A stretch of 64,000 bases of DNA from Cytophagales bacterium (GCA_013297755.1 JAAFIH010000010.1:1-64000), one strand, 5' to 3'; shown: positions 1-64,000, counted from the first letter of the stretch. Numbers and translations are program-made. The notes: generated from the letters alone by a model not told the origin.

Positions 1-339
1 TTGAACAACCGAACAAACGAAACCATCAATGGCCAGATAACGGTAATTTTTGAAGGAAGCGGAGCCCAAACGATAGCCATCACAATGTTGCCCTCCCCAG
101 TACTATTGAGCCTCGAAGAGTTGAGTGTAGAAACGGCAGACCAATGGCAGCTAAGTCCCAACCCAGCAGCTACAGAAGTACACTCGAGTTTGATACTAAA
201 AGAAGCCGTTTTGGTACGCAGCGATGGAGTAGTAGTAAGAAACTACAAAGACACACAGCTACTAGATGTATCCAACATACCCTCAGGACTGTATATGATA
301 ATCTCTAAAGGAATAACCAAAAAATTGGTTGTAAAATAA
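1..339 (+). CDS. C-terminal end of a T9SS-exported protein (sorting domain), 5' partial
   Basis: Only the last 112 residues are inside the window, and the reading frame is open at base 1, so the true start lies upstream. The end is a type A T9SS C-terminal sorting domain: an LSPNPA motif near residues 51-56, a V.s.dG.vv hairpin, a DVSNIPSGLYMI strand and a terminal KKLVVK. Such tails direct Sec-exported proteins through the type IX secretion system and are removed at the outer membrane; the machinery genes gldKLMN lie 14 kb away. The function of the cargo domain cannot be told. A strong terminator follows at 481-514. Confidence 0.85.
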   Translation: MNNRTNETINGQITVIFEGSGAQTIAITMLPSPVLLSLEELSVETADQWQLSPNPAATEVHSSLILKEAVLVRSDGVVVRNYKDTQLLDVSNIPSGLYMIISKGITKKLVVK

Positions 340-369
340 AACCATAGAACAAACGTAATTATTTCAAAT

Positions 370-475
370 ATATCAAACCGAAAAATTAAAATTACATTCC
401 TATAATTTTTCTCCCACTTGGGGAGAAATTAAAAAAGGGGTTTAAAATAAAATTGTAATATTTATTTTTCAGTTC
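370..475. repeat. Dispersed palindromic repeat, copy 1
   Basis: About 105 bases, closely matching 46470-46574; the first 70 or so bases differ at one position. Outer arms (AACCGAAAAATT near 376 and its degenerate complement ending near 473) enclose a perfect 8-bp stem TTTCTCCC-ACTTG-GGGAGAAA (about 408-428). No coding frame. This copy sits between the stop of the T9SS gene and its terminator. It looks like a small non-autonomous or REP/MITE-like element. Confidence 0.75.
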
Positions 476-480
476 AATTA

Positions 481-514
481 AAAAGGCATTTCTATTTTAA
501 AATGCCTTTTTTTA
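481..514 (+). terminator. Rho-independent terminator
   Basis: Perfect 11-bp stem AAAAGGCATTT / AAATGCCTTTT (481-491 and 500-510) with an 8-base loop, followed by more T. It ends the T9SS cargo gene. The stem could also act on the opposite strand, where the hyf-like operon ends at 561. Confidence 0.85.
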
Positions 515-560
515 TGTTTTTTCTTATTAGTTTCATAAAATGATTTCAAACCCTCATTTC

Positions 561-2093
561 TTACAAATCAAATCCACAATAACTTAAATTAAAACTCTTG
601 TTATTGATAGGGAAATCAGAAATTTCGTTTTCTCTCAAAGCCAAGGCCAGTGCTGTCCAGTTGTGCATAGAGGGGTCTTTTATTTTGTAGTGTTTCAACT
701 CTCCAGTTTCATCTGTTACTCCTATGTGGCAGATTTCGCCACGCCATCCCTCTGTTAATGATACACATATTTGATTTTTTTTCAACTTTTGCGTGTATAT
801 TTCAGGATTATACTTTTGTGGTTCATCAACATTTAATCTATAAATTTGAGTAAGCATAATTCTAATATAGGCCATCGATTTTTGTATTTCGAGGTTTCTA
901 AGCATAGCTCGGGCATTTACATCGCCAGTTTCTTGTAATACAGGCTCGTACACCAAATGTTCAAAATAATTGAATGGGTGCGACTGCCTTACATCTCTTT
1001 CTATGCCAACCATGCGTGCAGCCATACCTACTGCTCCAATAGCATACATTTGCTCTTTGGTCAGTTGTCCACATTTTTGAAAACGATTAGAAACACTAGG
1101 CAACGAAAACGTGCGATGTTGCATCTCCATATATCGTATATCAAATTCCTCCAATATTTTTATCAATCTTTCGTAAAGTGCTTTTGTAAATGGATGTGGG
1201 TTGTAGCCTACTCTCAACATACCTTTACCAAATCTATTGCCACACCATAGTTGAAAAAAATTGATAACTGGCGTTCTTAAAGCTCCAAAAACGGCATTTC
1301 CCAGTTGATAAGCCACATCTAAGCACAAGTTACTAATATCGCCCACATGTATAGCTATGCGTTCGAGCTCTAGTGCAAGGCTTCTATACAAATCCATTTT
1401 TATCCACATAATATTTTTTTCGATTCCATAAAGGCTCTCCATCATGTTTACAAATGCTAGCGAATGGCCAATGGCAGTATCACCAGCAATATTTTCGGAT
1501 AAAATGGTACGTTGTAATAAGTGTTTTTTTTGTAAAAACATTTTTTCTACGCCTCTATGCTGATAACCAAGCTGTATTTCTAAATGATGTACAGTTTCGC
1601 CATGACAAGAAAACCTAAAATGGCCAGGCTCGATAATTCCAGCATGGATTGGCCCCACACCAACTTCGTGGGTATCATATCCTTCAATTTTAAAAAATGG
1701 ATAATTTTGCATCGTCTTGGAAGTATCTGCTCTGTCAAAGGGGTATCTTACAGGTTTCGACCAAGGATGGTTTTCAAATACTACACCAAAATTTTCGGCA
1801 ATTTCTCGCTCGTATATATGCATGGCTGCTATCTTTTGGGAAATAGAGGGTAATTTTTTATTATTTTCAATCTCTAATTCAAATGATAATAAATGAAGGT
1901 TTTTGGCCTTATCATCTGCAAGGCAGCAAATAAATTTTAGTTTTTTTGCTATTGGATAGGCAAAATATGAGGCACAATGAACTTCTTTTTTTTTCATCAT
2001 AGCTACCACAAACTCAAAAAAATCAGCGTACACCAACACTGGCACATCAAATATCGAAATAGATTCGTTATTTTTAATTTCTATACTTTTCAT
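561..2093 (-). CDS. HyfG/NuoCD-like large subunit of an Ehr-type complex, no NiFe cysteines
   Basis: 510 residues, a fusion of a NuoC-like N-terminal domain (YEREIAENFGVVFENHP at 94-110) and a NuoD/HycE-like C-terminal domain. In true [NiFe] hydrogenases two CxxC motifs hold the metal. Here the first site reads SENIAGDTAIGHS (199-211) and the last reads DPSMHN (473-478), so all four cysteines are missing. That matches the energy-converting-hydrogenase-related (Ehr) family or NuoD rather than a working hydrogenase. It is the last gene of a minus-strand operon with the two upstream membrane subunits. The electron-transfer small subunit (NuoB/HyfI-like) expected next is not present; a convergent T9SS gene follows. 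Family assignment is firm; the reaction is unknown. Confidence 0.85.
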   Translation of the reverse strand: MKSIEIKNNESISIFDVPVLVYADFFEFVVAMMKKKEVHCASYFAYPIAKKLKFICCLADDKAKNLHLLSFELEIENNKKLPSISQKIAAMHIYEREIAENFGVVFENHPWSKPVRYPFDRADTSKTMQNYPFFKIEGYDTHEVGVGPIHAGIIEPGHFRFSCHGETVHHLEIQLGYQHRGVEKMFLQKKHLLQRTILSENIAGDTAIGHSLAFVNMMESLYGIEKNIMWIKMDLYRSLALELERIAIHVGDISNLCLDVAYQLGNAVFGALRTPVINFFQLWCGNRFGKGMLRVGYNPHPFTKALYERLIKILEEFDIRYMEMQHRTFSLPSVSNRFQKCGQLTKEQMYAIGAVGMAARMVGIERDVRQSHPFNYFEHLVYEPVLQETGDVNARAMLRNLEIQKSMAYIRIMLTQIYRLNVDEPQKYNPEIYTQKLKKNQICVSLTEGWRGEICHIGVTDETGELKHYKIKDPSMHNWTALALALRENEISDFPINNKSFNLSYCGFDL

Positions 2094-2145
2094 TTATTTT
2101 AGTTATAAAACTTAAATATTTTCATTTAAAATGACGAAAATTAAA

Positions 2146-3576
2146 TTATTTTGGCAAATGTTTTACTGCATCTGTTACCAAAGCCAACAAGGGTTGTGCA
2201 GGACTCAAACCCATCCAAATCACAAATCCAAACAAAACATATTGCGAAAACGATTCCCAAGGCTGCACTTTCTCGTGAACACTTTGCATAGGCATCATTG
2301 GGGCAAACAATATTTGAATCATTGATTTGGTCAGTGCATAAAAAATAATGGTGAGCAATATCAACACTCCCACTCCTATATACCATTGATAAGATTGAAA
2401 AATAGCACTAAATGTATAAAATTCGGTAAGAAATAGGGCAGAGGGCGGCACCGACATCATACACAAAAAGCCAATCAATATTACTACTGCACCCGTAGGA
2501 TAATTCTTAAAATATTCCCCATGCAACATTATATCTTTGTCCTGATACGTACGATAAAGCAATCCAATTTGATAAAAAAGCCCTGCTTTTACAAACGAAT
2601 GTATCACTAAGTGCATCACAGCAGCCATATAGCCTATGCCACCAGAGGCCAGTGCCAAGAGTGCTATTCCTATGTGTTCTAAGCTCGAATAGGCCAAAAG
2701 TCGCTTCACATTTTTGACTTTTAAGAGATAAACTGTGGCAAAAAATATTGAGGAGATCCCCATAATCAAAATAATTTTATCCATCCAAGGCTTGATTTCT
2801 GTAAGAGAAAAAATTTCATAAAATCTAAATAAAGCCACAAATCCTACATTCATCAATCCGCCCGAAAAAAGGGCTCCAATAGGGGAGGGTGCTGTGTCTT
2901 TGGCATCTATGTCTACTGTAAAAAGTGGGGCTGCTCCCATTTTTACACTAAAACCCACTATGGCAAACAAAAAACTGATTTTTAGCCAAATAGGACTTAG
3001 TTCGTGCGATTTGGTAGAAAGCAAACTTACCGAAATATCCAAATGTTCTTTGGCTTGGCCTGCAATGCCCAAAAACAAAATTCCAACATAAGCCAAAGCC
3101 AACCCAATCGAGCACACAAAAAAGTATTTCCAAGCTGCCTCCAAAGAAATATTGCTTCTATCAAAATATATCAATATGGCCGAACAAACTGTAGTTGCCT
3201 CCAACAAAGCCCACAATAAACCCAAATGGTCGGCTATCAAAGCACAGCTCATGGCCGTAACAAACAAAACCAATACAGAATTGTGTACCATGATTTGATG
3301 CAAACTTGATTGGCGGTTTTTGTCATAAAAATAGGTATGAAAAACACTAAAAACATACAAAATAGATATTACACCTATAAAAATTACTCCTATAGTATCT
3401 ATCTTAAAATAATATAAAAAAAACTGGCCTCTATGATTAAATGCAAAATACAAAAAGTAAAATTGTGATATAATAGCAGGCAAAAATAAACTGAAATTTA
3501 TCCATTTATTTTTGATAAAAAACATAGCAGCACTTATTGCTACTGCCACACATAAATATATACTTATAGCATCCAT
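2146..3576 (-). CDS. HyfF/MrpD-like antiporter-type membrane subunit
   Basis: 476 residues, almost wholly hydrophobic with about 13-14 membrane segments. It belongs to the proton-conducting antiporter family of complex I (NuoL/M/N), Mrp and Hyf/Hyc complexes: the central GAAPLF...GGLMNVGF region and AYSSLEHIGIALLAL (with a His instead of the usual QLG) are characteristic. The length and His suggest the HyfF group. It would translocate H+ or Na+ as part of the complex with the upstream HyfE-like and downstream HyfG-like genes. The start lies 1 base past the stop of the upstream gene, so the genes are co-translated. Confidence 0.85.
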   Translation of the reverse strand: MDAISIYLCVAVAISAAMFFIKNKWINFSLFLPAIISQFYFLYFAFNHRGQFFLYYFKIDTIGVIFIGVISILYVFSVFHTYFYDKNRQSSLHQIMVHNSVLVLFVTAMSCALIADHLGLLWALLEATTVCSAILIYFDRSNISLEAAWKYFFVCSIGLALAYVGILFLGIAGQAKEHLDISVSLLSTKSHELSPIWLKISFLFAIVGFSVKMGAAPLFTVDIDAKDTAPSPIGALFSGGLMNVGFVALFRFYEIFSLTEIKPWMDKIILIMGISSIFFATVYLLKVKNVKRLLAYSSLEHIGIALLALASGGIGYMAAVMHLVIHSFVKAGLFYQIGLLYRTYQDKDIMLHGEYFKNYPTGAVVILIGFLCMMSVPPSALFLTEFYTFSAIFQSYQWYIGVGVLILLTIIFYALTKSMIQILFAPMMPMQSVHEKVQPWESFSQYVLFGFVIWMGLSPAQPLLALVTDAVKHLPK

Positions 3577-3577
3577 A

Positions 3578-4246
3578 TCAATCTCTAAGCTCTGTTAATG
3601 TACTTATTTCTGTATCTTTAAAAGTCATTTGTACTCTATTTACAAAAACACCAAGTAATAATGTGGTAGAAATAATATCAAACAGTATAGCCAAGTTTAC
3701 TACAATGGGCATCTCATCCCCCAAAGCCAAAGTTAGTAAGAATAGTCCATTTTCTAATACTAAATACCCAACAATATGAGTGATTATTTTTACCCTTCTG
3801 ATTACTATTAGCAATCCTGTAAAAATGGCCGACAACGATGATGTAAAATATATAATTTTAGAAGTGTCCTCAGTTCCAATACTTACATTAAAATCATGAT
3901 GATGCAATTTGTAACCTATAATGAATGATAAAATAAAAATAATAGCAATCTTAATAAGAGCGTTAAAATTGGTTTCGTTGGGTTCTCTTTCATATTGAAT
4001 ATTATTTTTTTTAATTAAATAATTCAAAAAAAATGGCGTAATTAAACCCTTAAAAAACAAGGTTTCGAGCATAATAAAAATTAAATTCAGGTAATTTACT
4101 TCTTTTAACTCTTGCAATTCTTTAAAAGCAATAGCACATAGCAAAAATCCTTGCAATGCCAAAGCATTAGAGTAAGTACGCAAACGACCAGCTGCAAGTA
4201 AATACACCAGAGTAAGCGAAAATAAAATGATAAGTATGTTAGTCAT
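3578..4246 (-). CDS. HyfE-like hydrogenase-4 membrane component
   Basis: 222 residues with about six to seven membrane helices. It is a NuoK-like small membrane subunit of the HyfE type: an N-terminal helix LIILFSLTLVYLLAAGRLR, a hydrophobic core with ALALQGFLLC and a C-terminal VGYLVLENGLFLLTLAL helix containing the conserved Glu. It is the first gene of the three-gene operon 4246-561. HyfB- and HyfC/NuoH-like genes, which usually precede or accompany it, are absent; the next gene upstream is an unrelated glycosidase. Family identity is inferred from topology, key helices and context. Confidence 0.75.
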   Translation of the reverse strand: MTNILIILFSLTLVYLLAAGRLRTYSNALALQGFLLCAIAFKELQELKEVNYLNLIFIMLETLFFKGLITPFFLNYLIKKNNIQYEREPNETNFNALIKIAIIFILSFIIGYKLHHHDFNVSIGTEDTSKIIYFTSSLSAIFTGLLIVIRRVKIITHIVGYLVLENGLFLLTLALGDEMPIVVNLAILFDIISTTLLLGVFVNRVQMTFKDTEISTLTELRD

Positions 4247-4380
4247 CCGATTTTATTTTTATTCAATCAAATATTTTTTAAGAACTTCTAAAATCTAATT
4301 ATATATTGATTCTCTATTTTTAATTTTTATGTATTATTGTTTTTTAAAATAAATGAAATTTTAAAAAAATAATTTTTAAA

Positions 4381-6354
4381 TTAAATAGGAACAATTTTTA
4401 AGATTATACCACCGTCCATTTCCATTTTTAATTTATATTTTGAACTTGAATTAATCTCAATTTTTTCTACCACATAATCTTTTGGGGACTTAACTGCATT
4501 TATTCCATCTTTATAAATCTCAAGAGTGTAATTACCTTTTTCTAGAAAATTAAATGTAATTTCCTTTTCGTATTTTTGATGAGTGATTCCTGATATATAC
4601 CAATTTCTATTTTTTTGTTTTGCTAAAACTACAAAATGGTCAATTTTAGCATCCACTACAATCGTTTTATTCCAAGTAGTTGGTAAACTAGAAATTAATT
4701 TCAAAATTTGTGGTTCTTTGTCATAACTTGATGGAGCATCACAAAGCATTTGCAAAGGAGCATCATAAAGTAAAAGAAGTGCAAGTTCGTGCATACGAGT
4801 TCCAACAGTAACTGGGTTGTTTGTTGAAGGCCTGTAATCAGTTATATTAACATTGTGCATTGAGCCAGGCGTAAAATCTAGAGGTCCAACAGCACCTCGA
4901 ATGAAAGCACAATTAATATGATGTTTAGAATCTAAAGGCTTTGTTGAAAAAATATTTGTTTCATTACCTTTTACAGCTTCGTAATTTAAAATATTAGGAT
5001 ATTTTCTATGTAACCCTGTTGGTTTACTACATCCATGAAAATCAACAATTAATTTATTTTTAGCACAAATATTTGCAATATTTTCATACATCTGATTAGA
5101 TAGTTGATCCTCTCTATCAAAAAAGTCTACTTTAATACCTGATGCACCCAAATTAGTTATAAAACCAATATTTCTATTCAAATCATTATATAACGTGTGT
5201 GCTAAAACCCAAAGTATAATTTTTACATTTTTTTTATTAGCTTCATTACAAATAAATTTAATGTCAATATCTTCGTTTAAATGTTGAATATCATGTACAT
5301 TAGACCATTTCCAATCTACAATCATATAAGGTATTTTATTTTGTGAAGCAAAATTTAAGTAAGATATATAAGTTTGTGTGTTTTGTTTTGTTTCAAAATC
5401 AACACCTTCTAAATTGAGATTATGCCAATATTCCCAAACACACATACCTGTTTTTATCCAAGACCAATCCTCTTTGGGGGTTGATGGACGTGAAAGTGAA
5501 TATACCAAATCATTGTTTAACAATTCTGCATCAGAATTTGGAAAAAATAAAATCCTCCATGGAAAATCTCGATTACCTTTTGTTTTAGCAATGAAATTAT
5601 TTTCTTGAGTGGGAATAGGTGTATAATCTAAATAACCACCCTGTTTAAATTTTATAGGATATTTTGAAAAATAACCCTCAAAATTAGTGAGCCAATCATC
5701 AGATTTTTTTAACAACCAAGAAGGATAATCTATTACATCTGCTTCTGTAATTAATACATTTTGGTTTGATAAATTTCCAATTTTAGGTTTTAAAAGTAAA
5801 GGAAGAAATATTTTAGATTTAACTTCAATATTAAAAAAATCTTTAATCTCATAAAAACTCTCTCCAGTTTGATCAACAGGCATATAAAAATCCATATTTT
5901 GAGGAAATCTAACGGCTGCCTCTTCATCTCGAATAATAATATCTTGCTTTATGTTAGTTGTAAAACGATAACAAAAAGCATTATTATAAACCCTAAATTT
6001 TATTGTAAAATTCTTTTCAAATATCAATTCAAGTTCTCTACAATAAGATTTTATTAAATTATTTTTGCCAAAATAATTTATAATTTCTTCATTTATAATT
6101 GTTTGTTTGTTTGATAAGATTTTTTCATTACTACCCAACACAGTTCCATTTTCTAATGTTAAAGAAATAGGAGAATTTTCAATTATTTTATGTCCATTTT
6201 TATCAAAAATTGAATAATAAATTTTTTTGCCAGAATATATTTTTACACTTAAACTGCTGTCTGGAGAATAACATTGATTTAATTCTTGTGAAAAAATAGG
6301 TTTTATGTAAAATAGAACTATTAATAAAAAAATTATTTTTAAATATTTTTTCAT
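4381..6354 (-). CDS. GH97-family alpha-glycosidase, secreted
   Basis: 657 residues with a Sec signal peptide (cleavage near FSQ, residue 23). The N-terminal beta-sandwich (about 25-270) and the catalytic TIM barrel (about 295-560) are those of glycoside hydrolase family 97. The GIKVDFFDRED segment puts an Asp (about 410) where retaining members carry their nucleophile, and NYEAVKGNE (about 457-465) supplies the likely acid/base Glu. This fits the retaining alpha-galactosidase branch better than the inverting SusB branch. Substrate is inferred. It probably acts in the periplasm on alpha-linked oligosaccharides. It stands alone, with no SusCD pair nearby, and is very AT-rich with wide AT-rich flanks. 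Confidence 0.88.
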   Translation of the reverse strand: MKKYLKIIFLLIVLFYIKPIFSQELNQCYSPDSSLSVKIYSGKKIYYSIFDKNGHKIIENSPISLTLENGTVLGSNEKILSNKQTIINEEIINYFGKNNLIKSYCRELELIFEKNFTIKFRVYNNAFCYRFTTNIKQDIIIRDEEAAVRFPQNMDFYMPVDQTGESFYEIKDFFNIEVKSKIFLPLLLKPKIGNLSNQNVLITEADVIDYPSWLLKKSDDWLTNFEGYFSKYPIKFKQGGYLDYTPIPTQENNFIAKTKGNRDFPWRILFFPNSDAELLNNDLVYSLSRPSTPKEDWSWIKTGMCVWEYWHNLNLEGVDFETKQNTQTYISYLNFASQNKIPYMIVDWKWSNVHDIQHLNEDIDIKFICNEANKKNVKIILWVLAHTLYNDLNRNIGFITNLGASGIKVDFFDREDQLSNQMYENIANICAKNKLIVDFHGCSKPTGLHRKYPNILNYEAVKGNETNIFSTKPLDSKHHINCAFIRGAVGPLDFTPGSMHNVNITDYRPSTNNPVTVGTRMHELALLLLYDAPLQMLCDAPSSYDKEPQILKLISSLPTTWNKTIVVDAKIDHFVVLAKQKNRNWYISGITHQKYEKEITFNFLEKGNYTLEIYKDGINAVKSPKDYVVEKIEINSSSKYKLKMEMDGGIILKIVPI

Positions 6355-6506
6355 TTTGTTGTGATTTTAAATTGCATTATTTGTTAGGTTTAATATAAAT
6401 TACATTCTTTATAAAATCTTTATAAATTTAACTAATTTTTTATATTACATATTGGAAAATAAATTTACATCAAATTAAATAAATTTTATTAATTAATACA
6501 TCATAT

Positions 6507-7214
6507 ATGAAAACAATTTTTCATCCCGCAGATTCTAGAGGTTCTACAGATTTGGGTTGGCTCAAAACAAAATATAGCTTTAGTTTTTCTAGTTACTATA
6601 ATCCCCAAAAAATGAATTTTGGTGCTTTGCGTGTGTTCAACGATGATACTGTGGCTCCCAATACTGGTTTTGGCACTCATCCTCACGACAATATGGAAAT
6701 AGTAACTATTGTATTTGATGGAGAAATAAGCCACAAAGATAGCATGGGCAATAGTATCAAAATATCCAAAGACGAAGTACAAATTATGTCTGCTGGTACT
6801 GGTATCACCCATTCAGAACATAACTTGCATCCTACCCAAGATTTATCTTTGTACCAAATTTGGATAATGCCCAAAAAAAGAAATATTACTCCACGATATG
6901 GCCAATCCAAATTATTGCTCGAAAACCGAACCAACAAATGGGACACTTTTATAAGCCCTAATGCAGATGATATGCATATAAATCAAGATGCTTATTTTTC
7001 GATGCTAAATTTGGAGAAAGATAAATCTATTAATTACAAATTGAACCAACCCAACAATGGCGTATATTTGTTTATGATGCAGGGTACAGCTGTTGTTGCA
7101 GATGTCAATCTTTCTCCCAAAGATGCTTTAGGTGTGTGGCAAACCAACAATATTCAAATTAGTGCAACCCAAAATATACAAATGTTAGCTATAGAAGTAC
7201 CAATGACATTTTAA
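6507..7214 (+). CDS. Pirin family protein
   Basis: 235 residues, bicupin. The four metal ligands of pirins are present: His58 and His60 (GFGTHPHDNMEIVT) and His102 and Glu104 (GTGITHSEHN). Bacterial homologues such as YhhW can have quercetin 2,3-dioxygenase activity, but the physiological role in Bacteroidota is not settled. Cytoplasmic, monocistronic. It faces the convergent nuoL gene, with a terminator between them at 7349. Confidence 0.93.
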   Translation: MKTIFHPADSRGSTDLGWLKTKYSFSFSSYYNPQKMNFGALRVFNDDTVAPNTGFGTHPHDNMEIVTIVFDGEISHKDSMGNSIKISKDEVQIMSAGTGITHSEHNLHPTQDLSLYQIWIMPKKRNITPRYGQSKLLLENRTNKWDTFISPNADDMHINQDAYFSMLNLEKDKSINYKLNQPNNGVYLFMMQGTAVVADVNLSPKDALGVWQTNNIQISATQNIQMLAIEVPMTF

Positions 7215-7279
7215 AAAAAGTAATTTATAAATTTTTAAAAATTTTTTAAAAAATATGAAATAATATTACTTTTCATTTA

Positions 7280-7327
7280 AAAATCAAGTCCTACTTATGG
7301 TGTTCTAAACAAGAGAGACTTGATTTT
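7280..7327. repeat. 11-bp inverted repeat between convergent genes
   Basis: AAAATCAAGTC (7280-7290) and GACTTGATTTT (7317-7327) are perfect complements with a 26-base loop. It lies just after the pirin stop. There is no T run after it, so it is more likely a processing or mRNA-stability hairpin than the terminator, which follows separately. Confidence 0.6.
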
Positions 7328-7348
7328 GTAGGCTCTAAATTAAATTAT

Positions 7349-7378
7349 GCCTTTTAATGAATTTAAGGCTTTTTTTGT
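7349..7378 (+). terminator. Probable terminator of the pirin gene
   Basis: GCCTT...AAGGC stem (7349-7353 and 7365-7369) followed by seven T. The stem is short, so moderate confidence. Confidence 0.55.
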
Positions 7379-7384
7379 AAATTT

Positions 7385-9307
7385 TTATCTTACAAAAACT
7401 CCAAAAATCAAAACAACGATTAATCCTACCACCATCATCAAAATATAGGTGCCAGTGATACCCGTTTGCATCAATCGTACATATTTTGATGTACCAATAG
7501 TAGCACTTCCAAGTCCATTTACAATTTTATCAATCCCTGATTTTTCGATTAAACTATACGAAAACACAGAAATTGCGTCTATAGGTTTTCTTATTATGGC
7601 TTCGTACATTTCGTCTACATAATATTTATTATACACAAGTTTATTGATAAACGATTTTTCTACTGAATCATCAGATGGCACATTTTTCTTTATCACATAT
7701 ATATATAGTGCTGCAAAAATGGCTATCAATGCAATAGATACCGACAAGCCCATCAATATATATTCAGTTTCGTGAGAAAGCAAATGACCAGACGAATCCA
7801 AAATGTTTAAACCTGGCTCAAAAATTGGTTTTAAGTAATTAGCTAAGTTTGAGTTTCCACCCAATACGCTTGGCACATTAAAAAAGCCACCAACTATTGA
7901 TAAAATAGATAAAATAATCAAGGGAACAGTCATAGAGATTGGACTTTCGTGCAAGTGGTGTTCTTGCTCATGTGTGCCTCTAAACACTCCAAAAAATGTA
8001 AGAAACAACAATCTAAACATATAAAAAGCTGTAAAAAATGCACCTAGTACCCCTAATCCCCACAACAAAGGCGAAACTTCAAATACTTTTGCCAAAATTT
8101 CGTCTTTAGAGAAAAATCCAGCAAAAGGTGGAATACCTGCTATGGCAATAGTGCCTATTAAAAATGTAATAAAAGTAATTGGCATTTTTGATTTGAGGCC
8201 TCCCATCAAACGTATATCTTGTTCGCCAGACATGCCATGAATCACACTTCCTGCTCCTAAAAACAACAATGCTTTGAAAAATGCGTGTGTCATTACATGA
8301 AACAAGGCTCCCGTAAAAGAACCAACCCCCAAAGCCAAAAACATATATCCTAATTGGCTCACCGTAGAATAAGCCAATACTTTTTTAATGTCGTTTTGAA
8401 ATAAGCCTATCGTGGCGGCAAATAATGCAGTCATTATACCAATAATAGCTATAATTCCCATAGTTACAGGCGAAAGTGCAAACAATATATTTGAGCGAGC
8501 TATCATGTATATACCTGCCGTAACCATAGTAGCAGCATGTATCAATGCTGATACTGGCGTAGGACCTGCCATAGCATCTGGCAACCAAGTGTACAAAGGC
8601 AATTGTGCTGATTTACCAGTAGCTCCTATAAATAAAAGTATCGTTATGCCTGTTAGGGCAGTTACTCCTACCACATCTGGCTCTAGTGTTTTGGCAATGG
8701 CAAATACTTTATCAAATTCTAAAGATCCAAAATTAATGGCTATCAAAAACATTCCTAACAAAAAGCCCAAATCGCCAACTCTATTGATAATAAATGCTTT
8801 TTTGGCAGCATCGTTGTATGCGTTGTTTTTAAACCAAAATCCTATCAATAAATAAGAGCAAAGCCCAACCCCTTCCCATCCTATAAACATAATGACATAG
8901 TTGCTTCCCAAAACCAACAAAAGCATAAAAAATATAAACAAGTTGAGATAAGCAAAAAATTTGTTAAATCCTTCGTCATCGTGCATATATCCAGCAGAAT
9001 ATATATGTATTAGAAATCCTACGCCAGTGATAATAAGCATCATCAACACTGAAAGCTCATCTACCAAAAATGAAAATGGAATATTAAAATCACCAACTGA
9101 AATAAAATCATAAAAATGAATTGTAGTGATAGGAATTTGGGCTTGAGTAATACCCCAAAATAGCGAAATTACAATACAAAAAGAAGCAAAAATGGCACTA
9201 CATCCAATAATAGATGCCACTGATTTTGGTAAAGTTTTGTATCCTAAACCATTAATAATAAAACCTGCAAGAGGCAAAAGGGGAATGAGCCAAACGTATT
9301 CTAACAC
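7385..9307 (-). CDS. nuoL: NADH-quinone oxidoreductase subunit L
   Basis: 640 residues, the usual length, with about 16 membrane segments. Family signatures include FIGWEGVGLCSYLLIGFW, GATGKSAQLPLYTWLPDAM and the long C-terminal lateral helix region. It is the distal antiporter-like proton channel of complex I. It follows nuoK by 26 bases and is probably co-transcribed with it. No nuoM or nuoN follows; the next gene is a convergent pirin, so the usual nuoKLMN run is broken here. Confidence 0.97.
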   Translation of the reverse strand: MLEYVWLIPLLPLAGFIINGLGYKTLPKSVASIIGCSAIFASFCIVISLFWGITQAQIPITTIHFYDFISVGDFNIPFSFLVDELSVLMMLIITGVGFLIHIYSAGYMHDDEGFNKFFAYLNLFIFFMLLLVLGSNYVIMFIGWEGVGLCSYLLIGFWFKNNAYNDAAKKAFIINRVGDLGFLLGMFLIAINFGSLEFDKVFAIAKTLEPDVVGVTALTGITILLFIGATGKSAQLPLYTWLPDAMAGPTPVSALIHAATMVTAGIYMIARSNILFALSPVTMGIIAIIGIMTALFAATIGLFQNDIKKVLAYSTVSQLGYMFLALGVGSFTGALFHVMTHAFFKALLFLGAGSVIHGMSGEQDIRLMGGLKSKMPITFITFLIGTIAIAGIPPFAGFFSKDEILAKVFEVSPLLWGLGVLGAFFTAFYMFRLLFLTFFGVFRGTHEQEHHLHESPISMTVPLIILSILSIVGGFFNVPSVLGGNSNLANYLKPIFEPGLNILDSSGHLLSHETEYILMGLSVSIALIAIFAALYIYVIKKNVPSDDSVEKSFINKLVYNKYYVDEMYEAIIRKPIDAISVFSYSLIEKSGIDKIVNGLGSATIGTSKYVRLMQTGITGTYILMMVVGLIVVLIFGVFVR

Positions 9308-9333
9308 TTTCTATAAATTTTTATCTTATAATA

Positions 9334-9654
9334 TTACCACTTCAATTTATTTAAAACATTGATATCAACCGATCTCAAATTTCTAAAAATCATAACTATA
9401 ATAGCCAAACCTACCGCAACTTCGGCAGCAGCTACCGCCATAATAAAAAACACAAATACTTGGCCGCTACTATCGCCTTTGTATGTAGAAAAAGCAGTTA
9501 GTAATAAATTGACAGAGTTTAGCATCAATTCAACAGACATAAATACGATAATCATATTTCTGCGAACCAATACACCCACTATACCAACACAAAAAAGTGC
9601 CAAACAGAAAAGTATATAATAGTTTAATGGAAGGGTTTGAACAATACTTTGCAT
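9334..9654 (-). CDS. nuoK: NADH-quinone oxidoreductase subunit K
   Basis: 106 residues, three membrane helices. The FMSVELMLNSVNLLL segment carries the conserved membrane Glu, and AAAEVAVGLAIIV the second. It is part of the membrane arm of complex I. It has its own promoter (9684-9713) and no nuoJ upstream, so nuoKL form a separate unit. Confidence 0.96.
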   Translation of the reverse strand: MQSIVQTLPLNYYILFCLALFCVGIVGVLVRRNMIIVFMSVELMLNSVNLLLTAFSTYKGDSSGQVFVFFIMAVAAAEVAVGLAIIVMIFRNLRSVDINVLNKLKW

Positions 9655-9683
9655 AAAATGCTTAATTTTTTCTAATCAATCCC

Positions 9684-9713
9684 CAAATATAGTAACAAAA
9701 TTTTTAAATCAAA
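9684..9713 (-). promoter_or_regulatory. Bacteroidota-type promoter for nuoKL
   Basis: On the minus strand: -33 TTTG (9713-9710), 18 bases, -7 TATATTTG (9691-9684). Both elements match the TTTG / TAnnTTTG consensus. Transcription would begin about 20 bases before the nuoK ATG. Confidence 0.7.
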
Positions 9714-9843
9714 TTTTTAGCATTTTTTTAATCTAAAATTTTGACATTTTAAATCATTTTTTTTGTTTAATTTTATTTTTAAATGAAATTTTAGTAAATT
9801 AATAAGTAATTTTTCTAAAATTATTTCAAAAATTATTTACTTT

Positions 9844-9876
9844 TTTGTTTTTTTTGGTATCAATACTATATATTTG
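9844..9876 (+). promoter_or_regulatory. Promoter of the wecA-like gene (near-leaderless)
   Basis: -33 TTTG (9844-9847), 21 bases, -7 TATATTTG (9869-9876). The ATG at 9881 begins 4 bases after the -7 box, so the transcript would start at or inside the first codons, or use a slightly different start point. It rules out the in-frame TTG at 9845, which lies inside the promoter. Confidence 0.6.
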
Positions 9877-9880
9877 CAAC

Positions 9881-10918
9881 ATGGTAAATACTGTATTATG
9901 TTTTTCTTGGGCTTTTTTAATTTCAGTTTTTGCAATACCTTCTATTATAAATGTTGCTCATCTCAAACAATTATTGGATGAACCTAATTTTCGAACCATC
10001 CATCGCTCGCTTACACCACGATTGGGCGGCATAGCTATTTTTGCTGGTGTTGTTTCTGCATTTACTATTTTTGGACACATCAATAGAGAAATTCAACAAA
10101 TCATTGCTGGCTGTATTGTTCTTTTTTTTATCGGCCTCAAAGATGACCTTGTTTCGGTTTCGCCTTTCAAGAAATTTTTTGTCCAAGTATTGGCTACAGG
10201 TATTGTTGTTTTTATTGGAAATATTCGCATCACAAGTTTTCAAGGTTTATTCAATATCAACTCTTTACCTGAGGGTATCAGTTATGCTTTTACTTTTTTA
10301 GTAATTATAGGAATAACCAATGCTATCAATTTAATAGATGGTTTAGATGGACTTGCTGGTTCTTTATGCCTGTGTATAAGTCTTTTTTTTGCATTTTATA
10401 TGTATTTTTATGGCACATCAGAAGCAAGTGCCTATGGCGAAATGGCCTTTTGCTTAGCAGGAAGTTTGCTCGGTTTTTTGCGTTATAATTTTAGGAATGC
10501 CATCATTTTTATGGGCGATACAGGCTCGTTGGTTTGTGGTTTTTTGGTTGCAGTTTTTGCTGTAAAATTTATTGAACTCAAGCCTGTTGCCAACACTCCA
10601 GTTGTAGCCATTTCTATCCTTATTATACCAGTAATGGATACATTAAAAGTATTTTTAGTACGAATTTTAAAAGGAAAATCACCCTTTTCGCCAGATCAAA
10701 ATCATATCCACCATCATCTAAAAAAAATTGGAATACCCAATTCATACATAGTAATTTTTTTGGTTTTATATTCAATATTAATGTATATAGTGGCAGTTCT
10801 TACATCTGATGTATTGATTAATATGGCACTTTCTATACAAATTATCACTGTTGGTTTGAGCCTTGCAGCTATTTGTTTTCTTGCACAAAAAAATGAAAGT
10901 AAAAAAATTCAACCTTAA
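9881..10918 (+). CDS. MraY/WecA-like undecaprenyl-phosphate sugar-1-phosphate transferase
   Basis: About 345 residues with about ten membrane helices. It carries the glycosyltransferase family 4 motifs: TPRLGG near the start, LKDDL (Asp-Asp), NAINLIDGLDGLAG, FMGDTGSL and a late HIHHHL (the WecA-type His motif). It transfers a HexNAc-1-phosphate from its UDP form to undecaprenyl phosphate, starting O-antigen or capsule-like glycan synthesis at the inner membrane. The His motif points to WecA/TagO rather than MraY. The start at 9881 is chosen because the upstream TTG overlaps the promoter. The next gene overlaps its 3' end. Confidence 0.9.
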   Translation: MVNTVLCFSWAFLISVFAIPSIINVAHLKQLLDEPNFRTIHRSLTPRLGGIAIFAGVVSAFTIFGHINREIQQIIAGCIVLFFIGLKDDLVSVSPFKKFFVQVLATGIVVFIGNIRITSFQGLFNINSLPEGISYAFTFLVIIGITNAINLIDGLDGLAGSLCLCISLFFAFYMYFYGTSEASAYGEMAFCLAGSLLGFLRYNFRNAIIFMGDTGSLVCGFLVAVFAVKFIELKPVANTPVVAISILIIPVMDTLKVFLVRILKGKSPFSPDQNHIHHHLKKIGIPNSYIVIFLVLYSILMYIVAVLTSDVLINMALSIQIITVGLSLAAICFLAQKNESKKIQP

Positions 10919-12230
10919 TAGTTTTCAAATAGCATTGATTCCAAAAGTCAATTCATGTAAATTTCAGTTTATAAACACAGAAAAATACAGCCAAATGAGC
11001 CAATCTCATTACTTTGATTCTTTATCTAATATCAAAATTAATTATATAGAGGCTTTTTTAAATAATTTTTTTTTAAAACACACGTTTCTAAAATTAAGTT
11101 TGAGTTATTTTCAAACTTTCAACTTTATTGAAAGTAGAGCTACAAAGAATCTTTTTTTTTATTTTATTATTACTTTTTTAAGTTTTAATTCATTATATGC
11201 CAAAGAAATAGAACCAGAAAAAATCCTTGTCTTTTCAACAACCCAAAATATACTTGTACCAAACTTAGATCCTAGTTTTAACACCAAACAAATTCATTTA
11301 CTTGTCGAACAAACTTTTATCAACAAATATCTTATCATAAAATCTAAAAGAGAATCACATTTATTTATTAATAATAAATATTATGCAAAAATATCACCTT
11401 CAACCCCATTTTCTTTTTTATTGACTTCCAAATTTGTAAATACCAATGATATAATTACAATTCAATCGATATATCCCCTTGAAGACATCAATTTTTTTAT
11501 TCAAGATATATTTAAAATTAAATCAGAAGCTGCTGCACAAGAGTATAAATCAAATTCTTTTGAAAACATCAAAGCAAATCATTCAAAATTTCACAATATA
11601 TATATAATATGTATTATTATTTTTTTAATAGCACTGGCAATGGCTAAATTTTTAGGAATTCAAGCCAATTTTTTTTCAAATAAAAGCAATTCATCTAATT
11701 ACACAATTCACTCCTCTTCAACTAGATCTATAAATAAATCAGATTTTTCTCAACTAGAATTAATAGTCCTAACAGCCATCATTTGCATATTCTTAACTAT
11801 TATTTATGTTTCCTATTATCATAATTTTTTTAATAGCACTTTTACAAAACAATCAGTTGATGTTATTCTATTTTTTATCAGATTTACAGTAATTCTTATA
11901 TTATCAAAAATAGTTTTACATCTTATTTTTGGTTATTTCCTCAAAATACAAGGGTTTACAACTGTTATTATCACAGAAATTTATCGTTTTTTAGCTTTTT
12001 TTATTTCTTTTCTGCTATTATTTTTATTTATTTCTTTTACTCCTTTTTATGCCTTTTTTCAATTCAATTTCATTTATAAGTGGATTTTACCCTTCATTTT
12101 ATTCTTATTTTTATTTATTAGAGAATTTTATTTACTTCTATTTAAGTTTGGATTTAATAAAAATTATTTATTTGCGTATATTTGCATTTGTGATTTATAC
12201 CCATTTGTATATATCCTCAAGCTAACGTAA
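10893..12230 (+). CDS. DUF4271 membrane protein
   Basis: About 445 residues. An internal signal-like segment (FFYFIITFLSFNSLYA) is followed by a soluble part, one helix (IYIICIIIFLIALAMAKFLG) and a block of C-terminal membrane helices typical of DUF4271. In Bacteroidota this family is commonly found just before hemD and porP, as here. The start is uncertain: ATG 10893 overlaps the upstream gene by 26 bases, ATG 10995 is possible, and the position of the signal-like segment about 75 residues further in suggests the true start may be later still. No function is known. Confidence 0.75.
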   Translation: MKVKKFNLNSFQIALIPKVNSCKFQFINTEKYSQMSQSHYFDSLSNIKINYIEAFLNNFFLKHTFLKLSLSYFQTFNFIESRATKNLFFYFIITFLSFNSLYAKEIEPEKILVFSTTQNILVPNLDPSFNTKQIHLLVEQTFINKYLIIKSKRESHLFINNKYYAKISPSTPFSFLLTSKFVNTNDIITIQSIYPLEDINFFIQDIFKIKSEAAAQEYKSNSFENIKANHSKFHNIYIICIIIFLIALAMAKFLGIQANFFSNKSNSSNYTIHSSSTRSINKSDFSQLELIVLTAIICIFLTIIYVSYYHNFFNSTFTKQSVDVILFFIRFTVILILSKIVLHLIFGYFLKIQGFTTVIITEIYRFLAFFISFLLLFLFISFTPFYAFFQFNFIYKWILPFILFLFLFIREFYLLLFKFGFNKNYLFAYICICDLYPFVYILKLT

Positions 12231-12244
12231 TACAAAGTTTTATA

Positions 12245-13030
12245 ATGCATAGTGTAGAATTAAAAGAAATTGCTGAAAACAGATTAAATAAAGTTTCAAG
12301 TATACTTGTAACCCAAGCAAAACCATCTGACGACACACCTTATATATCACTTGCTACTAAATATAATTTAAAAGTAGATTTCAGAGCTTTTATTGATATA
12401 GAAGGAGTCAATTATAAAGATTTTAGAAAACAAAAAATTGATATAGGAGAGTTTACTGCTATCATTTTGACAAGTAGAAACGCTGTAGATCATTTTTTTA
12501 GGTTATGTAAAGAAGGAAAAGTAGAGTTAGAGGCAACCCTAAAATACTTTTGTGTGTCAGAGCAAACTGCAAATTATCTTCAAAAATATATTACTATAAG
12601 AAAACGAAAAATATTTGTAGGCGAAAAAAAAGCCTCTGATTTGTTTGAAATAATGAAAAAACATAAAAACGAAAAGTTTTTATATCCTTGCTCTGACCTT
12701 AGAAGCGATGATATTCCTGATTTTCTTAAATCAAATGAATTTAATTATAAAGAAGGAATCATTTATAATACTGTAGCTTCCAATTTGTCTGACTTATCTG
12801 ATGTCAAATATGATATTTTAGTTTTTTTTAGTCCTTCTGGTGTAACCTCATTATTTACTAACTTCCCAGATTTTAAACAAGAAAAAACCAGAATAGCCGC
12901 TTTTGGTAGCACAACTGCTAAGGCTGTAAGAGATGCAGGATTGATTTTAGATATAGAAGCACCTATGCCCAACGCCCCATCAATGACGGGAGCACTCGAA
13001 GTTTATATTAAAAATGCGAATAAAATTTAA
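12245..13030 (+). CDS. hemD: Uroporphyrinogen-III synthase
   Basis: 261 residues, two-lobed HemD fold. Recognised from SSILVTQAKPS near the start, IILTSRNAVDHFF in lobe 1 and ILVFFSPSGVTSLF with IAAFGSTTAKAVRDAGL in lobe 2. It closes hydroxymethylbilane with ring D inversion to uroporphyrinogen III for heme, which the cytochromes encoded nearby require. It lies between DUF4271 and porP, a common arrangement in the phylum. HemD sequences are weakly conserved; the context strengthens the call. Confidence 0.88.
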   Translation: MHSVELKEIAENRLNKVSSILVTQAKPSDDTPYISLATKYNLKVDFRAFIDIEGVNYKDFRKQKIDIGEFTAIILTSRNAVDHFFRLCKEGKVELEATLKYFCVSEQTANYLQKYITIRKRKIFVGEKKASDLFEIMKKHKNEKFLYPCSDLRSDDIPDFLKSNEFNYKEGIIYNTVASNLSDLSDVKYDILVFFSPSGVTSLFTNFPDFKQEKTRIAAFGSTTAKAVRDAGLILDIEAPMPNAPSMTGALEVYIKNANKI

Positions 13031-13051
13031 TGCTTATTAAAATTTTAAGTA

Positions 13052-14047
13052 ATGAAATCAGTTTCTCAAAAAGTATGTTTTGTGTTAATATTATTTGTTG
13101 CTTCTGTTTGTGAAGCACAACAAGATGCACAATTTAGCCAATACATGTTCGTAAATGCCTATTTTAATCCAGCTTATGTAGGAATAAACGATCAAACTGA
13201 ATTTGTAGGAATTTATAGAAGTCAGTGGACTGGACTTAAAAATTCTGGTGGAAAAGATAATTTTTCTGGCGTTCCTGTTACTCAATTTTTTTCAGCATCT
13301 ACTAAACTAAAAGCAATCAATAGCGGCATAGGTATCAATATTATCAATGATATTCTTGCCACCATTAATAATTTTTACATTAAAGCCAACTATTCATATC
13401 ATTTTAAACTTTCTGATCGGTTAAAATTGGGTATTGGAGTAGGACTAGGTCATTATAATCAATCCATAAATACTGCATTATGGAATCCAAATAATGAAGA
13501 CGATCCAAGATTAAAAGCTGTGGCTGCAAATCCAAATCAAAATGCCATAGACATGGATGCAGGAATTTGGTTAATATCTAAAAGGCTTTCTTTTGGAATT
13601 AGCGTCATGCATTTATTACAACCCCAGATGTATAAACAAATCATCACTACCAAAGAATACACAAGTACACTTCAGCGACATGCCTACATGTTTGTACAAT
13701 ACAAAATAGGGTTAAACGAAAATTGGAATTTGGTACCATCAATCTTATTGCGTTCAAGTCTCAAAGCGTGGAATAATACCCAAGCCGATGTATCACTTTT
13801 GGCCTCTTATTCAGATAATAAATTTTGGGGAGGATTTTCTTACCGTCATATTGATGCATTGATAGCACTTGTAGGAATAAGTTTTTTAAAAAATAATTCC
13901 TTACGTATTGGATATGGATTTGATCTCACAATCATTGGAAAATCAGCTAAAATGGGCACTTCTCACGAAATAATGGCCTCTTTTTTCATTCCTGTTAAAG
14001 ATTTATTGCCAAAACCAGTTATCAGAACTCCAAGGTTTAGATATTAA
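13052..14047 (+). CDS. PorP/SprF family T9SS outer-membrane protein
   Basis: 331 residues with a signal peptide (cleavage after CEA, about residue 22). QQDAQFSQYMFVNAYFNPAYVG is the family's N-terminal hallmark, followed by a beta-barrel ending with aromatic strands. PorP/SprF proteins work with GldKLMN in type IX secretion; SprF helps SprB reach the surface. It stands directly before gldK, the usual order, and probably belongs to the same machine. Confidence 0.95.
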   Translation: MKSVSQKVCFVLILFVASVCEAQQDAQFSQYMFVNAYFNPAYVGINDQTEFVGIYRSQWTGLKNSGGKDNFSGVPVTQFFSASTKLKAINSGIGINIINDILATINNFYIKANYSYHFKLSDRLKLGIGVGLGHYNQSINTALWNPNNEDDPRLKAVAANPNQNAIDMDAGIWLISKRLSFGISVMHLLQPQMYKQIITTKEYTSTLQRHAYMFVQYKIGLNENWNLVPSILLRSSLKAWNNTQADVSLLASYSDNKFWGGFSYRHIDALIALVGISFLKNNSLRIGYGFDLTIIGKSAKMGTSHEIMASFFIPVKDLLPKPVIRTPRFRY

Positions 14048-14072
14048 TTTAAAATTTTTTTTTAAAATTTGT

Positions 14073-14102
14073 TTTGTTTATTAAAAATTTAATATAGTTT
14101 TG
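14073..14102 (+). promoter_or_regulatory. Promoter of gldKLMN
   Basis: -33 TTTG (14073-14076), 18 bases, -7 TAGTTTTG (14095-14102). Transcription would start near 14108, about 28 bases before the ATG at 14136. The in-frame TTG at 14100 lies inside the -7 box and is therefore not the start. Confidence 0.7.
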
Positions 14103-14135
14103 AAATGTTTTATAAGATTTTCAGAATTCACTATT

Positions 14136-15233
14136 ATGAATAAAAAAGAAATAGTCAAAATAACAATCAATTTTTTAGTTGCAGTTACTGCTTTAGTTCT
14201 CATAGAGTCTTGTGGTGGAAAGGGCGGTAATTCGGGTATGCCAACTGGTGATCTAGTAGGTGTCCCTGATAGAGTTGGATGGACTCAACAAATTCCTTAT
14301 GGTATGGTTGTATGTCCTTCTGGTACTTTTCACATGGGACAGGCAGATCAAGATGTGCCTGCAACCCAAGTTAATTACAACAAACAAATTACGATTGGCG
14401 GTTTCTATATGGATGAAACTGAAATCACTAATAACGAATATCGTCAGTTCGTAGAGTTCCTAACCAAACCTGATGCTTATCCTGATTGGAAAAATACACA
14501 GGCTTGGCTTGATTCTACAATCAAATCTAAAGGCGATGAATACATTTTAAGAGAATTGTATCCTGACACTACTGTTTGGGTTAGAGACTTTGCTCATCAC
14601 ATGGGCGATCCAATGATGGAATACTATTATTATCATCCAGCATTTGATGAGTATCCAGTAGTAGGTGTTGATTGGTATGCTGCACGTATATTCAGCAGTT
14701 GGAGAACAAGATACATGAATGAATGGAGAACTGATTTAAGTGGAATGAATATGTTTGCAAATCCTAATTTCAGACTTCCTTCTGAAGCTGAGTGGGAGTA
14801 TGCAGGTCGTGGTGGAAGAGATATGGCTAAATATCCTTGGGGTGGTCCTTATATTAGAAATTCTAAAGGTTGTATGTTAGCTAACCTTAAACCAGGTCGT
14901 GGAAACTATTATGATGATGGTTTTATGTATACTTCACCAGTAGGATCTTATTTTTCTAACGATTATGGGTTATATGATATGTCTGGTAATGTATCTGAAT
15001 GGTGTGAAGATGCATATTATGAATCATCTGTACCTGTGGTATGGGATATGAATCCTACTTATTTTGACGAAAGAGAAAAACGTAAAATTGTTCGTGGCGG
15101 ATCTTGGAAAGATGTAGCTTATTATCTTGAACTTGGAACGAGAACATTTGAATACGCAGATTCTACAAAATCATTTATAGGTTTCAGATGTGCTATGACT
15201 TACTTAGGAAGATCATCTGGTCAAGAATTTTAA
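14136..15233 (+). CDS. gldK: T9SS/gliding lipoprotein GldK (PorK)
   Basis: About 365 residues. Lipoprotein signal ending LVLIESC, then a formylglycine-generating-enzyme-like (FGE-sulfatase) domain with MDETEITNNEYRQFV, RLPSEAEWEYAGRGG, MSGNVSEWCEDAYY, IVRGGSWKD and GFRCAMTY. GldK and GldN form the periplasmic ring under the outer membrane of the T9SS. First gene of gldKLMN. The ATG start at 14136 is supported by the promoter overlapping the upstream TTG. Confidence 0.97.
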   Translation: MNKKEIVKITINFLVAVTALVLIESCGGKGGNSGMPTGDLVGVPDRVGWTQQIPYGMVVCPSGTFHMGQADQDVPATQVNYNKQITIGGFYMDETEITNNEYRQFVEFLTKPDAYPDWKNTQAWLDSTIKSKGDEYILRELYPDTTVWVRDFAHHMGDPMMEYYYYHPAFDEYPVVGVDWYAARIFSSWRTRYMNEWRTDLSGMNMFANPNFRLPSEAEWEYAGRGGRDMAKYPWGGPYIRNSKGCMLANLKPGRGNYYDDGFMYTSPVGSYFSNDYGLYDMSGNVSEWCEDAYYESSVPVVWDMNPTYFDEREKRKIVRGGSWKDVAYYLELGTRTFEYADSTKSFIGFRCAMTYLGRSSGQEF

Positions 15234-15293
15234 TCTTTTAATTTTATAATTTTCAACTTTAACTATTTATTTCAACCCTAATTAATTTAAACA

Positions 15294-16112
15294 ATGAGTG
15301 TTTCTTATAGATCTTCCCACGCCCTTTCTGGAAAAGATAAATTTTATTCTAAAATAGCGCCAGTTATTACAGGTGTAGGTGCTGCAATCGTAATTTTGGG
15401 TGCCCTTTTCAAAATCATGCACTGGCCTGGTGCAGCTCCCATGCTGATTGTTGGCTTAGGTACTGAAGCTATATTATTTTTATTGTTTGCTTTTGCTCCT
15501 CCAGTTACAGAACCAGATTGGACAATAGTTTATCCAGAATTAGGAGATGTTCATTCTCATGTTTCTCATAAAAAAGAAGAGAAGAAAGATGGAAAAGGTC
15601 TTGTTAAAAAAATGGACGATATGATGGCAGAAGCCAATATCACTCCTGATACTTTATCAAAATTAGGCTCTGGTTTTAGTGCATTAAGTCAATCTGTATC
15701 ACAAATGGGTTCTGTAGCTAATGCTGCAATAGCTTCTGATGAGTACGCTACTAATGTAAAAGCTGCTACTGCATCTATCCAAGAACTAAACAAATCTTAT
15801 TCTACTACTGTTACTGCAATGTCATCTATGGCAAACGCATCTTCAGACGCAAAAGAATATCATACCCAAGTTCAAAGCATTACAAAAAACCTTAGTGCCT
15901 TAAATGCAGTTTACGAAATGGAATTACAAGATGTAAATGTTCATCTTAAATCTATGAATAAATTTTATGGTACACTTTCTTCTGCTATGGAAAATATGTC
16001 TGAAGCAAGTAAAGATACACAAGTATTCAAAGGCGAATTATCTAAATTAACAGGTAATCTAACATCTTTAAATACAGTTTATGGTAACATGCTTTCTGCA
16101 ATGAAAGGTTAA
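15294..16112 (+). CDS. gldL: T9SS/gliding motor protein GldL (PorL)
   Basis: 272 residues. Two membrane helices near the N-terminus (PVITGVGAAIVILGALF; PMLIVGLGTEAILFLLFAFAP) separated by KIMHWPGAAP, the family signature, then a long helical coiled-coil cytoplasmic domain (about 85-272). GldL pentamers around GldM use the proton gradient to drive T9SS secretion and gliding. A Glu in the second helix (LGTEAIL) corresponds to the conserved charged residue in the membrane. Confidence 0.97.
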   Translation: MSVSYRSSHALSGKDKFYSKIAPVITGVGAAIVILGALFKIMHWPGAAPMLIVGLGTEAILFLLFAFAPPVTEPDWTIVYPELGDVHSHVSHKKEEKKDGKGLVKKMDDMMAEANITPDTLSKLGSGFSALSQSVSQMGSVANAAIASDEYATNVKAATASIQELNKSYSTTVTAMSSMANASSDAKEYHTQVQSITKNLSALNAVYEMELQDVNVHLKSMNKFYGTLSSAMENMSEASKDTQVFKGELSKLTGNLTSLNTVYGNMLSAMKG

Positions 16113-16156
16113 TATTTTTAAAAGTTTATTTATTCATAATTATAATACGATAAAAG

Positions 16157-17782
16157 ATGGCTGGTGGTAAAGAAACCCCAAGGCAAAAACTGGTAGGTCT
16201 GATGTACCTCGTTTTGCTTGCATTGTTAGCACTCCAAGTGAGTTCTGCAATCATGGAAAAATTCAAGTTCTTAGATGAGAGTTTGCAATATTCAAATGAT
16301 GAAAATGACACTAACAACAACGAAATTAAGCAAGTTATTGCTAAATCTGTTGCTGATAATGGCAATAAAAGTTCTGATCAGTTGGTTCTAAAGCGAGCTG
16401 AAGAAGTAGCAAAAGAAGCACACGAAATCAAGTTATACATTGATAAAACTCGTGAAGAGTTAGTCAAAGTAACTGGTGGATACGAAGAAGATGGTGTAAA
16501 CTGGAAAGGTGCCAAAGCTGAAACTGAGGTTGAACAACTGATGATAGGTGCTGAAGGTCGTAAAAACGGAAAAGCTTATGATTTTCAAAAGAAAATTAAT
16601 GGATTTGTGGATTATTTGAATAACCTTAAACTTAAAGAAGGTGAATCAGAAAATGCTAAAACTAGAGTCTTTAAATACATTGCACTTGACGCTAAAGACG
16701 ACCCACGTATTACCAGCAAAGAGCAAAAACGTAAAGATTTCGCAGCTCTTAACTTTGGACAAACGCCTATGTGTGCATCTATGGCAGTAATGAGTATGAT
16801 GGAATCTGAAGTTTTAAAATATGAATCGGATGCGTTAAGTTTACTAGCTGCTGAATTAGGAGCATCTGATATCAAATTTGATCAGGTATTTGCAATGTAC
16901 CGTGCAGACTCACGTGTTGTAGCTGCTGGAACTAAATACAATGCTGAGGTGTTTTTAGCTGCTTCTTCATCTGCACTTAAACCAGTTGTCAAAGTGGACG
17001 GTCGTCAATTAGTTGTTGATAAAGATGGTCGTGGAAAACTCGAATTTACAGCTACTGGTGGTGCTTATGACAAAGATGGTTTGGCTAAAAAGTCTTGGAA
17101 TGCTACAGTTACATTCAAAAACAGAGGTAAAGACACAACTTTCCCTGTAAAAGGCGAATACGTAGTGGCTAAACCTGTTATTCAAGTTCAATCTGGTGCA
17201 GTTTCTGCTTTATATATGAATTGTGGTAATCCACTTCAAATCAACGTACCTGCTTTGGGTTCTGTATACAATCCTTCTTTTCAAGCTACAGGTGCTGCAG
17301 TTCAAAATGGTTCACAAAAAGGTGAAATATTTGTTATACCAAGCACTAAAAATGTTTCAATCAAAGTTTCAAGTAGCGGAAACTATATTGGAGATGTTAA
17401 TTTTCCTGTTAAAGGTGTTCCTAAACCAGATATAAACATACTTGCAGGAGGAAAATTAGTAGACTTAAAAAATGGGGTTAAAGCTCCTGGGCCACGTCAA
17501 TTACAAATCAAGGCTGTGCCTTTACCTGACTTCTTAGCTTCAAATCCTAAAGATGCTAGATATAAAGTTACTAAATGGTCTGCTTATCTTTTGAGAGGTT
17601 CACGTTTAGTTAAACAAATGGATGCTAGTTCTGAGTTAATTGATTTAAGTGGATTTGCTTCGTTGGCTTTACCAAACGATAGGATTACTATTGAAATTAA
17701 AGAGATTTTGAGAACTAATTTCTATGACAAAACAGAAACAGTTACTGTTTCTCAAACAATATATACAGTTCCTATTATTTAA
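16157..17782 (+). CDS. gldM: T9SS/gliding motor protein GldM (PorM)
   Basis: 541 residues. A short cytoplasmic head MAGGKETPRQKLVGLMYLVL leads into a single membrane helix (about 12-32), followed by a helical D1 domain and Ig-like D2-D4 domains in the periplasm. GldM dimers sit inside the GldL ring and carry torque to the GldKN ring. The head sequence is nearly diagnostic. Confidence 0.97.
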   Translation: MAGGKETPRQKLVGLMYLVLLALLALQVSSAIMEKFKFLDESLQYSNDENDTNNNEIKQVIAKSVADNGNKSSDQLVLKRAEEVAKEAHEIKLYIDKTREELVKVTGGYEEDGVNWKGAKAETEVEQLMIGAEGRKNGKAYDFQKKINGFVDYLNNLKLKEGESENAKTRVFKYIALDAKDDPRITSKEQKRKDFAALNFGQTPMCASMAVMSMMESEVLKYESDALSLLAAELGASDIKFDQVFAMYRADSRVVAAGTKYNAEVFLAASSSALKPVVKVDGRQLVVDKDGRGKLEFTATGGAYDKDGLAKKSWNATVTFKNRGKDTTFPVKGEYVVAKPVIQVQSGAVSALYMNCGNPLQINVPALGSVYNPSFQATGAAVQNGSQKGEIFVIPSTKNVSIKVSSSGNYIGDVNFPVKGVPKPDINILAGGKLVDLKNGVKAPGPRQLQIKAVPLPDFLASNPKDARYKVTKWSAYLLRGSRLVKQMDASSELIDLSGFASLALPNDRITIEIKEILRTNFYDKTETVTVSQTIYTVPII

Positions 17783-17800
17783 TTTTTGAAATTTATAAAA

Positions 17801-18790
17801 ATGATTCGTAACACATTATTATCTTGTTCACTTCTTTTAGCTATTTCGATAACTCCTGTTTTTTCGCAAAAAAAGGGTTCAAAAAAAACAGCTACTGCAC
17901 CCTCTAAGTCTGCTGAGCAAATCAAAGCTGAACAGGATGCAGCTAATCAAGCTAAATTAGATGAGGAGAATAAAAAAAAGGCAGAAGCTGAGAGCGAAAG
18001 ACAACGTAAGTTGGCTGAATATGAATCAAAAATTAGAAGAGTAATCTCTCCTGATAATTTTAATAAGTATTCTATACGCCCTATTCTAGACAAAGATATA
18101 ATGTATAAGAAAACAGTTTGGAGATTTTTAGACATGAAAGAGAAACAAAATAAATCTTTCATGTCTGTAAATCATGAGTTACCTACTTTAATAATTGAAT
18201 ACTTAAAGTTAGGGAAACTTAAACCATACAAAACGGATTCTTTAGATGAAGGCTTACTTTTAACAGATGAGCAGTTCAAATCTAATATTGTAGATCCTAA
18301 TGTTCAAGCACCTGACACAGCTGGTATGGCACCTGATGAGAAACGTGAAGCAATGAAAAGCTATGCTAACTCTTCAAACTTAGATCCAAAACAAATGACT
18401 TTGTTAAGTCTCAAAGAAGATGCCATATTTGACAGAAAAAGATCTAGGATGTACTATGATATAATAGCAATAACAGTATTTATACCTGCTTCAATCAATC
18501 CAAGAGGTTTTAATCAACCTGTGGCAACTGTTAAATTTAAAGATTTGGTTGAATTATTCAAAAAAGATAATAGAGCCAACTGGTTTAATAGAGAAAATGA
18601 TTCTGAGCATAGAAATTATTCTGATGCTTTTGATTTAAGATTATTTTCTTCTTACATATATAAGGTTTCTAATCCTAATGATGAGCAGATTGTAGATACT
18701 TATGGTGGTGATCTTAAAAAAGGCCGCTATGGTTCAGAAAAATCAGCCAATGATTTAATGGAATTTGAACATAATCTTTGGGAATTTTAA
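17801..18790 (+). CDS. gldN: T9SS/gliding protein GldN (PorN)
   Basis: About 330 residues. Signal peptide ending PVFSQ, then a Lys/Glu/Ala-rich linker (about 25-75) and the GldN domain with RPILDKDIMYKKTVWRFLD, DAIFDRKRSRMYYDI and LWEF at the very end. It pairs with GldK in the periplasmic ring. A TTG at 17786 would add five residues; ATG 17801 is preferred. No gldO duplicate follows. The operon ends at the terminator 18799-18822. Confidence 0.96.
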   Translation: MIRNTLLSCSLLLAISITPVFSQKKGSKKTATAPSKSAEQIKAEQDAANQAKLDEENKKKAEAESERQRKLAEYESKIRRVISPDNFNKYSIRPILDKDIMYKKTVWRFLDMKEKQNKSFMSVNHELPTLIIEYLKLGKLKPYKTDSLDEGLLLTDEQFKSNIVDPNVQAPDTAGMAPDEKREAMKSYANSSNLDPKQMTLLSLKEDAIFDRKRSRMYYDIIAITVFIPASINPRGFNQPVATVKFKDLVELFKKDNRANWFNRENDSEHRNYSDAFDLRLFSSYIYKVSNPNDEQIVDTYGGDLKKGRYGSEKSANDLMEFEHNLWEF

Positions 18791-18798
18791 AATATAGA

Positions 18799-18822
18799 AA
18801 AGAGCTGAAAGGCTCTTTTTTA
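18799..18822 (+). terminator. Terminator of gldKLMN
   Basis: Perfect 7-bp stem AAAGAGC / GCTCTTT (18799-18805 and 18812-18818) with a 6-base loop and trailing T run. Confidence 0.85.
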
Positions 18823-18835
18823 TTTTTATTTAATT

Positions 18836-19372
18836 ATGAAATATTTTATAACATCTTTTTTTTTATTTTTTTTTCATTTGTCAATTATTGGTCAGATTAA
18901 AATTGGTTTAAATGGTAATTTTACGCTTCCTACTGGTCTTGGCAATCAACAAATTGGTCGTGGTTTTGGAATAGGTACATCTTTAAAATATATGGTAACC
19001 GAAAATTTCGCTGTTGGGGGACTTGCAAATTACTATATTTTTAATTCTCAGATTATTGGAATTACTCCTACAATGTATACATTAGGTGGAAGTTTAGATT
19101 ATTTTTTTAAAAAATCTAGTGTTACACCATACATGGGTTGCGATGTAGCATACTATAATCTTTCTACTGTATTTGCAGGATTTAATAAATCTCAACTTAA
19201 TTTTAGTGGTATTGGTCTTGCTCCTAACGTTGGATTATTATATGAGTTTTCTGAAAGATGGGCTACTAATTTTAATTTTAAATATAATCATGTTTTTGCA
19301 GAGTTATATGCTAGGCAATTTTTTACTTTTACCGTTGGACTTATCTATTCTATAGGTGGCGAATACAATTAA
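18836..19372 (+). CDS. Small outer-membrane beta-barrel protein, unknown role
   Basis: 178 residues with a signal peptide (cleavage near IIGQ, residue 20). Alternating hydrophobic strands with many Gly and Tyr (KIGLNGNFTLP, GFGIGTSLKYMV, FTFTVGLIYSIGG) suggest an eight-stranded OmpA/OmpW-like barrel. It follows the gldN terminator and overlaps tsaE by 17 bases. No specific family recognised. Confidence 0.75.
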   Translation: MKYFITSFFLFFFHLSIIGQIKIGLNGNFTLPTGLGNQQIGRGFGIGTSLKYMVTENFAVGGLANYYIFNSQIIGITPTMYTLGGSLDYFFKKSSVTPYMGCDVAYYNLSTVFAGFNKSQLNFSGIGLAPNVGLLYEFSERWATNFNFKYNHVFAELYARQFFTFTVGLIYSIGGEYN

Positions 19373-19787
19373 TTATGAATTAATTTTTGACCTTTCAGAT
19401 ATATCAATTGTTTCAAATAAATTAATTGGTAAGTATTCAAACTATAAAATTTGGTTATTTAATGGTCCAATAGGTGCTGGTAAAACTACTTTTATAAAAT
19501 CTTTATGTCATTCCTTAGAAGTTAAAGATGTTGTATCTAGTCCTACTTTTTCTATTATCAACGAATATTTTTCTTCAATTTATGGTGTAATATATCATTT
19601 TGATTTTTATAGATTAAATCATATTACAGAGGCTTTGGATATTGGTGTTGATGAATATTTTAATTCTGGTAATATTTGTTTTGTTGAATGGCCTTCAAAA
19701 GTTGAATCTTTAATACCTCCAAATTTTTTAGTGATTAATTTTGAAATTTTATCAGACACAAAAAGAAAGCTAAGTATTTCAATATAA
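19356..19787 (+). CDS. tsaE: tRNA t6A biosynthesis ATPase TsaE
   Basis: 143 residues. Walker A GPIGAGKTTF (near residue 37), then SSPTFSIINEY and the YHFDFYRL motif, all typical of TsaE (YjeE). It works with TsaB, TsaC and TsaD to make threonylcarbamoyladenosine at position 37 of tRNAs reading ANN codons. The only fitting start is GTG 19356, inside the end of the preceding gene, which suggests translational coupling. Confidence 0.93.
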   Translation: MANTINYELIFDLSDISIVSNKLIGKYSNYKIWLFNGPIGAGKTTFIKSLCHSLEVKDVVSSPTFSIINEYFSSIYGVIYHFDFYRLNHITEALDIGVDEYFNSGNICFVEWPSKVESLIPPNFLVINFEILSDTKRKLSISI

Positions 19788-19836
19788 TTTCAATTTATTT
19801 GAATACATTTATGGTTATATTTATTATCAGTATTTT

Positions 19837-21051
19837 ATGAAAAAGGGTATTTCAGAACTTGCACAAAGCCATGCTTTGTATCCTCAGGAGCAGTTGATGC
19901 AAATAAAACGATCAAATAAAGATTTATTTATTGGAATACCAAGAGAAATTGAGGAGTATGAGAGTAGAATCATGCTAACCCCAGAGGGTGTGCAATTACT
20001 AGTCAATAATGGCCACGAAGTTTGGGTAGAATCCAAAGCAGGAGAAACTGCGAAGTATTCTGATCGTGATTTTAGTGAAGCTGGTGCAAAAATTGTTTAC
20101 AGTACTAGCGAAGTTTATAAAGCAGATATTATTTTAAAAGTAATGCCGCCAACATTATCTGAATTAGAATATATGTCTGCAGGACAAACTTTATTTTCAG
20201 CCTTACAATTAGCAAAAGTATCAGCAGAATATATGAAGTCTGTCGTTCAAAAACGTGTTACTGGAATAGCTCTAGAATTTATTGAAGATAAAGTTGGTGG
20301 CAAGCCTATAGTAAGAGCTATGAGCGAAATTTCTGGAAGTACTGTAATGCTTATTGCTGCTGAGTATTTAAGTAGTGCAAACGAAGGAAAAGGTATGATT
20401 TTAGGTGGTATTACTGGTGTGCCTCCTACCAAAGTTGTTATTTTGGGTGCTGGTACTGTTGCTGAGTATGCTGCAAGGACGGCCATGGGTTTAGGTGCTG
20501 AGGTCAAAATTTTTGATAATCATATTTACAAGTTAAGAAGATTAAAACAAAATTTAGGAGCTCATATTTATACTTCTACATTGGATACCTACACGCTTTC
20601 TCATGCACTCTCTGAAGCTGATGTTGTCATAGGTGCTTTAAGAGCAGAAGAAGACCGAAGCTCTTGTGTTGTTACAGAAGAGATGGTAGCTAATATGAAA
20701 TCTGATTCTGTCATAGTAGATGTAAGTATAGATCAAGGGGGCTGTTTTGAAACTTCTGAATTGACTACATTAAAAAAACCTACTTATAAAGTTCATGGTG
20801 TCATACATTATTGTGTACCAAATATAGCCTCTCGTGTTGCTAGAACTGCAACTACTGCTTTAAGTAATATTTTTACACCTATGTTACTTCAGATTGCAAA
20901 TTATGGCGGAATTGATGACTCTATTTTTGCAAAAGAATGGCTTATGAAAGGTGTTTACTCTTATAAAGGCAGCCTTACTAATCAATCCATTGCTAAAAGA
21001 TTTGAGTTAAAATATAAAGATATGAAATTATTTTTGATATCAAGGTTGTAA
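19837..21051 (+). CDS. ald: Alanine dehydrogenase
   Basis: 404 residues. GIPREIEEYESRIMLTPEGV is the substrate-domain signature and VVILGAGTVAEYAARTAMGLGAEVKIFD the Rossmann NAD site. It interconverts L-alanine and pyruvate plus ammonia. It is longer than the usual about 370 residues because of an N-terminal 30-residue extension; this is common in Bacteroidota members. In the related transhydrogenase alpha subunit the Rossmann region differs, so Ald is the better call. Confidence 0.9.
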   Translation: MKKGISELAQSHALYPQEQLMQIKRSNKDLFIGIPREIEEYESRIMLTPEGVQLLVNNGHEVWVESKAGETAKYSDRDFSEAGAKIVYSTSEVYKADIILKVMPPTLSELEYMSAGQTLFSALQLAKVSAEYMKSVVQKRVTGIALEFIEDKVGGKPIVRAMSEISGSTVMLIAAEYLSSANEGKGMILGGITGVPPTKVVILGAGTVAEYAARTAMGLGAEVKIFDNHIYKLRRLKQNLGAHIYTSTLDTYTLSHALSEADVVIGALRAEEDRSSCVVTEEMVANMKSDSVIVDVSIDQGGCFETSELTTLKKPTYKVHGVIHYCVPNIASRVARTATTALSNIFTPMLLQIANYGGIDDSIFAKEWLMKGVYSYKGSLTNQSIAKRFELKYKDMKLFLISRL

Positions 21052-21184
21052 TAATTTTTTATTTATACTGATTCTAAATTATATTATAATAATATTATTT
21101 TTACTAATAAAACCTTTTTTTTGAATGAATTTTGGGCTTTTTCTACTTTTGTCTTCATTTTTTTTAAATTTTATAAAAATACTA

Positions 21185-21215
21185 TTTGATTTTAATGTTT
21201 GTGATATTAGATTTG
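21185..21215 (+). promoter_or_regulatory. Promoter of the act-cox operon
   Basis: -33 TTTG (21185-21188), 19 bases, -7 TAGATTTG (21208-21215): an exact consensus match with the preferred spacing. It lies 26 bases before the actA ATG. Confidence 0.75.
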
Positions 21216-21241
21216 TAGCACTCAAATAAGAAATTGTATTT

Positions 21242-22483
21242 ATGTTATTGAATTATAAAGTTTCTATCAAAGTATTAGCAAAATTTACTATAATATTTGG
21301 CATAATATTAAATAGTTTTCAATCAAATGCTCAATCTGTATCGACTGATCCTGCAGTAATTGCTGCTGGTAAGGCATTGTTTGAAAATAATTGTACTCAA
21401 TGCCATGGTGTATCTGATGAAGTAGTTGTAGGACCTGGTTTGAAAGGTGTGCACTCGCGCAGGCCAATGCCTTGGTTGATAAAATGGATTAGAAATTCTA
21501 CACTTTTAATTAATAGTGGAGATGCCTACGCCAATGAAATTTACAATAAGTTTGGTAAAACACAGATGCAATCTTTTGATTTTAAAGATGATGAGATTGT
21601 TGCGATTGTGTCTTACATCAAAGATGAATCAGAGAAAGCACCTGTTGCAGCAGCTGCACCTGTTGCAGGTGGATCGGGGGTTCAACAAGTTGCATCCACT
21701 CAAGATAATTCTTCAATAAATTATATCCTTATATTATTTATATTAATATTGGTTATTATATCTGTTGTTTTGGTATTAATAATTTCTTTAATTTCAAAAT
21801 ATTTGAACAATAGCACATCTATATCTGAAATAGACAGGGAAGTTATAAATACTAAATTTAATTTATCATCTGTTTACAATAGCAAATCATTTAAAGGAAT
21901 TGTAACTTTTGTATTTGTACTTATTATCGGAAAAGCATGTATTGATGGTTTGGTGGGAGTTGGTATTTCTCAAGGGTATGCTCCAACACAACCCATTGCG
22001 TTTTCACACAAACTCCATGCTGGCGAATATAAAATTGGTTGTAACTACTGCCATACAGGTGTATACAAATCTAAATCTGCAAGTATTCCTTCAGCAAATA
22101 TTTGTATGAATTGCCATAATGCTATAAAACAAGAGTCCCCTGAAATTCAAAAAATTTACAAAGCTATCTCCTCTGGTAGGCCTATAGAGTGGGTTAGAGT
22201 TCATAATTTACCTGATTTGGCCAATTTTAATCATGCTACACATGCTAAAGTAGGTGGTGTAGAGTGTAAAAATTGCCATGGGCCAGTAGAAACAATGGAG
22301 GTTGTACAACAATATTCCCCTTTGACAATGGGATGGTGTATCAATTGCCACAGAGAGACAGCTGTAAATGGAAAAGATAATCATTATTATGATGCGTTGA
22401 TGGCAGCACACGCTAAAAATTCAAAAGAACCTATGAAAGTAAAAGACATAGGTGGTTTAGAGTGTTCTAAATGTCATTATTAA
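21242..22483 (+). CDS. actA: Alternative complex III subunit A, hexaheme (cytochrome c domain plus pentaheme)
   Basis: 413 residues. Signal region to about 30, a mono-heme cytochrome c domain (CTQCH at 51-55, likely Met ligand near 109), an Ala/Pro linker, a membrane helix (160-184), a second hydrophobic segment (219-242) and then five hemes: CNYCH 267-271, CMNCH 288-292, CKNCH 342-346, CINCH 366-370, CSKCH 408-412. ActA is the heme subunit of the quinol:cytochrome c oxidoreductase that replaces the bc1 complex. The fused N-terminal cytochrome gives a sixth heme that may take electrons off the complex. First gene of the operon. Confidence 0.95.
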   Translation: MLLNYKVSIKVLAKFTIIFGIILNSFQSNAQSVSTDPAVIAAGKALFENNCTQCHGVSDEVVVGPGLKGVHSRRPMPWLIKWIRNSTLLINSGDAYANEIYNKFGKTQMQSFDFKDDEIVAIVSYIKDESEKAPVAAAAPVAGGSGVQQVASTQDNSSINYILILFILILVIISVVLVLIISLISKYLNNSTSISEIDREVINTKFNLSSVYNSKSFKGIVTFVFVLIIGKACIDGLVGVGISQGYAPTQPIAFSHKLHAGEYKIGCNYCHTGVYKSKSASIPSANICMNCHNAIKQESPEIQKIYKAISSGRPIEWVRVHNLPDLANFNHATHAKVGGVECKNCHGPVETMEVVQQYSPLTMGWCINCHRETAVNGKDNHYYDALMAAHAKNSKEPMKVKDIGGLECSKCHY

Positions 22484-22549
22484 TTGTCTACAATTAATCA
22501 ACAATCAAAAAAAGTAATTTATTCATTAGATATTAAATAAATAAGAAAT

Positions 22550-25500
22550 ATGTCGCTTACTAACAAAACCTATTGGAGAGGAATCGAGGAATTAGAACAA
22601 TCTCCTGAGTTTGTTAAAAATGCTAAACAAGAGTTTCCTGACTATCTACCCTCGGAGTCAGAAAATGGGGGTCATTATAGAAGAGATTTTCTAAAAATGA
22701 TGGGCTTTGGTATTGCGGCTGCTACCTTAGCTGCCTGTGAAACTCCTGTAAGAAAAGCTATACCCTATTTGAATAAACCTGAAGATGTTGATGCAACTAT
22801 ACCCAACTATTATTCATCAACTTACATGGATGGTGGTGATTATTGCTCAATAATTGTTAAAACAAGAGAAGGGCGTCCAATAAAAATTGAAGGAAATAAA
22901 AATTCTAGCATCTCAAAAGGTGCTATTTCTGCTAGAGTAGCTGCTTCTGTGTTGTCATTGTATGATAAAGAAAGATTTAGAAATCCAATGATTGATGGCA
23001 ACAAGACAACTTGGGATGAGCTTGATTCGAAACTTATCTCTTCTTTATCAAATATTGCTACTAGTGGAAAGTCAATCAAAATTGTTTCAAACACTGTTTT
23101 AAGTCCATCACTTCAAAATTGTATTAATGAATTTTTAGTAAAATATGCTGGAAGTTCACATATAGTCTATGATTCTAGCTCATCTTCTGCAATTTTAGAA
23201 GCTAATTTTAAATCATTTAATGTAAAAGCATTACCTACGTATGATTTTTTGAAAGCTAATGTTATCGTTTCATTTGGAGCTGATTTTCTTGGAACTTGGT
23301 TATCTCCTATCCAATTTTCAAAAGATTATTCTGTAAATAGAAAAGTTTCAAAAGATAAAAAGACGATGTCTCGTCATTATCAATTTGAAACTTCTATGAG
23401 CTTAACAGGTGCAAATGCAGATTTTAGAACTGCTATTAAGCCTTCTCAAGAAATTGCTTATTTAGCTGCTTTACATAATGCCATTGCATCATCTACTGGT
23501 GGAACTACAATCAAGGATTTTGCAGTTACAGATTCTAAAATGATTAAAAATGCAGCAAAAGACTTATTAGATGCTAAAGGAAAGTCTTTGGTTGTATCTT
23601 CGTCTAATAATGTTGCTACTCAATTGGTTGTAAATAACATCAATCAAATGCTTGGTAATTATGAATCAACTATTTCAATAAATAACAAATCTTTTTTCAA
23701 AAAAGGAAATGATGCAGATGTTGCAAGTTTATTAACTGGAGATGTAGGTGCAGTTATTTTTGTGGGTTGTAACCCAGTATATGATTTTCCTAAATCAAAA
23801 GAATTGATTGCTGCTTTGTCAAAAATAGCTATAAAAGTAGCCATTTCTGACAGACCTTCTGAAACAACAGCTTTGTGTAATTACATAGCACCTGATAACC
23901 ATTATCTTGAGAGCTGGACAGATGCTAATCCTATTGAGGGTAAATATAGTTTAGGACAGCCAACAATTTCACCATTATTTAAAACACGTCAATCTTTAGA
24001 AACGCTTCACAAATTAGTGGGTGGTACTATGGATGCTTTTACTTATATACAAAATGTATGGAGTACAAAAATTTTTCCTACTCAATCTGAGATTTCAAAT
24101 TTTCAAACATTTTGGGACAAAACACAATACAATGGTGTTTATGAAATAACTTTAGTTTCAAATGCTTTGGCTTACAGTTTTGATACTAATTTTGTTTCCA
24201 ATGCTTTAGCATCGTCAAAATCAGTATCTGAAACAGAATATACTTTATACGAAAAAGTAGGAATGGGAGTTGGTACTCAAGCGAATAATCCTTGGTTACA
24301 AGAATTTCCAGAGCCAATATCGAAAGCAACATGGGACAACTATATATGTGTATCTAAATCTTTTGCTAAAGAAAAATCATTAGAACAAGGCGATAAAGTA
24401 AAATTAACTTCAAAAAATGGAGTTTCGATTGTTTTACCTATATTAATACAACCTGGCCAGGCTGCAAATACTGTATCTATAGCTTTAGGATATGGAAGAC
24501 AAAATGCAGGTAAAGTAGCCAATGGAGTTGGTCAAAATGCTTTTCCATTAGTGAATTTCGTAGATGGTTTAGCTACTTATGCTGGTGTATGTACAATAGA
24601 GAAAACGGGAGAAAATGCTCCAATAGCTCAGACCCAAACGCATCAAACTATGATGTCGAGACCAATAGTTCAAGAAGCGTCTTTGTCTGATTACGTTAAA
24701 GATCCTTTTGCTGGTCGATATAGACCTATGATTAAAACTGCCGAAGGAGAAAAAGCACCTGAGTCTATTTCAATTTGGGATACTAAAGGCTTACAAACAC
24801 ATAATTACAATAATCATTTTTGGGGGCTTGCCATTGATTTGAATTCATGTACTGGTTGTGGCTCTTGCGTAATAAGCTGTCAAGCTGAAAATAATGTGCC
24901 TGTTGTTGGTAAACAAGAGGTTATCAATAGAAGAGAAATGCACTGGATTCGTATTGACAGATATTATTCATCTGACAATAAAGAAGATAAATCAATAGCA
25001 GGGTTTACCTCTATGGAAGATCCTTCTGAGAATCCTCAAGTTGTTTTTCAACCTGTAATGTGCCAGCATTGCAACAATGCACCTTGCGAAAGTGTATGTC
25101 CTGTTTTAGCTACTACACATAGTACTGAAGGGTTGAATCAGATGACATATAATAGATGCGTAGGTACTAGATATTGTGCAAACAATTGTCCATATAAAGT
25201 ACGTAGATTTAACTGGTTTAGCTATTATTCAAGCAAAGAAAGAGGATTTTCGGATGTTAATCCTGCACATGACGCCAAAGAAAATGAAGGACTTGGCAAA
25301 ATGGTATTGAATCCTGATGTAACAGTGAGAGCCAGAGGAGTTATGGAAAAATGCTCTATGTGTGTTCAAAGAATACAATCTGGAAAACTGGCTGCCAAAA
25401 TAGAAAGTCGTAGACCTGTTGATGGAGAAATTGAAACTGCATGTTCGTCTTCTTGTCCTGCGGATGCAATAACTTTTGGTGATATGAATGATCCAGAAAG

Positions 25501-25612
25501 TAGAATTTACAAATTGTTAAGTGATACAAACAAAGAAAGAGCTTATCATTTGTTAGAAGAAATCAATGTTAAACCATCGGTTTCTTACTTATCAAAAATT
25601 AGAAATGTTTAG
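22550..25612 (+). CDS. actB: Alternative complex III iron-sulfur subunit B
   Basis: 1020 residues. Twin-arginine-type signal RRDFLKMMGFG (44-54) with a Cys at 63 (lipid attachment possible). A molybdopterin-oxidoreductase-like part (about 70-640) is fused to a ferredoxin-like part with four cysteine clusters: CTGCGSCVISC (about 766), CQHCNNAPCESVC (about 837), CVGTRYCANNC (about 869) and CSMCVQR (about 933). In this family the molybdopterin domain has lost its cofactor. It relays electrons inside the complex on the periplasmic face. Confidence 0.96.
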   Translation: MSLTNKTYWRGIEELEQSPEFVKNAKQEFPDYLPSESENGGHYRRDFLKMMGFGIAAATLAACETPVRKAIPYLNKPEDVDATIPNYYSSTYMDGGDYCSIIVKTREGRPIKIEGNKNSSISKGAISARVAASVLSLYDKERFRNPMIDGNKTTWDELDSKLISSLSNIATSGKSIKIVSNTVLSPSLQNCINEFLVKYAGSSHIVYDSSSSSAILEANFKSFNVKALPTYDFLKANVIVSFGADFLGTWLSPIQFSKDYSVNRKVSKDKKTMSRHYQFETSMSLTGANADFRTAIKPSQEIAYLAALHNAIASSTGGTTIKDFAVTDSKMIKNAAKDLLDAKGKSLVVSSSNNVATQLVVNNINQMLGNYESTISINNKSFFKKGNDADVASLLTGDVGAVIFVGCNPVYDFPKSKELIAALSKIAIKVAISDRPSETTALCNYIAPDNHYLESWTDANPIEGKYSLGQPTISPLFKTRQSLETLHKLVGGTMDAFTYIQNVWSTKIFPTQSEISNFQTFWDKTQYNGVYEITLVSNALAYSFDTNFVSNALASSKSVSETEYTLYEKVGMGVGTQANNPWLQEFPEPISKATWDNYICVSKSFAKEKSLEQGDKVKLTSKNGVSIVLPILIQPGQAANTVSIALGYGRQNAGKVANGVGQNAFPLVNFVDGLATYAGVCTIEKTGENAPIAQTQTHQTMMSRPIVQEASLSDYVKDPFAGRYRPMIKTAEGEKAPESISIWDTKGLQTHNYNNHFWGLAIDLNSCTGCGSCVISCQAENNVPVVGKQEVINRREMHWIRIDRYYSSDNKEDKSIAGFTSMEDPSENPQVVFQPVMCQHCNNAPCESVCPVLATTHSTEGLNQMTYNRCVGTRYCANNCPYKVRRFNWFSYYSSKERGFSDVNPAHDAKENEGLGKMVLNPDVTVRARGVMEKCSMCVQRIQSGKLAAKIESRRPVDGEIETACSSSCPADAITFGDMNDPESRIYKLLSDTNKERAYHLLEEINVKPSVSYLSKIRNV

Positions 25613-25637
25613 AATAAAATTAACTTAGAATAAATAT

Positions 25638-27029
25638 ATGCAAGTAAGTTCATCTATTAGACCACCGTTGATTACAGGTGGAAAAACACTACACGATGTT
25701 ACCAATGATATTTGTCGTCATGTAGAATCTAAACCAAACCCTACTTGGTTGTTAGCTTTTGGTCTTTCTGTTTTGACACTTTCTTATGGATTATACAATG
25801 TATATCGTACATTATGGTATGGTATTGGAGAGTGGGGTTTGAATAAAACTGTTGGTTGGGCATGGGACATTACAAACTTTGTATGGTGGGTTGGAATTGG
25901 TCATGCTGGAACTTTAATTTCTGCAGTTTTATTATTATTTCGTCAAAAATGGAGAACTTCTATTAATAGAGCTGCCGAAGCAATGACAATTTTTGCTGTA
26001 TTGTGTGCTGCAAGTTTTATTTTATGCCACATGGGTCGTCCTTGGGTTGGTTATTGGCCTTTACCACTTCCAAATACTTTTGGTTCTTTGTGGGTTAATT
26101 TTAATTCTCCTCTTGTATGGGACGTATTTGCCATTTCTACTTATTTGTCTGTTTCTTTAGTATTTTGGTACATAGGAATGATACCTGATTTATCAACGAT
26201 AAGAGATAGAGCAACATCTAAAGTTTCAAAAATAGTTTATGGAGCAATGTCATTTGGTTGGACTGGTGGTGCTAAAGATTGGTCTCGTTATGAGTCAGTT
26301 TCGCTTATATTAGCTGGTTTGTCTACTCCGTTAGTTTTGTCAGTACATACAATAGTTTCAATGGACTTTGCTACATCAGTTATACCAGGTTGGCATACTA
26401 CAATATTCCCACCTTATTTTGTTGCTGGTGCTATATTTTCTGGTTTTGCTATGGTACTTACTCTAATGATTATTACTAGAGCAGTGTATAAATTGGAAGA
26501 TTACATTACTATTGAGCATATAGAAACTATGAATAAAATTATTATTCTTACTGGTTCTATTGTTGGAGTTGCTTATTTAACTGAATTTTTTATAGCTTGG
26601 TATTCAGGTGTCGAATATGAAACATATTGTTTTATTAATCGTGCTACTGGTCCATATTGGTGGGCTTACTGGTCTATGATGACGTGTAATGTAATATCTC
26701 CACAGTTGTTTTGGATTAAAAAAATTAGAAGAAGCATTGCTGCTACGTTTATTATTTCAGTTATTGTAAATATAGGTATGTGGTTTGAAAGGTTTGTAAT
26801 TATTGTATCATCATTACACAGAGATTATGTTCCTTCAAGTTGGGCTATGTTTTATGCAACATCGGTGGATGTTGGTGTTTATATTAATTCTTTTGGATTA
26901 TTCTTTACATTATTCTTTTTGTTTTCTAAATTTTTACCAGTTGTAAATATGGCTGAAATAAAATCTGTATTGAAATCATCTTCAGAAATTGTACCAGTAA
27001 GTAATTCAAGTTCTGTTCACGCACATTAA
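25638..27029 (+). CDS. actC: Alternative complex III quinol-binding membrane subunit C (NrfD-like)
   Basis: 463 residues with about ten membrane helices of the NrfD/PsrC family. Landmarks: [18 protein letters not shown] and [17 protein letters not shown]. With ActF it forms the membrane core where menaquinol is oxidised. Starts 26 bases after actB. Confidence 0.96.
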
Positions 27030-27054
27030 TTAAAAATTTTGAATATATAAAATA

Positions 27055-27579
27055 ATGTCAGATAATAAACATTTCATTTTAGGAGTTTTCGATGATGAGG
27101 ATGTGTTGATGCATGCAGTGCATGACATACGTCACGAGGGTGTAAAAATACATGAGGTTTTTACTCCATACCCTATTCATGGCTTAGATGAAAATCTTGG
27201 TTATAAGCGTTCAAGGCTTCCTATGGCTGCATTTTTGTTTGGTATGACAGGAGCTTCTCTTGCATTAACGATGATGGTTTCCATGAATGGTTTTGATTGG
27301 CCAATGAATGTGGGTGGGAAGCCAAATGCATCAATCCCAAATTTTATTCCAATAACTTTTGAAGGTACTGTTTTATTTGCTGCTTTTGGAATGGTAGGTA
27401 CATTTTTTACCGCAAGTAGTTTGTTTCCATGGTCTAAGCCAGTAATCTTTGACAAAAGAATAACAGATGATAAGTTTGTAATGGCTATTGATTTGTCAAA
27501 AAACAAATTCTCGAAAGAGCAATTATCTCACATCTTGAAATCTAACGGAGCAACAGAAGTAAATGAAAAAGAACTTTAA
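27055..27579 (+). CDS. actD: Alternative complex III subunit D (DUF3341)
   Basis: 174 residues. HFILGVFDDEDVLMHAV and TPYPIHGLDENLG are the DUF3341 hallmarks, followed by two membrane helices. It is a structural subunit of the complex. Its end overlaps the first possible actE start. Confidence 0.95.
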   Translation: MSDNKHFILGVFDDEDVLMHAVHDIRHEGVKIHEVFTPYPIHGLDENLGYKRSRLPMAAFLFGMTGASLALTMMVSMNGFDWPMNVGGKPNASIPNFIPITFEGTVLFAAFGMVGTFFTASSLFPWSKPVIFDKRITDDKFVMAIDLSKNKFSKEQLSHILKSNGATEVNEKEL

Positions 27580-28216
27580 TAATATGATGAAATCCATATA
27601 TACAATAGTAGCTATTTCGATTTTTTTAATTTCTTGTAAAAAAGATTTTAATAACACAGGTACAGAATATGCAAATGAAATGTATCATTCTGAGGCTTAC
27701 GAACCATTGTCTCAAATTGTAGATACTAAAAACGCTGATTATAATTCAAACCCTAACAATCCTTATGGTATGAATATGCGTAAACCAGTATCTAACACTT
27801 TAAAAATTAATAAATTTAATTTTAACTTTGGTGGTTCTGGTTCTGTTATCCCTATTACATATCATGTAAATAAAGATAGCTTCGATCTTTCAGGTAAAAT
27901 GCTTAAAAGCACTTTGAAATCGAAACCTAACTTTGCAGCAGACTCAGCTGTTTTGCTTGAGCAAGGCAAAGTTTTGTACACAAATTTTTGTAGTCATTGC
28001 CATGGCGAAACTGGTCAAGGAGATGGTGAGGTAGGAAAAATATACAAAGGAGTTCCTTCCTACAGTAAAGGTAGAGTTAAAATGGATACAGAAGGTCATA
28101 TTTGGCATACAATTACTTTTGGAAGAAACAGAATGTGGTCTCATGCCTCTCAGATTGTTCCTGAAGATCGTTGGAAAATAGTATTATATGTCCAAACTTT
28201 ACAAAATCAAGATTAA
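27563..28216 (+). CDS. actE: Alternative complex III mono-heme cytochrome lipoprotein E
   Basis: About 210 residues. Lipoprotein signal ending IFLISC, then a cytochrome c domain with CSHCHGETGQGDG (heme, near residue 143) and a late Met (RNRMWSHA). It carries electrons to the terminal oxidase. The start may be ATG 27563 (overlapping actD by 17 bases) or ATG 27584, 4 bases after the actD stop; the latter gives a more typical signal peptide. Confidence 0.92.
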   Translation: MKKNFNNMMKSIYTIVAISIFLISCKKDFNNTGTEYANEMYHSEAYEPLSQIVDTKNADYNSNPNNPYGMNMRKPVSNTLKINKFNFNFGGSGSVIPITYHVNKDSFDLSGKMLKSTLKSKPNFAADSAVLLEQGKVLYTNFCSHCHGETGQGDGEVGKIYKGVPSYSKGRVKMDTEGHIWHTITFGRNRMWSHASQIVPEDRWKIVLYVQTLQNQD

Positions 28217-28246
28217 ATAGTTATTCTAATTTTATTTTAAAATTTA

Positions 28247-29542
28247 ATGTTACATCCTATTGAAGTTTCTGTTGATGAGCAATTAGAGCTCTCTTCAAAG
28301 TTTAAGAAAAACTTAAATATTGCACTTATTATTGGTGTTTTATTATTTGCTGTTGGTGTATTTTTTGCTATGTTTGGGGGCCATGGCCATGAAGTATCAG
28401 AAAGTGGTGGCCACGAAAGTCATGCTCCTTCCTTTATGATGAGAATATGGGCTGTGTTATGGCAAAATGCAATTTTCTTTACTGGAGTTTCAGCTATGGG
28501 TTTATTTTTTGTTTGCGTGCAATATGTGGCTTGGGCAGGTTGGTCTTCAGTTTTGAAGCGAATACCAGAAGCTATGGGTTCTTTTATTCCTTATGGTGGA
28601 GGTATTGTTGTTTTAATTTTCTTGGGCAACTATTTTTTAGGACATCATGATTTGTTGTTTCATTGGTTACATCATGGTATTACAGAGGTTGGGTCAGAAA
28701 ATTATGACAAAATTATAGCTGGAAAGTCTGCCTATTTGAATCTACCCTTTTACTTGGGTCGTATGATTGCTTTTTTTGCTTTATGGTATTTTATTTGGAC
28801 TAAAATACGTGCATATTCTTTACAGGAAGACTTAACAGGAGGAGAGACTTTTTATCATAAATCTGGTTACTTATCAGCAGTTTTTATCATTATTTTTGCT
28901 GTTTCTACACCTATGGCAGCTTGGGATTGGGTAATGTCAATCGATCCTCATTGGTTTTCTACAATGTTTGGATGGTATGTTTTTGCTAGTTGGTGGGTAT
29001 CTGGTTTAGCAACTATATGTTTAATTTGTGTGTTTCTCAAAGAAAATGGATATTTGAAAGCAATGAATATGAACCATTTTCATGATTTAGGTAAGTTTAT
29101 GTTTGCTTTCAGTATCTTTTGGACTTATATATGGTTTAGTCAATTTTTGCTTATCTTTTATGCTAACTTACCTGAAGAAACTGTGTATTTTATTGAAAGA
29201 ATTTATGGTTACGATGGTAAATATAAGTTATTGTTATTTTTCAACTTATTTATGAATTTTGCTTTTCCTTTCCTTGTTTTGATGACTAGAGATGCAAAAA
29301 GACAATTATCTATTCTTAAAATTGTATCAATAGCAATTATTTTAGGCCATTGGTTTGATTTTTATATGATGGTTATGCCAGGAACTACCAAAGGTACAAG
29401 TGATTTAGGTTTGATAGAATTAGGAACAGCCATTGTATTTGTTACGGCATTTATTATGATTGTAACAAAATCTTTGACTAAAGCTAAATTAATACCTGCT
29501 AATCATCCTTTCTTAAAAGAGGCTATTCAGCACAATATTTAG
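28247..29542 (+). CDS. actF: Alternative complex III membrane subunit F
   Basis: 431 residues with about ten membrane helices, a paralogue-like partner of ActC. A His-rich loop GGHGHEVSESGGHESHAP (about 46-63) follows the first helix. Landmarks: STPMAAWDWVMSIDPHWFST and GHWFDFYMMVMPG. It forms the membrane part of the complex with ActC. Confidence 0.95.
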   Translation: MLHPIEVSVDEQLELSSKFKKNLNIALIIGVLLFAVGVFFAMFGGHGHEVSESGGHESHAPSFMMRIWAVLWQNAIFFTGVSAMGLFFVCVQYVAWAGWSSVLKRIPEAMGSFIPYGGGIVVLIFLGNYFLGHHDLLFHWLHHGITEVGSENYDKIIAGKSAYLNLPFYLGRMIAFFALWYFIWTKIRAYSLQEDLTGGETFYHKSGYLSAVFIIIFAVSTPMAAWDWVMSIDPHWFSTMFGWYVFASWWVSGLATICLICVFLKENGYLKAMNMNHFHDLGKFMFAFSIFWTYIWFSQFLLIFYANLPEETVYFIERIYGYDGKYKLLLFFNLFMNFAFPFLVLMTRDAKRQLSILKIVSIAIILGHWFDFYMMVMPGTTKGTSDLGLIELGTAIVFVTAFIMIVTKSLTKAKLIPANHPFLKEAIQHNI

Positions 29543-29602
29543 TTTATTAATTTATAACAAAACATTTCTACATATTATTTAATATATATAAATAAAAATT
29601 AG

Positions 29603-30619
29603 ATGAATACATTTATTATTTCTGCAGCAGTAGTGCTTTTATTAGTAATTTTCTTTTTATTAATGAGAGTTGGTTCATTGTTATCAATACTTAAAGGTAG
29701 CTACTCCAAACGTGTTGGCTCAAGTAATAGTATCAATGCAGCAATGTTTCCTATATTTTTTGTAGTAGGTTTAGCTTTAATCTTTTGGTATTCTGGTAAG
29801 GCTTCAGAGTTTTATTTGCCAAAATCTGCATCCGAACATGGTATTATTACTGATAATCTTTTTTGGTTGATTACAGCAATTATAATGATAGCTTTTATTT
29901 TCACTAATACTATGCTATTTTATTTTCCATACAAATATCAGTTTAATGAAAATAGAAAGGCTTTTTTCTATCCTGATAATCACAAACTTGAGATTATATG
30001 GACAATTATTCCAGCCATTGTATTGACAGTTCTTGTTATTTTTGGTTACAAAACTTGGACTGATATAACTGCACCTGCTCCTAAAGATGCTATTGTATTG
30101 GAGATTACAGGCAAACAGTTTAACTGGATTGTTCGTTATCCTGGCAAAGATGGAAAATTAGGTACTTACAATTATAAATTAATAGATGCTACTAATGAAG
30201 TAGGAATTGATTTTTCTGATAAATCTAGTTTTGACGATTTTTTACCAAGAGAGATTCATATTCCTAAAGGTAGACCAGTTCAGTTCAAAATTAGAGCTAG
30301 AGATGTTTTACATTCTGTTTTTTTGCCACATTTTAGACAAAAAATGGATGCAGTACCTGGTATGCCAACAACTTTTTGGTTTACACCAATTTATACAACT
30401 GATGAGATGAAGTCTATAACAGGAAAATCTGATTTTAAATATGAATTAGCTTGTACAGAGGTTTGTGGTAAAGGTCATTTTGGGATGAAATTTTTGTTAG
30501 TAGTGGATGAGCCAGAAGATTTTGAAAAATGGTATGGAACTCAAGAGGCTTTTCTTAAGAAAAATCCTGATTACTTAGCAAATGTTCCATTAGAAATAAA
30601 AAGTTTAGCGATTAAATAA
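29603..30619 (+). CDS. coxB: Cytochrome c oxidase subunit II
   Basis: 338 residues. Two or three N-terminal membrane helices, then a cupredoxin domain with the CuA ligands in ACTEVCGKGHFGMKF (about 283-297: Cys, Cys, His, Met) and the earlier DVLHSVFLP His. It accepts electrons from cytochrome c or ActE. No fused cytochrome c domain. It lies between actF and coxA in the same operon, as is usual when complex III is of the Act type. Confidence 0.97.
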   Translation: MNTFIISAAVVLLLVIFFLLMRVGSLLSILKGSYSKRVGSSNSINAAMFPIFFVVGLALIFWYSGKASEFYLPKSASEHGIITDNLFWLITAIIMIAFIFTNTMLFYFPYKYQFNENRKAFFYPDNHKLEIIWTIIPAIVLTVLVIFGYKTWTDITAPAPKDAIVLEITGKQFNWIVRYPGKDGKLGTYNYKLIDATNEVGIDFSDKSSFDDFLPREIHIPKGRPVQFKIRARDVLHSVFLPHFRQKMDAVPGMPTTFWFTPIYTTDEMKSITGKSDFKYELACTEVCGKGHFGMKFLLVVDEPEDFEKWYGTQEAFLKKNPDYLANVPLEIKSLAIK

Positions 30620-30668
30620 ACAATATTTTTTAACGATACGTTTTCATAATATTAAAAATTTACAAATT

Positions 30669-32519
30669 ATGTCATCCATAGCAATAGAATTAGAAAAAAG
30701 TAAAGTACATGATCACGAACACGAACATGAGCATGAACATCATGAATTAAATTTTATTCAAAAATATATCTTTAGTGAAGATCATAAGGTTATTTCTAAG
30801 CAATTTTTGATTTCAGGTTTGATTTGGGCTTTGATTGGAGGTAGTTTTTCAATTCTTTTTAGATTACAGCTGGGTTTTCCAGATGCCAATCTAGAATGGC
30901 TTAAACCTATTTTAGGGGAGTGGATTCAAAATGGAAAATTAGATCCATCTTTTTATCTTGCACTTGTAACCATGCATGGTACAATTATGGTATTTTTTGT
31001 ACTTACTGCTGGTTTGAGTGGTACATTCTCTAATTTCTTGATACCATTACAGATAGGTGCTAGAGATATGGCTTCAGGCTTTTTGAATATGTTATCTTAC
31101 TGGTTTTTCTTTGCTTCTTCTTTATTAATGTTTGTTTCATTGTTTCTTGAAACTGGACCTGCTTCTGGTGGTTGGGTTATTTATCCTCCATTGAGTGCGT
31201 TACCTCAAGCTATGTCTGGATCTGGACTTGGTATGACTTTATGGTTGTGTTCGATGGCAATATTTATAATTTCTTCATTGTTAGGTTCTATAAATTATAT
31301 AACAACTATTATCAATATGAGAACTAGAGGATTGAGTTTTACAAGATTGCCTTTAACTATATGGGCGTTTTTTGTAACTGCAATTATTGGTGTTTTATCT
31401 TTTCCAGTTTTATTTTCAGCTGCTCTGCTCCTTGTTTTTGATAGAAGTTTTGGTACAAGTTTTTATCTGTCTGAAATTTACATTGGTGGAGAGGCTTTAC
31501 ACAATATGGGTGGTTCTCCAATATTGTTTCAACATTTATTTTGGTTTTTGGGTCATCCAGAGGTATATATAGTATTATTACCTGCATTAGGAATTACTTC
31601 TGAAATTATAGCTACTAATTCTAGAAAACCAATTTTTGGTTACAGAGCAATGATTGGTTCAATATTGGGTATAGCTTTTTTGTCTTTTATAGTATGGGCA
31701 CACCACATGTTTGTAACAGGTATGAATCCATTTCTTGGTTCAGTTTTTATGTTTTTAACACTTATTATAGCAGTACCATCAGCAGTTAAAGGATTTAATT
31801 ATATAGCTACATTATGGAGAGGTAATATAGTTTTTACGCCTGCTATGTTGTTTTCTATTGGTTTAGTTTCTTTATTCATATCAGGTGGTTTAACTGGTAT
31901 AATTTTAGGTAATTCTGCTTTAGACATACAATTACATGATACTTATTATGTAGTTGCTCACTTTCATTTGGTAATGGGTTCTGCATCGTTCTTTGGTTTT
32001 ATGGCAGGTGTTTATCATTGGTTTCCTAAAATGTTTGGTAGAATGTTGGATGAAAGACTTGGATATTTCCATTTTTGGATGACTTTTATAGGTGTTTATT
32101 TGGTATTTTTCCCAATGCACTACATAGGAATAGCTGGTTTTCCAAGAAGATATTATTCTTTTACAAGTTATGATGCTTTCAGTACATTTAGTGATTTGAA
32201 TATGTTTATTAGTGCAGCTGCTATTATCACCTTCTCTGCACAATTAGTTTTTGGTTTTAACTTCTTTTACAGTATATTTAAAGGAAGAAAATCAACCCAA
32301 AATCCATGGAGATCAAACACACTTGAGTGGACAACACCTGTAAATGTAGGACACGGCAATTGGGTTGGTGAGATACCAAGTGTTTATAGATGGCCTTATG
32401 ACTATTCTAAACCTGGTGCTTCAGATGACTTTATTCCACAACATATACCTTTAACATCAACACCAGAAAGTAACCTTCCACATGAAATTGAGGAAGCTAA
32501 AACTGAGGTTGTTCAATAA
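30669..32519 (+). CDS. coxA: Cytochrome c oxidase subunit I (A1-type)
   Basis: 616 residues, 12 core helices. WFLGHPEVYIVLLP carries the CuB His, the cross-linked Tyr and the Glu of A1-type oxidases; HHMFV gives two more CuB His, and VVAHFHLVMGS the heme ligands. It reduces O2 to water and pumps protons. Unusual: a His/Glu repeat HDHEHEHEHEHH (about 15-26) before the first helix. The last gene of the operon; subunit III does not follow. Confidence 0.97.
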   Translation: MSSIAIELEKSKVHDHEHEHEHEHHELNFIQKYIFSEDHKVISKQFLISGLIWALIGGSFSILFRLQLGFPDANLEWLKPILGEWIQNGKLDPSFYLALVTMHGTIMVFFVLTAGLSGTFSNFLIPLQIGARDMASGFLNMLSYWFFFASSLLMFVSLFLETGPASGGWVIYPPLSALPQAMSGSGLGMTLWLCSMAIFIISSLLGSINYITTIINMRTRGLSFTRLPLTIWAFFVTAIIGVLSFPVLFSAALLLVFDRSFGTSFYLSEIYIGGEALHNMGGSPILFQHLFWFLGHPEVYIVLLPALGITSEIIATNSRKPIFGYRAMIGSILGIAFLSFIVWAHHMFVTGMNPFLGSVFMFLTLIIAVPSAVKGFNYIATLWRGNIVFTPAMLFSIGLVSLFISGGLTGIILGNSALDIQLHDTYYVVAHFHLVMGSASFFGFMAGVYHWFPKMFGRMLDERLGYFHFWMTFIGVYLVFFPMHYIGIAGFPRRYYSFTSYDAFSTFSDLNMFISAAAIITFSAQLVFGFNFFYSIFKGRKSTQNPWRSNTLEWTTPVNVGHGNWVGEIPSVYRWPYDYSKPGASDDFIPQHIPLTSTPESNLPHEIEEAKTEVVQ

Positions 32520-32523
32520 ATTT

Positions 32524-32550
32524 AAAACCCCGTTTATGCGGGGTTTTTTG
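32524..32550 (+). terminator. Terminator of the act-cox operon
   Basis: Perfect 9-bp stem AAAACCCCG / CGGGGTTTT (32524-32532, 32539-32547) with a 6-base loop and six T from 32544. Confidence 0.93.
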
Positions 32551-32572
32551 TTTTATATTAATTCTAATCATT

Positions 32573-33244
32573 ATGCGAATATTATTTTTTTTATTTTTTA
32601 TTTCTCTACAAGTTTTTTCACAAAATTTAAAATCTATTGATATTAAAAAAGGTATTAGTCTTCAGATACCAGACAATTTTAATCTTATGTCTGATGATGA
32701 TATTGCTCAAAAATATCCTTCTTATAGAAAGCCATTGGCAGTATATTCTAATTCCAAAAAAAGTGTTGATATTGGAGTTAATTATACGATTAACAAATGG
32801 AATAATTCTAATTTATCAATTTTAAAAAGTATGTATAAGGCTACTATTAGTTCTGTATTTACAGATGTATCGTTTTTTCAAGATGGAGTCATTAAAAAAG
32901 TTAATGATAGAGATTTCATTGTATTTGAGTTTATTTCAACTTTAACAGAAGAAAATGGACCTAATCAGGGTAAGTCTATGCGAACTTATACATACCTAGC
33001 TTATACAATATTTCAAAAAAAGGTATTGGTGTTTAATATGAATGCAGAAGCGTTAGAAAGAAATAATTGGGCAGCAACCTTCGAAAATGTTTTTGGAAGT
33101 ATAAAAATTTCAAATAAACTAGAACTAGATGCTTTCACTCCATTTGAAGCCGAGAATAAACCTGTTCCAAAATCAAGTTCTACTGATACACAGTTGAAGT
33201 TGTTGAAAAGGCTTGGTAAATCAAGGACTAAAAATCCTCAATAA
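32573..33244 (+). CDS. Secreted protein, PsbP/DcrB-like, unknown role
   Basis: 223 residues with a signal peptide (cleavage near VFSQ, residue 17). The rest (LKSIDIKKGISLQIPDNF, then a mixed alpha/beta body with IVFEFISTLTE and a VLVFNMNAE strand) resembles small PsbP/DcrB-like periplasmic proteins. The C-terminus is basic (KLLKRLGKSRTK). No function is assigned. It follows the coxA terminator and precedes panB. Confidence 0.7.
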   Translation: MRILFFLFFISLQVFSQNLKSIDIKKGISLQIPDNFNLMSDDDIAQKYPSYRKPLAVYSNSKKSVDIGVNYTINKWNNSNLSILKSMYKATISSVFTDVSFFQDGVIKKVNDRDFIVFEFISTLTEENGPNQGKSMRTYTYLAYTIFQKKVLVFNMNAEALERNNWAATFENVFGSIKISNKLELDAFTPFEAENKPVPKSSSTDTQLKLLKRLGKSRTKNPQ

Positions 33245-33312
33245 TTATTTTTTATTACTAATAACTAATTATTCATTTTAATTTTAATATTTGTAATGTT
33301 TTAAATTTCAAT

Positions 33313-34134
33313 ATGGCCATTTTCCCAGAACAAGAAATAAAGAAAATCACTACCCATCAGATTCAGGAAATGAAAACTCGTGGCGAAAAAATATCAATGC
33401 TCACAGCGTATGAATATTCTATGGCCAAGATATTAGATACAGCTGGATTAGATATACTTTTGGTTGGGGATTCTGCTTCAAATGTTGTACATGGACACGA
33501 AACCACATTGCCAATCACACTGGATCAGATGATTTCGCATGCATCGGCAGTAGTTAGGGCTGTCCAAAGAGCTTTAGTAGTAGTAGATATTCCATTTGGT
33601 TCGTATCAAGGTAATTCATCAGAAGCTTTAAGAAGTGCCATTAGAATTATGAAAGAATCAGGGGCACATGCTATAAAAGTAGAAGGTGGGGCAGAAATTA
33701 AGGATTCTATCATACGTATTTTATCGGCTGGAGTGCCTGTAATGGGACATTTGGGTTTGACACCTCAATCTATTTATAAATTTGGAACGTATACAGTCAG
33801 GGCCAAAGAAGATGCAGAGGCCAAGAAACTCATTGATGATGCTTATTTGTTGCAGGAAATAGGTTGTTTTGCTATTGTTTTAGAAAAAATACCTGCTGCT
33901 TTGGCAAAAACTGTATCTAGTAATTTAAGAATTCCTATTATAGGGATTGGTGCAGGGCCAGATGTTGATGGTCAGGTATTGGTAACGCATGATATGTTGG
34001 GAATTAATAATGATTTTCAACCACGATTTTTAAGAAAATATGCGCATTTGAATGATATAATAACAAATGCTGTAAGAAATTATGTAAAAGATGTGAAGTT
34101 AGAAGATTTTCCTAATATGTCGGAAAGTTATTAG
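33313..34134 (+). CDS. panB: 3-methyl-2-oxobutanoate hydroxymethyltransferase
   Basis: 273 residues, (beta/alpha)8 barrel. [29 protein letters not shown] (metal-binding Asp) and [10 protein letters not shown] are the PanB motifs; the [16 protein letters not shown] loop is also conserved. It makes ketopantoate from ketoisovalerate and methylene-THF for pantothenate and CoA. Confidence 0.97.
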
Positions 34135-34196
34135 TTTGTATTATTTTTAACAAATTATCATTGGTTTGTGTTTTAAATTGAATGTATTATAATTAG

Positions 34197-34577
34197 ATGT
34201 TAAGGATATTATTATTGATGGTTTTATTTTTTATACATGTAGGTTGTAAAAAAATACCTGATTTAAAAAACTTTGATTCAAAAATGTGGCAGTCAGACCC
34301 TATGGGTTGTATTGGTGAAAGGAAAAAGAATATAGCGTTTTTGAATGAAATTAAAGCTGATTTAGTTGGTATTTCAGAAGATCAGTTGCTTTCAGTGATG
34401 GGTAATCCAGACAAAAAGATATTAGAAGAGAGAAGTAAGAAGCAGTATATTTATTACTTATCATCCATCGTTTGTGCCAGAGAGTTGAGCGAGAATGTAG
34501 CAGTTGTGGTAGATTTTGATGCTTTGCATAGAGTTGTGGTGCTTAGTACAAATATAGAAATTGGTAATTTGAAATGA
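34197..34577 (+). CDS. Small lipoprotein, BamE/SmpA-like outline
   Basis: 126 residues. Signal ending FFIHVGC makes it a lipoprotein. EISEDQLLSVMGNPDKK-like text (GISEDQLLSVMGNPDK, about 61-76) followed by a strand-rich end recalls the SmpA/BamE fold (a GMT..qv...lG.P motif), but similarity is weak. It overlaps the next gene by 4 bases (ATGA), suggesting coupling. Confidence 0.6.
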   Translation: MLRILLLMVLFFIHVGCKKIPDLKNFDSKMWQSDPMGCIGERKKNIAFLNEIKADLVGISEDQLLSVMGNPDKKILEERSKKQYIYYLSSIVCARELSENVAVVVDFDALHRVVVLSTNIEIGNLK

Positions 34578-34921
34578 TTGATTTTACAGATGTTGAGTTT
34601 AATAAAAATTGGAATGATTTTTTGAATAAATTTAGTATTCAATTTGGTAAGAAACCAGATCTTAATGCCATACTTTATTTGATTGGCATGCAGGAGCTTG
34701 GCCAAGGACCTAAGAGTTTTAGCAAGGAACAAAAGCAAGATCTAATGCATATAGCAACTTGTAAATTGTTTTCGGCACTTGACTATTATCAATTAGATGG
34801 GGTAGACCAAGATGGATGGCCTCATTGGAATCAAATAAAGCCACTACCAAAATTGAATATTTTGGAACAAGAAAAATTACTAAAAATGCAAATTTTAGAT
34901 TATTTTGATGATATCCTATAA
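34574..34921 (+). CDS. Conserved hypothetical protein
   Basis: 115 residues, soluble, mostly helical: LNAILYLIGMQELGQG, KQDLMHIATCKLFSALDYY and DGWPHWNQIKPLPKL. The pattern looks like proteins conserved across Bacteroidota with no assigned role. Translationally coupled to the upstream lipoprotein gene (ATGA overlap). Confidence 0.65.
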   Translation: MIDFTDVEFNKNWNDFLNKFSIQFGKKPDLNAILYLIGMQELGQGPKSFSKEQKQDLMHIATCKLFSALDYYQLDGVDQDGWPHWNQIKPLPKLNILEQEKLLKMQILDYFDDIL

Positions 34922-34942
34922 CACTTTTTTTTCTTTTAAAGG

Positions 34943-36073
34943 ATGACACCTATTTTAATGGTTGATTTGCAAAGTCAATACAAACAATTACAATTAGAAA
35001 TTGATGCTTCTATACAAAAAGTATTAGATGAAGCTCATTTTATAAAAGGCAATCAAGTAGGGGAGTTGGAGCAGAAACTCGCAGATTACATTGGGATAGA
35101 ACATTGTATCACATGTGCCAATGGTACAGATGCTTTGCAATTGGTTTGGATGGCACTGGATTTGCCCGTCAATAGCGAAGTTATAGTGCCTGATTTTTGC
35201 TATATAGCTGCAGCAGAAACCATAGTTTCTAGGGGATTAAAACCTGTATTTGTGGATGTTGATACAGATTATTTCAATATTGATGTATCAAAAATAGAGG
35301 AAAATATTACCGAAAATACGAGAGCAATAGTGGTTGTTCATCTTTTTGGGCAATGTTGTAATATGACCCCAATAATAAAAATAGCTCAAAAATATAATTT
35401 ATTTATCATAGAAGATGCTGCCCAAAGTTTAGGAGCGTGCTATACATTTGCCAATGATGATGTAAGAATGGCTTGCAATATGAGTCATATAGCAACAACT
35501 TCTTTTTTTCCTTCAAAAAATTTGGGATGTTATGGAGATGGAGGTGCTATTTTTACAAATGATTTTGAGTTAGCACAAAAAGTAAGAAGTTTGGCAAATC
35601 ATGGGCAAAATAAAAAATATTATTATCAATATATTGGTATCAATTCTAGGTTAGATACACTACAGGCGGCCATTTTGTTGGCAAAATTACCTTATTTAGA
35701 CGATTTTAATTCAAAAAGGATTTATTTTGCTTCACTTTATTCTGAAAAATTAAAACATATTTCAGCGATTGAATTACCCAAGATTTTACCAAGTTCTACA
35801 TGTATTTTTCACCAATATACGATTAAAGTTGGTCATTTAAAAAGGGATTCTTTACAATTATTTTTAAAAACAAAAAATATTCCTTCTATGATTTATTACC
35901 CACTTTCTACACAAAAGCAGGTGGCTTATCAAAAATATAGGACTACAAATGCCAATTTAATAACAGAAGACTTATCAACTGAAGTACTTTCGTTGCCCAT
36001 GCACCCTAATCTCACTTTAGAGCAAATTGATTATATTTGTGGGCAAATAAGCATATTTTTTAGTAATTTTTGA
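34943..36073 (+). CDS. DegT/DnrJ/EryC1/StrS sugar aminotransferase
   Basis: 376 residues, PLP fold type I. ANGTDALQLVWMAL binds the phosphate, IEDAAQSLGA holds the ring-stacking region, and Lys in SFFPSKNLGCYGDGGA forms the Schiff base. Members amino-transfer onto 3- or 4-keto nucleotide sugars (WbpE/ArnB-like) for surface glycans. The sugar cannot be told. An A/G-rich AAAGG just before the ATG resembles a Shine-Dalgarno site, unusual in this window. Confidence 0.93.
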   Translation: MTPILMVDLQSQYKQLQLEIDASIQKVLDEAHFIKGNQVGELEQKLADYIGIEHCITCANGTDALQLVWMALDLPVNSEVIVPDFCYIAAAETIVSRGLKPVFVDVDTDYFNIDVSKIEENITENTRAIVVVHLFGQCCNMTPIIKIAQKYNLFIIEDAAQSLGACYTFANDDVRMACNMSHIATTSFFPSKNLGCYGDGGAIFTNDFELAQKVRSLANHGQNKKYYYQYIGINSRLDTLQAAILLAKLPYLDDFNSKRIYFASLYSEKLKHISAIELPKILPSSTCIFHQYTIKVGHLKRDSLQLFLKTKNIPSMIYYPLSTQKQVAYQKYRTTNANLITEDLSTEVLSLPMHPNLTLEQIDYICGQISIFFSNF

Positions 36074-36129
36074 TTTATTTTATAAACTTTACCTTTAATT
36101 TTCTTTATCAACAATATTGCTTATATGGA

Positions 36130-36158
36130 TTGTTTTTTTTATATATTGTATAGATTTG
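36130..36158 (+). promoter_or_regulatory. Promoter in the parC upstream region
   Basis: -33 TTG (36130-36132), 18 bases, -7 TAGATTTG (36151-36158). Transcription would start near 36165, leaving about 235 bases of leader or a separate small RNA before parC. Confidence 0.6.
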
Positions 36159-36164
36159 CAAAAA

Positions 36165-36398
36165 AATAGAGACATTTATTTGAGTTTAATAATCATCAAG
36201 CAAGTGTTGTATTTGAAAACTTCTTAAAAATCTGATTTTTATTTTCATATAGCAATCTCCAAAACCAACCCTATTGCATAGATTAAAACCCGTGTTTGGT
36301 AATAAAGGTGTGATATTGAAATAAAAAGAGATATTTATAAGCTACAAATTGTTTTAAGTCATTAGATTGCTACATATTACCGAATACAGTTATATAAA
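36165..36398 (+). ncRNA. Candidate small RNA or long parC leader
   Basis: The 325-base gap between the DegT gene and parC holds no ORF but has a good promoter. The downstream stretch is locally richer in G and C than the other gaps (ATCTCCAAAACCAACCC near 36250-36270, CCCGTGTTTGG near 36289-36299), and CCAAA.../...TTTGG can pair. It does not carry recognisable tmRNA, RNase P or SRP RNA motifs. A 6S-like RNA is possible but unproven. Confidence 0.3.
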
Positions 36399-38975
36399 AT
36401 GGAAGAAATAACAGACGATAATAATATACATGAAGTAATACCAGTATCTGGATTGTACGAAAATTGGTTTTTGGATTATGCTTCTTATGTTATTTTGGAA
36501 CGGGCAGTGCCTGCGATAGAGGATGGATTAAAGCCTGTTCAAAGACGTATTTTGCATGTAATGAAAGAAATGGATGATGGTAGATACAATAAAGTGGCCA
36601 ACATCATAGGTTCTACCATGGCATTTCATCCTCATGGCGATGCTTCTATAAGTGAAGCCATAGTTGCACTTGGGCAAAAAGATTTGCTTATAGATATGCA
36701 AGGAAATTGGGGCGATATTCGAACTGGAGATTCGGCAGCGGCACCCAGATATATAGAAGCCAGATTGTCGAAATTTGCTTTGGAGGTAGCTTTTAATGCA
36801 GATACTACAGATTGGCAAATGTCGTATGATGGTCGCAAAAAAGAACCTATAACCTTGCCTATGAAGTTTCCTTTGTTGCTAGCACAAGGTGTAGAGGGTA
36901 TAGCAGTAGGTTTGGCCACAAAAATATTGCCTCACAATTTTTGTGAATTGATATTGGCATCAATCAAGATTTTAAAAAATGAAAGTTTTGAGTTGTTTCC
37001 TGATTTTCTTACAGGTGGGTATGCAGATGTGAGTGATTATAGGGATGGATTGCGTGGTGGTAAAGTAAGATTAAGAGCTAAAATAGAAGAGGTAGATAAA
37101 AAAACACTTGTAATCAGAGAAATCCCATTTGGCACAACTACTGGAGCTTTGATGGAGTCTATTGTAAAAGCAAACGAAAATGGTAAGATTAAAATAAAAA
37201 AAGTAGTAGATAACACTGCCAAAGATGTAGAAATAGAAATTCAATTACAGCCAGGCGTAAGTCCTGATATTACGATAGATGCACTCTATGCTTTTACAGA
37301 TTGTGAAATGTCGGTTTCGCCCAATGCTTGTGTAATTGTAGACGATAAACCATGTTTTTTGGGTGTTTCGGAGATTTTACGCATTTGTACTGCCCGTACA
37401 AAAGATCTTTTGAGGCAAGAGTTGGAGATAAGAAAAAGAGAATTGCAGGAGAAAATATTTTTCTCATCTCTTCTTAAAATTTTTATCGGACAGGGAATGT
37501 ATAAAGATAAATCTTACGAAAATGCACCTACAACAGATGTATGTTTTGAGGTTTTGAATACATTATTTACGCCATTTTTTGATCAATTTTATAGAAAAAT
37601 AGAAAACGAAGATTATGCCAAACTAATTGCAAAACCCCTTAGCAGTATTACTCGATTTGATGTACACAAAGCTGATGAGCAAATGAAACAATTGGCAGAA
37701 GAAATCCAAGAGGTTGATTTTAATCTGGCTAATCTTACTGATTTTTCAATCAAATATTATGAAAACTTATTATCAAAATATGGCAAAGGAAGAGAGCGAA
37801 AAACCGAAATAAGGCCTTTTGACACTATCAATATCAATACTGTAGCGGCCATTAATTCTAAATTATATATCAATAGAGCAGATGGATTTATAGGAATTTC
37901 GCTCAAAAAAGATGAGTTTGTGTGCGATTGTTCTGATATAGACGATATAGTGGTTATCAGAAAAGATGGCATTATGAAAATAGTAAGAATAGATCAAAAA
38001 GTATTTGTTGGAAAAGATATTTTATATGCAGGTGTTTTTCGCAAAGGCGATGAGCGAACGGTTTATAATATGATATATTTGGATGGAAAATCGGGCAAAA
38101 ATATGGTCAAGAGGTTTCATGTAACAGGAATTACCAGAGACAAAGAGTATGATTTAACGGCAGGCAACAAAGGCTCAAAAATTACTTATCTTGCAGTAAG
38201 GCCAAATGGAGAATCAGAGGTAGTTACGATAACACTCACGCCAAGTAGTGCATCTAAAAATAAGATTTTTGATTATAATTTTGCAGATATTGCCATAAAG
38301 GGACGTAGTTCGTTAGGCAATATTTTAACGGCCTATCCTATCAAAAATATTAAATTTACCAGTCTTGGCTCGTCTAGTATAGGGGGCATAGATATATATT
38401 ATGAAGAAACGACAGGACGCTTAAATATTGACAATAGAGGTCGCTTGTTGGGAAATTTTAATACAGACGACAAAATATTGGTTGTGTATAAACATGGCGA
38501 ATACGAAATTACCAATTTTGAGCTTACAAACAGATATATGCCTGAAATTATACTTTCTATGGAAAAATATATGGCCGACAAAGTATATGCAGTAGTTCAT
38601 TTTAATGCTGCCGACAAAACATATTATGTGAAAAGATTTAAGATAGAATTATTGCAAATGGATAAAAAATATTTGTTGATAAGCGATGCTAAAGGTTCTA
38701 AAATGTCGGTTTTTACATCACAAATTAATCCAGAGGTAGAAGTGAAAATGGCAGCCATAGGTAATAAAAAAGAATATTCAACGAGGGTTCAATTGGCAGA
38801 TTATATAGATGTGAAGGGTTGGAAAGCTCAAGGCAACAAATTGGCCAGCAACGATGTGGCTGCTATTACTTTGCTACCACCTAAAGAAGAGATGAAATTG
38901 GCACAAATGCAAACTTCTATGTTTGATAGTCCCAAAAATGAAGGATTGAAACCAGGAGATAGCATAGAATTGTAA
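36399..38975 (+). CDS. parC: DNA topoisomerase IV subunit A
   Basis: 858 residues. YASYVILERAVPAIEDGLKPVQRR opens the winged-helix domain, and the active-site Tyr118 sits in AAAPRYIEARL. The C-terminal beta-pinwheel (about 480-820) lacks a canonical GyrA box, which favours ParC over GyrA. Where E. coli ParC has Ser80 in the quinolone-resistance region, this protein has Ala82 (HPHGDASISEA), as appears common in the phylum. The parE partner is not in the window. Confidence 0.92.
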   Translation: MEEITDDNNIHEVIPVSGLYENWFLDYASYVILERAVPAIEDGLKPVQRRILHVMKEMDDGRYNKVANIIGSTMAFHPHGDASISEAIVALGQKDLLIDMQGNWGDIRTGDSAAAPRYIEARLSKFALEVAFNADTTDWQMSYDGRKKEPITLPMKFPLLLAQGVEGIAVGLATKILPHNFCELILASIKILKNESFELFPDFLTGGYADVSDYRDGLRGGKVRLRAKIEEVDKKTLVIREIPFGTTTGALMESIVKANENGKIKIKKVVDNTAKDVEIEIQLQPGVSPDITIDALYAFTDCEMSVSPNACVIVDDKPCFLGVSEILRICTARTKDLLRQELEIRKRELQEKIFFSSLLKIFIGQGMYKDKSYENAPTTDVCFEVLNTLFTPFFDQFYRKIENEDYAKLIAKPLSSITRFDVHKADEQMKQLAEEIQEVDFNLANLTDFSIKYYENLLSKYGKGRERKTEIRPFDTININTVAAINSKLYINRADGFIGISLKKDEFVCDCSDIDDIVVIRKDGIMKIVRIDQKVFVGKDILYAGVFRKGDERTVYNMIYLDGKSGKNMVKRFHVTGITRDKEYDLTAGNKGSKITYLAVRPNGESEVVTITLTPSSASKNKIFDYNFADIAIKGRSSLGNILTAYPIKNIKFTSLGSSSIGGIDIYYEETTGRLNIDNRGRLLGNFNTDDKILVVYKHGEYEITNFELTNRYMPEIILSMEKYMADKVYAVVHFNAADKTYYVKRFKIELLQMDKKYLLISDAKGSKMSVFTSQINPEVEVKMAAIGNKKEYSTRVQLADYIDVKGWKAQGNKLASNDVAAITLLPPKEEMKLAQMQTSMFDSPKNEGLKPGDSIEL

Positions 38976-38983
38976 AAACTGAA

Positions 38984-39022
38984 GGTATAATATGATTTAT
39001 TCCACGTTATACCTCTTTTTTT
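38984..39022 (+). terminator. Terminator after parC
   Basis: GGTATAA / TTATACC stem (38984-38990, 39007-39013) with a 16-base loop, then CTCTTTTTTTG. Confidence 0.7.
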
Positions 39023-39158
39023 GAAAGTCAATCATTAATATTTCGATTTGAGTATTTTAAGGAATTTTATAAGAATGAATGGATATAAAATTTCAATGTA
39101 ATTACAATTTAATTACAATAAAAATACAATAAATCACTATAAATATCATCTAAAAGTT

Positions 39159-39166
39159 TATTTTTG
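39159..39166 (+). promoter_or_regulatory. -7 box before the glycosyltransferase gene
   Basis: TATTTTTG matches TAnnTTTG and overlaps an in-frame TTG (39164). No clear -33 TTTG at the right distance, so the promoter is tentative. It argues for the downstream TTG at 39179 as the start. Confidence 0.4.
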
Positions 39167-39178
39167 CAAAAAAACACA

Positions 39179-40135
39179 TTGAATATATCTGTAGTAATTC
39201 CACTTTTAAATGAGGCTGATTCTTTGCCAGAGCTATGTGCTTGGATAGAAAAAGTAATGTCTAAAAATAGATATACTTACGAAATATTACTGATTGATGA
39301 TGGAAGTAGCGACAATTCTTGGGAAGTAATACAACAATTACATGCCAAAAACAATCAAATTGAGGGAATAAGATTTAAAAGAAATTTTGGAAAATCAGCG
39401 GCCTTGAATACTGGTTTTCAGGTTTGTAAAGGCGATGTTGTCATCACAATGGATGCTGATTTGCAAGATAGCCCTGATGAAATTCCCGAATTGTATGACA
39501 TGATAACCAAACAAGGATTTGATTTGGTATCAGGTTGGAAAGCCAAACGATACGATCCATTATCCAAAACTATACCCACCAAATTGTTTAATGCTGCCAC
39601 ACGCTACTTGTCGGGCATTAAGTTAAATGATTTTAATTGTGGGCTCAAGGCCTATCATAGCAAGGTAGTAAAAAATATTGATGTATATGGCGAAATGCAC
39701 AGATACATACCTGTAATAGCAAAATGGAATGGTTTTAGTAAGATTAGCGAAAAAGTGGTAGAGCATAGGGCGCGCAAATATGGCACCACAAAATTTGGGC
39801 TTGAGCGATTTGTCAATGGTTTTTTGGATTTACTTTCGATTTCGTTTGTATCAAGATTCAAACGAAAACCCATGCACTTTTTTGGTTCTTTGGGTTCGTT
39901 ATCATTTTTTTTGGGTATTGTAGTAACTTTGTGGGTTTTGATAGAAAAACAAATTTGTATTTATAATGGCACAAAAGTAAGAAATGCTACTGATCAGCCT
40001 TTGTTTTTTTTGGCTTTGGTAGCTTTAGTGATGGGAACTCAGTTTTTTTTGGCTGGCTTTATTGGCGAAATGATAAATGTAAATTCGCTTAAAAAAGACA
40101 GCGATGGATTAATAATAGAAACTACAAAAGAGTAA
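39179..40135 (+). CDS. Family 2 glycosyltransferase, GtrB/dolichol-phosphate-mannose-synthase-like
   Basis: About 318 residues. ISVVIPLLNEADSLPEL and LLIDDGSSDNSW form the nucleotide-sugar site; MDADLQDSPDEIPEL has the metal-binding DxD. Two C-terminal membrane helices (about 235-300) place it at the inner membrane. It likely loads a sugar on undecaprenyl phosphate. There is no ATG; TTG 39179 gives the typical N-terminus MNISVVIPLLNE, while TTG 39164 overlaps a -7 box. Convergent with gmk. Confidence 0.9.
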   Translation: MNISVVIPLLNEADSLPELCAWIEKVMSKNRYTYEILLIDDGSSDNSWEVIQQLHAKNNQIEGIRFKRNFGKSAALNTGFQVCKGDVVITMDADLQDSPDEIPELYDMITKQGFDLVSGWKAKRYDPLSKTIPTKLFNAATRYLSGIKLNDFNCGLKAYHSKVVKNIDVYGEMHRYIPVIAKWNGFSKISEKVVEHRARKYGTTKFGLERFVNGFLDLLSISFVSRFKRKPMHFFGSLGSLSFFLGIVVTLWVLIEKQICIYNGTKVRNATDQPLFFLALVALVMGTQFFLAGFIGEMINVNSLKKDSDGLIIETTKE

Positions 40136-40141
40136 TTTTTT

Positions 40142-40714
40142 TTAGTTATTAATAAATTTTTTGACAATATTGGTAGCATTGTCCAAGGTATTTTCTAACT
40201 CATAATTTTCGAGTACAATATCAAAATCGGGCATAAAAGCGATTTCGTCTTTGGCTTTGGCTAGTCTTTGTTGTACTTTTTCTTCACTATCGGTGCCTCG
40301 GCCACGAAGGCGAGCCTCTAGGGTTTCTAAATCTGGGGTTTTTACAAAAATGGCTAGGGCATTGGAGCCAAAATATTTTTTTAAATTTAATCCTCCTTTT
40401 ACATCTACATCAAATATGACATGTTTGCCAAGTTGCCAAATTCTGTCTATTTCTGACTTTAGGGTGCCATAATAATTATCAGAATATACCTCTTCCCATT
40501 CTACAAAAGCATTGTTTTGGATATTTTTTTTAAAATCTTGGGCAGATAAAAAATAATAATCAGTTCCATTTATTTCGTGTGGCCGAGCTTTGCGTGAGCA
40601 TGCTGAAATCGAAAAACTTAAATTATCAATTTCTTTTAAAAGATGTTTTACAATAGTTGTTTTGCCAGAACCAGATGGAGCCGAAAAAATAATTGCTTTG
40701 CCTTGAATTTTCAT
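40142..40714 (-). CDS. gmk: Guanylate kinase
   Basis: 190 residues. Walker A IIFSAPSGSGKTTIV (8-22), the GMP-binding SACSRKARPHEINGTDYYF region and the lid RLRGRGTDSEEKVQQRL. It phosphorylates GMP to GDP. It follows cdaA and folP on the minus strand, 37 bases after cdaA. Confidence 0.97.
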   Translation of the reverse strand: MKIQGKAIIFSAPSGSGKTTIVKHLLKEIDNLSFSISACSRKARPHEINGTDYYFLSAQDFKKNIQNNAFVEWEEVYSDNYYGTLKSEIDRIWQLGKHVIFDVDVKGGLNLKKYFGSNALAIFVKTPDLETLEARLRGRGTDSEEKVQQRLAKAKDEIAFMPDFDIVLENYELENTLDNATNIVKKFINN

Positions 40715-40751
40715 GCAACAAATTAAGTAAAAAAAAATAAATTATAAAAAA

Positions 40752-41636
40752 TTATCGAATTGAAGTTGCCGAAATAGAATCAGCGTTGGTAATAGAAATA
40801 ACATCTGCACTTTCGGAAACTTCTTTTTCGATGTCTTCTTCTTTGCCAAAAAGATATAAATTTAGTTTATTTCTTACTTCTATGGCACTTAAATTATAGA
40901 ACAGTTTGCCATCTCTGGAGATAGATATTTCGCCAGTTTCTTCGGATACTACAAGTACAATAGCCTCTGTAAGCTCAGTAATGCCTATGGCTGCTCTGTG
41001 GCGAAGACCCAAAAATGCTGGCAAATCTACATTATCAGTAATAGGTAAGATACAACGAGCGGCTTTGATTCTATTGTTTACGATAATAACAGCACCATCG
41101 TGGAGGGGGCTATTTTTGTTGAAAATAGAAAGGAGCAAACGCTTAGATACATAAGCCTCTATGTCATCGCCAGTTTCGGCATATAGCCTTAGTTCTGAGT
41201 TTTTGGCTATTACAATCAAAGCACCTGTATTCATACCACCCAGTATCTTGGCGGCTTCTATGATAGGCGAAATATCTAATCGATCTTGGTCTTGTTTTTT
41301 GCTAAACACAAATCGTTGCAATACATTTCGGTTTCTGTGGGATGTATTTTTGACTGTGATAAGTAAGAATTTTCTTATTTCTTGCTGAAAAATAATAATA
41401 ATAGCTATAAAAGCTATCCCCATTACATTTCCTAAAATAGTAGAAATAAGTGCCATTTGGGCAGCTTTTACGATAAGAAAGAAAAAATAAATACATAAAA
41501 AGCCGATAAAAATTTTTAGAGCAACGCTACCACGCAACAATTTATAGAGGCGATACATCAAAAACGCAACTATGCAAATATCTAAAATATCAATCCACTT
41601 TAGAGATAAAAAACCTATTTTGATTAATGAATCCAA
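40752..41636 (-). CDS. cdaA: Diadenylate cyclase (c-di-AMP synthase), CdaA type
   Basis: 294 residues. Three N-terminal membrane helices (about 15-90) and a DAC domain with DGA at 180-182 and RHR at 212-214, the two catalytic motifs. It makes c-di-AMP from two ATP. It starts 1 base past the folP stop, so the two are co-translated, a usual folP-cdaA pairing in the phylum. No CdaR-type regulator follows; gmk does. Confidence 0.95.
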   Translation of the reverse strand: MDSLIKIGFLSLKWIDILDICIVAFLMYRLYKLLRGSVALKIFIGFLCIYFFFLIVKAAQMALISTILGNVMGIAFIAIIIIFQQEIRKFLLITVKNTSHRNRNVLQRFVFSKKQDQDRLDISPIIEAAKILGGMNTGALIVIAKNSELRLYAETGDDIEAYVSKRLLLSIFNKNSPLHDGAVIIVNNRIKAARCILPITDNVDLPAFLGLRHRAAIGITELTEAIVLVVSEETGEISISRDGKLFYNLSAIEVRNKLNLYLFGKEEDIEKEVSESADVISITNADSISATSIR

Positions 41637-41637
41637 A

Positions 41638-42474
41638 TTACTCTTTTAAAATTTTATTTAATTCAACAAACAAGGCAATAGTTTGCATGGCTTCTTTTAC
41701 ATCGTGAACCCTAAGTAAGTTGGCTCCATTTTGTAGAGCTACCATATTGAGAGCCGTAGTACCATGGATAGAATCTTGTGGTAAAACGCCTAATGTGTTG
41801 TATATCAGGGACTTACGAGATATTCCTATAAGTATTGCTTTGTTTAGATTTTTAAAGTAAGATAAATTTTTTAATAAATGAAAATTTTGTTCATTTTTTT
41901 TTGCAAAACCTATGCCAATGTCCACTATTACATCAATTATGCCTAGACTATGGGCAAGATTAATTTTTTGATTTAAAAATTGGAATATATCCAATAAAAT
42001 ATTGTCGTAATGGGTTTGGAGTTGCATATTTTGAGGTGTTCCACGAGAGTGCATTATCAAATAAGGTATTTTTGAGTTGGCTATAAAAGGCATCATTTGA
42101 TGATCTATTTGGCCGGCACTAATGTCGTTGACCATACAAGCCCCTTCAGAAATAGCTATGGATGCTACCTCAGAATGAAAGGTATCAATAGAGATTTTAG
42201 CATTTGGAAAGTATTTTTTTATGGCAGAAATAGCCTTTTTGATTCGATTCGATTCTTCAGCAATACTTACAACAGCTGCATTGGGTTTTGATGATGCACC
42301 GCCAACATCTATGATAGAAGCACCTTCAGAGAGCATTTTTTCGGTTTGTAAAAGTAAGTTTTTTTCAGTCATGTATTTGCCACCATCAGAAAAACTATCA
42401 GGTGTGCAATTTAGTATTCCCATTACTTTTGGGGTTGTCAAATCGAGTAATTCTCCTTGCAGGTTTATGGTCAT
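41638..42474 (-). CDS. folP: Dihydropteroate synthase
   Basis: 278 residues. VMGILNCTPDSFSDGG (near 18-33), IIDVGGASSKPNA, ISIDTFHSEVA, MVNDISAG and VDIGIGFAKK make up the pterin and pABA sites. It condenses pterin pyrophosphate with pABA in folate synthesis. The second motif reads GGASSKP instead of the usual GGxSTRP. It lies just downstream of the type IIG enzyme gene on the same strand. Confidence 0.96.
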   Translation of the reverse strand: MTINLQGELLDLTTPKVMGILNCTPDSFSDGGKYMTEKNLLLQTEKMLSEGASIIDVGGASSKPNAAVVSIAEESNRIKKAISAIKKYFPNAKISIDTFHSEVASIAISEGACMVNDISAGQIDHQMMPFIANSKIPYLIMHSRGTPQNMQLQTHYDNILLDIFQFLNQKINLAHSLGIIDVIVDIGIGFAKKNEQNFHLLKNLSYFKNLNKAILIGISRKSLIYNTLGVLPQDSIHGTTALNMVALQNGANLLRVHDVKEAMQTIALFVELNKILKE

Positions 42475-42494
42475 GCTTTACACAAATAATTAGT

Positions 42495-45400
42495 TTAATT
42501 TTTAATGATACTACTTTCCTCAATCATTTTTATTTCCTCGTCTGTTAGTTCGTATAATTGATATACAAGTTGGTCTATTTGTTGTTCAAGAGCTGAGGTA
42601 TCAGCGTTGGGGTTTTGTTTGGTTTGTAATATATTTTCGACAAGAGAGGTAATCTTTAGTTCTATTTTTTGAGACGGTATAGCAATAGGAATTTGTTCAA
42701 TGGCTTGAATGGTAATTTCACCCTCTATGCCACCACTTTGATAAAAATATTTGAAAGCAAAATGAATTAACTTTGAATTTAAAAGTGCAAGTAAATATTT
42801 TAGCTTTTCGCCAGTCAAAATATAACTTGTATTTAGTACAAAATGACCCATATTATCATAGGCAAATGCTTGAACTTTTGATGCTTTAGTAAAAACAAGC
42901 TTTTCTTTTTCAAATTCTTTTAAGTAAGCACAATTTCTTAGATTTGTCCAATCTTCGCCTTTATCTATTCTAATTGTAAGTTGGTTTTTGTAACTTTGCA
43001 AATGATTAAAAATACTTGGATATGATTTTGAAACATCTATTGGATTGATATTATCAGATTTTAATCCATTATGTGTATTTATCAACCATTGTAAACCTTT
43101 TTCAAATTTATATTTTTTTATATCTCTCCCTTTTAATAATGGTTTTATTACTTCATTATTCTTCTTATCCAAATCAATTAATTTGTCTTTTATTACTTTA
43201 TCAATTACAAAGGCTTCATTAAAGCCAGTAGTAATTCCTCTATAAAATTTTATATTCCATAGAGATAATATTTTGCCATGTAGTGATATTTTATCTTTGA
43301 TTGATGTGTGTCCAAATCCACCTAAATTCCAATTATCAGTTAGATTTATTTTTTTTGTTGATAATGATATATTTTTTAAAAAATCATTTACTTTTTCTGA
43401 CTTATCTTTTATGTCAAAAGACACATAATCAGTTGTTTTGCCATTTTTATTTGAAAATGAAATTAAACAAGTATCAACAGATGCTTCGTTAAATACTTGA
43501 AATTTATTGAAATCAATGATAAAAATATTACTTGTATTTTCTGATAAAAAAGTTCTAGTTTTGAGGCCATAGCTGGCTGTGAGCCATTTATTAGAGACCA
43601 CAAAATGATTTAATCCATTTTTATTTCCCACTTTTTTGGCAAGTTCAATAAATAAACAATATAAATCTGCATTTTTAGTAAATGTTTGGTAATTCTTTTC
43701 AGAAAAATAGTTTTGAATATTACTTTTCAATCTCGAAATCGAAATATATGGTGGATTGGCAATGACTACATCAAAACCAATAAAATCGCCATTATTGTTG
43801 AGTACTTCTGGGAACTCAAAACGCCACTCAAAGGCGTTGTCATATATTTTATTGTTTTTATAGGCTTCTATTTCTGTATCTATCTTACTTATTTCTTTTT
43901 CTATACTATCTATTTCTTGGTTTAATTTTTGGTATGCTTCGTTTGTACCATAAAATTCTTGTGGTTCAAAAACCATATTAGAGAATCCGTCTCTGCCACG
44001 GCCGGTGAGTTTGTATAATCGTTCTCCAAGTTTGGCCAATTTTATTTTTCGAGGATCGTAGTTGCCAATGGTTGCTGCAAATGTTGATTTTATTTCGTTT
44101 ATCAACCTTTCCATCTCTCTTTTTTGCTCTTTATTTTGAGCATTTCGATATGTTTCTACGGCAGTTTTGTAGGTATCTATTGTCCACTTGCTTTTTTTGA
44201 GGGCTTGGCTGATGTCAGCATCTAAGCCAAAACGACTGATGAGCGAGTTGCCACATTTGATGTTTATATCAATATTTGGCAATGTTTCTAGAACCGAAAA
44301 GTTGCTTTGTTGGGTGTAATGGGCATTTTTTAGCAACTCTATCCACAATCTCAGCCTGCATATTTTTACAGAGTTGGGGTTTATATCAACCCCAAAAAGG
44401 CAATTTTCGATAATAGTTTGCTTTTCTCTAAACAGAGTTTCTTGTATTCTTTGTTTTTCGGTTACAAAAGTTGGGGTTGATTTAAAATGGTCTTTGCCAA
44501 AAACCTGCTCCATTGTTTTATCAGATCGAGGCGAAGGAGCTAGGTAATAAAATTCTTGATCGGTTTCTGCATCTGTGATATATAAAGTATCGTTGATAGA
44601 TTTTATTGATAAATCTTTTAAAGATTTGCCTTGACTATCCAATAATATTCCTAATTCGCTTTTTAGGGCTATAATTTCGTTGAGAGCCGAAACTAGAAAA
44701 TGGCCTGATCCAACAGCTGGGTCGCAAATTTTTAGCGAATTTATAACTTCATTGGCTTCTTTTTTTGAAATTTTCTTGGGTATAAGTTCAGATATATCTT
44801 CTAGGTTATCAATTTTTTCGCTACTCAAATGATTTGTTTGGCCATATTCTTTAAATTTTTGTACGATGGCTTTACTTATGGTTTCTCGGCACATATACAT
44901 GGTTATAAAACCAGGAGTGAAAAAAGAACCTTCTTTGTAGCCATTTATTTTCTCAAAAATAAGACCTAAAACAGATGCGTTTATCAATGTTTTATTGTCT
45001 TCTTGGATAGCCTCTTGGCCTTCGGCCCCAAAATCATAAGCATCTAAAAAACGAAATAAATAGGCCAAAGTATTCATTTCTCCCTCTAGTTTTTTGCCTG
45101 TATTTGATTTCAAAACAGTGTTGGATTGCAAAGGCATTTTTTCGTTAGTTCTGAGCTGACCTATCGAAAAGCAGATTTGCTCTAGCTCCGAAATTTCAAA
45201 AAGTGAACTATTCAAATAGGGTACATTTTTAAACTTTTCGGCCACTGATGATGATCTATCTTCGTTTTTTTTTGCTAAAATTTGAAAGAATAATAAGCCC
45301 AAATCATCAAAATTTCTTACCTTATCGGTATTCAAAAAAGAGTAAGATAAATCGCCTTTATGATAACTTACTAGTTGAGCTTCGAGTAATTTTAGGAACA

Positions 45401-46394
45401 AAATTCTATTTATCCAAGTAATAGTAAGTTCAAGCCCAACGCCAAATAATTGTTCTTGCTGGGTAGTGCCATATAGGTCTATTTTATCAATTCTTGGTAG
45501 TTTATCTAATGTCTGTAGTTGTTCAATGGTATTTTCGAGCAATGAACCTTGGTGTCTTTCGTTTTGTGTTTTTCTTTCTATTAGTTTTTTGCCGGCATGT
45601 TTTGTTTCTGTCAAGCCAAGAATGTGTAGCAACTCGCCATAAAATAAGTTGTCTAGACTATTGCTATCATTGGCAAAAGGTAATTTTAGGAGATGTTCGG
45701 GCGAAAAAATCTTAAATAAAGCTATTAATAAATGATCAGATTCTTTGTTGGAATTGCGTATTTGTAGTTGATAATCGTTGATATTGAAGTAAGTAAATTC
45801 AATTTCTTTATCAATATTTGAAATAAAAGGTTCTGCTATATGTTTATAAAAAAAATCGGTTTTTTGTCCTGCCAATCTCTCTTCTTCAAAATCGGTAAAT
45901 TGTTTTACAAATGATTTGTTTTCGGCAAAAATGACATTAAAAATTTGAGCATCAAATATAAACCATTCATTGATATTAGTAACAATGAGGTGTTTTATTT
46001 CAATATTATTTTGAGTAATTCTTTCTCTTAAATAATAAAGAATTAGCTCATGCAATGCTTTTTTGTTGATATTATCGCAAGTTATCATTTCAGCTTTGTT
46101 GGCCGTTTTTTTTGTTTCAATGATTACTCCTACAGGGCTAGATGCTCCATTGCCGACATGAATCACGAGGTCGTTTCTGCCTTTGGTGTTTATAAAATGG
46201 TTTTGTTTATAGTAAGTATTTTTTAAAAAATCTGATATTAAATTTTTATGATACTCTTCACTTTCAGAATCGTTGGAAGAATTGAGCAAAGCAGTAAGAT
46301 TAGACTTAAAAATATCTATTTCAAGTCTAATAGGCTTTAGTTTCAAGAAAGCTCTATTGAGAGCCTTTCGTGGGTTTAGTATCTTTGTTACCAT
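42495..46394 (-). CDS. Type IIG restriction enzyme and adenine methyltransferase in one chain
   Basis: 1299 residues. The N-terminal nuclease has IHVG...VGVIIETKK (E-x-K near residue 92). A long helical linker leads to the methyltransferase: motif I DPAVGSGHFLVS (near 556) and motif IV IANPPYISI (near 880, NPPY, N6-adenine). The C-terminal third is a TaqI-like specificity domain (NTHNG.., KYLLALLNSK, IPIAIPSQKIE). A single protein of this kind both cuts and methylates. It has no separate methyltransferase or specificity gene. It is inserted between folP and rny, and one palindromic repeat (46470-46574) lies upstream. The recognition sequence is unknown. Confidence 0.9.
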   Translation of the reverse strand: MVTKILNPRKALNRAFLKLKPIRLEIDIFKSNLTALLNSSNDSESEEYHKNLISDFLKNTYYKQNHFINTKGRNDLVIHVGNGASSPVGVIIETKKTANKAEMITCDNINKKALHELILYYLRERITQNNIEIKHLIVTNINEWFIFDAQIFNVIFAENKSFVKQFTDFEEERLAGQKTDFFYKHIAEPFISNIDKEIEFTYFNINDYQLQIRNSNKESDHLLIALFKIFSPEHLLKLPFANDSNSLDNLFYGELLHILGLTETKHAGKKLIERKTQNERHQGSLLENTIEQLQTLDKLPRIDKIDLYGTTQQEQLFGVGLELTITWINRILFLKLLEAQLVSYHKGDLSYSFLNTDKVRNFDDLGLLFFQILAKKNEDRSSSVAEKFKNVPYLNSSLFEISELEQICFSIGQLRTNEKMPLQSNTVLKSNTGKKLEGEMNTLAYLFRFLDAYDFGAEGQEAIQEDNKTLINASVLGLIFEKINGYKEGSFFTPGFITMYMCRETISKAIVQKFKEYGQTNHLSSEKIDNLEDISELIPKKISKKEANEVINSLKICDPAVGSGHFLVSALNEIIALKSELGILLDSQGKSLKDLSIKSINDTLYITDAETDQEFYYLAPSPRSDKTMEQVFGKDHFKSTPTFVTEKQRIQETLFREKQTIIENCLFGVDINPNSVKICRLRLWIELLKNAHYTQQSNFSVLETLPNIDINIKCGNSLISRFGLDADISQALKKSKWTIDTYKTAVETYRNAQNKEQKREMERLINEIKSTFAATIGNYDPRKIKLAKLGERLYKLTGRGRDGFSNMVFEPQEFYGTNEAYQKLNQEIDSIEKEISKIDTEIEAYKNNKIYDNAFEWRFEFPEVLNNNGDFIGFDVVIANPPYISISRLKSNIQNYFSEKNYQTFTKNADLYCLFIELAKKVGNKNGLNHFVVSNKWLTASYGLKTRTFLSENTSNIFIIDFNKFQVFNEASVDTCLISFSNKNGKTTDYVSFDIKDKSEKVNDFLKNISLSTKKINLTDNWNLGGFGHTSIKDKISLHGKILSLWNIKFYRGITTGFNEAFVIDKVIKDKLIDLDKKNNEVIKPLLKGRDIKKYKFEKGLQWLINTHNGLKSDNINPIDVSKSYPSIFNHLQSYKNQLTIRIDKGEDWTNLRNCAYLKEFEKEKLVFTKASKVQAFAYDNMGHFVLNTSYILTGEKLKYLLALLNSKLIHFAFKYFYQSGGIEGEITIQAIEQIPIAIPSQKIELKITSLVENILQTKQNPNADTSALEQQIDQLVYQLYELTDEEIKMIEESSIIKN

Positions 46395-46423
46395 TTTGCC
46401 ATTTGTTTGGATATTTCAAAAAG

Positions 46424-46431
46424 CAAATATA
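46424..46431 (-). promoter_or_regulatory. -7 box upstream of the type IIG gene
   Basis: Minus-strand TATATTTG (CAAATATA on +), 29 bases before the ATG. A -33 TTTG at the right spacing is not seen; a perfect dyad lies just upstream at 46460-46478. Confidence 0.45.
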
Positions 46432-46459
46432 GTTTTTATTGTGAAAAAATATAAGCTGT

Positions 46460-46478
46460 GTTTGATATTATATCAAAC
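46460..46478. promoter_or_regulatory. Dyad GTTTGATA-TTA-TATCAAAC, possible operator
   Basis: A perfect 8-bp inverted repeat with a 3-base centre in the promoter region of the type IIG gene, overlapping the first bases of the dispersed repeat. Its position suits a regulator site, but no regulator is identified. Confidence 0.4.
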
Positions 46479-46574
46479 CGAAAAATTAAGATTACATTCC
46501 TATAATTTTTCTCCCACTTGGGGAGAAATTAAATGAGGGGTTTAAAAAAAAATGTAATATTTTTTTTCGGTTCA
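46470..46574. repeat. Dispersed palindromic repeat, copy 2
   Basis: Matches 370-475. In this copy the outer arms are well preserved: AACCGAAAAATT...ATTACATT (46476-46498) pairs with AATGTAAT...CGGTT (about 46551-46572). The central stem TTTCTCCC-ACTTG-GGGAGAAA is identical in both copies. Found between the type IIG gene and rny. Confidence 0.75.
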
Positions 46575-46649
46575 TTAGAATGGAAGTGGAGGGTATTTGC
46601 TGGTAAAATATTCTATATTTTTTTCAACAAATATCACCATATCTCTGCT

Positions 46650-48212
46650 CTATTTGGCAAAATGCACCGACCGCATTTCTCTTATTACTGTTACTTTGAT
46701 TTGGCCTGGGTACTGCATTTCTTTTTCTATTTTCTGAGAAATATTGTACGACATCATACCTGCTTTATCGTCTGTTACCGATTCTGAATCTACAATGATA
46801 CGTAACTCTCGACCCGCCTGCATGGCAAAGCACTTTTGTACGCCATCAAAACCCATACAAAGGGCTTCTAAATCTTTGAGACGTTTCATGTAGCTATCTG
46901 CAATTTCTCTTCTGGCACCTGGCCTTGAACCCGAAATGGCATCGCAAGCCTGAATAATTGGAGAAATAAGTGCAGTCATTTCAATTTCGTCATGGTGGGC
47001 ACCTATGGCATTGCAAATTTCGGGGTGTTCTTTGTATTTTTTGGCCAATTCCATACCTAAAATAGCGTGTGGCATTTCGCTTTCTTCGTGCCAGGCTTTA
47101 CCTATATCATGCAAAAGGCCTGCACGTTTGGCCATTTTAGCATTAAGCCCAAGTTCGGTGGCCATCGTAGAGCATAATTTGGCTACTTCTCTGGAGTGTT
47201 GAAGCAAATTTTGACCATACGATGAGCGATAACGCATACGCCCCACGATACGTATCAATTCTGGGTGTAGGCCATGTATGCCCAAATCAATCGCTGTGCG
47301 TTCGCCTATTTCTATAATTTCTTCTTCTATATCTTTTGTAGTTTTTTGTACTACCTCTTCTATTCTAGCGGGATGTATTCTGCCGTCTGCCACCAATCTG
47401 TGCAACGAAAGTCGAGCAATTTCTCTACGCACGGGGTCGAACCCTGAAATTACGATAGCTTCTGGGGTGTCGTCTACCACAATTTCTACCCCAGTGGCCG
47501 ATTCTAGTGTTCGTATATTACGTCCCTCACGGCCAATTATTTTTCCCTTAATATCATCGCTTTCGATATTAAATACCGACACACAATTTTCTACGGCTTG
47601 CTCGGCAGCTGTGCGTTGAATTGTTTGAATAATTATTTTTTTGGCTTCTTTAGTTGCTGTTAATTTGGCTTCTTCTATTACTTCTTTGATATGAGATGAG
47701 GCTTGGGTTTGAGCATCGTTTTTTAAATTTTCAATTAATTGGTCTCTAGCTTCTTTTGCCGAAAGGTTAGCAATCATTTCTAACTGTTGTACCTGAGTTA
47801 GTCTCAGTTTTTCTACCTCGTCCTTCTTTTTATTGATAACATCAATTTGCGAGGTGTAAGTTGCTTTTAAAGCATCGGCTTCGGCTTCTTTTTTGGCGAG
47901 ATTTTGTTGTTGTTGATTGATAGATTGCTCTCTTGATTTTATTTTTTGCTCGTTTTGCAAAATAATATTTTTCTTTTTGTTAGAATCCTCTTCAAACTCG
48001 GTTTTAAGTTTCAAAAAATGCTCTTTGGCCTCCATGATGCGTGTGTTTTTGGCAGCATCAGCCTTTAGTTCGGCTTCTTTTAAAATAAGAGCAGCTTTTT
48101 CGGCAGCTTCCTCTTCTGCTTGTTTGCCTTTTTTGGTATGTATTGATTTTGCAATCAAAAAACCTATTGTACCAAATACTGTCGAAATGACTAAATATAT
48201 TATAATATCCAT
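46650..48212 (-). CDS. rny: Ribonuclease Y
   Basis: About 520 residues. N-terminal membrane helix, a long coiled coil (about 25-200), a KH domain ([17 protein letters not shown]) and an HD domain ([10 protein letters not shown]...GLLHDIGKA). It is a membrane-bound endoribonuclease that starts mRNA decay. ATG 48212 puts the membrane helix at the very N-terminus; a TTG 12 codons upstream is less likely. Operon with zapA and a coiled-coil gene. Confidence 0.96.
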
Positions 48213-48270
48213 TTGTTTTTGTTGTTTAATGGGGGATATTATAGTCAAAAAATTAGCTATTTATAAGGCA

Positions 48271-48561
48271 TCAATCTGCCAGTGATTTTGATATTAAATT
48301 ACTAAGGCTCGAAATTCTATCATTCATAAATTGATCTACTGCGGCTATTTCATTTTTTTGTTTTAAATGATTAACCGAAGTATCAAACGCAACCATGGCC
48401 AACAAATCGACTTTGTCTTCAATACCATATTGCTCTTTAAACATTTTCAATTTTTCGTTCAGCATTTTTGCTGCTAACCTTACGTTTTCTTCGTCAGATT
48501 CGTCTACTTTCATGACATAATCTTTGTCACTTATTTTTATTTTTATCGAAAGTATTGCCAT
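48271..48561 (-). CDS. zapA: Cell division protein ZapA
   Basis: 96 residues. The N-terminal IKIKISDKDYVMKVDESDEE strand region and the long C-terminal helix with LLAMVAFDTSVN fit ZapA. It promotes FtsZ bundling. It stands between a small coiled-coil gene and rny, a conserved order in Bacteroidota. Confidence 0.9.
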   Translation of the reverse strand: MAILSIKIKISDKDYVMKVDESDEENVRLAAKMLNEKLKMFKEQYGIEDKVDLLAMVAFDTSVNHLKQKNEIAAVDQFMNDRISSLSNLISKSLAD

Positions 48562-48573
48562 CTGTGCGTATTA

Positions 48574-48873
48574 TCAAACTTTTTGTAAATAAGCCAATCC
48601 TTTATCTATTTCCCTCAAATATTCATTTATTTTTAATTTATATTCGTTAGCCAATTTCTTGTCATTGGTTACCAAAGTTGCAATTTTAGTTATTTTAGAT
48701 TGATTTTGAAAATTTTTTATCTCTTCATTTTTTATTTCTAGTTGTTGTAGCAAAACTTCATTTTCATTTATGGCATCTTGAAGCTCTCTTTTTAGATAGT
48801 GATAGGCCTCAGCCATCTTTTTTACACGGTTTTCGAGTGCATCAAGTTTTAAAGTAAGACTTTCACTAGCCAT
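48574..48873 (-). CDS. Small coiled-coil protein next to zapA
   Basis: 99 residues, almost all helix with heptad Leu: LDALENRVKKMAEAYHYLKREL and NENEVLLQQLEIKNEEIKNF. Probably a ZapB-like partner in division, judged only by its place 12 bases upstream of zapA. A -7-like box TATATTTG lies on the minus strand 23 bases before the ATG (48896-48903). Confidence 0.7.
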   Translation of the reverse strand: MASESLTLKLDALENRVKKMAEAYHYLKRELQDAINENEVLLQQLEIKNEEIKNFQNQSKITKIATLVTNDKKLANEYKLKINEYLREIDKGLAYLQKV

Positions 48874-49376
48874 ATTTTTGTGATTGATTTTAAGGCAAAT
48901 ATAGCAAAAAATGCAATTTTATTCATTTATTTTTTAACAAAAAAAATATTTAGGAGTTTTGAAAAAGAATTTTAAAAAAATAATTGTAAAAATAGCTCAA
49001 ATAGTTACAAATCTACTTTAAAGCTTACCCAAACCCATTTTATAACCGCAAAGATTAACTCAAAACTGTCATTCTGCTCCAATGTATAGAGTCTAAGGTA
49101 AGGAAGATGATTATTTCTTTTTGCAGAATAGCAATAGTCGAAATTTATACCACTAATATTTATAAGCAGAACAAATCGCAAGTCTATCGCTAAATTGCAT
49201 GTGTTGTGCCCCCCCCTGTTGCATTTATACTTTTAGTTGATTGTGTTTGGTCTTTCATAGAATTGTAGTAAATTATTTGTAATGTCTTTGTGTGTTGGCA
49301 TGATAGCACTATTGCATTTTTTTGTTTGGCTTTTGCGTTGGCAAAAAATGCAAATGTGCTACCAAATGCGTTGGTT
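48874..49376. other. 503-base gap between the zapA cluster and the restriction island
   Basis: No credible ORF or RNA gene. It holds the -7-like box of the zapA cluster near 48896, a C8 homopolymer (49209-49216), rare in so AT-rich a genome, and a large stem-loop at 49295-49365. The 3' part is richer in G and T than the neighbours. Confidence 0.6.
49295..49365. repeat. Bulged stem-loop at the 3' edge of the restriction island
   Basis: Three nested arm pairs: TTGG/CCAA (49295, 49362), TAGCAC/GTGCTA (49304-49309, 49356-49361) and TTGCATTTTTT/AAAAAATGCAA (49312-49322, 49343-49353, perfect 11 bp), with a 20-base loop holding TGCGTTGGC. It ends 12 bases from the stop of the AlwI-like gene. It may serve as a terminator-like hairpin or a recombination site. 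Confidence 0.6.
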
Positions 49377-50963
49377 TTATTCCATTTGAACTTCTACCAT
49401 TTTTATAAATTCGTTTAAGATTTCAGTTCTGCTTTTTAAAAAAAGATTTGCTAAATCTATACAACTAATAAATATCATACCTACTTTTTCTTCCTTTGCA
49501 TTTAAGGTTAGGTTTTTTCTTAATTGTTCGTGTAGTGAAGGTGCTGAAAAAATACCAATTGTCTTTTTTCTTGGATTGTTATTTTTAAATTTTGAAATAT
49601 GGTCTGGTACAGATGATGCTTCCGAACTGTTCCATTGTGCTCTGTTTCCTCTATAGGTTGTTAATTCAAGAACAAATTGATAATCATTAATTTCAAAAAC
49701 CAAATCAGGGTTCCCATTTTTTCCACCTGGTGCAGGTTTTGCAATACCATATTCAGAAACATCTTCCTTTCCGAACCAGAAAAGCTCATCAATTTTATTT
49801 TCATTTTTAGCAATAGTTAAAAGTTCATTAAAGAGTGCTTCAATTCTACCTCCTTTGAATACATTATGAAAATAATTTTTACCTATTACTTTTAATAGTG
49901 TTTTCAGTTTTAATGAATATTCTTTATCAAATCCTTCATTTTTATTTGAGAAAAAATCCGATACTTTATCACAAACCATTGCAATGGTGAGTTCTTTTGT
50001 TTTGTGTTCTAATTTGAGATTAATCAATTTTATTCGATTCGTTTCTGTAAAAGTCATTTTTGAAGAGTAGGTAACTTTAGATGATAGAAAATCAAACAGA
50101 GATATCACATATTCTTCATTTCTAAATACAGGAAATGAGAATGATTTTTCAAAAATTAAACCATTTGAACGTAATTCGCCATTTTGTTCAATGGTAACTA
50201 GATAGTTTTGTTCATTATTTATCGTAATAGTTGCATCGAATGGAGGAAAAAGTCTTTTGGGATTTGAAAAATATTCTTTCCATAAAAACCAGTCATTTTG
50301 AAAATTATACACTTCAGCATCCTTGAATTGATTAAGTATTTTTTTCGCTTCTTCAACATCAATAAGCTTTATGGCAAGTAGTTTATTTGCTTTTTCTTTA
50401 TTTACCTCAACTTTAGTTCGTTGACAAAGGCCAGTTGAGAAACACAAATACATATAGTAGCCAGCAGAGGGAGCTTTCACTAGGGTTAAATTTCCTTCAG
50501 GAGTTTTTCTGTAAGCATTTATTTCATTCGTACGTTTTGTAGGACTTAAGCTCCTGAAATTTTTAATGCGTTCCAATAAAACAGGAAATTCTTCTTCAGA
50601 TTTGGTGTGAAAGACTATGTAAGCCAGTTCTTCCATATCTAGATAGTCTAACTCTAAAAGTAACTTTAGTGTCATTCTAAAAGGAAAAACTAAATTTTTC
50701 TTTTCATTTAAACTAAAAACATTTGTTTCTGTTTGTTTTAAAAGTTGATTTTTAATAATTTCCTTTTTGGGCGATTCAATAAAATCTTTTCCTATAAGTG
50801 ATAATTGTATTGAACCTGGAATGGAATCTTCATTTATATATTGAGTGCCAAGAAAAAGAGAAGTGTCTTTAATTATTGATTTTTCCTTTAAAATAGAATA
50901 TTTTAAAGGTTTAGAATTTATGTAATCGAATAATTTAATATCTAAACTGCTAATATTTTCCAT
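49377..50963 (-). CDS. AlwI-like type IIS restriction endonuclease
   Basis: 528 residues. The C-terminal third holds a PD-(D/E)xK-like core: GNPDLVFEI followed by FVLELTTYRG (about 420-445), as in the AlwI family, where the last catalytic residue is often Thr after Glu. The upstream half would bind DNA. AlwI itself cuts beside GGATC; the actual site of this enzyme is unknown. Last gene of a four-gene operon with a controller, a methyltransferase and a second nuclease; starts 1 base past the previous stop. Confidence 0.75.
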   Translation of the reverse strand: MENISSLDIKLFDYINSKPLKYSILKEKSIIKDTSLFLGTQYINEDSIPGSIQLSLIGKDFIESPKKEIIKNQLLKQTETNVFSLNEKKNLVFPFRMTLKLLLELDYLDMEELAYIVFHTKSEEEFPVLLERIKNFRSLSPTKRTNEINAYRKTPEGNLTLVKAPSAGYYMYLCFSTGLCQRTKVEVNKEKANKLLAIKLIDVEEAKKILNQFKDAEVYNFQNDWFLWKEYFSNPKRLFPPFDATITINNEQNYLVTIEQNGELRSNGLIFEKSFSFPVFRNEEYVISLFDFLSSKVTYSSKMTFTETNRIKLINLKLEHKTKELTIAMVCDKVSDFFSNKNEGFDKEYSLKLKTLLKVIGKNYFHNVFKGGRIEALFNELLTIAKNENKIDELFWFGKEDVSEYGIAKPAPGGKNGNPDLVFEINDYQFVLELTTYRGNRAQWNSSEASSVPDHISKFKNNNPRKKTIGIFSAPSLHEQLRKNLTLNAKEEKVGMIFISCIDLANLFLKSRTEILNEFIKMVEVQME

Positions 50964-50964
50964 T

Positions 50965-51999
50965 CTATTTTGTTTGAATTAATTTTATTGAACGATTTAA
51001 TTGCAAAAGTAAAACTGCTTGAGTTCCTAAAGGCGTTAAATAAAATTGATTGTCAACTCTAACTAAAAAACCTAATTCAACCGCATAATTTGAAAAAATA
51101 ATTGTTGCTGTTTTTCTAGCCTGTTCTTTATTCCAAGTGTCTGATTTTCCCACTGATTTAATAAAATAATCTTTCAGGTTTTCAAAAGGAATTGGATAAA
51201 TACTTTTTGATAAAACAAATACACATTCAATAATTGAAATTACAGTATAAGTAATAGAAGAATAAAAAGGATTTTCTTTAATAAAATTTGATAATATATC
51301 AATTTGATTTTCATTTAATCTTTCATCTAAAATTTCATTACTTAATTCAACAAATGAATTTCCAAAATCAGTAAGAAAAACATTCTTTTTATTCTTTGAA
51401 ACTAAATCTAATTGTTGTGCAACAGCTATTCTATGATTAATTGTAATTATGGATTTTTCTTCAATTTTTGAAATTTCTATTAAATTCAGGCCTTGCGCTA
51501 AATACGATAATGTATTTTTGATTAAACCAATTCTCACAACTCCATAATCTGCTGATTGAATTTTTAGAAATTGCGATTGCTCTTTAAAGTTTTGATAATA
51601 TCGATTTAAAAAATCTGAAGGACTAAAAGTTATAATCTTAATATTGTACTCTTCACAATTTTTTAAATGCTTATTGTCAAATTCTGGAACCATTATTATC
51701 TTAATAATTTCACCATAAATTAGTTTGTTTTGAGTTTGAAGCTCAATTAAATCATTGTAGTAATTATTTATTTGTTCAATAATTTCTGTGTAAAATGGTA
51801 CAGCTTTTAGTTCAATTAAATAGATTTTATTATTACATAAATACAACAAATCCAATTTTCCACTTCTTAAATTTCTTTGTCTAGAAATTAAACTAATGTC
51901 AGAAATATTTGCAGATAAAATTTCTGATATTAATGATTTATCAGCACATAAGATATCTTCAAGAATTTTTTCAGAAATTGAATATTTAAATTTTGCCAT
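50965..51999 (-). CDS. NucS/DUF91-like nuclease with C-terminal winged helix, in the restriction operon
   Basis: 344 residues. N-terminal PD-(D/E)xK-like nuclease: SRQRNLRSGKLDLLY (Asp near 50) followed by KIYLIELKAV (E-x-K near 62-64), as in NucS-like endonucleases. The middle and C-terminal parts look like winged-helix DNA-binding segments (ISKIEEKSIITINHRIAVAQQL; ARKTATIIFSNYAVELGFLV). It lies 4 bases after the methyltransferase stop and directly before the AlwI-like gene. It could be the partner subunit of the restriction enzyme or a recognition subunit. Confidence 0.65.
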   Translation of the reverse strand: MAKFKYSISEKILEDILCADKSLISEILSANISDISLISRQRNLRSGKLDLLYLCNNKIYLIELKAVPFYTEIIEQINNYYNDLIELQTQNKLIYGEIIKIIMVPEFDNKHLKNCEEYNIKIITFSPSDFLNRYYQNFKEQSQFLKIQSADYGVVRIGLIKNTLSYLAQGLNLIEISKIEEKSIITINHRIAVAQQLDLVSKNKKNVFLTDFGNSFVELSNEILDERLNENQIDILSNFIKENPFYSSITYTVISIIECVFVLSKSIYPIPFENLKDYFIKSVGKSDTWNKEQARKTATIIFSNYAVELGFLVRVDNQFYLTPLGTQAVLLLQLNRSIKLIQTK

Positions 52000-52003
52000 T
52001 TTT

Positions 52004-53200
52004 TCAGTTTAAACAATAAATAAAATTGTTATGATTTACTACAACACAATACCCTCCATTTTTTGTTTTTTCAACTAGACTTACTAATAATTGCTCCATT
52101 TCACTAAAATAAGCATTTAGCATTTTGGGAATTTTATTGTCCCATAATTTTGTATTATTTAAATAATCAATAATTGGGATTAGAACTTTTGAGGTAGTTA
52201 CAATTTTCGTTTTCTTTTTGAAGTCTGCATTTAAGTTTGAAGTTAATGCTGCCTTTCTTAAATTACGTAATTCTTCATACGATTTTACAAACTCACCAAT
52301 CCATAATTCTATTTTATAAACTTCATAATAGTCGAAACAATTTGCATATGGAGGTGAAAAAATTGAAATATCAATTTCATCAATTTTATGGTTATTAATA
52401 TTTAAGCAATTGTCATTAATTATTACCGTTTTATTTTTGTTGTTGTTTAATTTAATATCAGAAATTATTTCATCCAGCTTAAATTTAAATGCTTCAAAAG
52501 TATCAACCGATTTATATATTCGTTTTTTCTTTAAGCCATTTCCAGCTTTTTTATAATATGAAACTTGTTGTAAAATGCATAGTAACGTTGTGAATAATAT
52601 ACTGTTTACTTTTTTGTTTTTTTCTAATTCTATTTTTTTCTTTATCAATTCAATTTTTTCAAAATTTTCAATTTCAAATAAATTTTCAATAATTGATAAT
52701 TCATATTTTTCAAACAGTTTTTTTATCGGTTTATAATTTGGTACTTCAAAATTTTCGAGAATATTAATTTCTTCTTCTGAATAGTTTTGTGTTTTAGAAA
52801 TGGCCATATGGCAACTAAATGGGTTAATTTCTATTCCTGTCGCTTTTATTCCTAATTCTTTTGCCGCAACCAATGATGTTCCAGAACCTGCAAACGGGTC
52901 AAATAAATGAGTACTTCCATTAAGATTTAAATATTTAAGTACTTTTTTAATTAACTCAGGCGAATAACCTTCTTGATAATAAAACCATCTATGAATTGGT
53001 AAATTTTTTGTTTTAGAAAAGTTTACTAAATATTGATAAGTAAGGTCATATCGGGTATTAAACTCAACATCGAGCTTTTTATATTCATTATAAAAAAAAT
53101 CGGTCTTATAGTCTTCCTTTGCATTAAGATTTGGGTAGAATAACAATAGTTGTTCATTAACCTCATTTATTTCTTCTTCTATTAAATATACTTTCTCCAT
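52004..53200 (-). CDS. DNA methyltransferase (N4-cytosine or N6-adenine), apparently short at the C-terminus
   Basis: 398 residues. Motif I DPFAGSGTSLVAA (101-113, AdoMet) and motif IV FSPPYANCFDY (about 284-294). SPPY is most typical of N4-cytosine enzymes. The 175-residue gap between them holds the probable target-recognition part. After GGYCVVVNHNNF, where related enzymes continue for another few dozen residues, the chain stops. TAATG overlap with the controller gene; the next gene follows at once. It would protect host DNA from the nuclease(s) of this operon. Confidence 0.85.
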   Translation of the reverse strand: MEKVYLIEEEINEVNEQLLLFYPNLNAKEDYKTDFFYNEYKKLDVEFNTRYDLTYQYLVNFSKTKNLPIHRWFYYQEGYSPELIKKVLKYLNLNGSTHLFDPFAGSGTSLVAAKELGIKATGIEINPFSCHMAISKTQNYSEEEINILENFEVPNYKPIKKLFEKYELSIIENLFEIENFEKIELIKKKIELEKNKKVNSILFTTLLCILQQVSYYKKAGNGLKKKRIYKSVDTFEAFKFKLDEIISDIKLNNNKNKTVIINDNCLNINNHKIDEIDISIFSPPYANCFDYYEVYKIELWIGEFVKSYEELRNLRKAALTSNLNADFKKKTKIVTTSKVLIPIIDYLNNTKLWDNKIPKMLNAYFSEMEQLLVSLVEKTKNGGYCVVVNHNNFIYCLN

Positions 53201-53499
53201 TACCTTTTACTTTTATTATATTTAATTTTTTCCTCCGCAACAAGCATAGCTTGTAAAGCCAAATCTTCGTCTTGAACTTCGTAATAAAGTTTGTCAGAAA
53301 GCCAAGCAATTATAACTTCATTCTTTTGGTCTTTATAAAAATTTGATAGTGATTTTACTTGCTCTTTTGTCGGCATTCGTTTGTCCTGCTCAATTTTACT
53401 TAAAATTGTCGGGTCAAGCGAAAGTTTAGCTCCAACTTCTCTAAGCAGAAGTCCTTTAGCCTCTCTCAATTCCCTGAGTATTGTTCCGATTGTTTTCAA
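53200..53499 (-). CDS. XRE-family controller of the restriction operon
   Basis: About 100 residues. A helix-turn-helix domain (GTILRELREAKGLLLREVGAKLSLDPTILSKIEQ) of the C-protein kind fills the N-terminal two thirds. Small regulators of this kind time methyltransferase and nuclease expression. There is no ATG: TTG 53499 is preferred to TTG 53532, which lies inside a -7 box. The stop overlaps the methyltransferase ATG by one base (TAATG). Confidence 0.82.
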   Translation of the reverse strand: MKTIGTILRELREAKGLLLREVGAKLSLDPTILSKIEQDKRMPTKEQVKSLSNFYKDQKNEVIIAWLSDKLYYEVQDEDLALQAMLVAEEKIKYNKSKR

Positions 53500-53529
53500 T
53501 GTGCCTTGTTTTGACTTGACAAATATTGG

Positions 53530-53564
53530 CAAATGTAAAAAGAATATTTTGAACCACCGTCAAA
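53530..53564 (-). promoter_or_regulatory. Probable promoter of the restriction operon
   Basis: Minus-strand -7 TACATTTG (53537-53530) with a possible -33 TTTG (53564-53561) at 23 bases, at the long end of the accepted spacing. Confidence 0.45.
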
Positions 53565-53596
53565 AAAGTCTATAAATGTTTTCAACAAATTTGTCT

Positions 53597-53627
53597 GGGT
53601 GGTGGGTGGGCTTTGGGTGCGGTTGGG
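53597..53627 (+). other. G-quadruplex-type motif, five GGG tracts
   Basis: GGG at 53597-53599, 53604-53606, 53608-53610, 53615-53617 and 53625-53627, with loops of 4, 1, 4 and 7 bases. Any four consecutive tracts meet the usual G3+N1-7 rule. The G-rich strand is the non-transcribed side relative to nothing here, since the operon promoter lies downstream of it on the minus strand; it is upstream DNA of that promoter. Confidence 0.7.
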
Positions 53628-53691
53628 CAAAATTAAATGTGGTGTTTGTGTGTCGTTTAGGGCATTGGTAAAACACCTCTTTTAATTTTGC
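53627..53691. repeat. Bulged stem-loop at the 5' edge of the restriction island
   Basis: Outer arms GCAAAATTAAA / TTTAATTTTGC (53627-53637 and 53681-53691, perfect 11 bp), 3-base bulges on each side, inner arms GGTGTTT / AAACACC (53641-53647 and 53671-53677), loop of 23 bases. GCGTTGGC follows at once. Its build parallels the stem-loop at 49295-49365. Confidence 0.65.
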
Positions 53692-53881
53692 GAAGCGTTG
53701 GCATTTTTGACTAACTTTTTTGTCAGCTTACAGTCCAAAATTAGTTCGTCCTGTACTTACACTTTACTCTAAATTGCCTGCTGAGCGCCATTTATTGCCT
53801 GTTGAAATTGTGCAACTATTTGTTCGTTCTTTTTTCTGACTGTGTTGTTCGTTTCATATTATGTGAAAAATTTTTATCCAT

Positions 53882-54295
53882 TTATTTGGTAAGACAATAT
53901 GTTAATGAATGAATAATTAATTGTTTACTTCTGTTCATTGTGTTGTGCTTATTTTTGATGTCTGCAAACAAAGTATCGTCTTTTGCTTTGATGTCAAAGC
54001 CGCTTAAATTACCAACTTCAAAACCTTTTATACTTCCTAAAATTTGTTCGTGAAATGTCCCAATTGAATTGTTGATTGATTTATCAATTTGCCTCAAAAA
54101 TTCAGCTTGGATAAGGCTTTCCTCGTCTATGTTGTTGAAATTTGTGTCAAAAGTTAGTTTGATTGTATCAACTTTATTTGAGTAGAAATTCTTTTTCGTG
54201 ATATTGTTCTTTGCTTTCAAATATGCTTTGTGCAGATTACCAATGCAACCCAACAAATGGTCGTCCGAAATGAAGTTTACGTATTTATTTTTCAT
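53882..54295 (-). pseudogene. Truncated Eco47II/Sau96I-type restriction endonuclease
   Basis: 137 residues, against roughly 230 for family members. MKNKYVNFISDDHLLGCI, FHEQILGSIKG and SGFDIKAKDDTLFADIKNK (holding the Asp and part of the D-x-K core) are clear Eco47II-family segments. After NKHNTMN the sequence departs to an unrelated 16-residue tail, so the C-terminal half is gone. No frameshift restoring it was found downstream. No cognate methyltransferase is next to it. Probably an inactive remnant. Confidence 0.75.
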
Positions 54296-54475
54296 TTATT
54301 TCTATCAAAATTTTCATTTGCTAAGGTACAAATAAAAGTCAATTTTATCACTTTAGTACCAATGTTGCACTTCAGCCATTGAATTAAATTTAAAGTAATA
54401 ATATTGGTTTTTTATATTAATTTTATACTTAAATGGGCTAACTATAATTTTTTTTAAAACCAATATAACTCGTAT

Positions 54476-56092
54476 TTAAAGCAAATTGTCGGTACTATAT
54501 TCGCTAGAAGTTAGAATTTGATTTATTTCTTTTATGGCTAAATCTATCTCATTGGCCGATTGTCTGATGTTTGTCATCAGCATATTTTCATCTAATTCAG
54601 TGTCTTTTAAATCCAATAAATTGAGTAATCCCAAAATTCTCGATAGTGGCCCTCTGATGGTGTGGGAATTGGCAAAGGCAAATTGTTGTAATTGCTCGTT
54701 TCTTTTTTGTAATTCTTGGGTTCGCTCAAGCACTTTGTTTTCTAGCGATTGATTGATATTTTCTATAAATTCTTTCTGGGTTTTGAGTACATCGTTTTGA
54801 AACGAAATCTCGTCTTTTTGTTTTAAAATAATGTCTTGCTCGTTTTTTCGTTCGGCAGATTCAAAAGATAAGCTGATATAATCAGCCATAGATTGCACAA
54901 AATTTTCGTCTTCTACATACCATTCTCTTATTTCAACTTGATTTTCGCAACAAATAATGCCCCCCAATTTGCCATCGATATAAAAAGGCACATCCAACAT
55001 GGATTTAATATTGGCAGGCGACAAATAATATTCTTTAAAATCTCTTGTGGCTTCGTTGTTGTTGGCATCTACTGCTGGTATAACTCTGTTGTTTTGTAAA
55101 GTGATAAAATAAAGTGGATATTTATCTAAATTCAATACAGGCATATCAACATTTTTTTTGTTATCTGACGTAGTTGCAAATACACACACTATCAAATGTT
55201 GAAAAGAATCGTAAGCCCAAATACTGACACGACTTACATCTAAAGTTTTATAAATAATATTACCAATTTCGGCAATAGAACTATGGAAATTACCATCTTT
55301 TATATTGGCACTTTTTGATAGTTTCATTAACACCTCGTTGTTGGCTCGCAATCTTGTATTTACTCTCGAGAGGAGTGTTACATTGTTTTCAAGTCGTTCT
55401 GTTTTAGCATTTATTTGTTCACTCAAAGTTTTAATTTCTTGATTTTGGTCTGTTAATAATTTTTTTGTAACCAATAAATCTTTTTCTATTATGTAGTTTG
55501 TAAAATTTTTGAGGCCAAATACAAGATTGAAAATGGTATAAAGACCCACTTGTTTGGCCTTGAATACCATAAAACTTGGTTTATAGTTTTGGTTCAGATT
55601 CATTTGTTCCATATATCCAGGAACTATAAAATCATATCCTACTATAAAAATTAAGTAATAAAAAAAACACATATATATATGGTTTTTTTCGGTAGCAGAA
55701 TCAAAAACAAGTTGCGGTGTAAAACTAAATATAATAAAGGCGTAAAAATATTCTATTGGTTCTACTTCGAGGTTTTGTGCCAAAATCAATCTTGGTAGCA
55801 GGGCAGTTAATGGCATAGAAAATACCAAAAATTGCCGAGAATATTTGTGAAAACCACCTGCATTGAGTGCTAATGTGGTAACTAAAACCGAAAAAAAAGT
55901 AAGATAAGAGTAAGTAGATAAATATAAACCTTTGGCAGTATATAAGTAAAGCATAAAAGATGCTATACCTAAGTAAATGACACATAATTGGTTTGTAATG
56001 ACAAAATATCTGTCTTTATCTGTTGGGTTTTTTAATCCTAAATTTGAGATTAATTTCCAAAAATCAGCTATTATTTTTATTACTATTAACAT
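54476..56092 (-). CDS. Sensor protein with GAF domain and phospho-acceptor-like helix but no ATPase domain
   Basis: 538 residues. About six N-terminal membrane helices (30-200), a coiled coil (about 205-260), a GAF domain (about 270-415), a second coiled coil (about 420-465) and a HisKA-like segment FAFANSHTIRGPLSRILGL with His near 478. The chain ends about 60 residues later; the N, G1 and G2 boxes of a histidine-kinase ATPase domain are absent. It may be a phosphotransfer or signalling partner, or bind another kinase. Monocistronic; a 41-bp nested dyad lies just upstream (56098-56138). Confidence 0.75.
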   Translation of the reverse strand: MLIVIKIIADFWKLISNLGLKNPTDKDRYFVITNQLCVIYLGIASFMLYLYTAKGLYLSTYSYLTFFSVLVTTLALNAGGFHKYSRQFLVFSMPLTALLPRLILAQNLEVEPIEYFYAFIIFSFTPQLVFDSATEKNHIYMCFFYYLIFIVGYDFIVPGYMEQMNLNQNYKPSFMVFKAKQVGLYTIFNLVFGLKNFTNYIIEKDLLVTKKLLTDQNQEIKTLSEQINAKTERLENNVTLLSRVNTRLRANNEVLMKLSKSANIKDGNFHSSIAEIGNIIYKTLDVSRVSIWAYDSFQHLIVCVFATTSDNKKNVDMPVLNLDKYPLYFITLQNNRVIPAVDANNNEATRDFKEYYLSPANIKSMLDVPFYIDGKLGGIICCENQVEIREWYVEDENFVQSMADYISLSFESAERKNEQDIILKQKDEISFQNDVLKTQKEFIENINQSLENKVLERTQELQKRNEQLQQFAFANSHTIRGPLSRILGLLNLLDLKDTELDENMLMTNIRQSANEIDLAIKEINQILTSSEYSTDNLL

Positions 56093-56097
56093 TGGTT

Positions 56098-56138
56098 TAG
56101 TAAATTATACACTAAAATAGTGTTATAGTGATTTACTA
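56098..56138. promoter_or_regulatory. Nested perfect dyad upstream of the sensor gene
   Basis: Outer TAGTAAAT / ATTTACTA (56098-56105, 56131-56138) and inner ACACTA-AAA-TAGTGT (56109-56123). It begins 6 bases before the ATG, so it could be an operator or a leader hairpin covering the start. Confidence 0.6.
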
Positions 56139-56271
56139 TTTATACAAAATTAATAATTTAAGGCAAATAGTTAATATTTTAAAGAAATAAATAAAAAAGA
56201 AGTTTGAGTTATTTTATATTTATTTGCTAATTATTACTAAAACTAATCAAAAAAAATGTTTTTTTTGATAA

Positions 56272-57678
56272 CTAAATTATAAATGACCTAAATAAATAAA
56301 AAAGTAGAGCCGAAATTGTGATGCAAATAGGCAAAGTCAGAATCCAGGCAATACCAATACTTTTTAGTGTATTTCCTTGCAGATTTTTGAGGCCATTTTT
56401 AGAAAACATACTGCCAGCAATAGCGGACGTAAGCACTTGGGTAGTACTCACTGGCAAACCAAGGGCTGAAGCACCGTAGATTGTACTGGCAGCCACAAGT
56501 TCACTACTAGCCCCCTGTGCGTAAGTTAGATGTGATTTACCTATTTTTTCGCCTATCGTTACTACTATTCTTTTCCAACCTATCATTGTGCCTATGCCAA
56601 GCGACAACGAAATAAGAACCACTACCCACATGGGCGTATAATCCGTAATTTTGAGAATTTCTTTTATTTTATTTTTTATTTTAGTTTCCTCTATATCGCT
56701 CACAGGTAAAGATCCTTCTTTGCATAACTTATTGACGGTTTTTGTGGCCGACATTATATTGGAACGTATCATTAGTTTATCAACTTTTGATATGTTATCT
56801 AAATTATCTTTATTTGCTAAAACAGCGTTTAAATATTGTAAAGATGCTTTGGCTTTTTGTAATTTTACAACACTATTTTTATCCATTTTTGTAGTGTCTA
56901 TTGATTGTACAAAACTGTGCAAATCTATGACATCAATAGTTGTTTTGCGTATGTCTTGGTTTTGATTTAGGGCAAACTGCAATGGCACAAAAGCAATCAA
57001 AATAACCATTATCAGGCCAACCCCTTTCTGTCCATCGTTGTTGCCGTGGGCATAGCTTACACCAGTACAGGTGCCTACGAGCATCAATTTGACCCAAAAT
57101 GGCGGTTTTTTGTCTTCTTTGGGTTCTTCAAACACTGTTTTGTTGGTAACAAATTTTTTGAACAAAAACATGGTCAGGATAGTAAGCCCAAACCCAATAA
57201 GAGGAGATAAAAGTAAGGAAATGCCAATATCTCCAGCTTTGCTCCAGTTTACCATAGCTTCTGTGGTGTTTTCGGGCATAAATTGAAACGCAATACCTAC
57301 CCCCAAAATAGCTCCAATAAGGGTATGAGAACTAGAGCAAGGAATACCCCAATACCAAGTAGCCAAATTCCAGATAATGGCTGATAGCAGCATAGCAAGC
57401 ACCATGGCAGCACTAAAAAGTGGATTTTGGTATACCAAAGCCTCGAGGGGTAGGAGCAAAACTATACCCATAGCTACATCTACGCCACCTTTGATGACAC
57501 CCAAAAAATTCCAAAGTCCCGACCAAACTACTGCAACGGTTGGTTTGAGGGTTTTGGTATATATAACAGTGGCTACAGCATTGGCTGTGTCGTGAAAACC
57601 ATTGACAAACTCAAAAGCACAAGCTATAACAATACACAAGAGCAAAACTGCACTCAAGGTGGGGTCTAATCCAAACAT
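56272..57678 (-). CDS. Inorganic phosphate transporter, PiT family
   Basis: 468 residues. The PiT signatures NGFHDTANAVATVIYT (N-terminal) and SYAHGNNDGQKGVGL (central) are present, with about ten helices and a cytoplasmic helical insert (about 240-330). It imports phosphate with H+ or metal-phosphate complexes. Monocistronic as far as seen; no phoU-like gene is adjacent. Confidence 0.95.
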   Translation of the reverse strand: MFGLDPTLSAVLLLCIVIACAFEFVNGFHDTANAVATVIYTKTLKPTVAVVWSGLWNFLGVIKGGVDVAMGIVLLLPLEALVYQNPLFSAAMVLAMLLSAIIWNLATWYWGIPCSSSHTLIGAILGVGIAFQFMPENTTEAMVNWSKAGDIGISLLLSPLIGFGLTILTMFLFKKFVTNKTVFEEPKEDKKPPFWVKLMLVGTCTGVSYAHGNNDGQKGVGLIMVILIAFVPLQFALNQNQDIRKTTIDVIDLHSFVQSIDTTKMDKNSVVKLQKAKASLQYLNAVLANKDNLDNISKVDKLMIRSNIMSATKTVNKLCKEGSLPVSDIEETKIKNKIKEILKITDYTPMWVVVLISLSLGIGTMIGWKRIVVTIGEKIGKSHLTYAQGASSELVAASTIYGASALGLPVSTTQVLTSAIAGSMFSKNGLKNLQGNTLKSIGIAWILTLPICITISALLFYLFRSFII

Positions 57679-57920
57679 ATATTTTTTAATTTTTTACTTT
57701 ATACAAGCAATTTTTCCCAAATATTGCTAAAGAATATGTATTTTGTGTTATCAAATGATTAAATTATTATAAAATTCAATATAAAAATCATTAGAATAAC
57801 AATATTGTAGGTTAAAATATTACTAATTATAGAATTTTTCGATTTATGTTGATAAAACCTATTGAATGGAATCTATAATTATTGGTTAATTTGCTGATTT
57901 TAAAAGATAGATTTAAACCC

Positions 57921-57954
57921 AAAAAAGACATTCTGTTGATAGAATGTCTTTTTT
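57921..57954 (-). terminator. Strong terminator after the small lipoprotein gene
   Basis: Perfect 14-bp stem, AAAAAAGACATTCT / AGAATGTCTTTTTT (57921-57934, 57941-57954) with loop GTTGAT. Symmetric, so it can act on both strands. It lies 24 bases after the stop of the lipoprotein gene. Confidence 0.9.
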
Positions 57955-57977
57955 GAAGAAATTTTAAAAAATACAAG

Positions 57978-58244
57978 TTATTTGTAACTTAAATTTGATT
58001 TTGGAGCGTCTACACTTGCGTTGTCGGCCAATTTGTATGAATATTTAGACAAATCTACTGTATATTTTGTGCCGTTTTCGCTTCTAAACGAAGCATACTC
58101 TACGCCATCTATGGTTTCTACGTGTACTTTGCCTACAATCATTATCGTTTTTGATTTTTGACTTGCATTTTGATTCATCATTTTTGAACAACTAGAAAAC
58201 GCTACTGTTCCTGCTACGAAAATAAATATAACTAACTTTTTCAT
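57978..58244 (-). CDS. Small lipoprotein, unknown role
   Basis: 88 residues. Lipobox VAFSSCSK (Cys near 19). The mature part is a short strand-rich domain (IMIVGKVHVETIDGVEYASF) with no recognised family. It has a strong terminator and a -7 box TATATTTG on the minus strand (58297-58304) about 53 bases before the ATG. A dyad at 58313-58329 overlaps the expected -33 region. Confidence 0.7.
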   Translation of the reverse strand: MKKLVIFIFVAGTVAFSSCSKMMNQNASQKSKTIMIVGKVHVETIDGVEYASFRSENGTKYTVDLSKYSYKLADNASVDAPKSNLSYK

Positions 58245-58312
58245 GACTTTTGGTTGTTTAAATTGTAATGTTAAATAATTGTTAATAAACTCTATACAAA
58301 TATACGAACTTT

Positions 58313-58329
58313 ATTAACAATTTGTTAAT
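58313..58329. promoter_or_regulatory. Dyad ATTAACAA-T-TTGTTAAT, possible operator
   Basis: Perfect 8-bp inverted repeat with one central base, at the place where the -33 box of the lipoprotein promoter would be. A similar stretch recurs at 58391 as part of a direct repeat. Confidence 0.4.
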
Positions 58330-58416
58330 ATTAGAGTAAAATATTTTTAAATTATTTTGTAAGTGCCTGATAATCAGTAAAAAATATTTACAATTTGTTA
58401 ATATTGAGATAAAATA
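58318..58416. repeat. Two 26-base direct repeats
   Basis: CAATTTGTTAATATT plus 11 further bases at 58318-58343 and again at 58391-58416, with four mismatches in 26. They lie 73 bases apart in the gap between the divergent lipoprotein and metX genes. Confidence 0.5.
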
Positions 58417-58513
58417 AATTAACAATTAATTAACATTGGATTAGTTTTGTTCATATTTAGGTAACATTAGAACTGTATTTTTTAGATTAATTTTACTAAA
58501 CTTTGAATAAATG

Positions 58514-58613
58514 TATTTCAATGTCGTTTATTTAAGAATCAGATTATCTTTCTCTTTTGGAAAAAGACCAAGAGAAAGGCAAAAAAAATACTAAATAAAA
58601 CGACATTGAAATA
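58514..58613. repeat. 100-bp imperfect palindrome upstream of metX
   Basis: Outer arms TATTTCAATGTCGTTT (58514-58529) and its complement (about 58598-58613), extended to about 22 bp with one indel, enclose a second stem CTTTCTCTT / AAGAGAAAG (58548-58556, 58570-58578). Not the same sequence as the 370/46470 repeat. It ends 28 bases before the metX -33 box. Confidence 0.7.
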
Positions 58614-58640
58614 AAAATTGATTTTAATTAAATAATTAAT

Positions 58641-58670
58641 TGTTAAAAAATCATAAAATATTAATTTTGC
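58641..58670 (+). promoter_or_regulatory. Promoter of metX
   Basis: -33 TTG (58641-58643), 19 bases, -7 TAATTTTG (58663-58670). Transcription would start near 58677, about 12 bases before the GTG start, leaving no room for a SAM riboswitch. Confidence 0.75.
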
Positions 58671-58688
58671 AAACCTATATCGTAAAAA

Positions 58689-59756
58689 GTGCAACAAAAC
58701 ACCTCTCATACATTTTCAAACAAAACGAATATCAAAATTCAAGAGGATTTGATTTATGAATATAATCAGCCATTTTTGTTGGAAAGTGGTGCTTTATTGC
58801 CTTCATTTAAACTTAATTATGCTACTTATGGTAGCTTAAATGCACAAAAAGACAACGTAATTTGGGTTTGTCATGCCTTAACTGGCGATGCCAAAGTGTT
58901 TGGATGGTGGGGGCAATTGTTTGGGGATGGCAAATTGTTTAACCCACAACAACACTATATTATATGTGTGAATGTGCTTGGCTCTTGTTATGGTTCTACT
59001 GGACCACTAAGCCCTAACGAAAATACTGGCAAACCATATTTTCATGATTTTCCATCTATTTCGATGCGTGATATTGTGGCCACATTTGAAATATTGCTCA
59101 AACATTTGCAAATCAATAAAATAAAAATTTGTATTGGTGGTTCACTTGGCGGTCAGCAAGCCCTAGAATGGGCAGTGAGCAACCCCTTATTAATTGAAAA
59201 TTTAATATTAATGGCCACCAATGCTAGGACTTCGCCATGGGGGATAGCCCTCAACGAGACGCAACGTATGGCCATAAAAGCAGACCATACTTGGTCTCAA
59301 AATCAGCCAAAAGCTGGTATCGAGGGTATGAAAGTAGCCCGAACAATGGCTTTGCTCTCGTATAGAAGCTACGAAACCTACAACGAAACTCAAAAAGACG
59401 ACATTGATACTCTTGGCAAATATAAAGCTGCATCATACCAACAATATCAAGGGCAAAAGTTTGGCGATAGATTTAATGCTTTTTCGTACTGGGCCTTGAC
59501 TATTATCTTGGATTCGCATAATGTAGGTAGACAGCGACAATCATTGGAAGTTGCTCTGGCTAGAGTCAAAGCCAAAACTTTAATCATGGGTATAAGCTCA
59601 GATGTGCTATTTCCTGTAAGCGAACAGGAATTTTTGGCAAAACATATACAAAATTCAAAATTGCATATTCTTACTTCTCTCTATGGCCATGATGGCTTTT
59701 TGATAGAATCAGATAAGATAGATGCAGTGATTAGGGATTTTTTGAAACTGGAGTGA
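58689..59756 (+). CDS. metX: Homoserine O-acetyltransferase
   Basis: 355 residues, alpha/beta hydrolase. WVCHALTGDA (oxyanion region), nucleophile Ser in IGGSLGGQQALEWA, Asp in MGISSDVLFPVSEQE and His in YGHDGFLIE complete the triad. It acetylates homoserine for methionine synthesis by direct sulfhydrylation. The start is GTG 58689, the only one downstream of the promoter that keeps the normal N-terminus. Succinyl transfer by MetX homologues is also known. Confidence 0.93.
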   Translation: MQQNTSHTFSNKTNIKIQEDLIYEYNQPFLLESGALLPSFKLNYATYGSLNAQKDNVIWVCHALTGDAKVFGWWGQLFGDGKLFNPQQHYIICVNVLGSCYGSTGPLSPNENTGKPYFHDFPSISMRDIVATFEILLKHLQINKIKICIGGSLGGQQALEWAVSNPLLIENLILMATNARTSPWGIALNETQRMAIKADHTWSQNQPKAGIEGMKVARTMALLSYRSYETYNETQKDDIDTLGKYKAASYQQYQGQKFGDRFNAFSYWALTIILDSHNVGRQRQSLEVALARVKAKTLIMGISSDVLFPVSEQEFLAKHIQNSKLHILTSLYGHDGFLIESDKIDAVIRDFLKLE

Positions 59757-59847
59757 TATTTATACATTATTGAGTTTTTTTTGAAATACTCCTTATTCAT
59801 ATTTTTATAAGATATTTTTTTGAGTACAAGTATCATGTTTTGAATTG

Positions 59848-61878
59848 TTATTCAAAAAAAGTATCAGGAATTTCTTCACTTAAATTTAAAAGAATACAGG
59901 CAGCTGGTATTATGGAGTTAGTTTTTTCTACCGACCCATCCCAACTTTGAGGGTCTTTGGAGGCATCTGAAATGTAAAAAATAGTAGGCACTATTCCAGT
60001 TTTGCCAAATCCTAATTCTTCATCTTTAGTATTATATGTAGAAAGTCCCCATAGACACAAGTTTTTTAATCTATTTTGCAAGTAATTATCTTTGCTAATG
60101 GTATAAAAATAATATATTTCAAGTGCTATTAAATTACCGAAAGCATCAAGTCCAATTTTTGGATAATCAGCTAAAGTACCTCCACTGGTTGGAAAAAGTA
60201 GACCTAGCAAAGGATAGCTACTGTGTTTGGAGTTAAAGCAATAATTATAAGTAAAAACATAATGAATTGCATCCATTGCTTTGTGCATATACTCCATATT
60301 TTTGGTAAGTTTATGTAATTCGTAACACGATTTTATGAAAGCAATATTATCTTGTGGCCCCGACAACATATAGTTTCGTATATTTGGAAAATTGGTATTA
60401 TTTTTTTTTGAGTAATTGTAATAGTTTTTAGTAATTTTTTCGGCTAAATTTAGGTATTTTATATTATTCGAAATGTCATATAAAATGGCGTAAGCAGCTG
60501 CCATCCACATAGAATTGGTGTAAGAATATTGAAATCCTTTGCCAGAATTGGCACATATATATTCAGGAATAGTTTGATTTGAGTTTATTTGTGTAGCAAA
60601 TTTATCTAAAATATTTGTAGCTGTGTTTAACCATATTTCGTTGTGTTGAGGGAAAATCTGAAAAGATTTTAGTAAGAAATAAGCTAATAAACCTTGTTTT
60701 TTTGTAGAAAAGGCAAAAATACATGAATCTTTTTGGTTCATTTTAATGCCTTTTCGGGGGCCCAATAAGTAATTGTTTTTATATTTTTTTTCAAATAAAT
60801 ATCCTAAATATTTATCTTTAGCTTCTGTACAAATAATATTAAAATAATTAGAAGCTATTTTTTTTGTAATGCTGTCATTCTTTTTTTTGTCATTCAAAAG
60901 CAAAGCGTAAGCTATGATACTCTCATCAAGCAAAGTAAAATTGGTGTCTTCGTTGGGCTTGCTTTCAAAACTTGAAGTAGGCCAATCTGATTTTAACATT
61001 GCATTTTTGATTTTATTCAAGGCTTCACTTTTTTTAGATCTTGGTATAGGTTTTTGTCCAAGTTCTGAGTGATAACATTGTATGGCATTTTGATAACTTT
61101 CTAAACTTTGATATGAGTTTTTTACATCATACAGTGTTTTGAAAGAAAGCACTTTTCCCATTTTTTTTTCAATCCAACCTTCTGTATGGCTTGTATCAAA
61201 ACTTATTAAATTATTACTATTTTGTATTCCTTTTAGTCTTATTGGTTGGTGTTTATATCCTATTGAGAAACCAATTTTATTTGTATTTTCAGGAATGGTA
61301 TTAATACAAATTCCATTGTAAAGGCAAAGTGGTTCTAAAGGCGAGTTTCTTACTAAAGTATCGTTTCCAATAATAGTTTCTTGGAATCCAATCATGCTTG
61401 TTTGGTTTTTTGTGATTACAATTATAGAAGGATGTGTACTTCTATCAGCCCTTGTTTGAAAAACAGTGGTGTTTAATTTTAAATTATTTTCATTTTTTGT
61501 ACCATAAAATACGCCTGGAATCATAAAATAGGGATTTACAGTGGTGTTTTTTAGGGTATGTTCGATTTCTAATCTAAATCTATAATCAGTAAAAACACGA
61601 ATGATTACACGACCAGTATAGTATCCATCTTTTCGCAAAACCTCTTCTTTATATTCAAAAAAACCCTTGTAACTTGCCTTAAAGCCATAATTATCTTTTA
61701 CAATCGCAATTTTTAAAGGCTTTTCGTAAGGTCTGTATAGGACGATAGTGTCTTTTTGAAATGCCGATTTTGAATATTCCAAAAATGAGTTAAAGTTTTG
61801 ATTTACTCCTTGAATACTCTGAGCAATAAGAGTAATATTACAAAAAAAAATAATTAAATGAATTACTTTAATTCTCAA
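59848..61878 (-). CDS. Secreted protein with likely alpha-helical barrel, unknown function
   Basis: 676 residues. Signal peptide to about residue 19. The N-terminal half (about 30-270) is strand-rich and the C-terminal half (about 290-670) is made of repeated helices of the (alpha/alpha)6 type seen in glycoside hydrolases and lyases: MWMAAAYAILYDISNN, GPQDNIAFIKSCYEL, LIALEIYYFYTI. Trp/Tyr-rich loops suit carbohydrate binding. No catalytic motif could be fixed. It lies 75 bases after the gene at 61954 on the same strand, so the pair may be co-transcribed. Confidence 0.6.
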   Translation of the reverse strand: MRIKVIHLIIFFCNITLIAQSIQGVNQNFNSFLEYSKSAFQKDTIVLYRPYEKPLKIAIVKDNYGFKASYKGFFEYKEEVLRKDGYYTGRVIIRVFTDYRFRLEIEHTLKNTTVNPYFMIPGVFYGTKNENNLKLNTTVFQTRADRSTHPSIIVITKNQTSMIGFQETIIGNDTLVRNSPLEPLCLYNGICINTIPENTNKIGFSIGYKHQPIRLKGIQNSNNLISFDTSHTEGWIEKKMGKVLSFKTLYDVKNSYQSLESYQNAIQCYHSELGQKPIPRSKKSEALNKIKNAMLKSDWPTSSFESKPNEDTNFTLLDESIIAYALLLNDKKKNDSITKKIASNYFNIICTEAKDKYLGYLFEKKYKNNYLLGPRKGIKMNQKDSCIFAFSTKKQGLLAYFLLKSFQIFPQHNEIWLNTATNILDKFATQINSNQTIPEYICANSGKGFQYSYTNSMWMAAAYAILYDISNNIKYLNLAEKITKNYYNYSKKNNTNFPNIRNYMLSGPQDNIAFIKSCYELHKLTKNMEYMHKAMDAIHYVFTYNYCFNSKHSSYPLLGLLFPTSGGTLADYPKIGLDAFGNLIALEIYYFYTISKDNYLQNRLKNLCLWGLSTYNTKDEELGFGKTGIVPTIFYISDASKDPQSWDGSVEKTNSIIPAACILLNLSEEIPDTFFE

Positions 61879-61953
61879 TCTGATTTCATTTCATTTTTAA
61901 GTAAAATATAGCGATTTTACATTCAGGTATTAGTAATTTTTATTTAAAAAATA

Positions 61954-63999
61954 CTATTTTACTTCTAATTGAGAAGTTTCATAAACAATATTTCCGTCCA
62001 TATCTAAGCCTTGTAGCACGATTTTGTATTTTGAAACTTTATCTGATGTAAAAAAAGTAATATTTTGTTCTTGATTATTTTTTAATTTAATAGAGGGATT
62101 CCAATAAAGTAGATTTCTAAAATCAGGTTTTCGACTTTTAAAGTCGCTGTCTGAGGAATAATCTGGAGAATAAAAATCAACAGTAGGTTGAAAACCATCG
62201 TAGTCAAAAACTGTCCAGTTTTTTTGAACTTGAAATCCACCAAGGTCGCCATCGTAGGTCTTAAAATTGGCTATTCCACCAAATACTGAACTACCAAAAT
62301 AAAATTTATTTGTAATTAATTGCAAAGATTTGATTTTAAGTGGGTTAAAATTGAGCAATGAATCGGCCTCAAAAATGGGTACACCATCCAACATCACAAG
62401 TGGCCTGTCTGCCGACATTCCTTTATTTTTTCTATCTAAAATTGTAAAATATTGTTTTCCTTTTCGTTTTTTTACAGCCATCCCTGGCACAAATTCGGTA
62501 ATAACTTCTTTTAATGTTTTGAATCTTGTATAGTCATCTAGTTTATGTAGTTCATCAGGTTTGCCAAAAAACATTAAAGAATCGGCATCTGAAATAGGGT
62601 AGTTTTTGGGATTGGTAAAAATAGAATTGATTTGCATATCTATCATTCTAGTTTTTAAAGAATGGCCATCTGTTGTTTTTACAAAGTCAGTAATGATCGT
62701 TTTATGGGGCAAGTCTTCCGAAAATGGGGATTGTGGTTCAATAAAATATTTTCTGCCACTGGGCGAATAAGTTTGCAAAACGGCATCTTGTATTCCTTCT
62801 ATGTTATTAATTTCAAAAAAAACTATTCCATCGCTATTGCTTTTGGATAGATAAATTTTTGGCGATTTACTAGGGAACGACAAAAAACACTCTACATTCT
62901 CGGCCAGTCGTCCTGTGGCCGAATCCTTTACAATGGCAGATAATACAGGTGTAGCATATTCTGGCAAATACTTTATGTTATAGGACAATTTATTTAATAT
63001 TTCATTCCAAGAAAACTTACTCCATTTTTCAAAATTTAGTCCAGTATTTATATCTTCTACTGTCATATTGGGTGTCAAACATAATTCAGGAAAATCACTC
63101 AAAATAGATGATTCTTTAATCGAATTTTGTAGATAATTTTTATTTAAACTATCTATTGCAAATACTGAAATCGATTGGACTGATTCAATTTTAGAATTAT
63201 TTTTTATCTTTAAAATAACTTTTTCTCTTTTGTTATATTCAATTTTATTGCTTTTAATTTCAATATTTGAAGTATTATTACTTTTAATGAAGCAACTTTT
63301 TTGAGATATTAGTTCTTTGTTTTCATTAAGTAAGGAAATATGAATGACATTATTTTTGACAGTAGAAATTGGGCAATGAATAGAAATAAATTCCTCATCT
63401 TGTTGTATTGTTTTTAAAAGTAAAATATTGTTTTTACTGTGGCAAAAAAGATATTTTTTGCCACTTTTTTTGTCATTTTTTGTATTTAGCTTTAGGTTTA
63501 TTGAATCCAATGTTGTTATTGAAATCAGATTATTATAGTTGATTTGGTTAATAAACGAGTAAGGTTTAATTGTTTTTTGATTTATTACTGAAATTATATA
63601 CTTGCTATAATCTTGGTTTGATTTTAGATAAAAATAACCAAGTCCATGATTATTTGATTTAAACCTTACAATTGTATCATTATTATAATTAGTCAAAAAT
63701 CCATTTGTATAGTAAGGTTTTTTATTTTTATAAATTTTAAAGTAAATTTTTATAGAATCAGCCGTGTGTTCAGAACATAAATCTAACGAAAGTGATGTAG
63801 AGTCTTTAAGAGTAATATTTCCACTATTTTTAAAAGTGTTAAATATTTCAATTTCTTTTTGAAAGTAAAATTTATTATCAAAATTTTTCATCCAATGGGT
63901 ATATGCTCTGATGGTATAATTGCCAGAATTTATATTATTTGGTAAAATAAATTTACCTTTTCCAAATCCATTCTCAAGTTTAATTTTTGTTTGAAGCAT
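61954..63999 (-). CDS. Large surface protein with macroglobulin-like domains and TonB-plug-like domain, N-terminally partial
   Basis: At least 681 residues; an ATG lies at the window edge, but the chain probably begins further out. SGNYTIRAYTHWM near the start is a macroglobulin (MG2-like) feature, with further beta domains to about 330. A carboxypeptidase-regulatory-like part and a plug-like segment (LVMLDGVPIFEAD, SSVFGGIANFKTYDG, about 540-600) follow. Such proteins pair outer-membrane plug-like folds with extracellular beta modules. No 22-strand barrel is seen, so it is not a complete TonB-dependent receptor. Confidence 0.65.
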   Translation of the reverse strand: MLQTKIKLENGFGKGKFILPNNINSGNYTIRAYTHWMKNFDNKFYFQKEIEIFNTFKNSGNITLKDSTSLSLDLCSEHTADSIKIYFKIYKNKKPYYTNGFLTNYNNDTIVRFKSNNHGLGYFYLKSNQDYSKYIISVINQKTIKPYSFINQINYNNLISITTLDSINLKLNTKNDKKSGKKYLFCHSKNNILLLKTIQQDEEFISIHCPISTVKNNVIHISLLNENKELISQKSCFIKSNNTSNIEIKSNKIEYNKREKVILKIKNNSKIESVQSISVFAIDSLNKNYLQNSIKESSILSDFPELCLTPNMTVEDINTGLNFEKWSKFSWNEILNKLSYNIKYLPEYATPVLSAIVKDSATGRLAENVECFLSFPSKSPKIYLSKSNSDGIVFFEINNIEGIQDAVLQTYSPSGRKYFIEPQSPFSEDLPHKTIITDFVKTTDGHSLKTRMIDMQINSIFTNPKNYPISDADSLMFFGKPDELHKLDDYTRFKTLKEVITEFVPGMAVKKRKGKQYFTILDRKNKGMSADRPLVMLDGVPIFEADSLLNFNPLKIKSLQLITNKFYFGSSVFGGIANFKTYDGDLGGFQVQKNWTVFDYDGFQPTVDFYSPDYSSDSDFKSRKPDFRNLLYWNPSIKLKNNQEQNITFFTSDKVSKYKIVLQGLDMDGNIVYETSQLEVK

Positions 64000-64000
64000 T

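Follow-up and report, generated by a model that had tools for sequence, protein, structure and literature searches.

We consider it probable that four genes in a 64,000-nucleotide stretch of Cytophagales DNA (the window) are the scar of a type II restriction-modification (R-M) system, in which a gene for a free-standing nuclease was inserted at the junction of the methyltransferase (M) and endonuclease (R) genes and inactivated the resident system; the nuclease would belong to a family that has done so repeatedly. This reading is built on the truncation of both neighbours, on junctions flush with the intervening gene, on the recurrence of the arrangement in independent events, on purifying selection acting on the nuclease gene and on the fold of its product.

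The genes follow one another on the minus strand as a sequence-only reading had described them, in the order XRE controller, methyltransferase, NucS-like nuclease and AlwI-like nuclease, and its family assignments stand (Table 1). Two unrelated nuclease genes are indeed present. That reading took them for parts of a single restriction system, an idea that now appears unlikely; it missed that the AlwI-like gene is shortened at its 5' end, so that neither M nor R is complete.

Table 1. Genes, domains and junctions of the locus, with two neighbouring restriction genes (window coordinates)
Feature	Position	Strand	Evidence or remark
Type IIG restriction-methyltransferase, 1299 aa	42495..46394	-	DUF7149-DUF7814-Eco57I-TaqI_C; PDLC03612 1.6e-282; by rny/zapA
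AlwI-family endonuclease (R), 528 aa, 5'-truncated by family profiles	49377..50963	-	RE_AlwI 2.1e-12 (Pfam)
Right junction	50963..50965	-	1 base from NucS-like stop to R-gene ATG (sequence)
NucS-like nuclease, 344 aa, intact	50965..51999	-	22-sequence alignment; AF2 model
Tandem winged-helix domain, residues 145-344	50968..51567	-	Superposes on FokI and Nt.BspD6I recognition domains
NucS/EndoMS-type PD-(D/E)xK nuclease domain, residues 9-132	51604..51975	-	5gke_A Z 13.8, 2vld_A Z 13.4
Left junction	51999..52005	-	M stop, 4 bases, ATG of NucS-like gene (sequence)
N4/N6-type DNA methyltransferase (M)	52004..53200	-	N6_N4_Mtase 1.5e-10 (Pfam)
XRE-family HTH controller, 110 aa, TTG start	53200..53532	-	HTH_3 4.1e-9
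Truncated Eco47II-family endonuclease	53882..54295	-	Pfam positions 1-119 of 202, 1.4e-47; partner M not adjacent

The resident methyltransferase and endonuclease

The methyltransferase retains motif I (FDPFAGSGTS) and motif IV (FSPPY, within FSPPYANCFDY). In an alignment with six relatives from different phyla its match stops at GGYCVVVNHNNF, and the relatives run on for about 60 residues past its end (...VGNSxY...R...SSQQ...RESIV), the final conserved block being absent from the window protein. Against a profile of the six, 437 positions long, the window protein stops at position 376, whereas 24 relatives extend to positions 402-436, the three with the highest scores to 436. The earlier remark that M is abnormally short was thus correct: the gene is truncated at its 3' end, with about 60 C-terminal residues gone. 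A frameshift was considered and rejected, as none of the other frames past the stop codon resembles the lost C-terminal region and the next gene begins 4 bases on. The enzyme belongs to an SPPY-type class other than that of the methyltransferases of AlwI operons, and some of its relatives are arranged in tandem with another methyltransferase and an HNH or other gene. Upstream, the C-terminal part of the XRE protein matches (51% over 41 amino acids) a fragment preceding the M gene of the best methyltransferase relative (L048:4438-4560), and the controller probably served the original R-M operon as its C protein.

The endonuclease scores 47.2 bits against RE_AlwI, for which the Pfam gathering threshold is 23.1 bits, and so falls within the AlwI family. 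It is a distant member, its closest relative within the phylum showing 34% over 85 amino acids, and a search for closer AlwI relatives found none; for this reason its truncation is argued from family profiles. In the match to PADLOC PDLC03422, residue 69 of the protein corresponds to residue 131 of the profile, and the two C-termini end level. An N-terminal motif, TT(V/M)RNPxRIxxFLxVL, is found in all seven AlwI-family proteins compared (from the window's phylum, Bacillota, Pseudomonadota and Campylobacterota) and is absent from the window protein, while the catalytic part is retained (NPDLVFE...ELT...RAQW). By these comparisons R is 5'-truncated, with about 60 residues missing.

In known AlwI-family systems (AlwI, BspD6I, PleI/MlyI) the endonuclease is of the same family as the window R, with one or two Dam-type methyltransferases adjacent to serve both strands. 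Among the AlwI genes whose context was examined (G271 and six plasmids), each has either a single large methyltransferase or a pair of N6-type enzymes (of Dam type in the plasmids), and none has a NucS-like gene. At the window locus, in contrast, R lacks its N-terminus, the sole adjacent methyltransferase is the truncated SPPY-type enzyme, and a NucS-like gene lies between them. No second methyltransferase, of the AlwI-type Dam class, is adjacent; the organism's own genome does contain several other N6/N4 methyltransferase genes. None of these is a second enzyme of the window type, as only the window locus matches in that genome.

It had also been proposed that M modifies the DNA and that the two nucleases, NucS-like and AlwI-like, cut one strand apiece, as in heterodimeric type IIS enzymes, or share the recognition of the site. 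The tight operon, the absence of stop codons from all four genes, the retention of catalytic residues in both nuclease cores, and the membership in or resemblance to the BspD6I/FokI world that both nucleases display would suit such a working system. However, the final strands of the M fold and the N-terminus of R are missing, and these breaks flank the NucS-like gene itself. In BspD6I-type heterodimers, moreover, the small subunit and the catalytic domain of the large one are homologues, whereas the nuclease domain of the NucS-like protein is of NucS and not of AlwI type. No other NucS-like locus contains an AlwI gene. A working system of this kind is thus highly improbable. Because the NucS-like gene is absent from AlwI operons and turns up repeatedly where R-M systems of other types are broken at the junction, it is better seen as an intruder or replacement than as a partner of AlwI. 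What survives of the supposed undescribed architecture is the gene order, which we did not meet as a described system; a functioning pair of nucleases is unsupported.

Recurrence at broken M/R junctions

A five-sequence alignment of the nuclease, searched against 84,980 species genomes, returned 26 loci, or 25 after merging L096 and L097, which share a contig. The relatives lie mostly in metagenome-assembled genomes, from Ignavibacteria, Bacteroidia, Scalindua, Deltaproteobacteria, Spirochaetes, Patescibacteria, Nitrospirales, Planctomycetes and others. On the shared contig (BNTQ01000076.1) the nuclease gene with its associated small ORF (where a locus has one), referred to below as the cassette, occurs twice in inverted orientation, possibly as an assembly palindrome.

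After fragments of M genes had been spotted upstream, the flanks were mapped with a protein panel covering both M and R. Remnants of R-M genes flank the nuclease gene in 19 of the 25 loci, in the same orientation: upstream pieces run from the start of M, and downstream pieces run to the end of R. The other six have no remnant recognised by the panel, and three of these lie near contig ends. Upstream, the M remnants are of three types, termed T1 (SPPYNLKNSTGNGMK type), T2 (THINCLTAKEW type) and T3 (the window type), and downstream the R remnants are of MvaI/BcnI type or EcoRII-C-like. The upstream M gene is complete in two of 16 cases (L088 and L101), with a further one (L080) lacking its last dozen residues, and 13 of 15 downstream R genes are missing at least their first 17 residues. 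The right edge of the cassette usually falls 0-24 bases beyond the nuclease stop codon. The positions of the breaks within the host genes vary by locus: T1-type M genes end after residues ~26, 50, 65, 70, 100, 127, 170 and 229, and MvaI-type R genes resume at residues ~18 to 224.

On a reading by defence-island turnover, the nuclease could be a commonplace restriction gene, solitary or of type IV, whose R-M neighbours have been worn by repeated rearrangement, the breaks being unrelated to it. The truncated Eco47II gene 350 bases upstream and the type IIG gene nearby do mark the region as rich in R-M genes and partly decayed. Solitary restriction genes beside corrupted methyltransferases have been documented in general (PMC3488263) and resemble the present case in that a restriction-type nuclease lacks an intact methyltransferase. 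Here, however, the nucleases form an unrelated family that is met again and again where the M/R junctions of many R-M types are broken, and a 5' piece of M, the nuclease and a 3' piece of R follow one another in a single orientation in 12 or more independent loci. Random wear is disfavoured because this order and orientation recur with breaks at the cassette edges, and we regard turnover as very unlikely.

Two comparisons bear on the independence of the events. The cassettes of L099 and L083 are 35% identical, while their M remnants are 82% identical; those of L088 and L094 are likewise 35% identical, beside R remnants at 73%. Cassettes so much more divergent than the remnants around them indicate that similar R-M systems were entered independently and repeatedly.

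Cassette-free systems served as a control. T1 is the commonest M type among the disrupted systems, and the control set comprised 10 T1 systems from 198 genomes of the window's phylum and one from a plasmid. All 11 cassette-free T1 methyltransferases are intact, most with R directly adjacent, so that T1 M is truncated in 9/9 loci with the cassette and in 0/11 without it (Fisher p = 6e-6). A T2 methyltransferase found without the cassette is also intact and lies 16 bases before an intact MvaI-type R, a pair that shows the former state of the broken T2 loci.

A small ORF often directly precedes the nuclease gene. It encodes a zinc-ribbon protein in seven loci (examples are L088:5777-5992 and L081:5809-5970) and a 'QDFVDN' protein in eight. 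The zinc-ribbon protein is probably a physical partner of the nuclease, as the two are fused in L081. The QDFVDN protein is of ~70 amino acids (L094:5774-5989, L098:5381-5572, and similar), is in frame with M remnants in L096 and L098, and matches nothing in Pfam, PADLOC or NCBIfam. The window locus has neither partner gene, a point against insertion, as are the six loci without recognised remnants. A second small ORF (...VTHW...LPE-P... type) directly follows the nuclease in L083 (3316-3520), L085:1487-1708 and perhaps L093.

Such an association might instead be old: M, cassette and R would once have formed a single system to which the small ORF and the NucS-like gene were accessory, perhaps as a Vsr-like mismatch nuclease that protected systems of CCNGG type, and the present loci would be its decayed remains, with the accessory gene kept. 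Most of the disrupted systems do have R genes of MvaI/BcnI or EcoRII-C type, the nuclease domain has the NucS/EndoMS fold, and L088 is nearly intact, with M, zinc-ribbon ORF, nuclease and R consecutive. Against this, the deletions run up to the cassette edges at one locus after another, the divergence of the cassettes does not follow that of M and R, and cassette-free T1 and T2 systems are common and intact. The SPPY motifs of the M types are, moreover, typical of m4C methyltransferases, and m4C gives no T:G mismatches. This alternative is unlikely. Nevertheless, as M is complete in both L088 and L101 and R is nearly complete in L088, some lineages may possess a working operon of M, nuclease and R.

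To return to insertion, the original operon would have comprised a C regulator, an m4C/m6A-type methyltransferase and an AlwI-type endonuclease. The nuclease gene would have entered the M/R junction, with the end of the M gene and the beginning of the R gene lost, and its relatives, often with a small upstream partner gene, would have entered other R-M operons likewise many times. Somewhat short of an even chance, in our estimation, is the further step that the cassettes, made up of a NucS-type nuclease with a FokI-like head and often a zinc-ribbon or QDFVDN partner, are mobile and replace M/R junctions, as parasites or successors of R-M systems. In L101 a complete T3 M gene, a BsoBI fragment and a T2 fragment precede the nuclease, and an EcoRII-C-like remnant follows it; L095 is similar. 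Both loci look as though the unit had brought along pieces of a site that it occupied before. Against insertion, the cassette loci yielded no recombinase, no terminal repeats and no constant point of entry, and inspection by eye revealed no DNA motif common to their left edges. Empty sites were sought in two genomes of the same genus, where one flanking gene only was present on the contigs examined, without synteny.

Homing endonucleases and free-standing mobile nucleases offer a parallel, in that a nuclease gene is repeatedly found inside other genes and apparently moves with scraps of its neighbours (L101, L095). Homing endonucleases, however, occupy one homologous site, and the function of the host gene is kept by splicing. 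Here there is no common target site, the breaks vary, the targets are unrelated families of R-M operons, and both host genes are truncated, so that these genes are destroyed and not preserved. The open-access papers searched contain no description of NucS-like genes that return at the junctions of M and R.

The nuclease and its possible role

In sequence the likeness to NucS that had been proposed is weak: nothing in Pfam exceeds the cut-off, and the NCBIfam NucS model gives 13.5 bits (0.027) for the whole protein, far below its cut-off of 216. In fold the likeness is clear. An AlphaFold (AF2) model built from 21 sequences has a mean pLDDT of 88, and its residues 9-132 superpose on the catalytic domain of NucS/EndoMS (2vld, 5gke) with Z scores of 13-14. 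The core residues of that domain (R-Q, G-x-x-D, E-x-K and Q) are shared, R40, Q41, S46, G47, D50, E63-x-K65 and Q76 being invariant in the 22-sequence alignment. Unlike NucS, the window protein has no N-terminal dimerisation and DNA-binding domain, its nuclease domain beginning at residue ~9; it has tandem winged helices at the C-terminus, and it is found in R-M loci.

The winged helices, which the sequence-only reading had also recognised, are borne out by fold comparison. Residues 145-344 superpose on the recognition domains of FokI (2fok_A residues 7-320, Z 10.5, 176 residues aligned) and of Nt.BspD6I of the AlwI family (5lhc_A residues 3-280, Z 9.8, 175 aligned); many proteins with a single winged helix give similar scores, so these matches are telling mainly through their length, and the absence of other families from the fold search is no evidence against them. 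In FokI and Nt.BspD6I the order of domains is inverted relative to the window protein, which places the nuclease first, has a catalytic domain of NucS type and shows no sequence similarity to either. The inserted protein is thus predicted to be a restriction-type enzyme that combines catalysis by a NucS/EndoMS fold with FokI/BspD6I-like reading of DNA. That this architecture could signify type IV or Mrr-like modification-dependent restriction is only suggestive.

Nearly all copies of the nuclease are intact (frameshifts occur in L086 and L099), whereas the neighbouring M and R genes are wrecked, and dN/dS for the nuclease is about 0.06 over the four pairs for which dS could be estimated. What selection maintains at these loci is therefore the nuclease.

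R-M systems are not easily lost, since a cell in which the methyltransferase is gone while the nuclease lingers will die. If M and R were lost together, no unprotected active restriction enzyme would be left and the cell would survive. The cassette may thus disarm methyltransferase and restriction enzyme in one step to the benefit of its carrier; we hold this part of the mobile-cassette proposal as tentatively as the whole. If true, a nuclease that lands between M and R and breaks both would provide a natural route for the elimination of addictive R-M modules. The intact nuclease, perhaps expressed from the old R-M promoter, would then act without a methyltransferase, and for that reason its target may be modified DNA (in the manner of type IV enzymes), a long or rare site, or abnormal DNA. 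This would point to an uncharacterised restriction-type enzyme, with an EndoMS fold and FokI-like recognition, under strong purifying selection without a methyltransferase. A dead R-M operon taken over in this way, with a function and mobility that we infer, is of more interest than the two-nuclease system first claimed.

The disrupted systems consist mostly of SPPY (m4C-type) M genes with R genes of CCNGG-type families, which hints at a link between the nuclease and m4C or CCNGG-type modification. Among the 25 carrier genomes, one has an intact T1 system elsewhere (L101, T1-MvaI-like), which speaks against attack by the nuclease on that methylation.

Viral contigs and phages contained no NucS-like relative, and plasmids a single distant archaeal copy, on the Halobaculum plasmid NZ_CP119991.1 (L006:7986-9071; 24%). 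It lies beside a dpd (7-deazaguanine DNA) cluster, with genes for a DpdA-like TGT, QueC/D/E, FolE and helicases, and is thus again in a DNA-modification setting; possibly it is the restriction nuclease of that 7-deazaguanine system.

Among the R genes, the EcoRII-C-like endonuclease (~355 amino acids; weak Pfam match, 0.0024) is represented by L083:3584-4609, L118:4114-5178 and L121:4310-5371. It pairs with T1 methyltransferases, and behind that M type it is interchangeable with MvaI/BcnI-type R genes.
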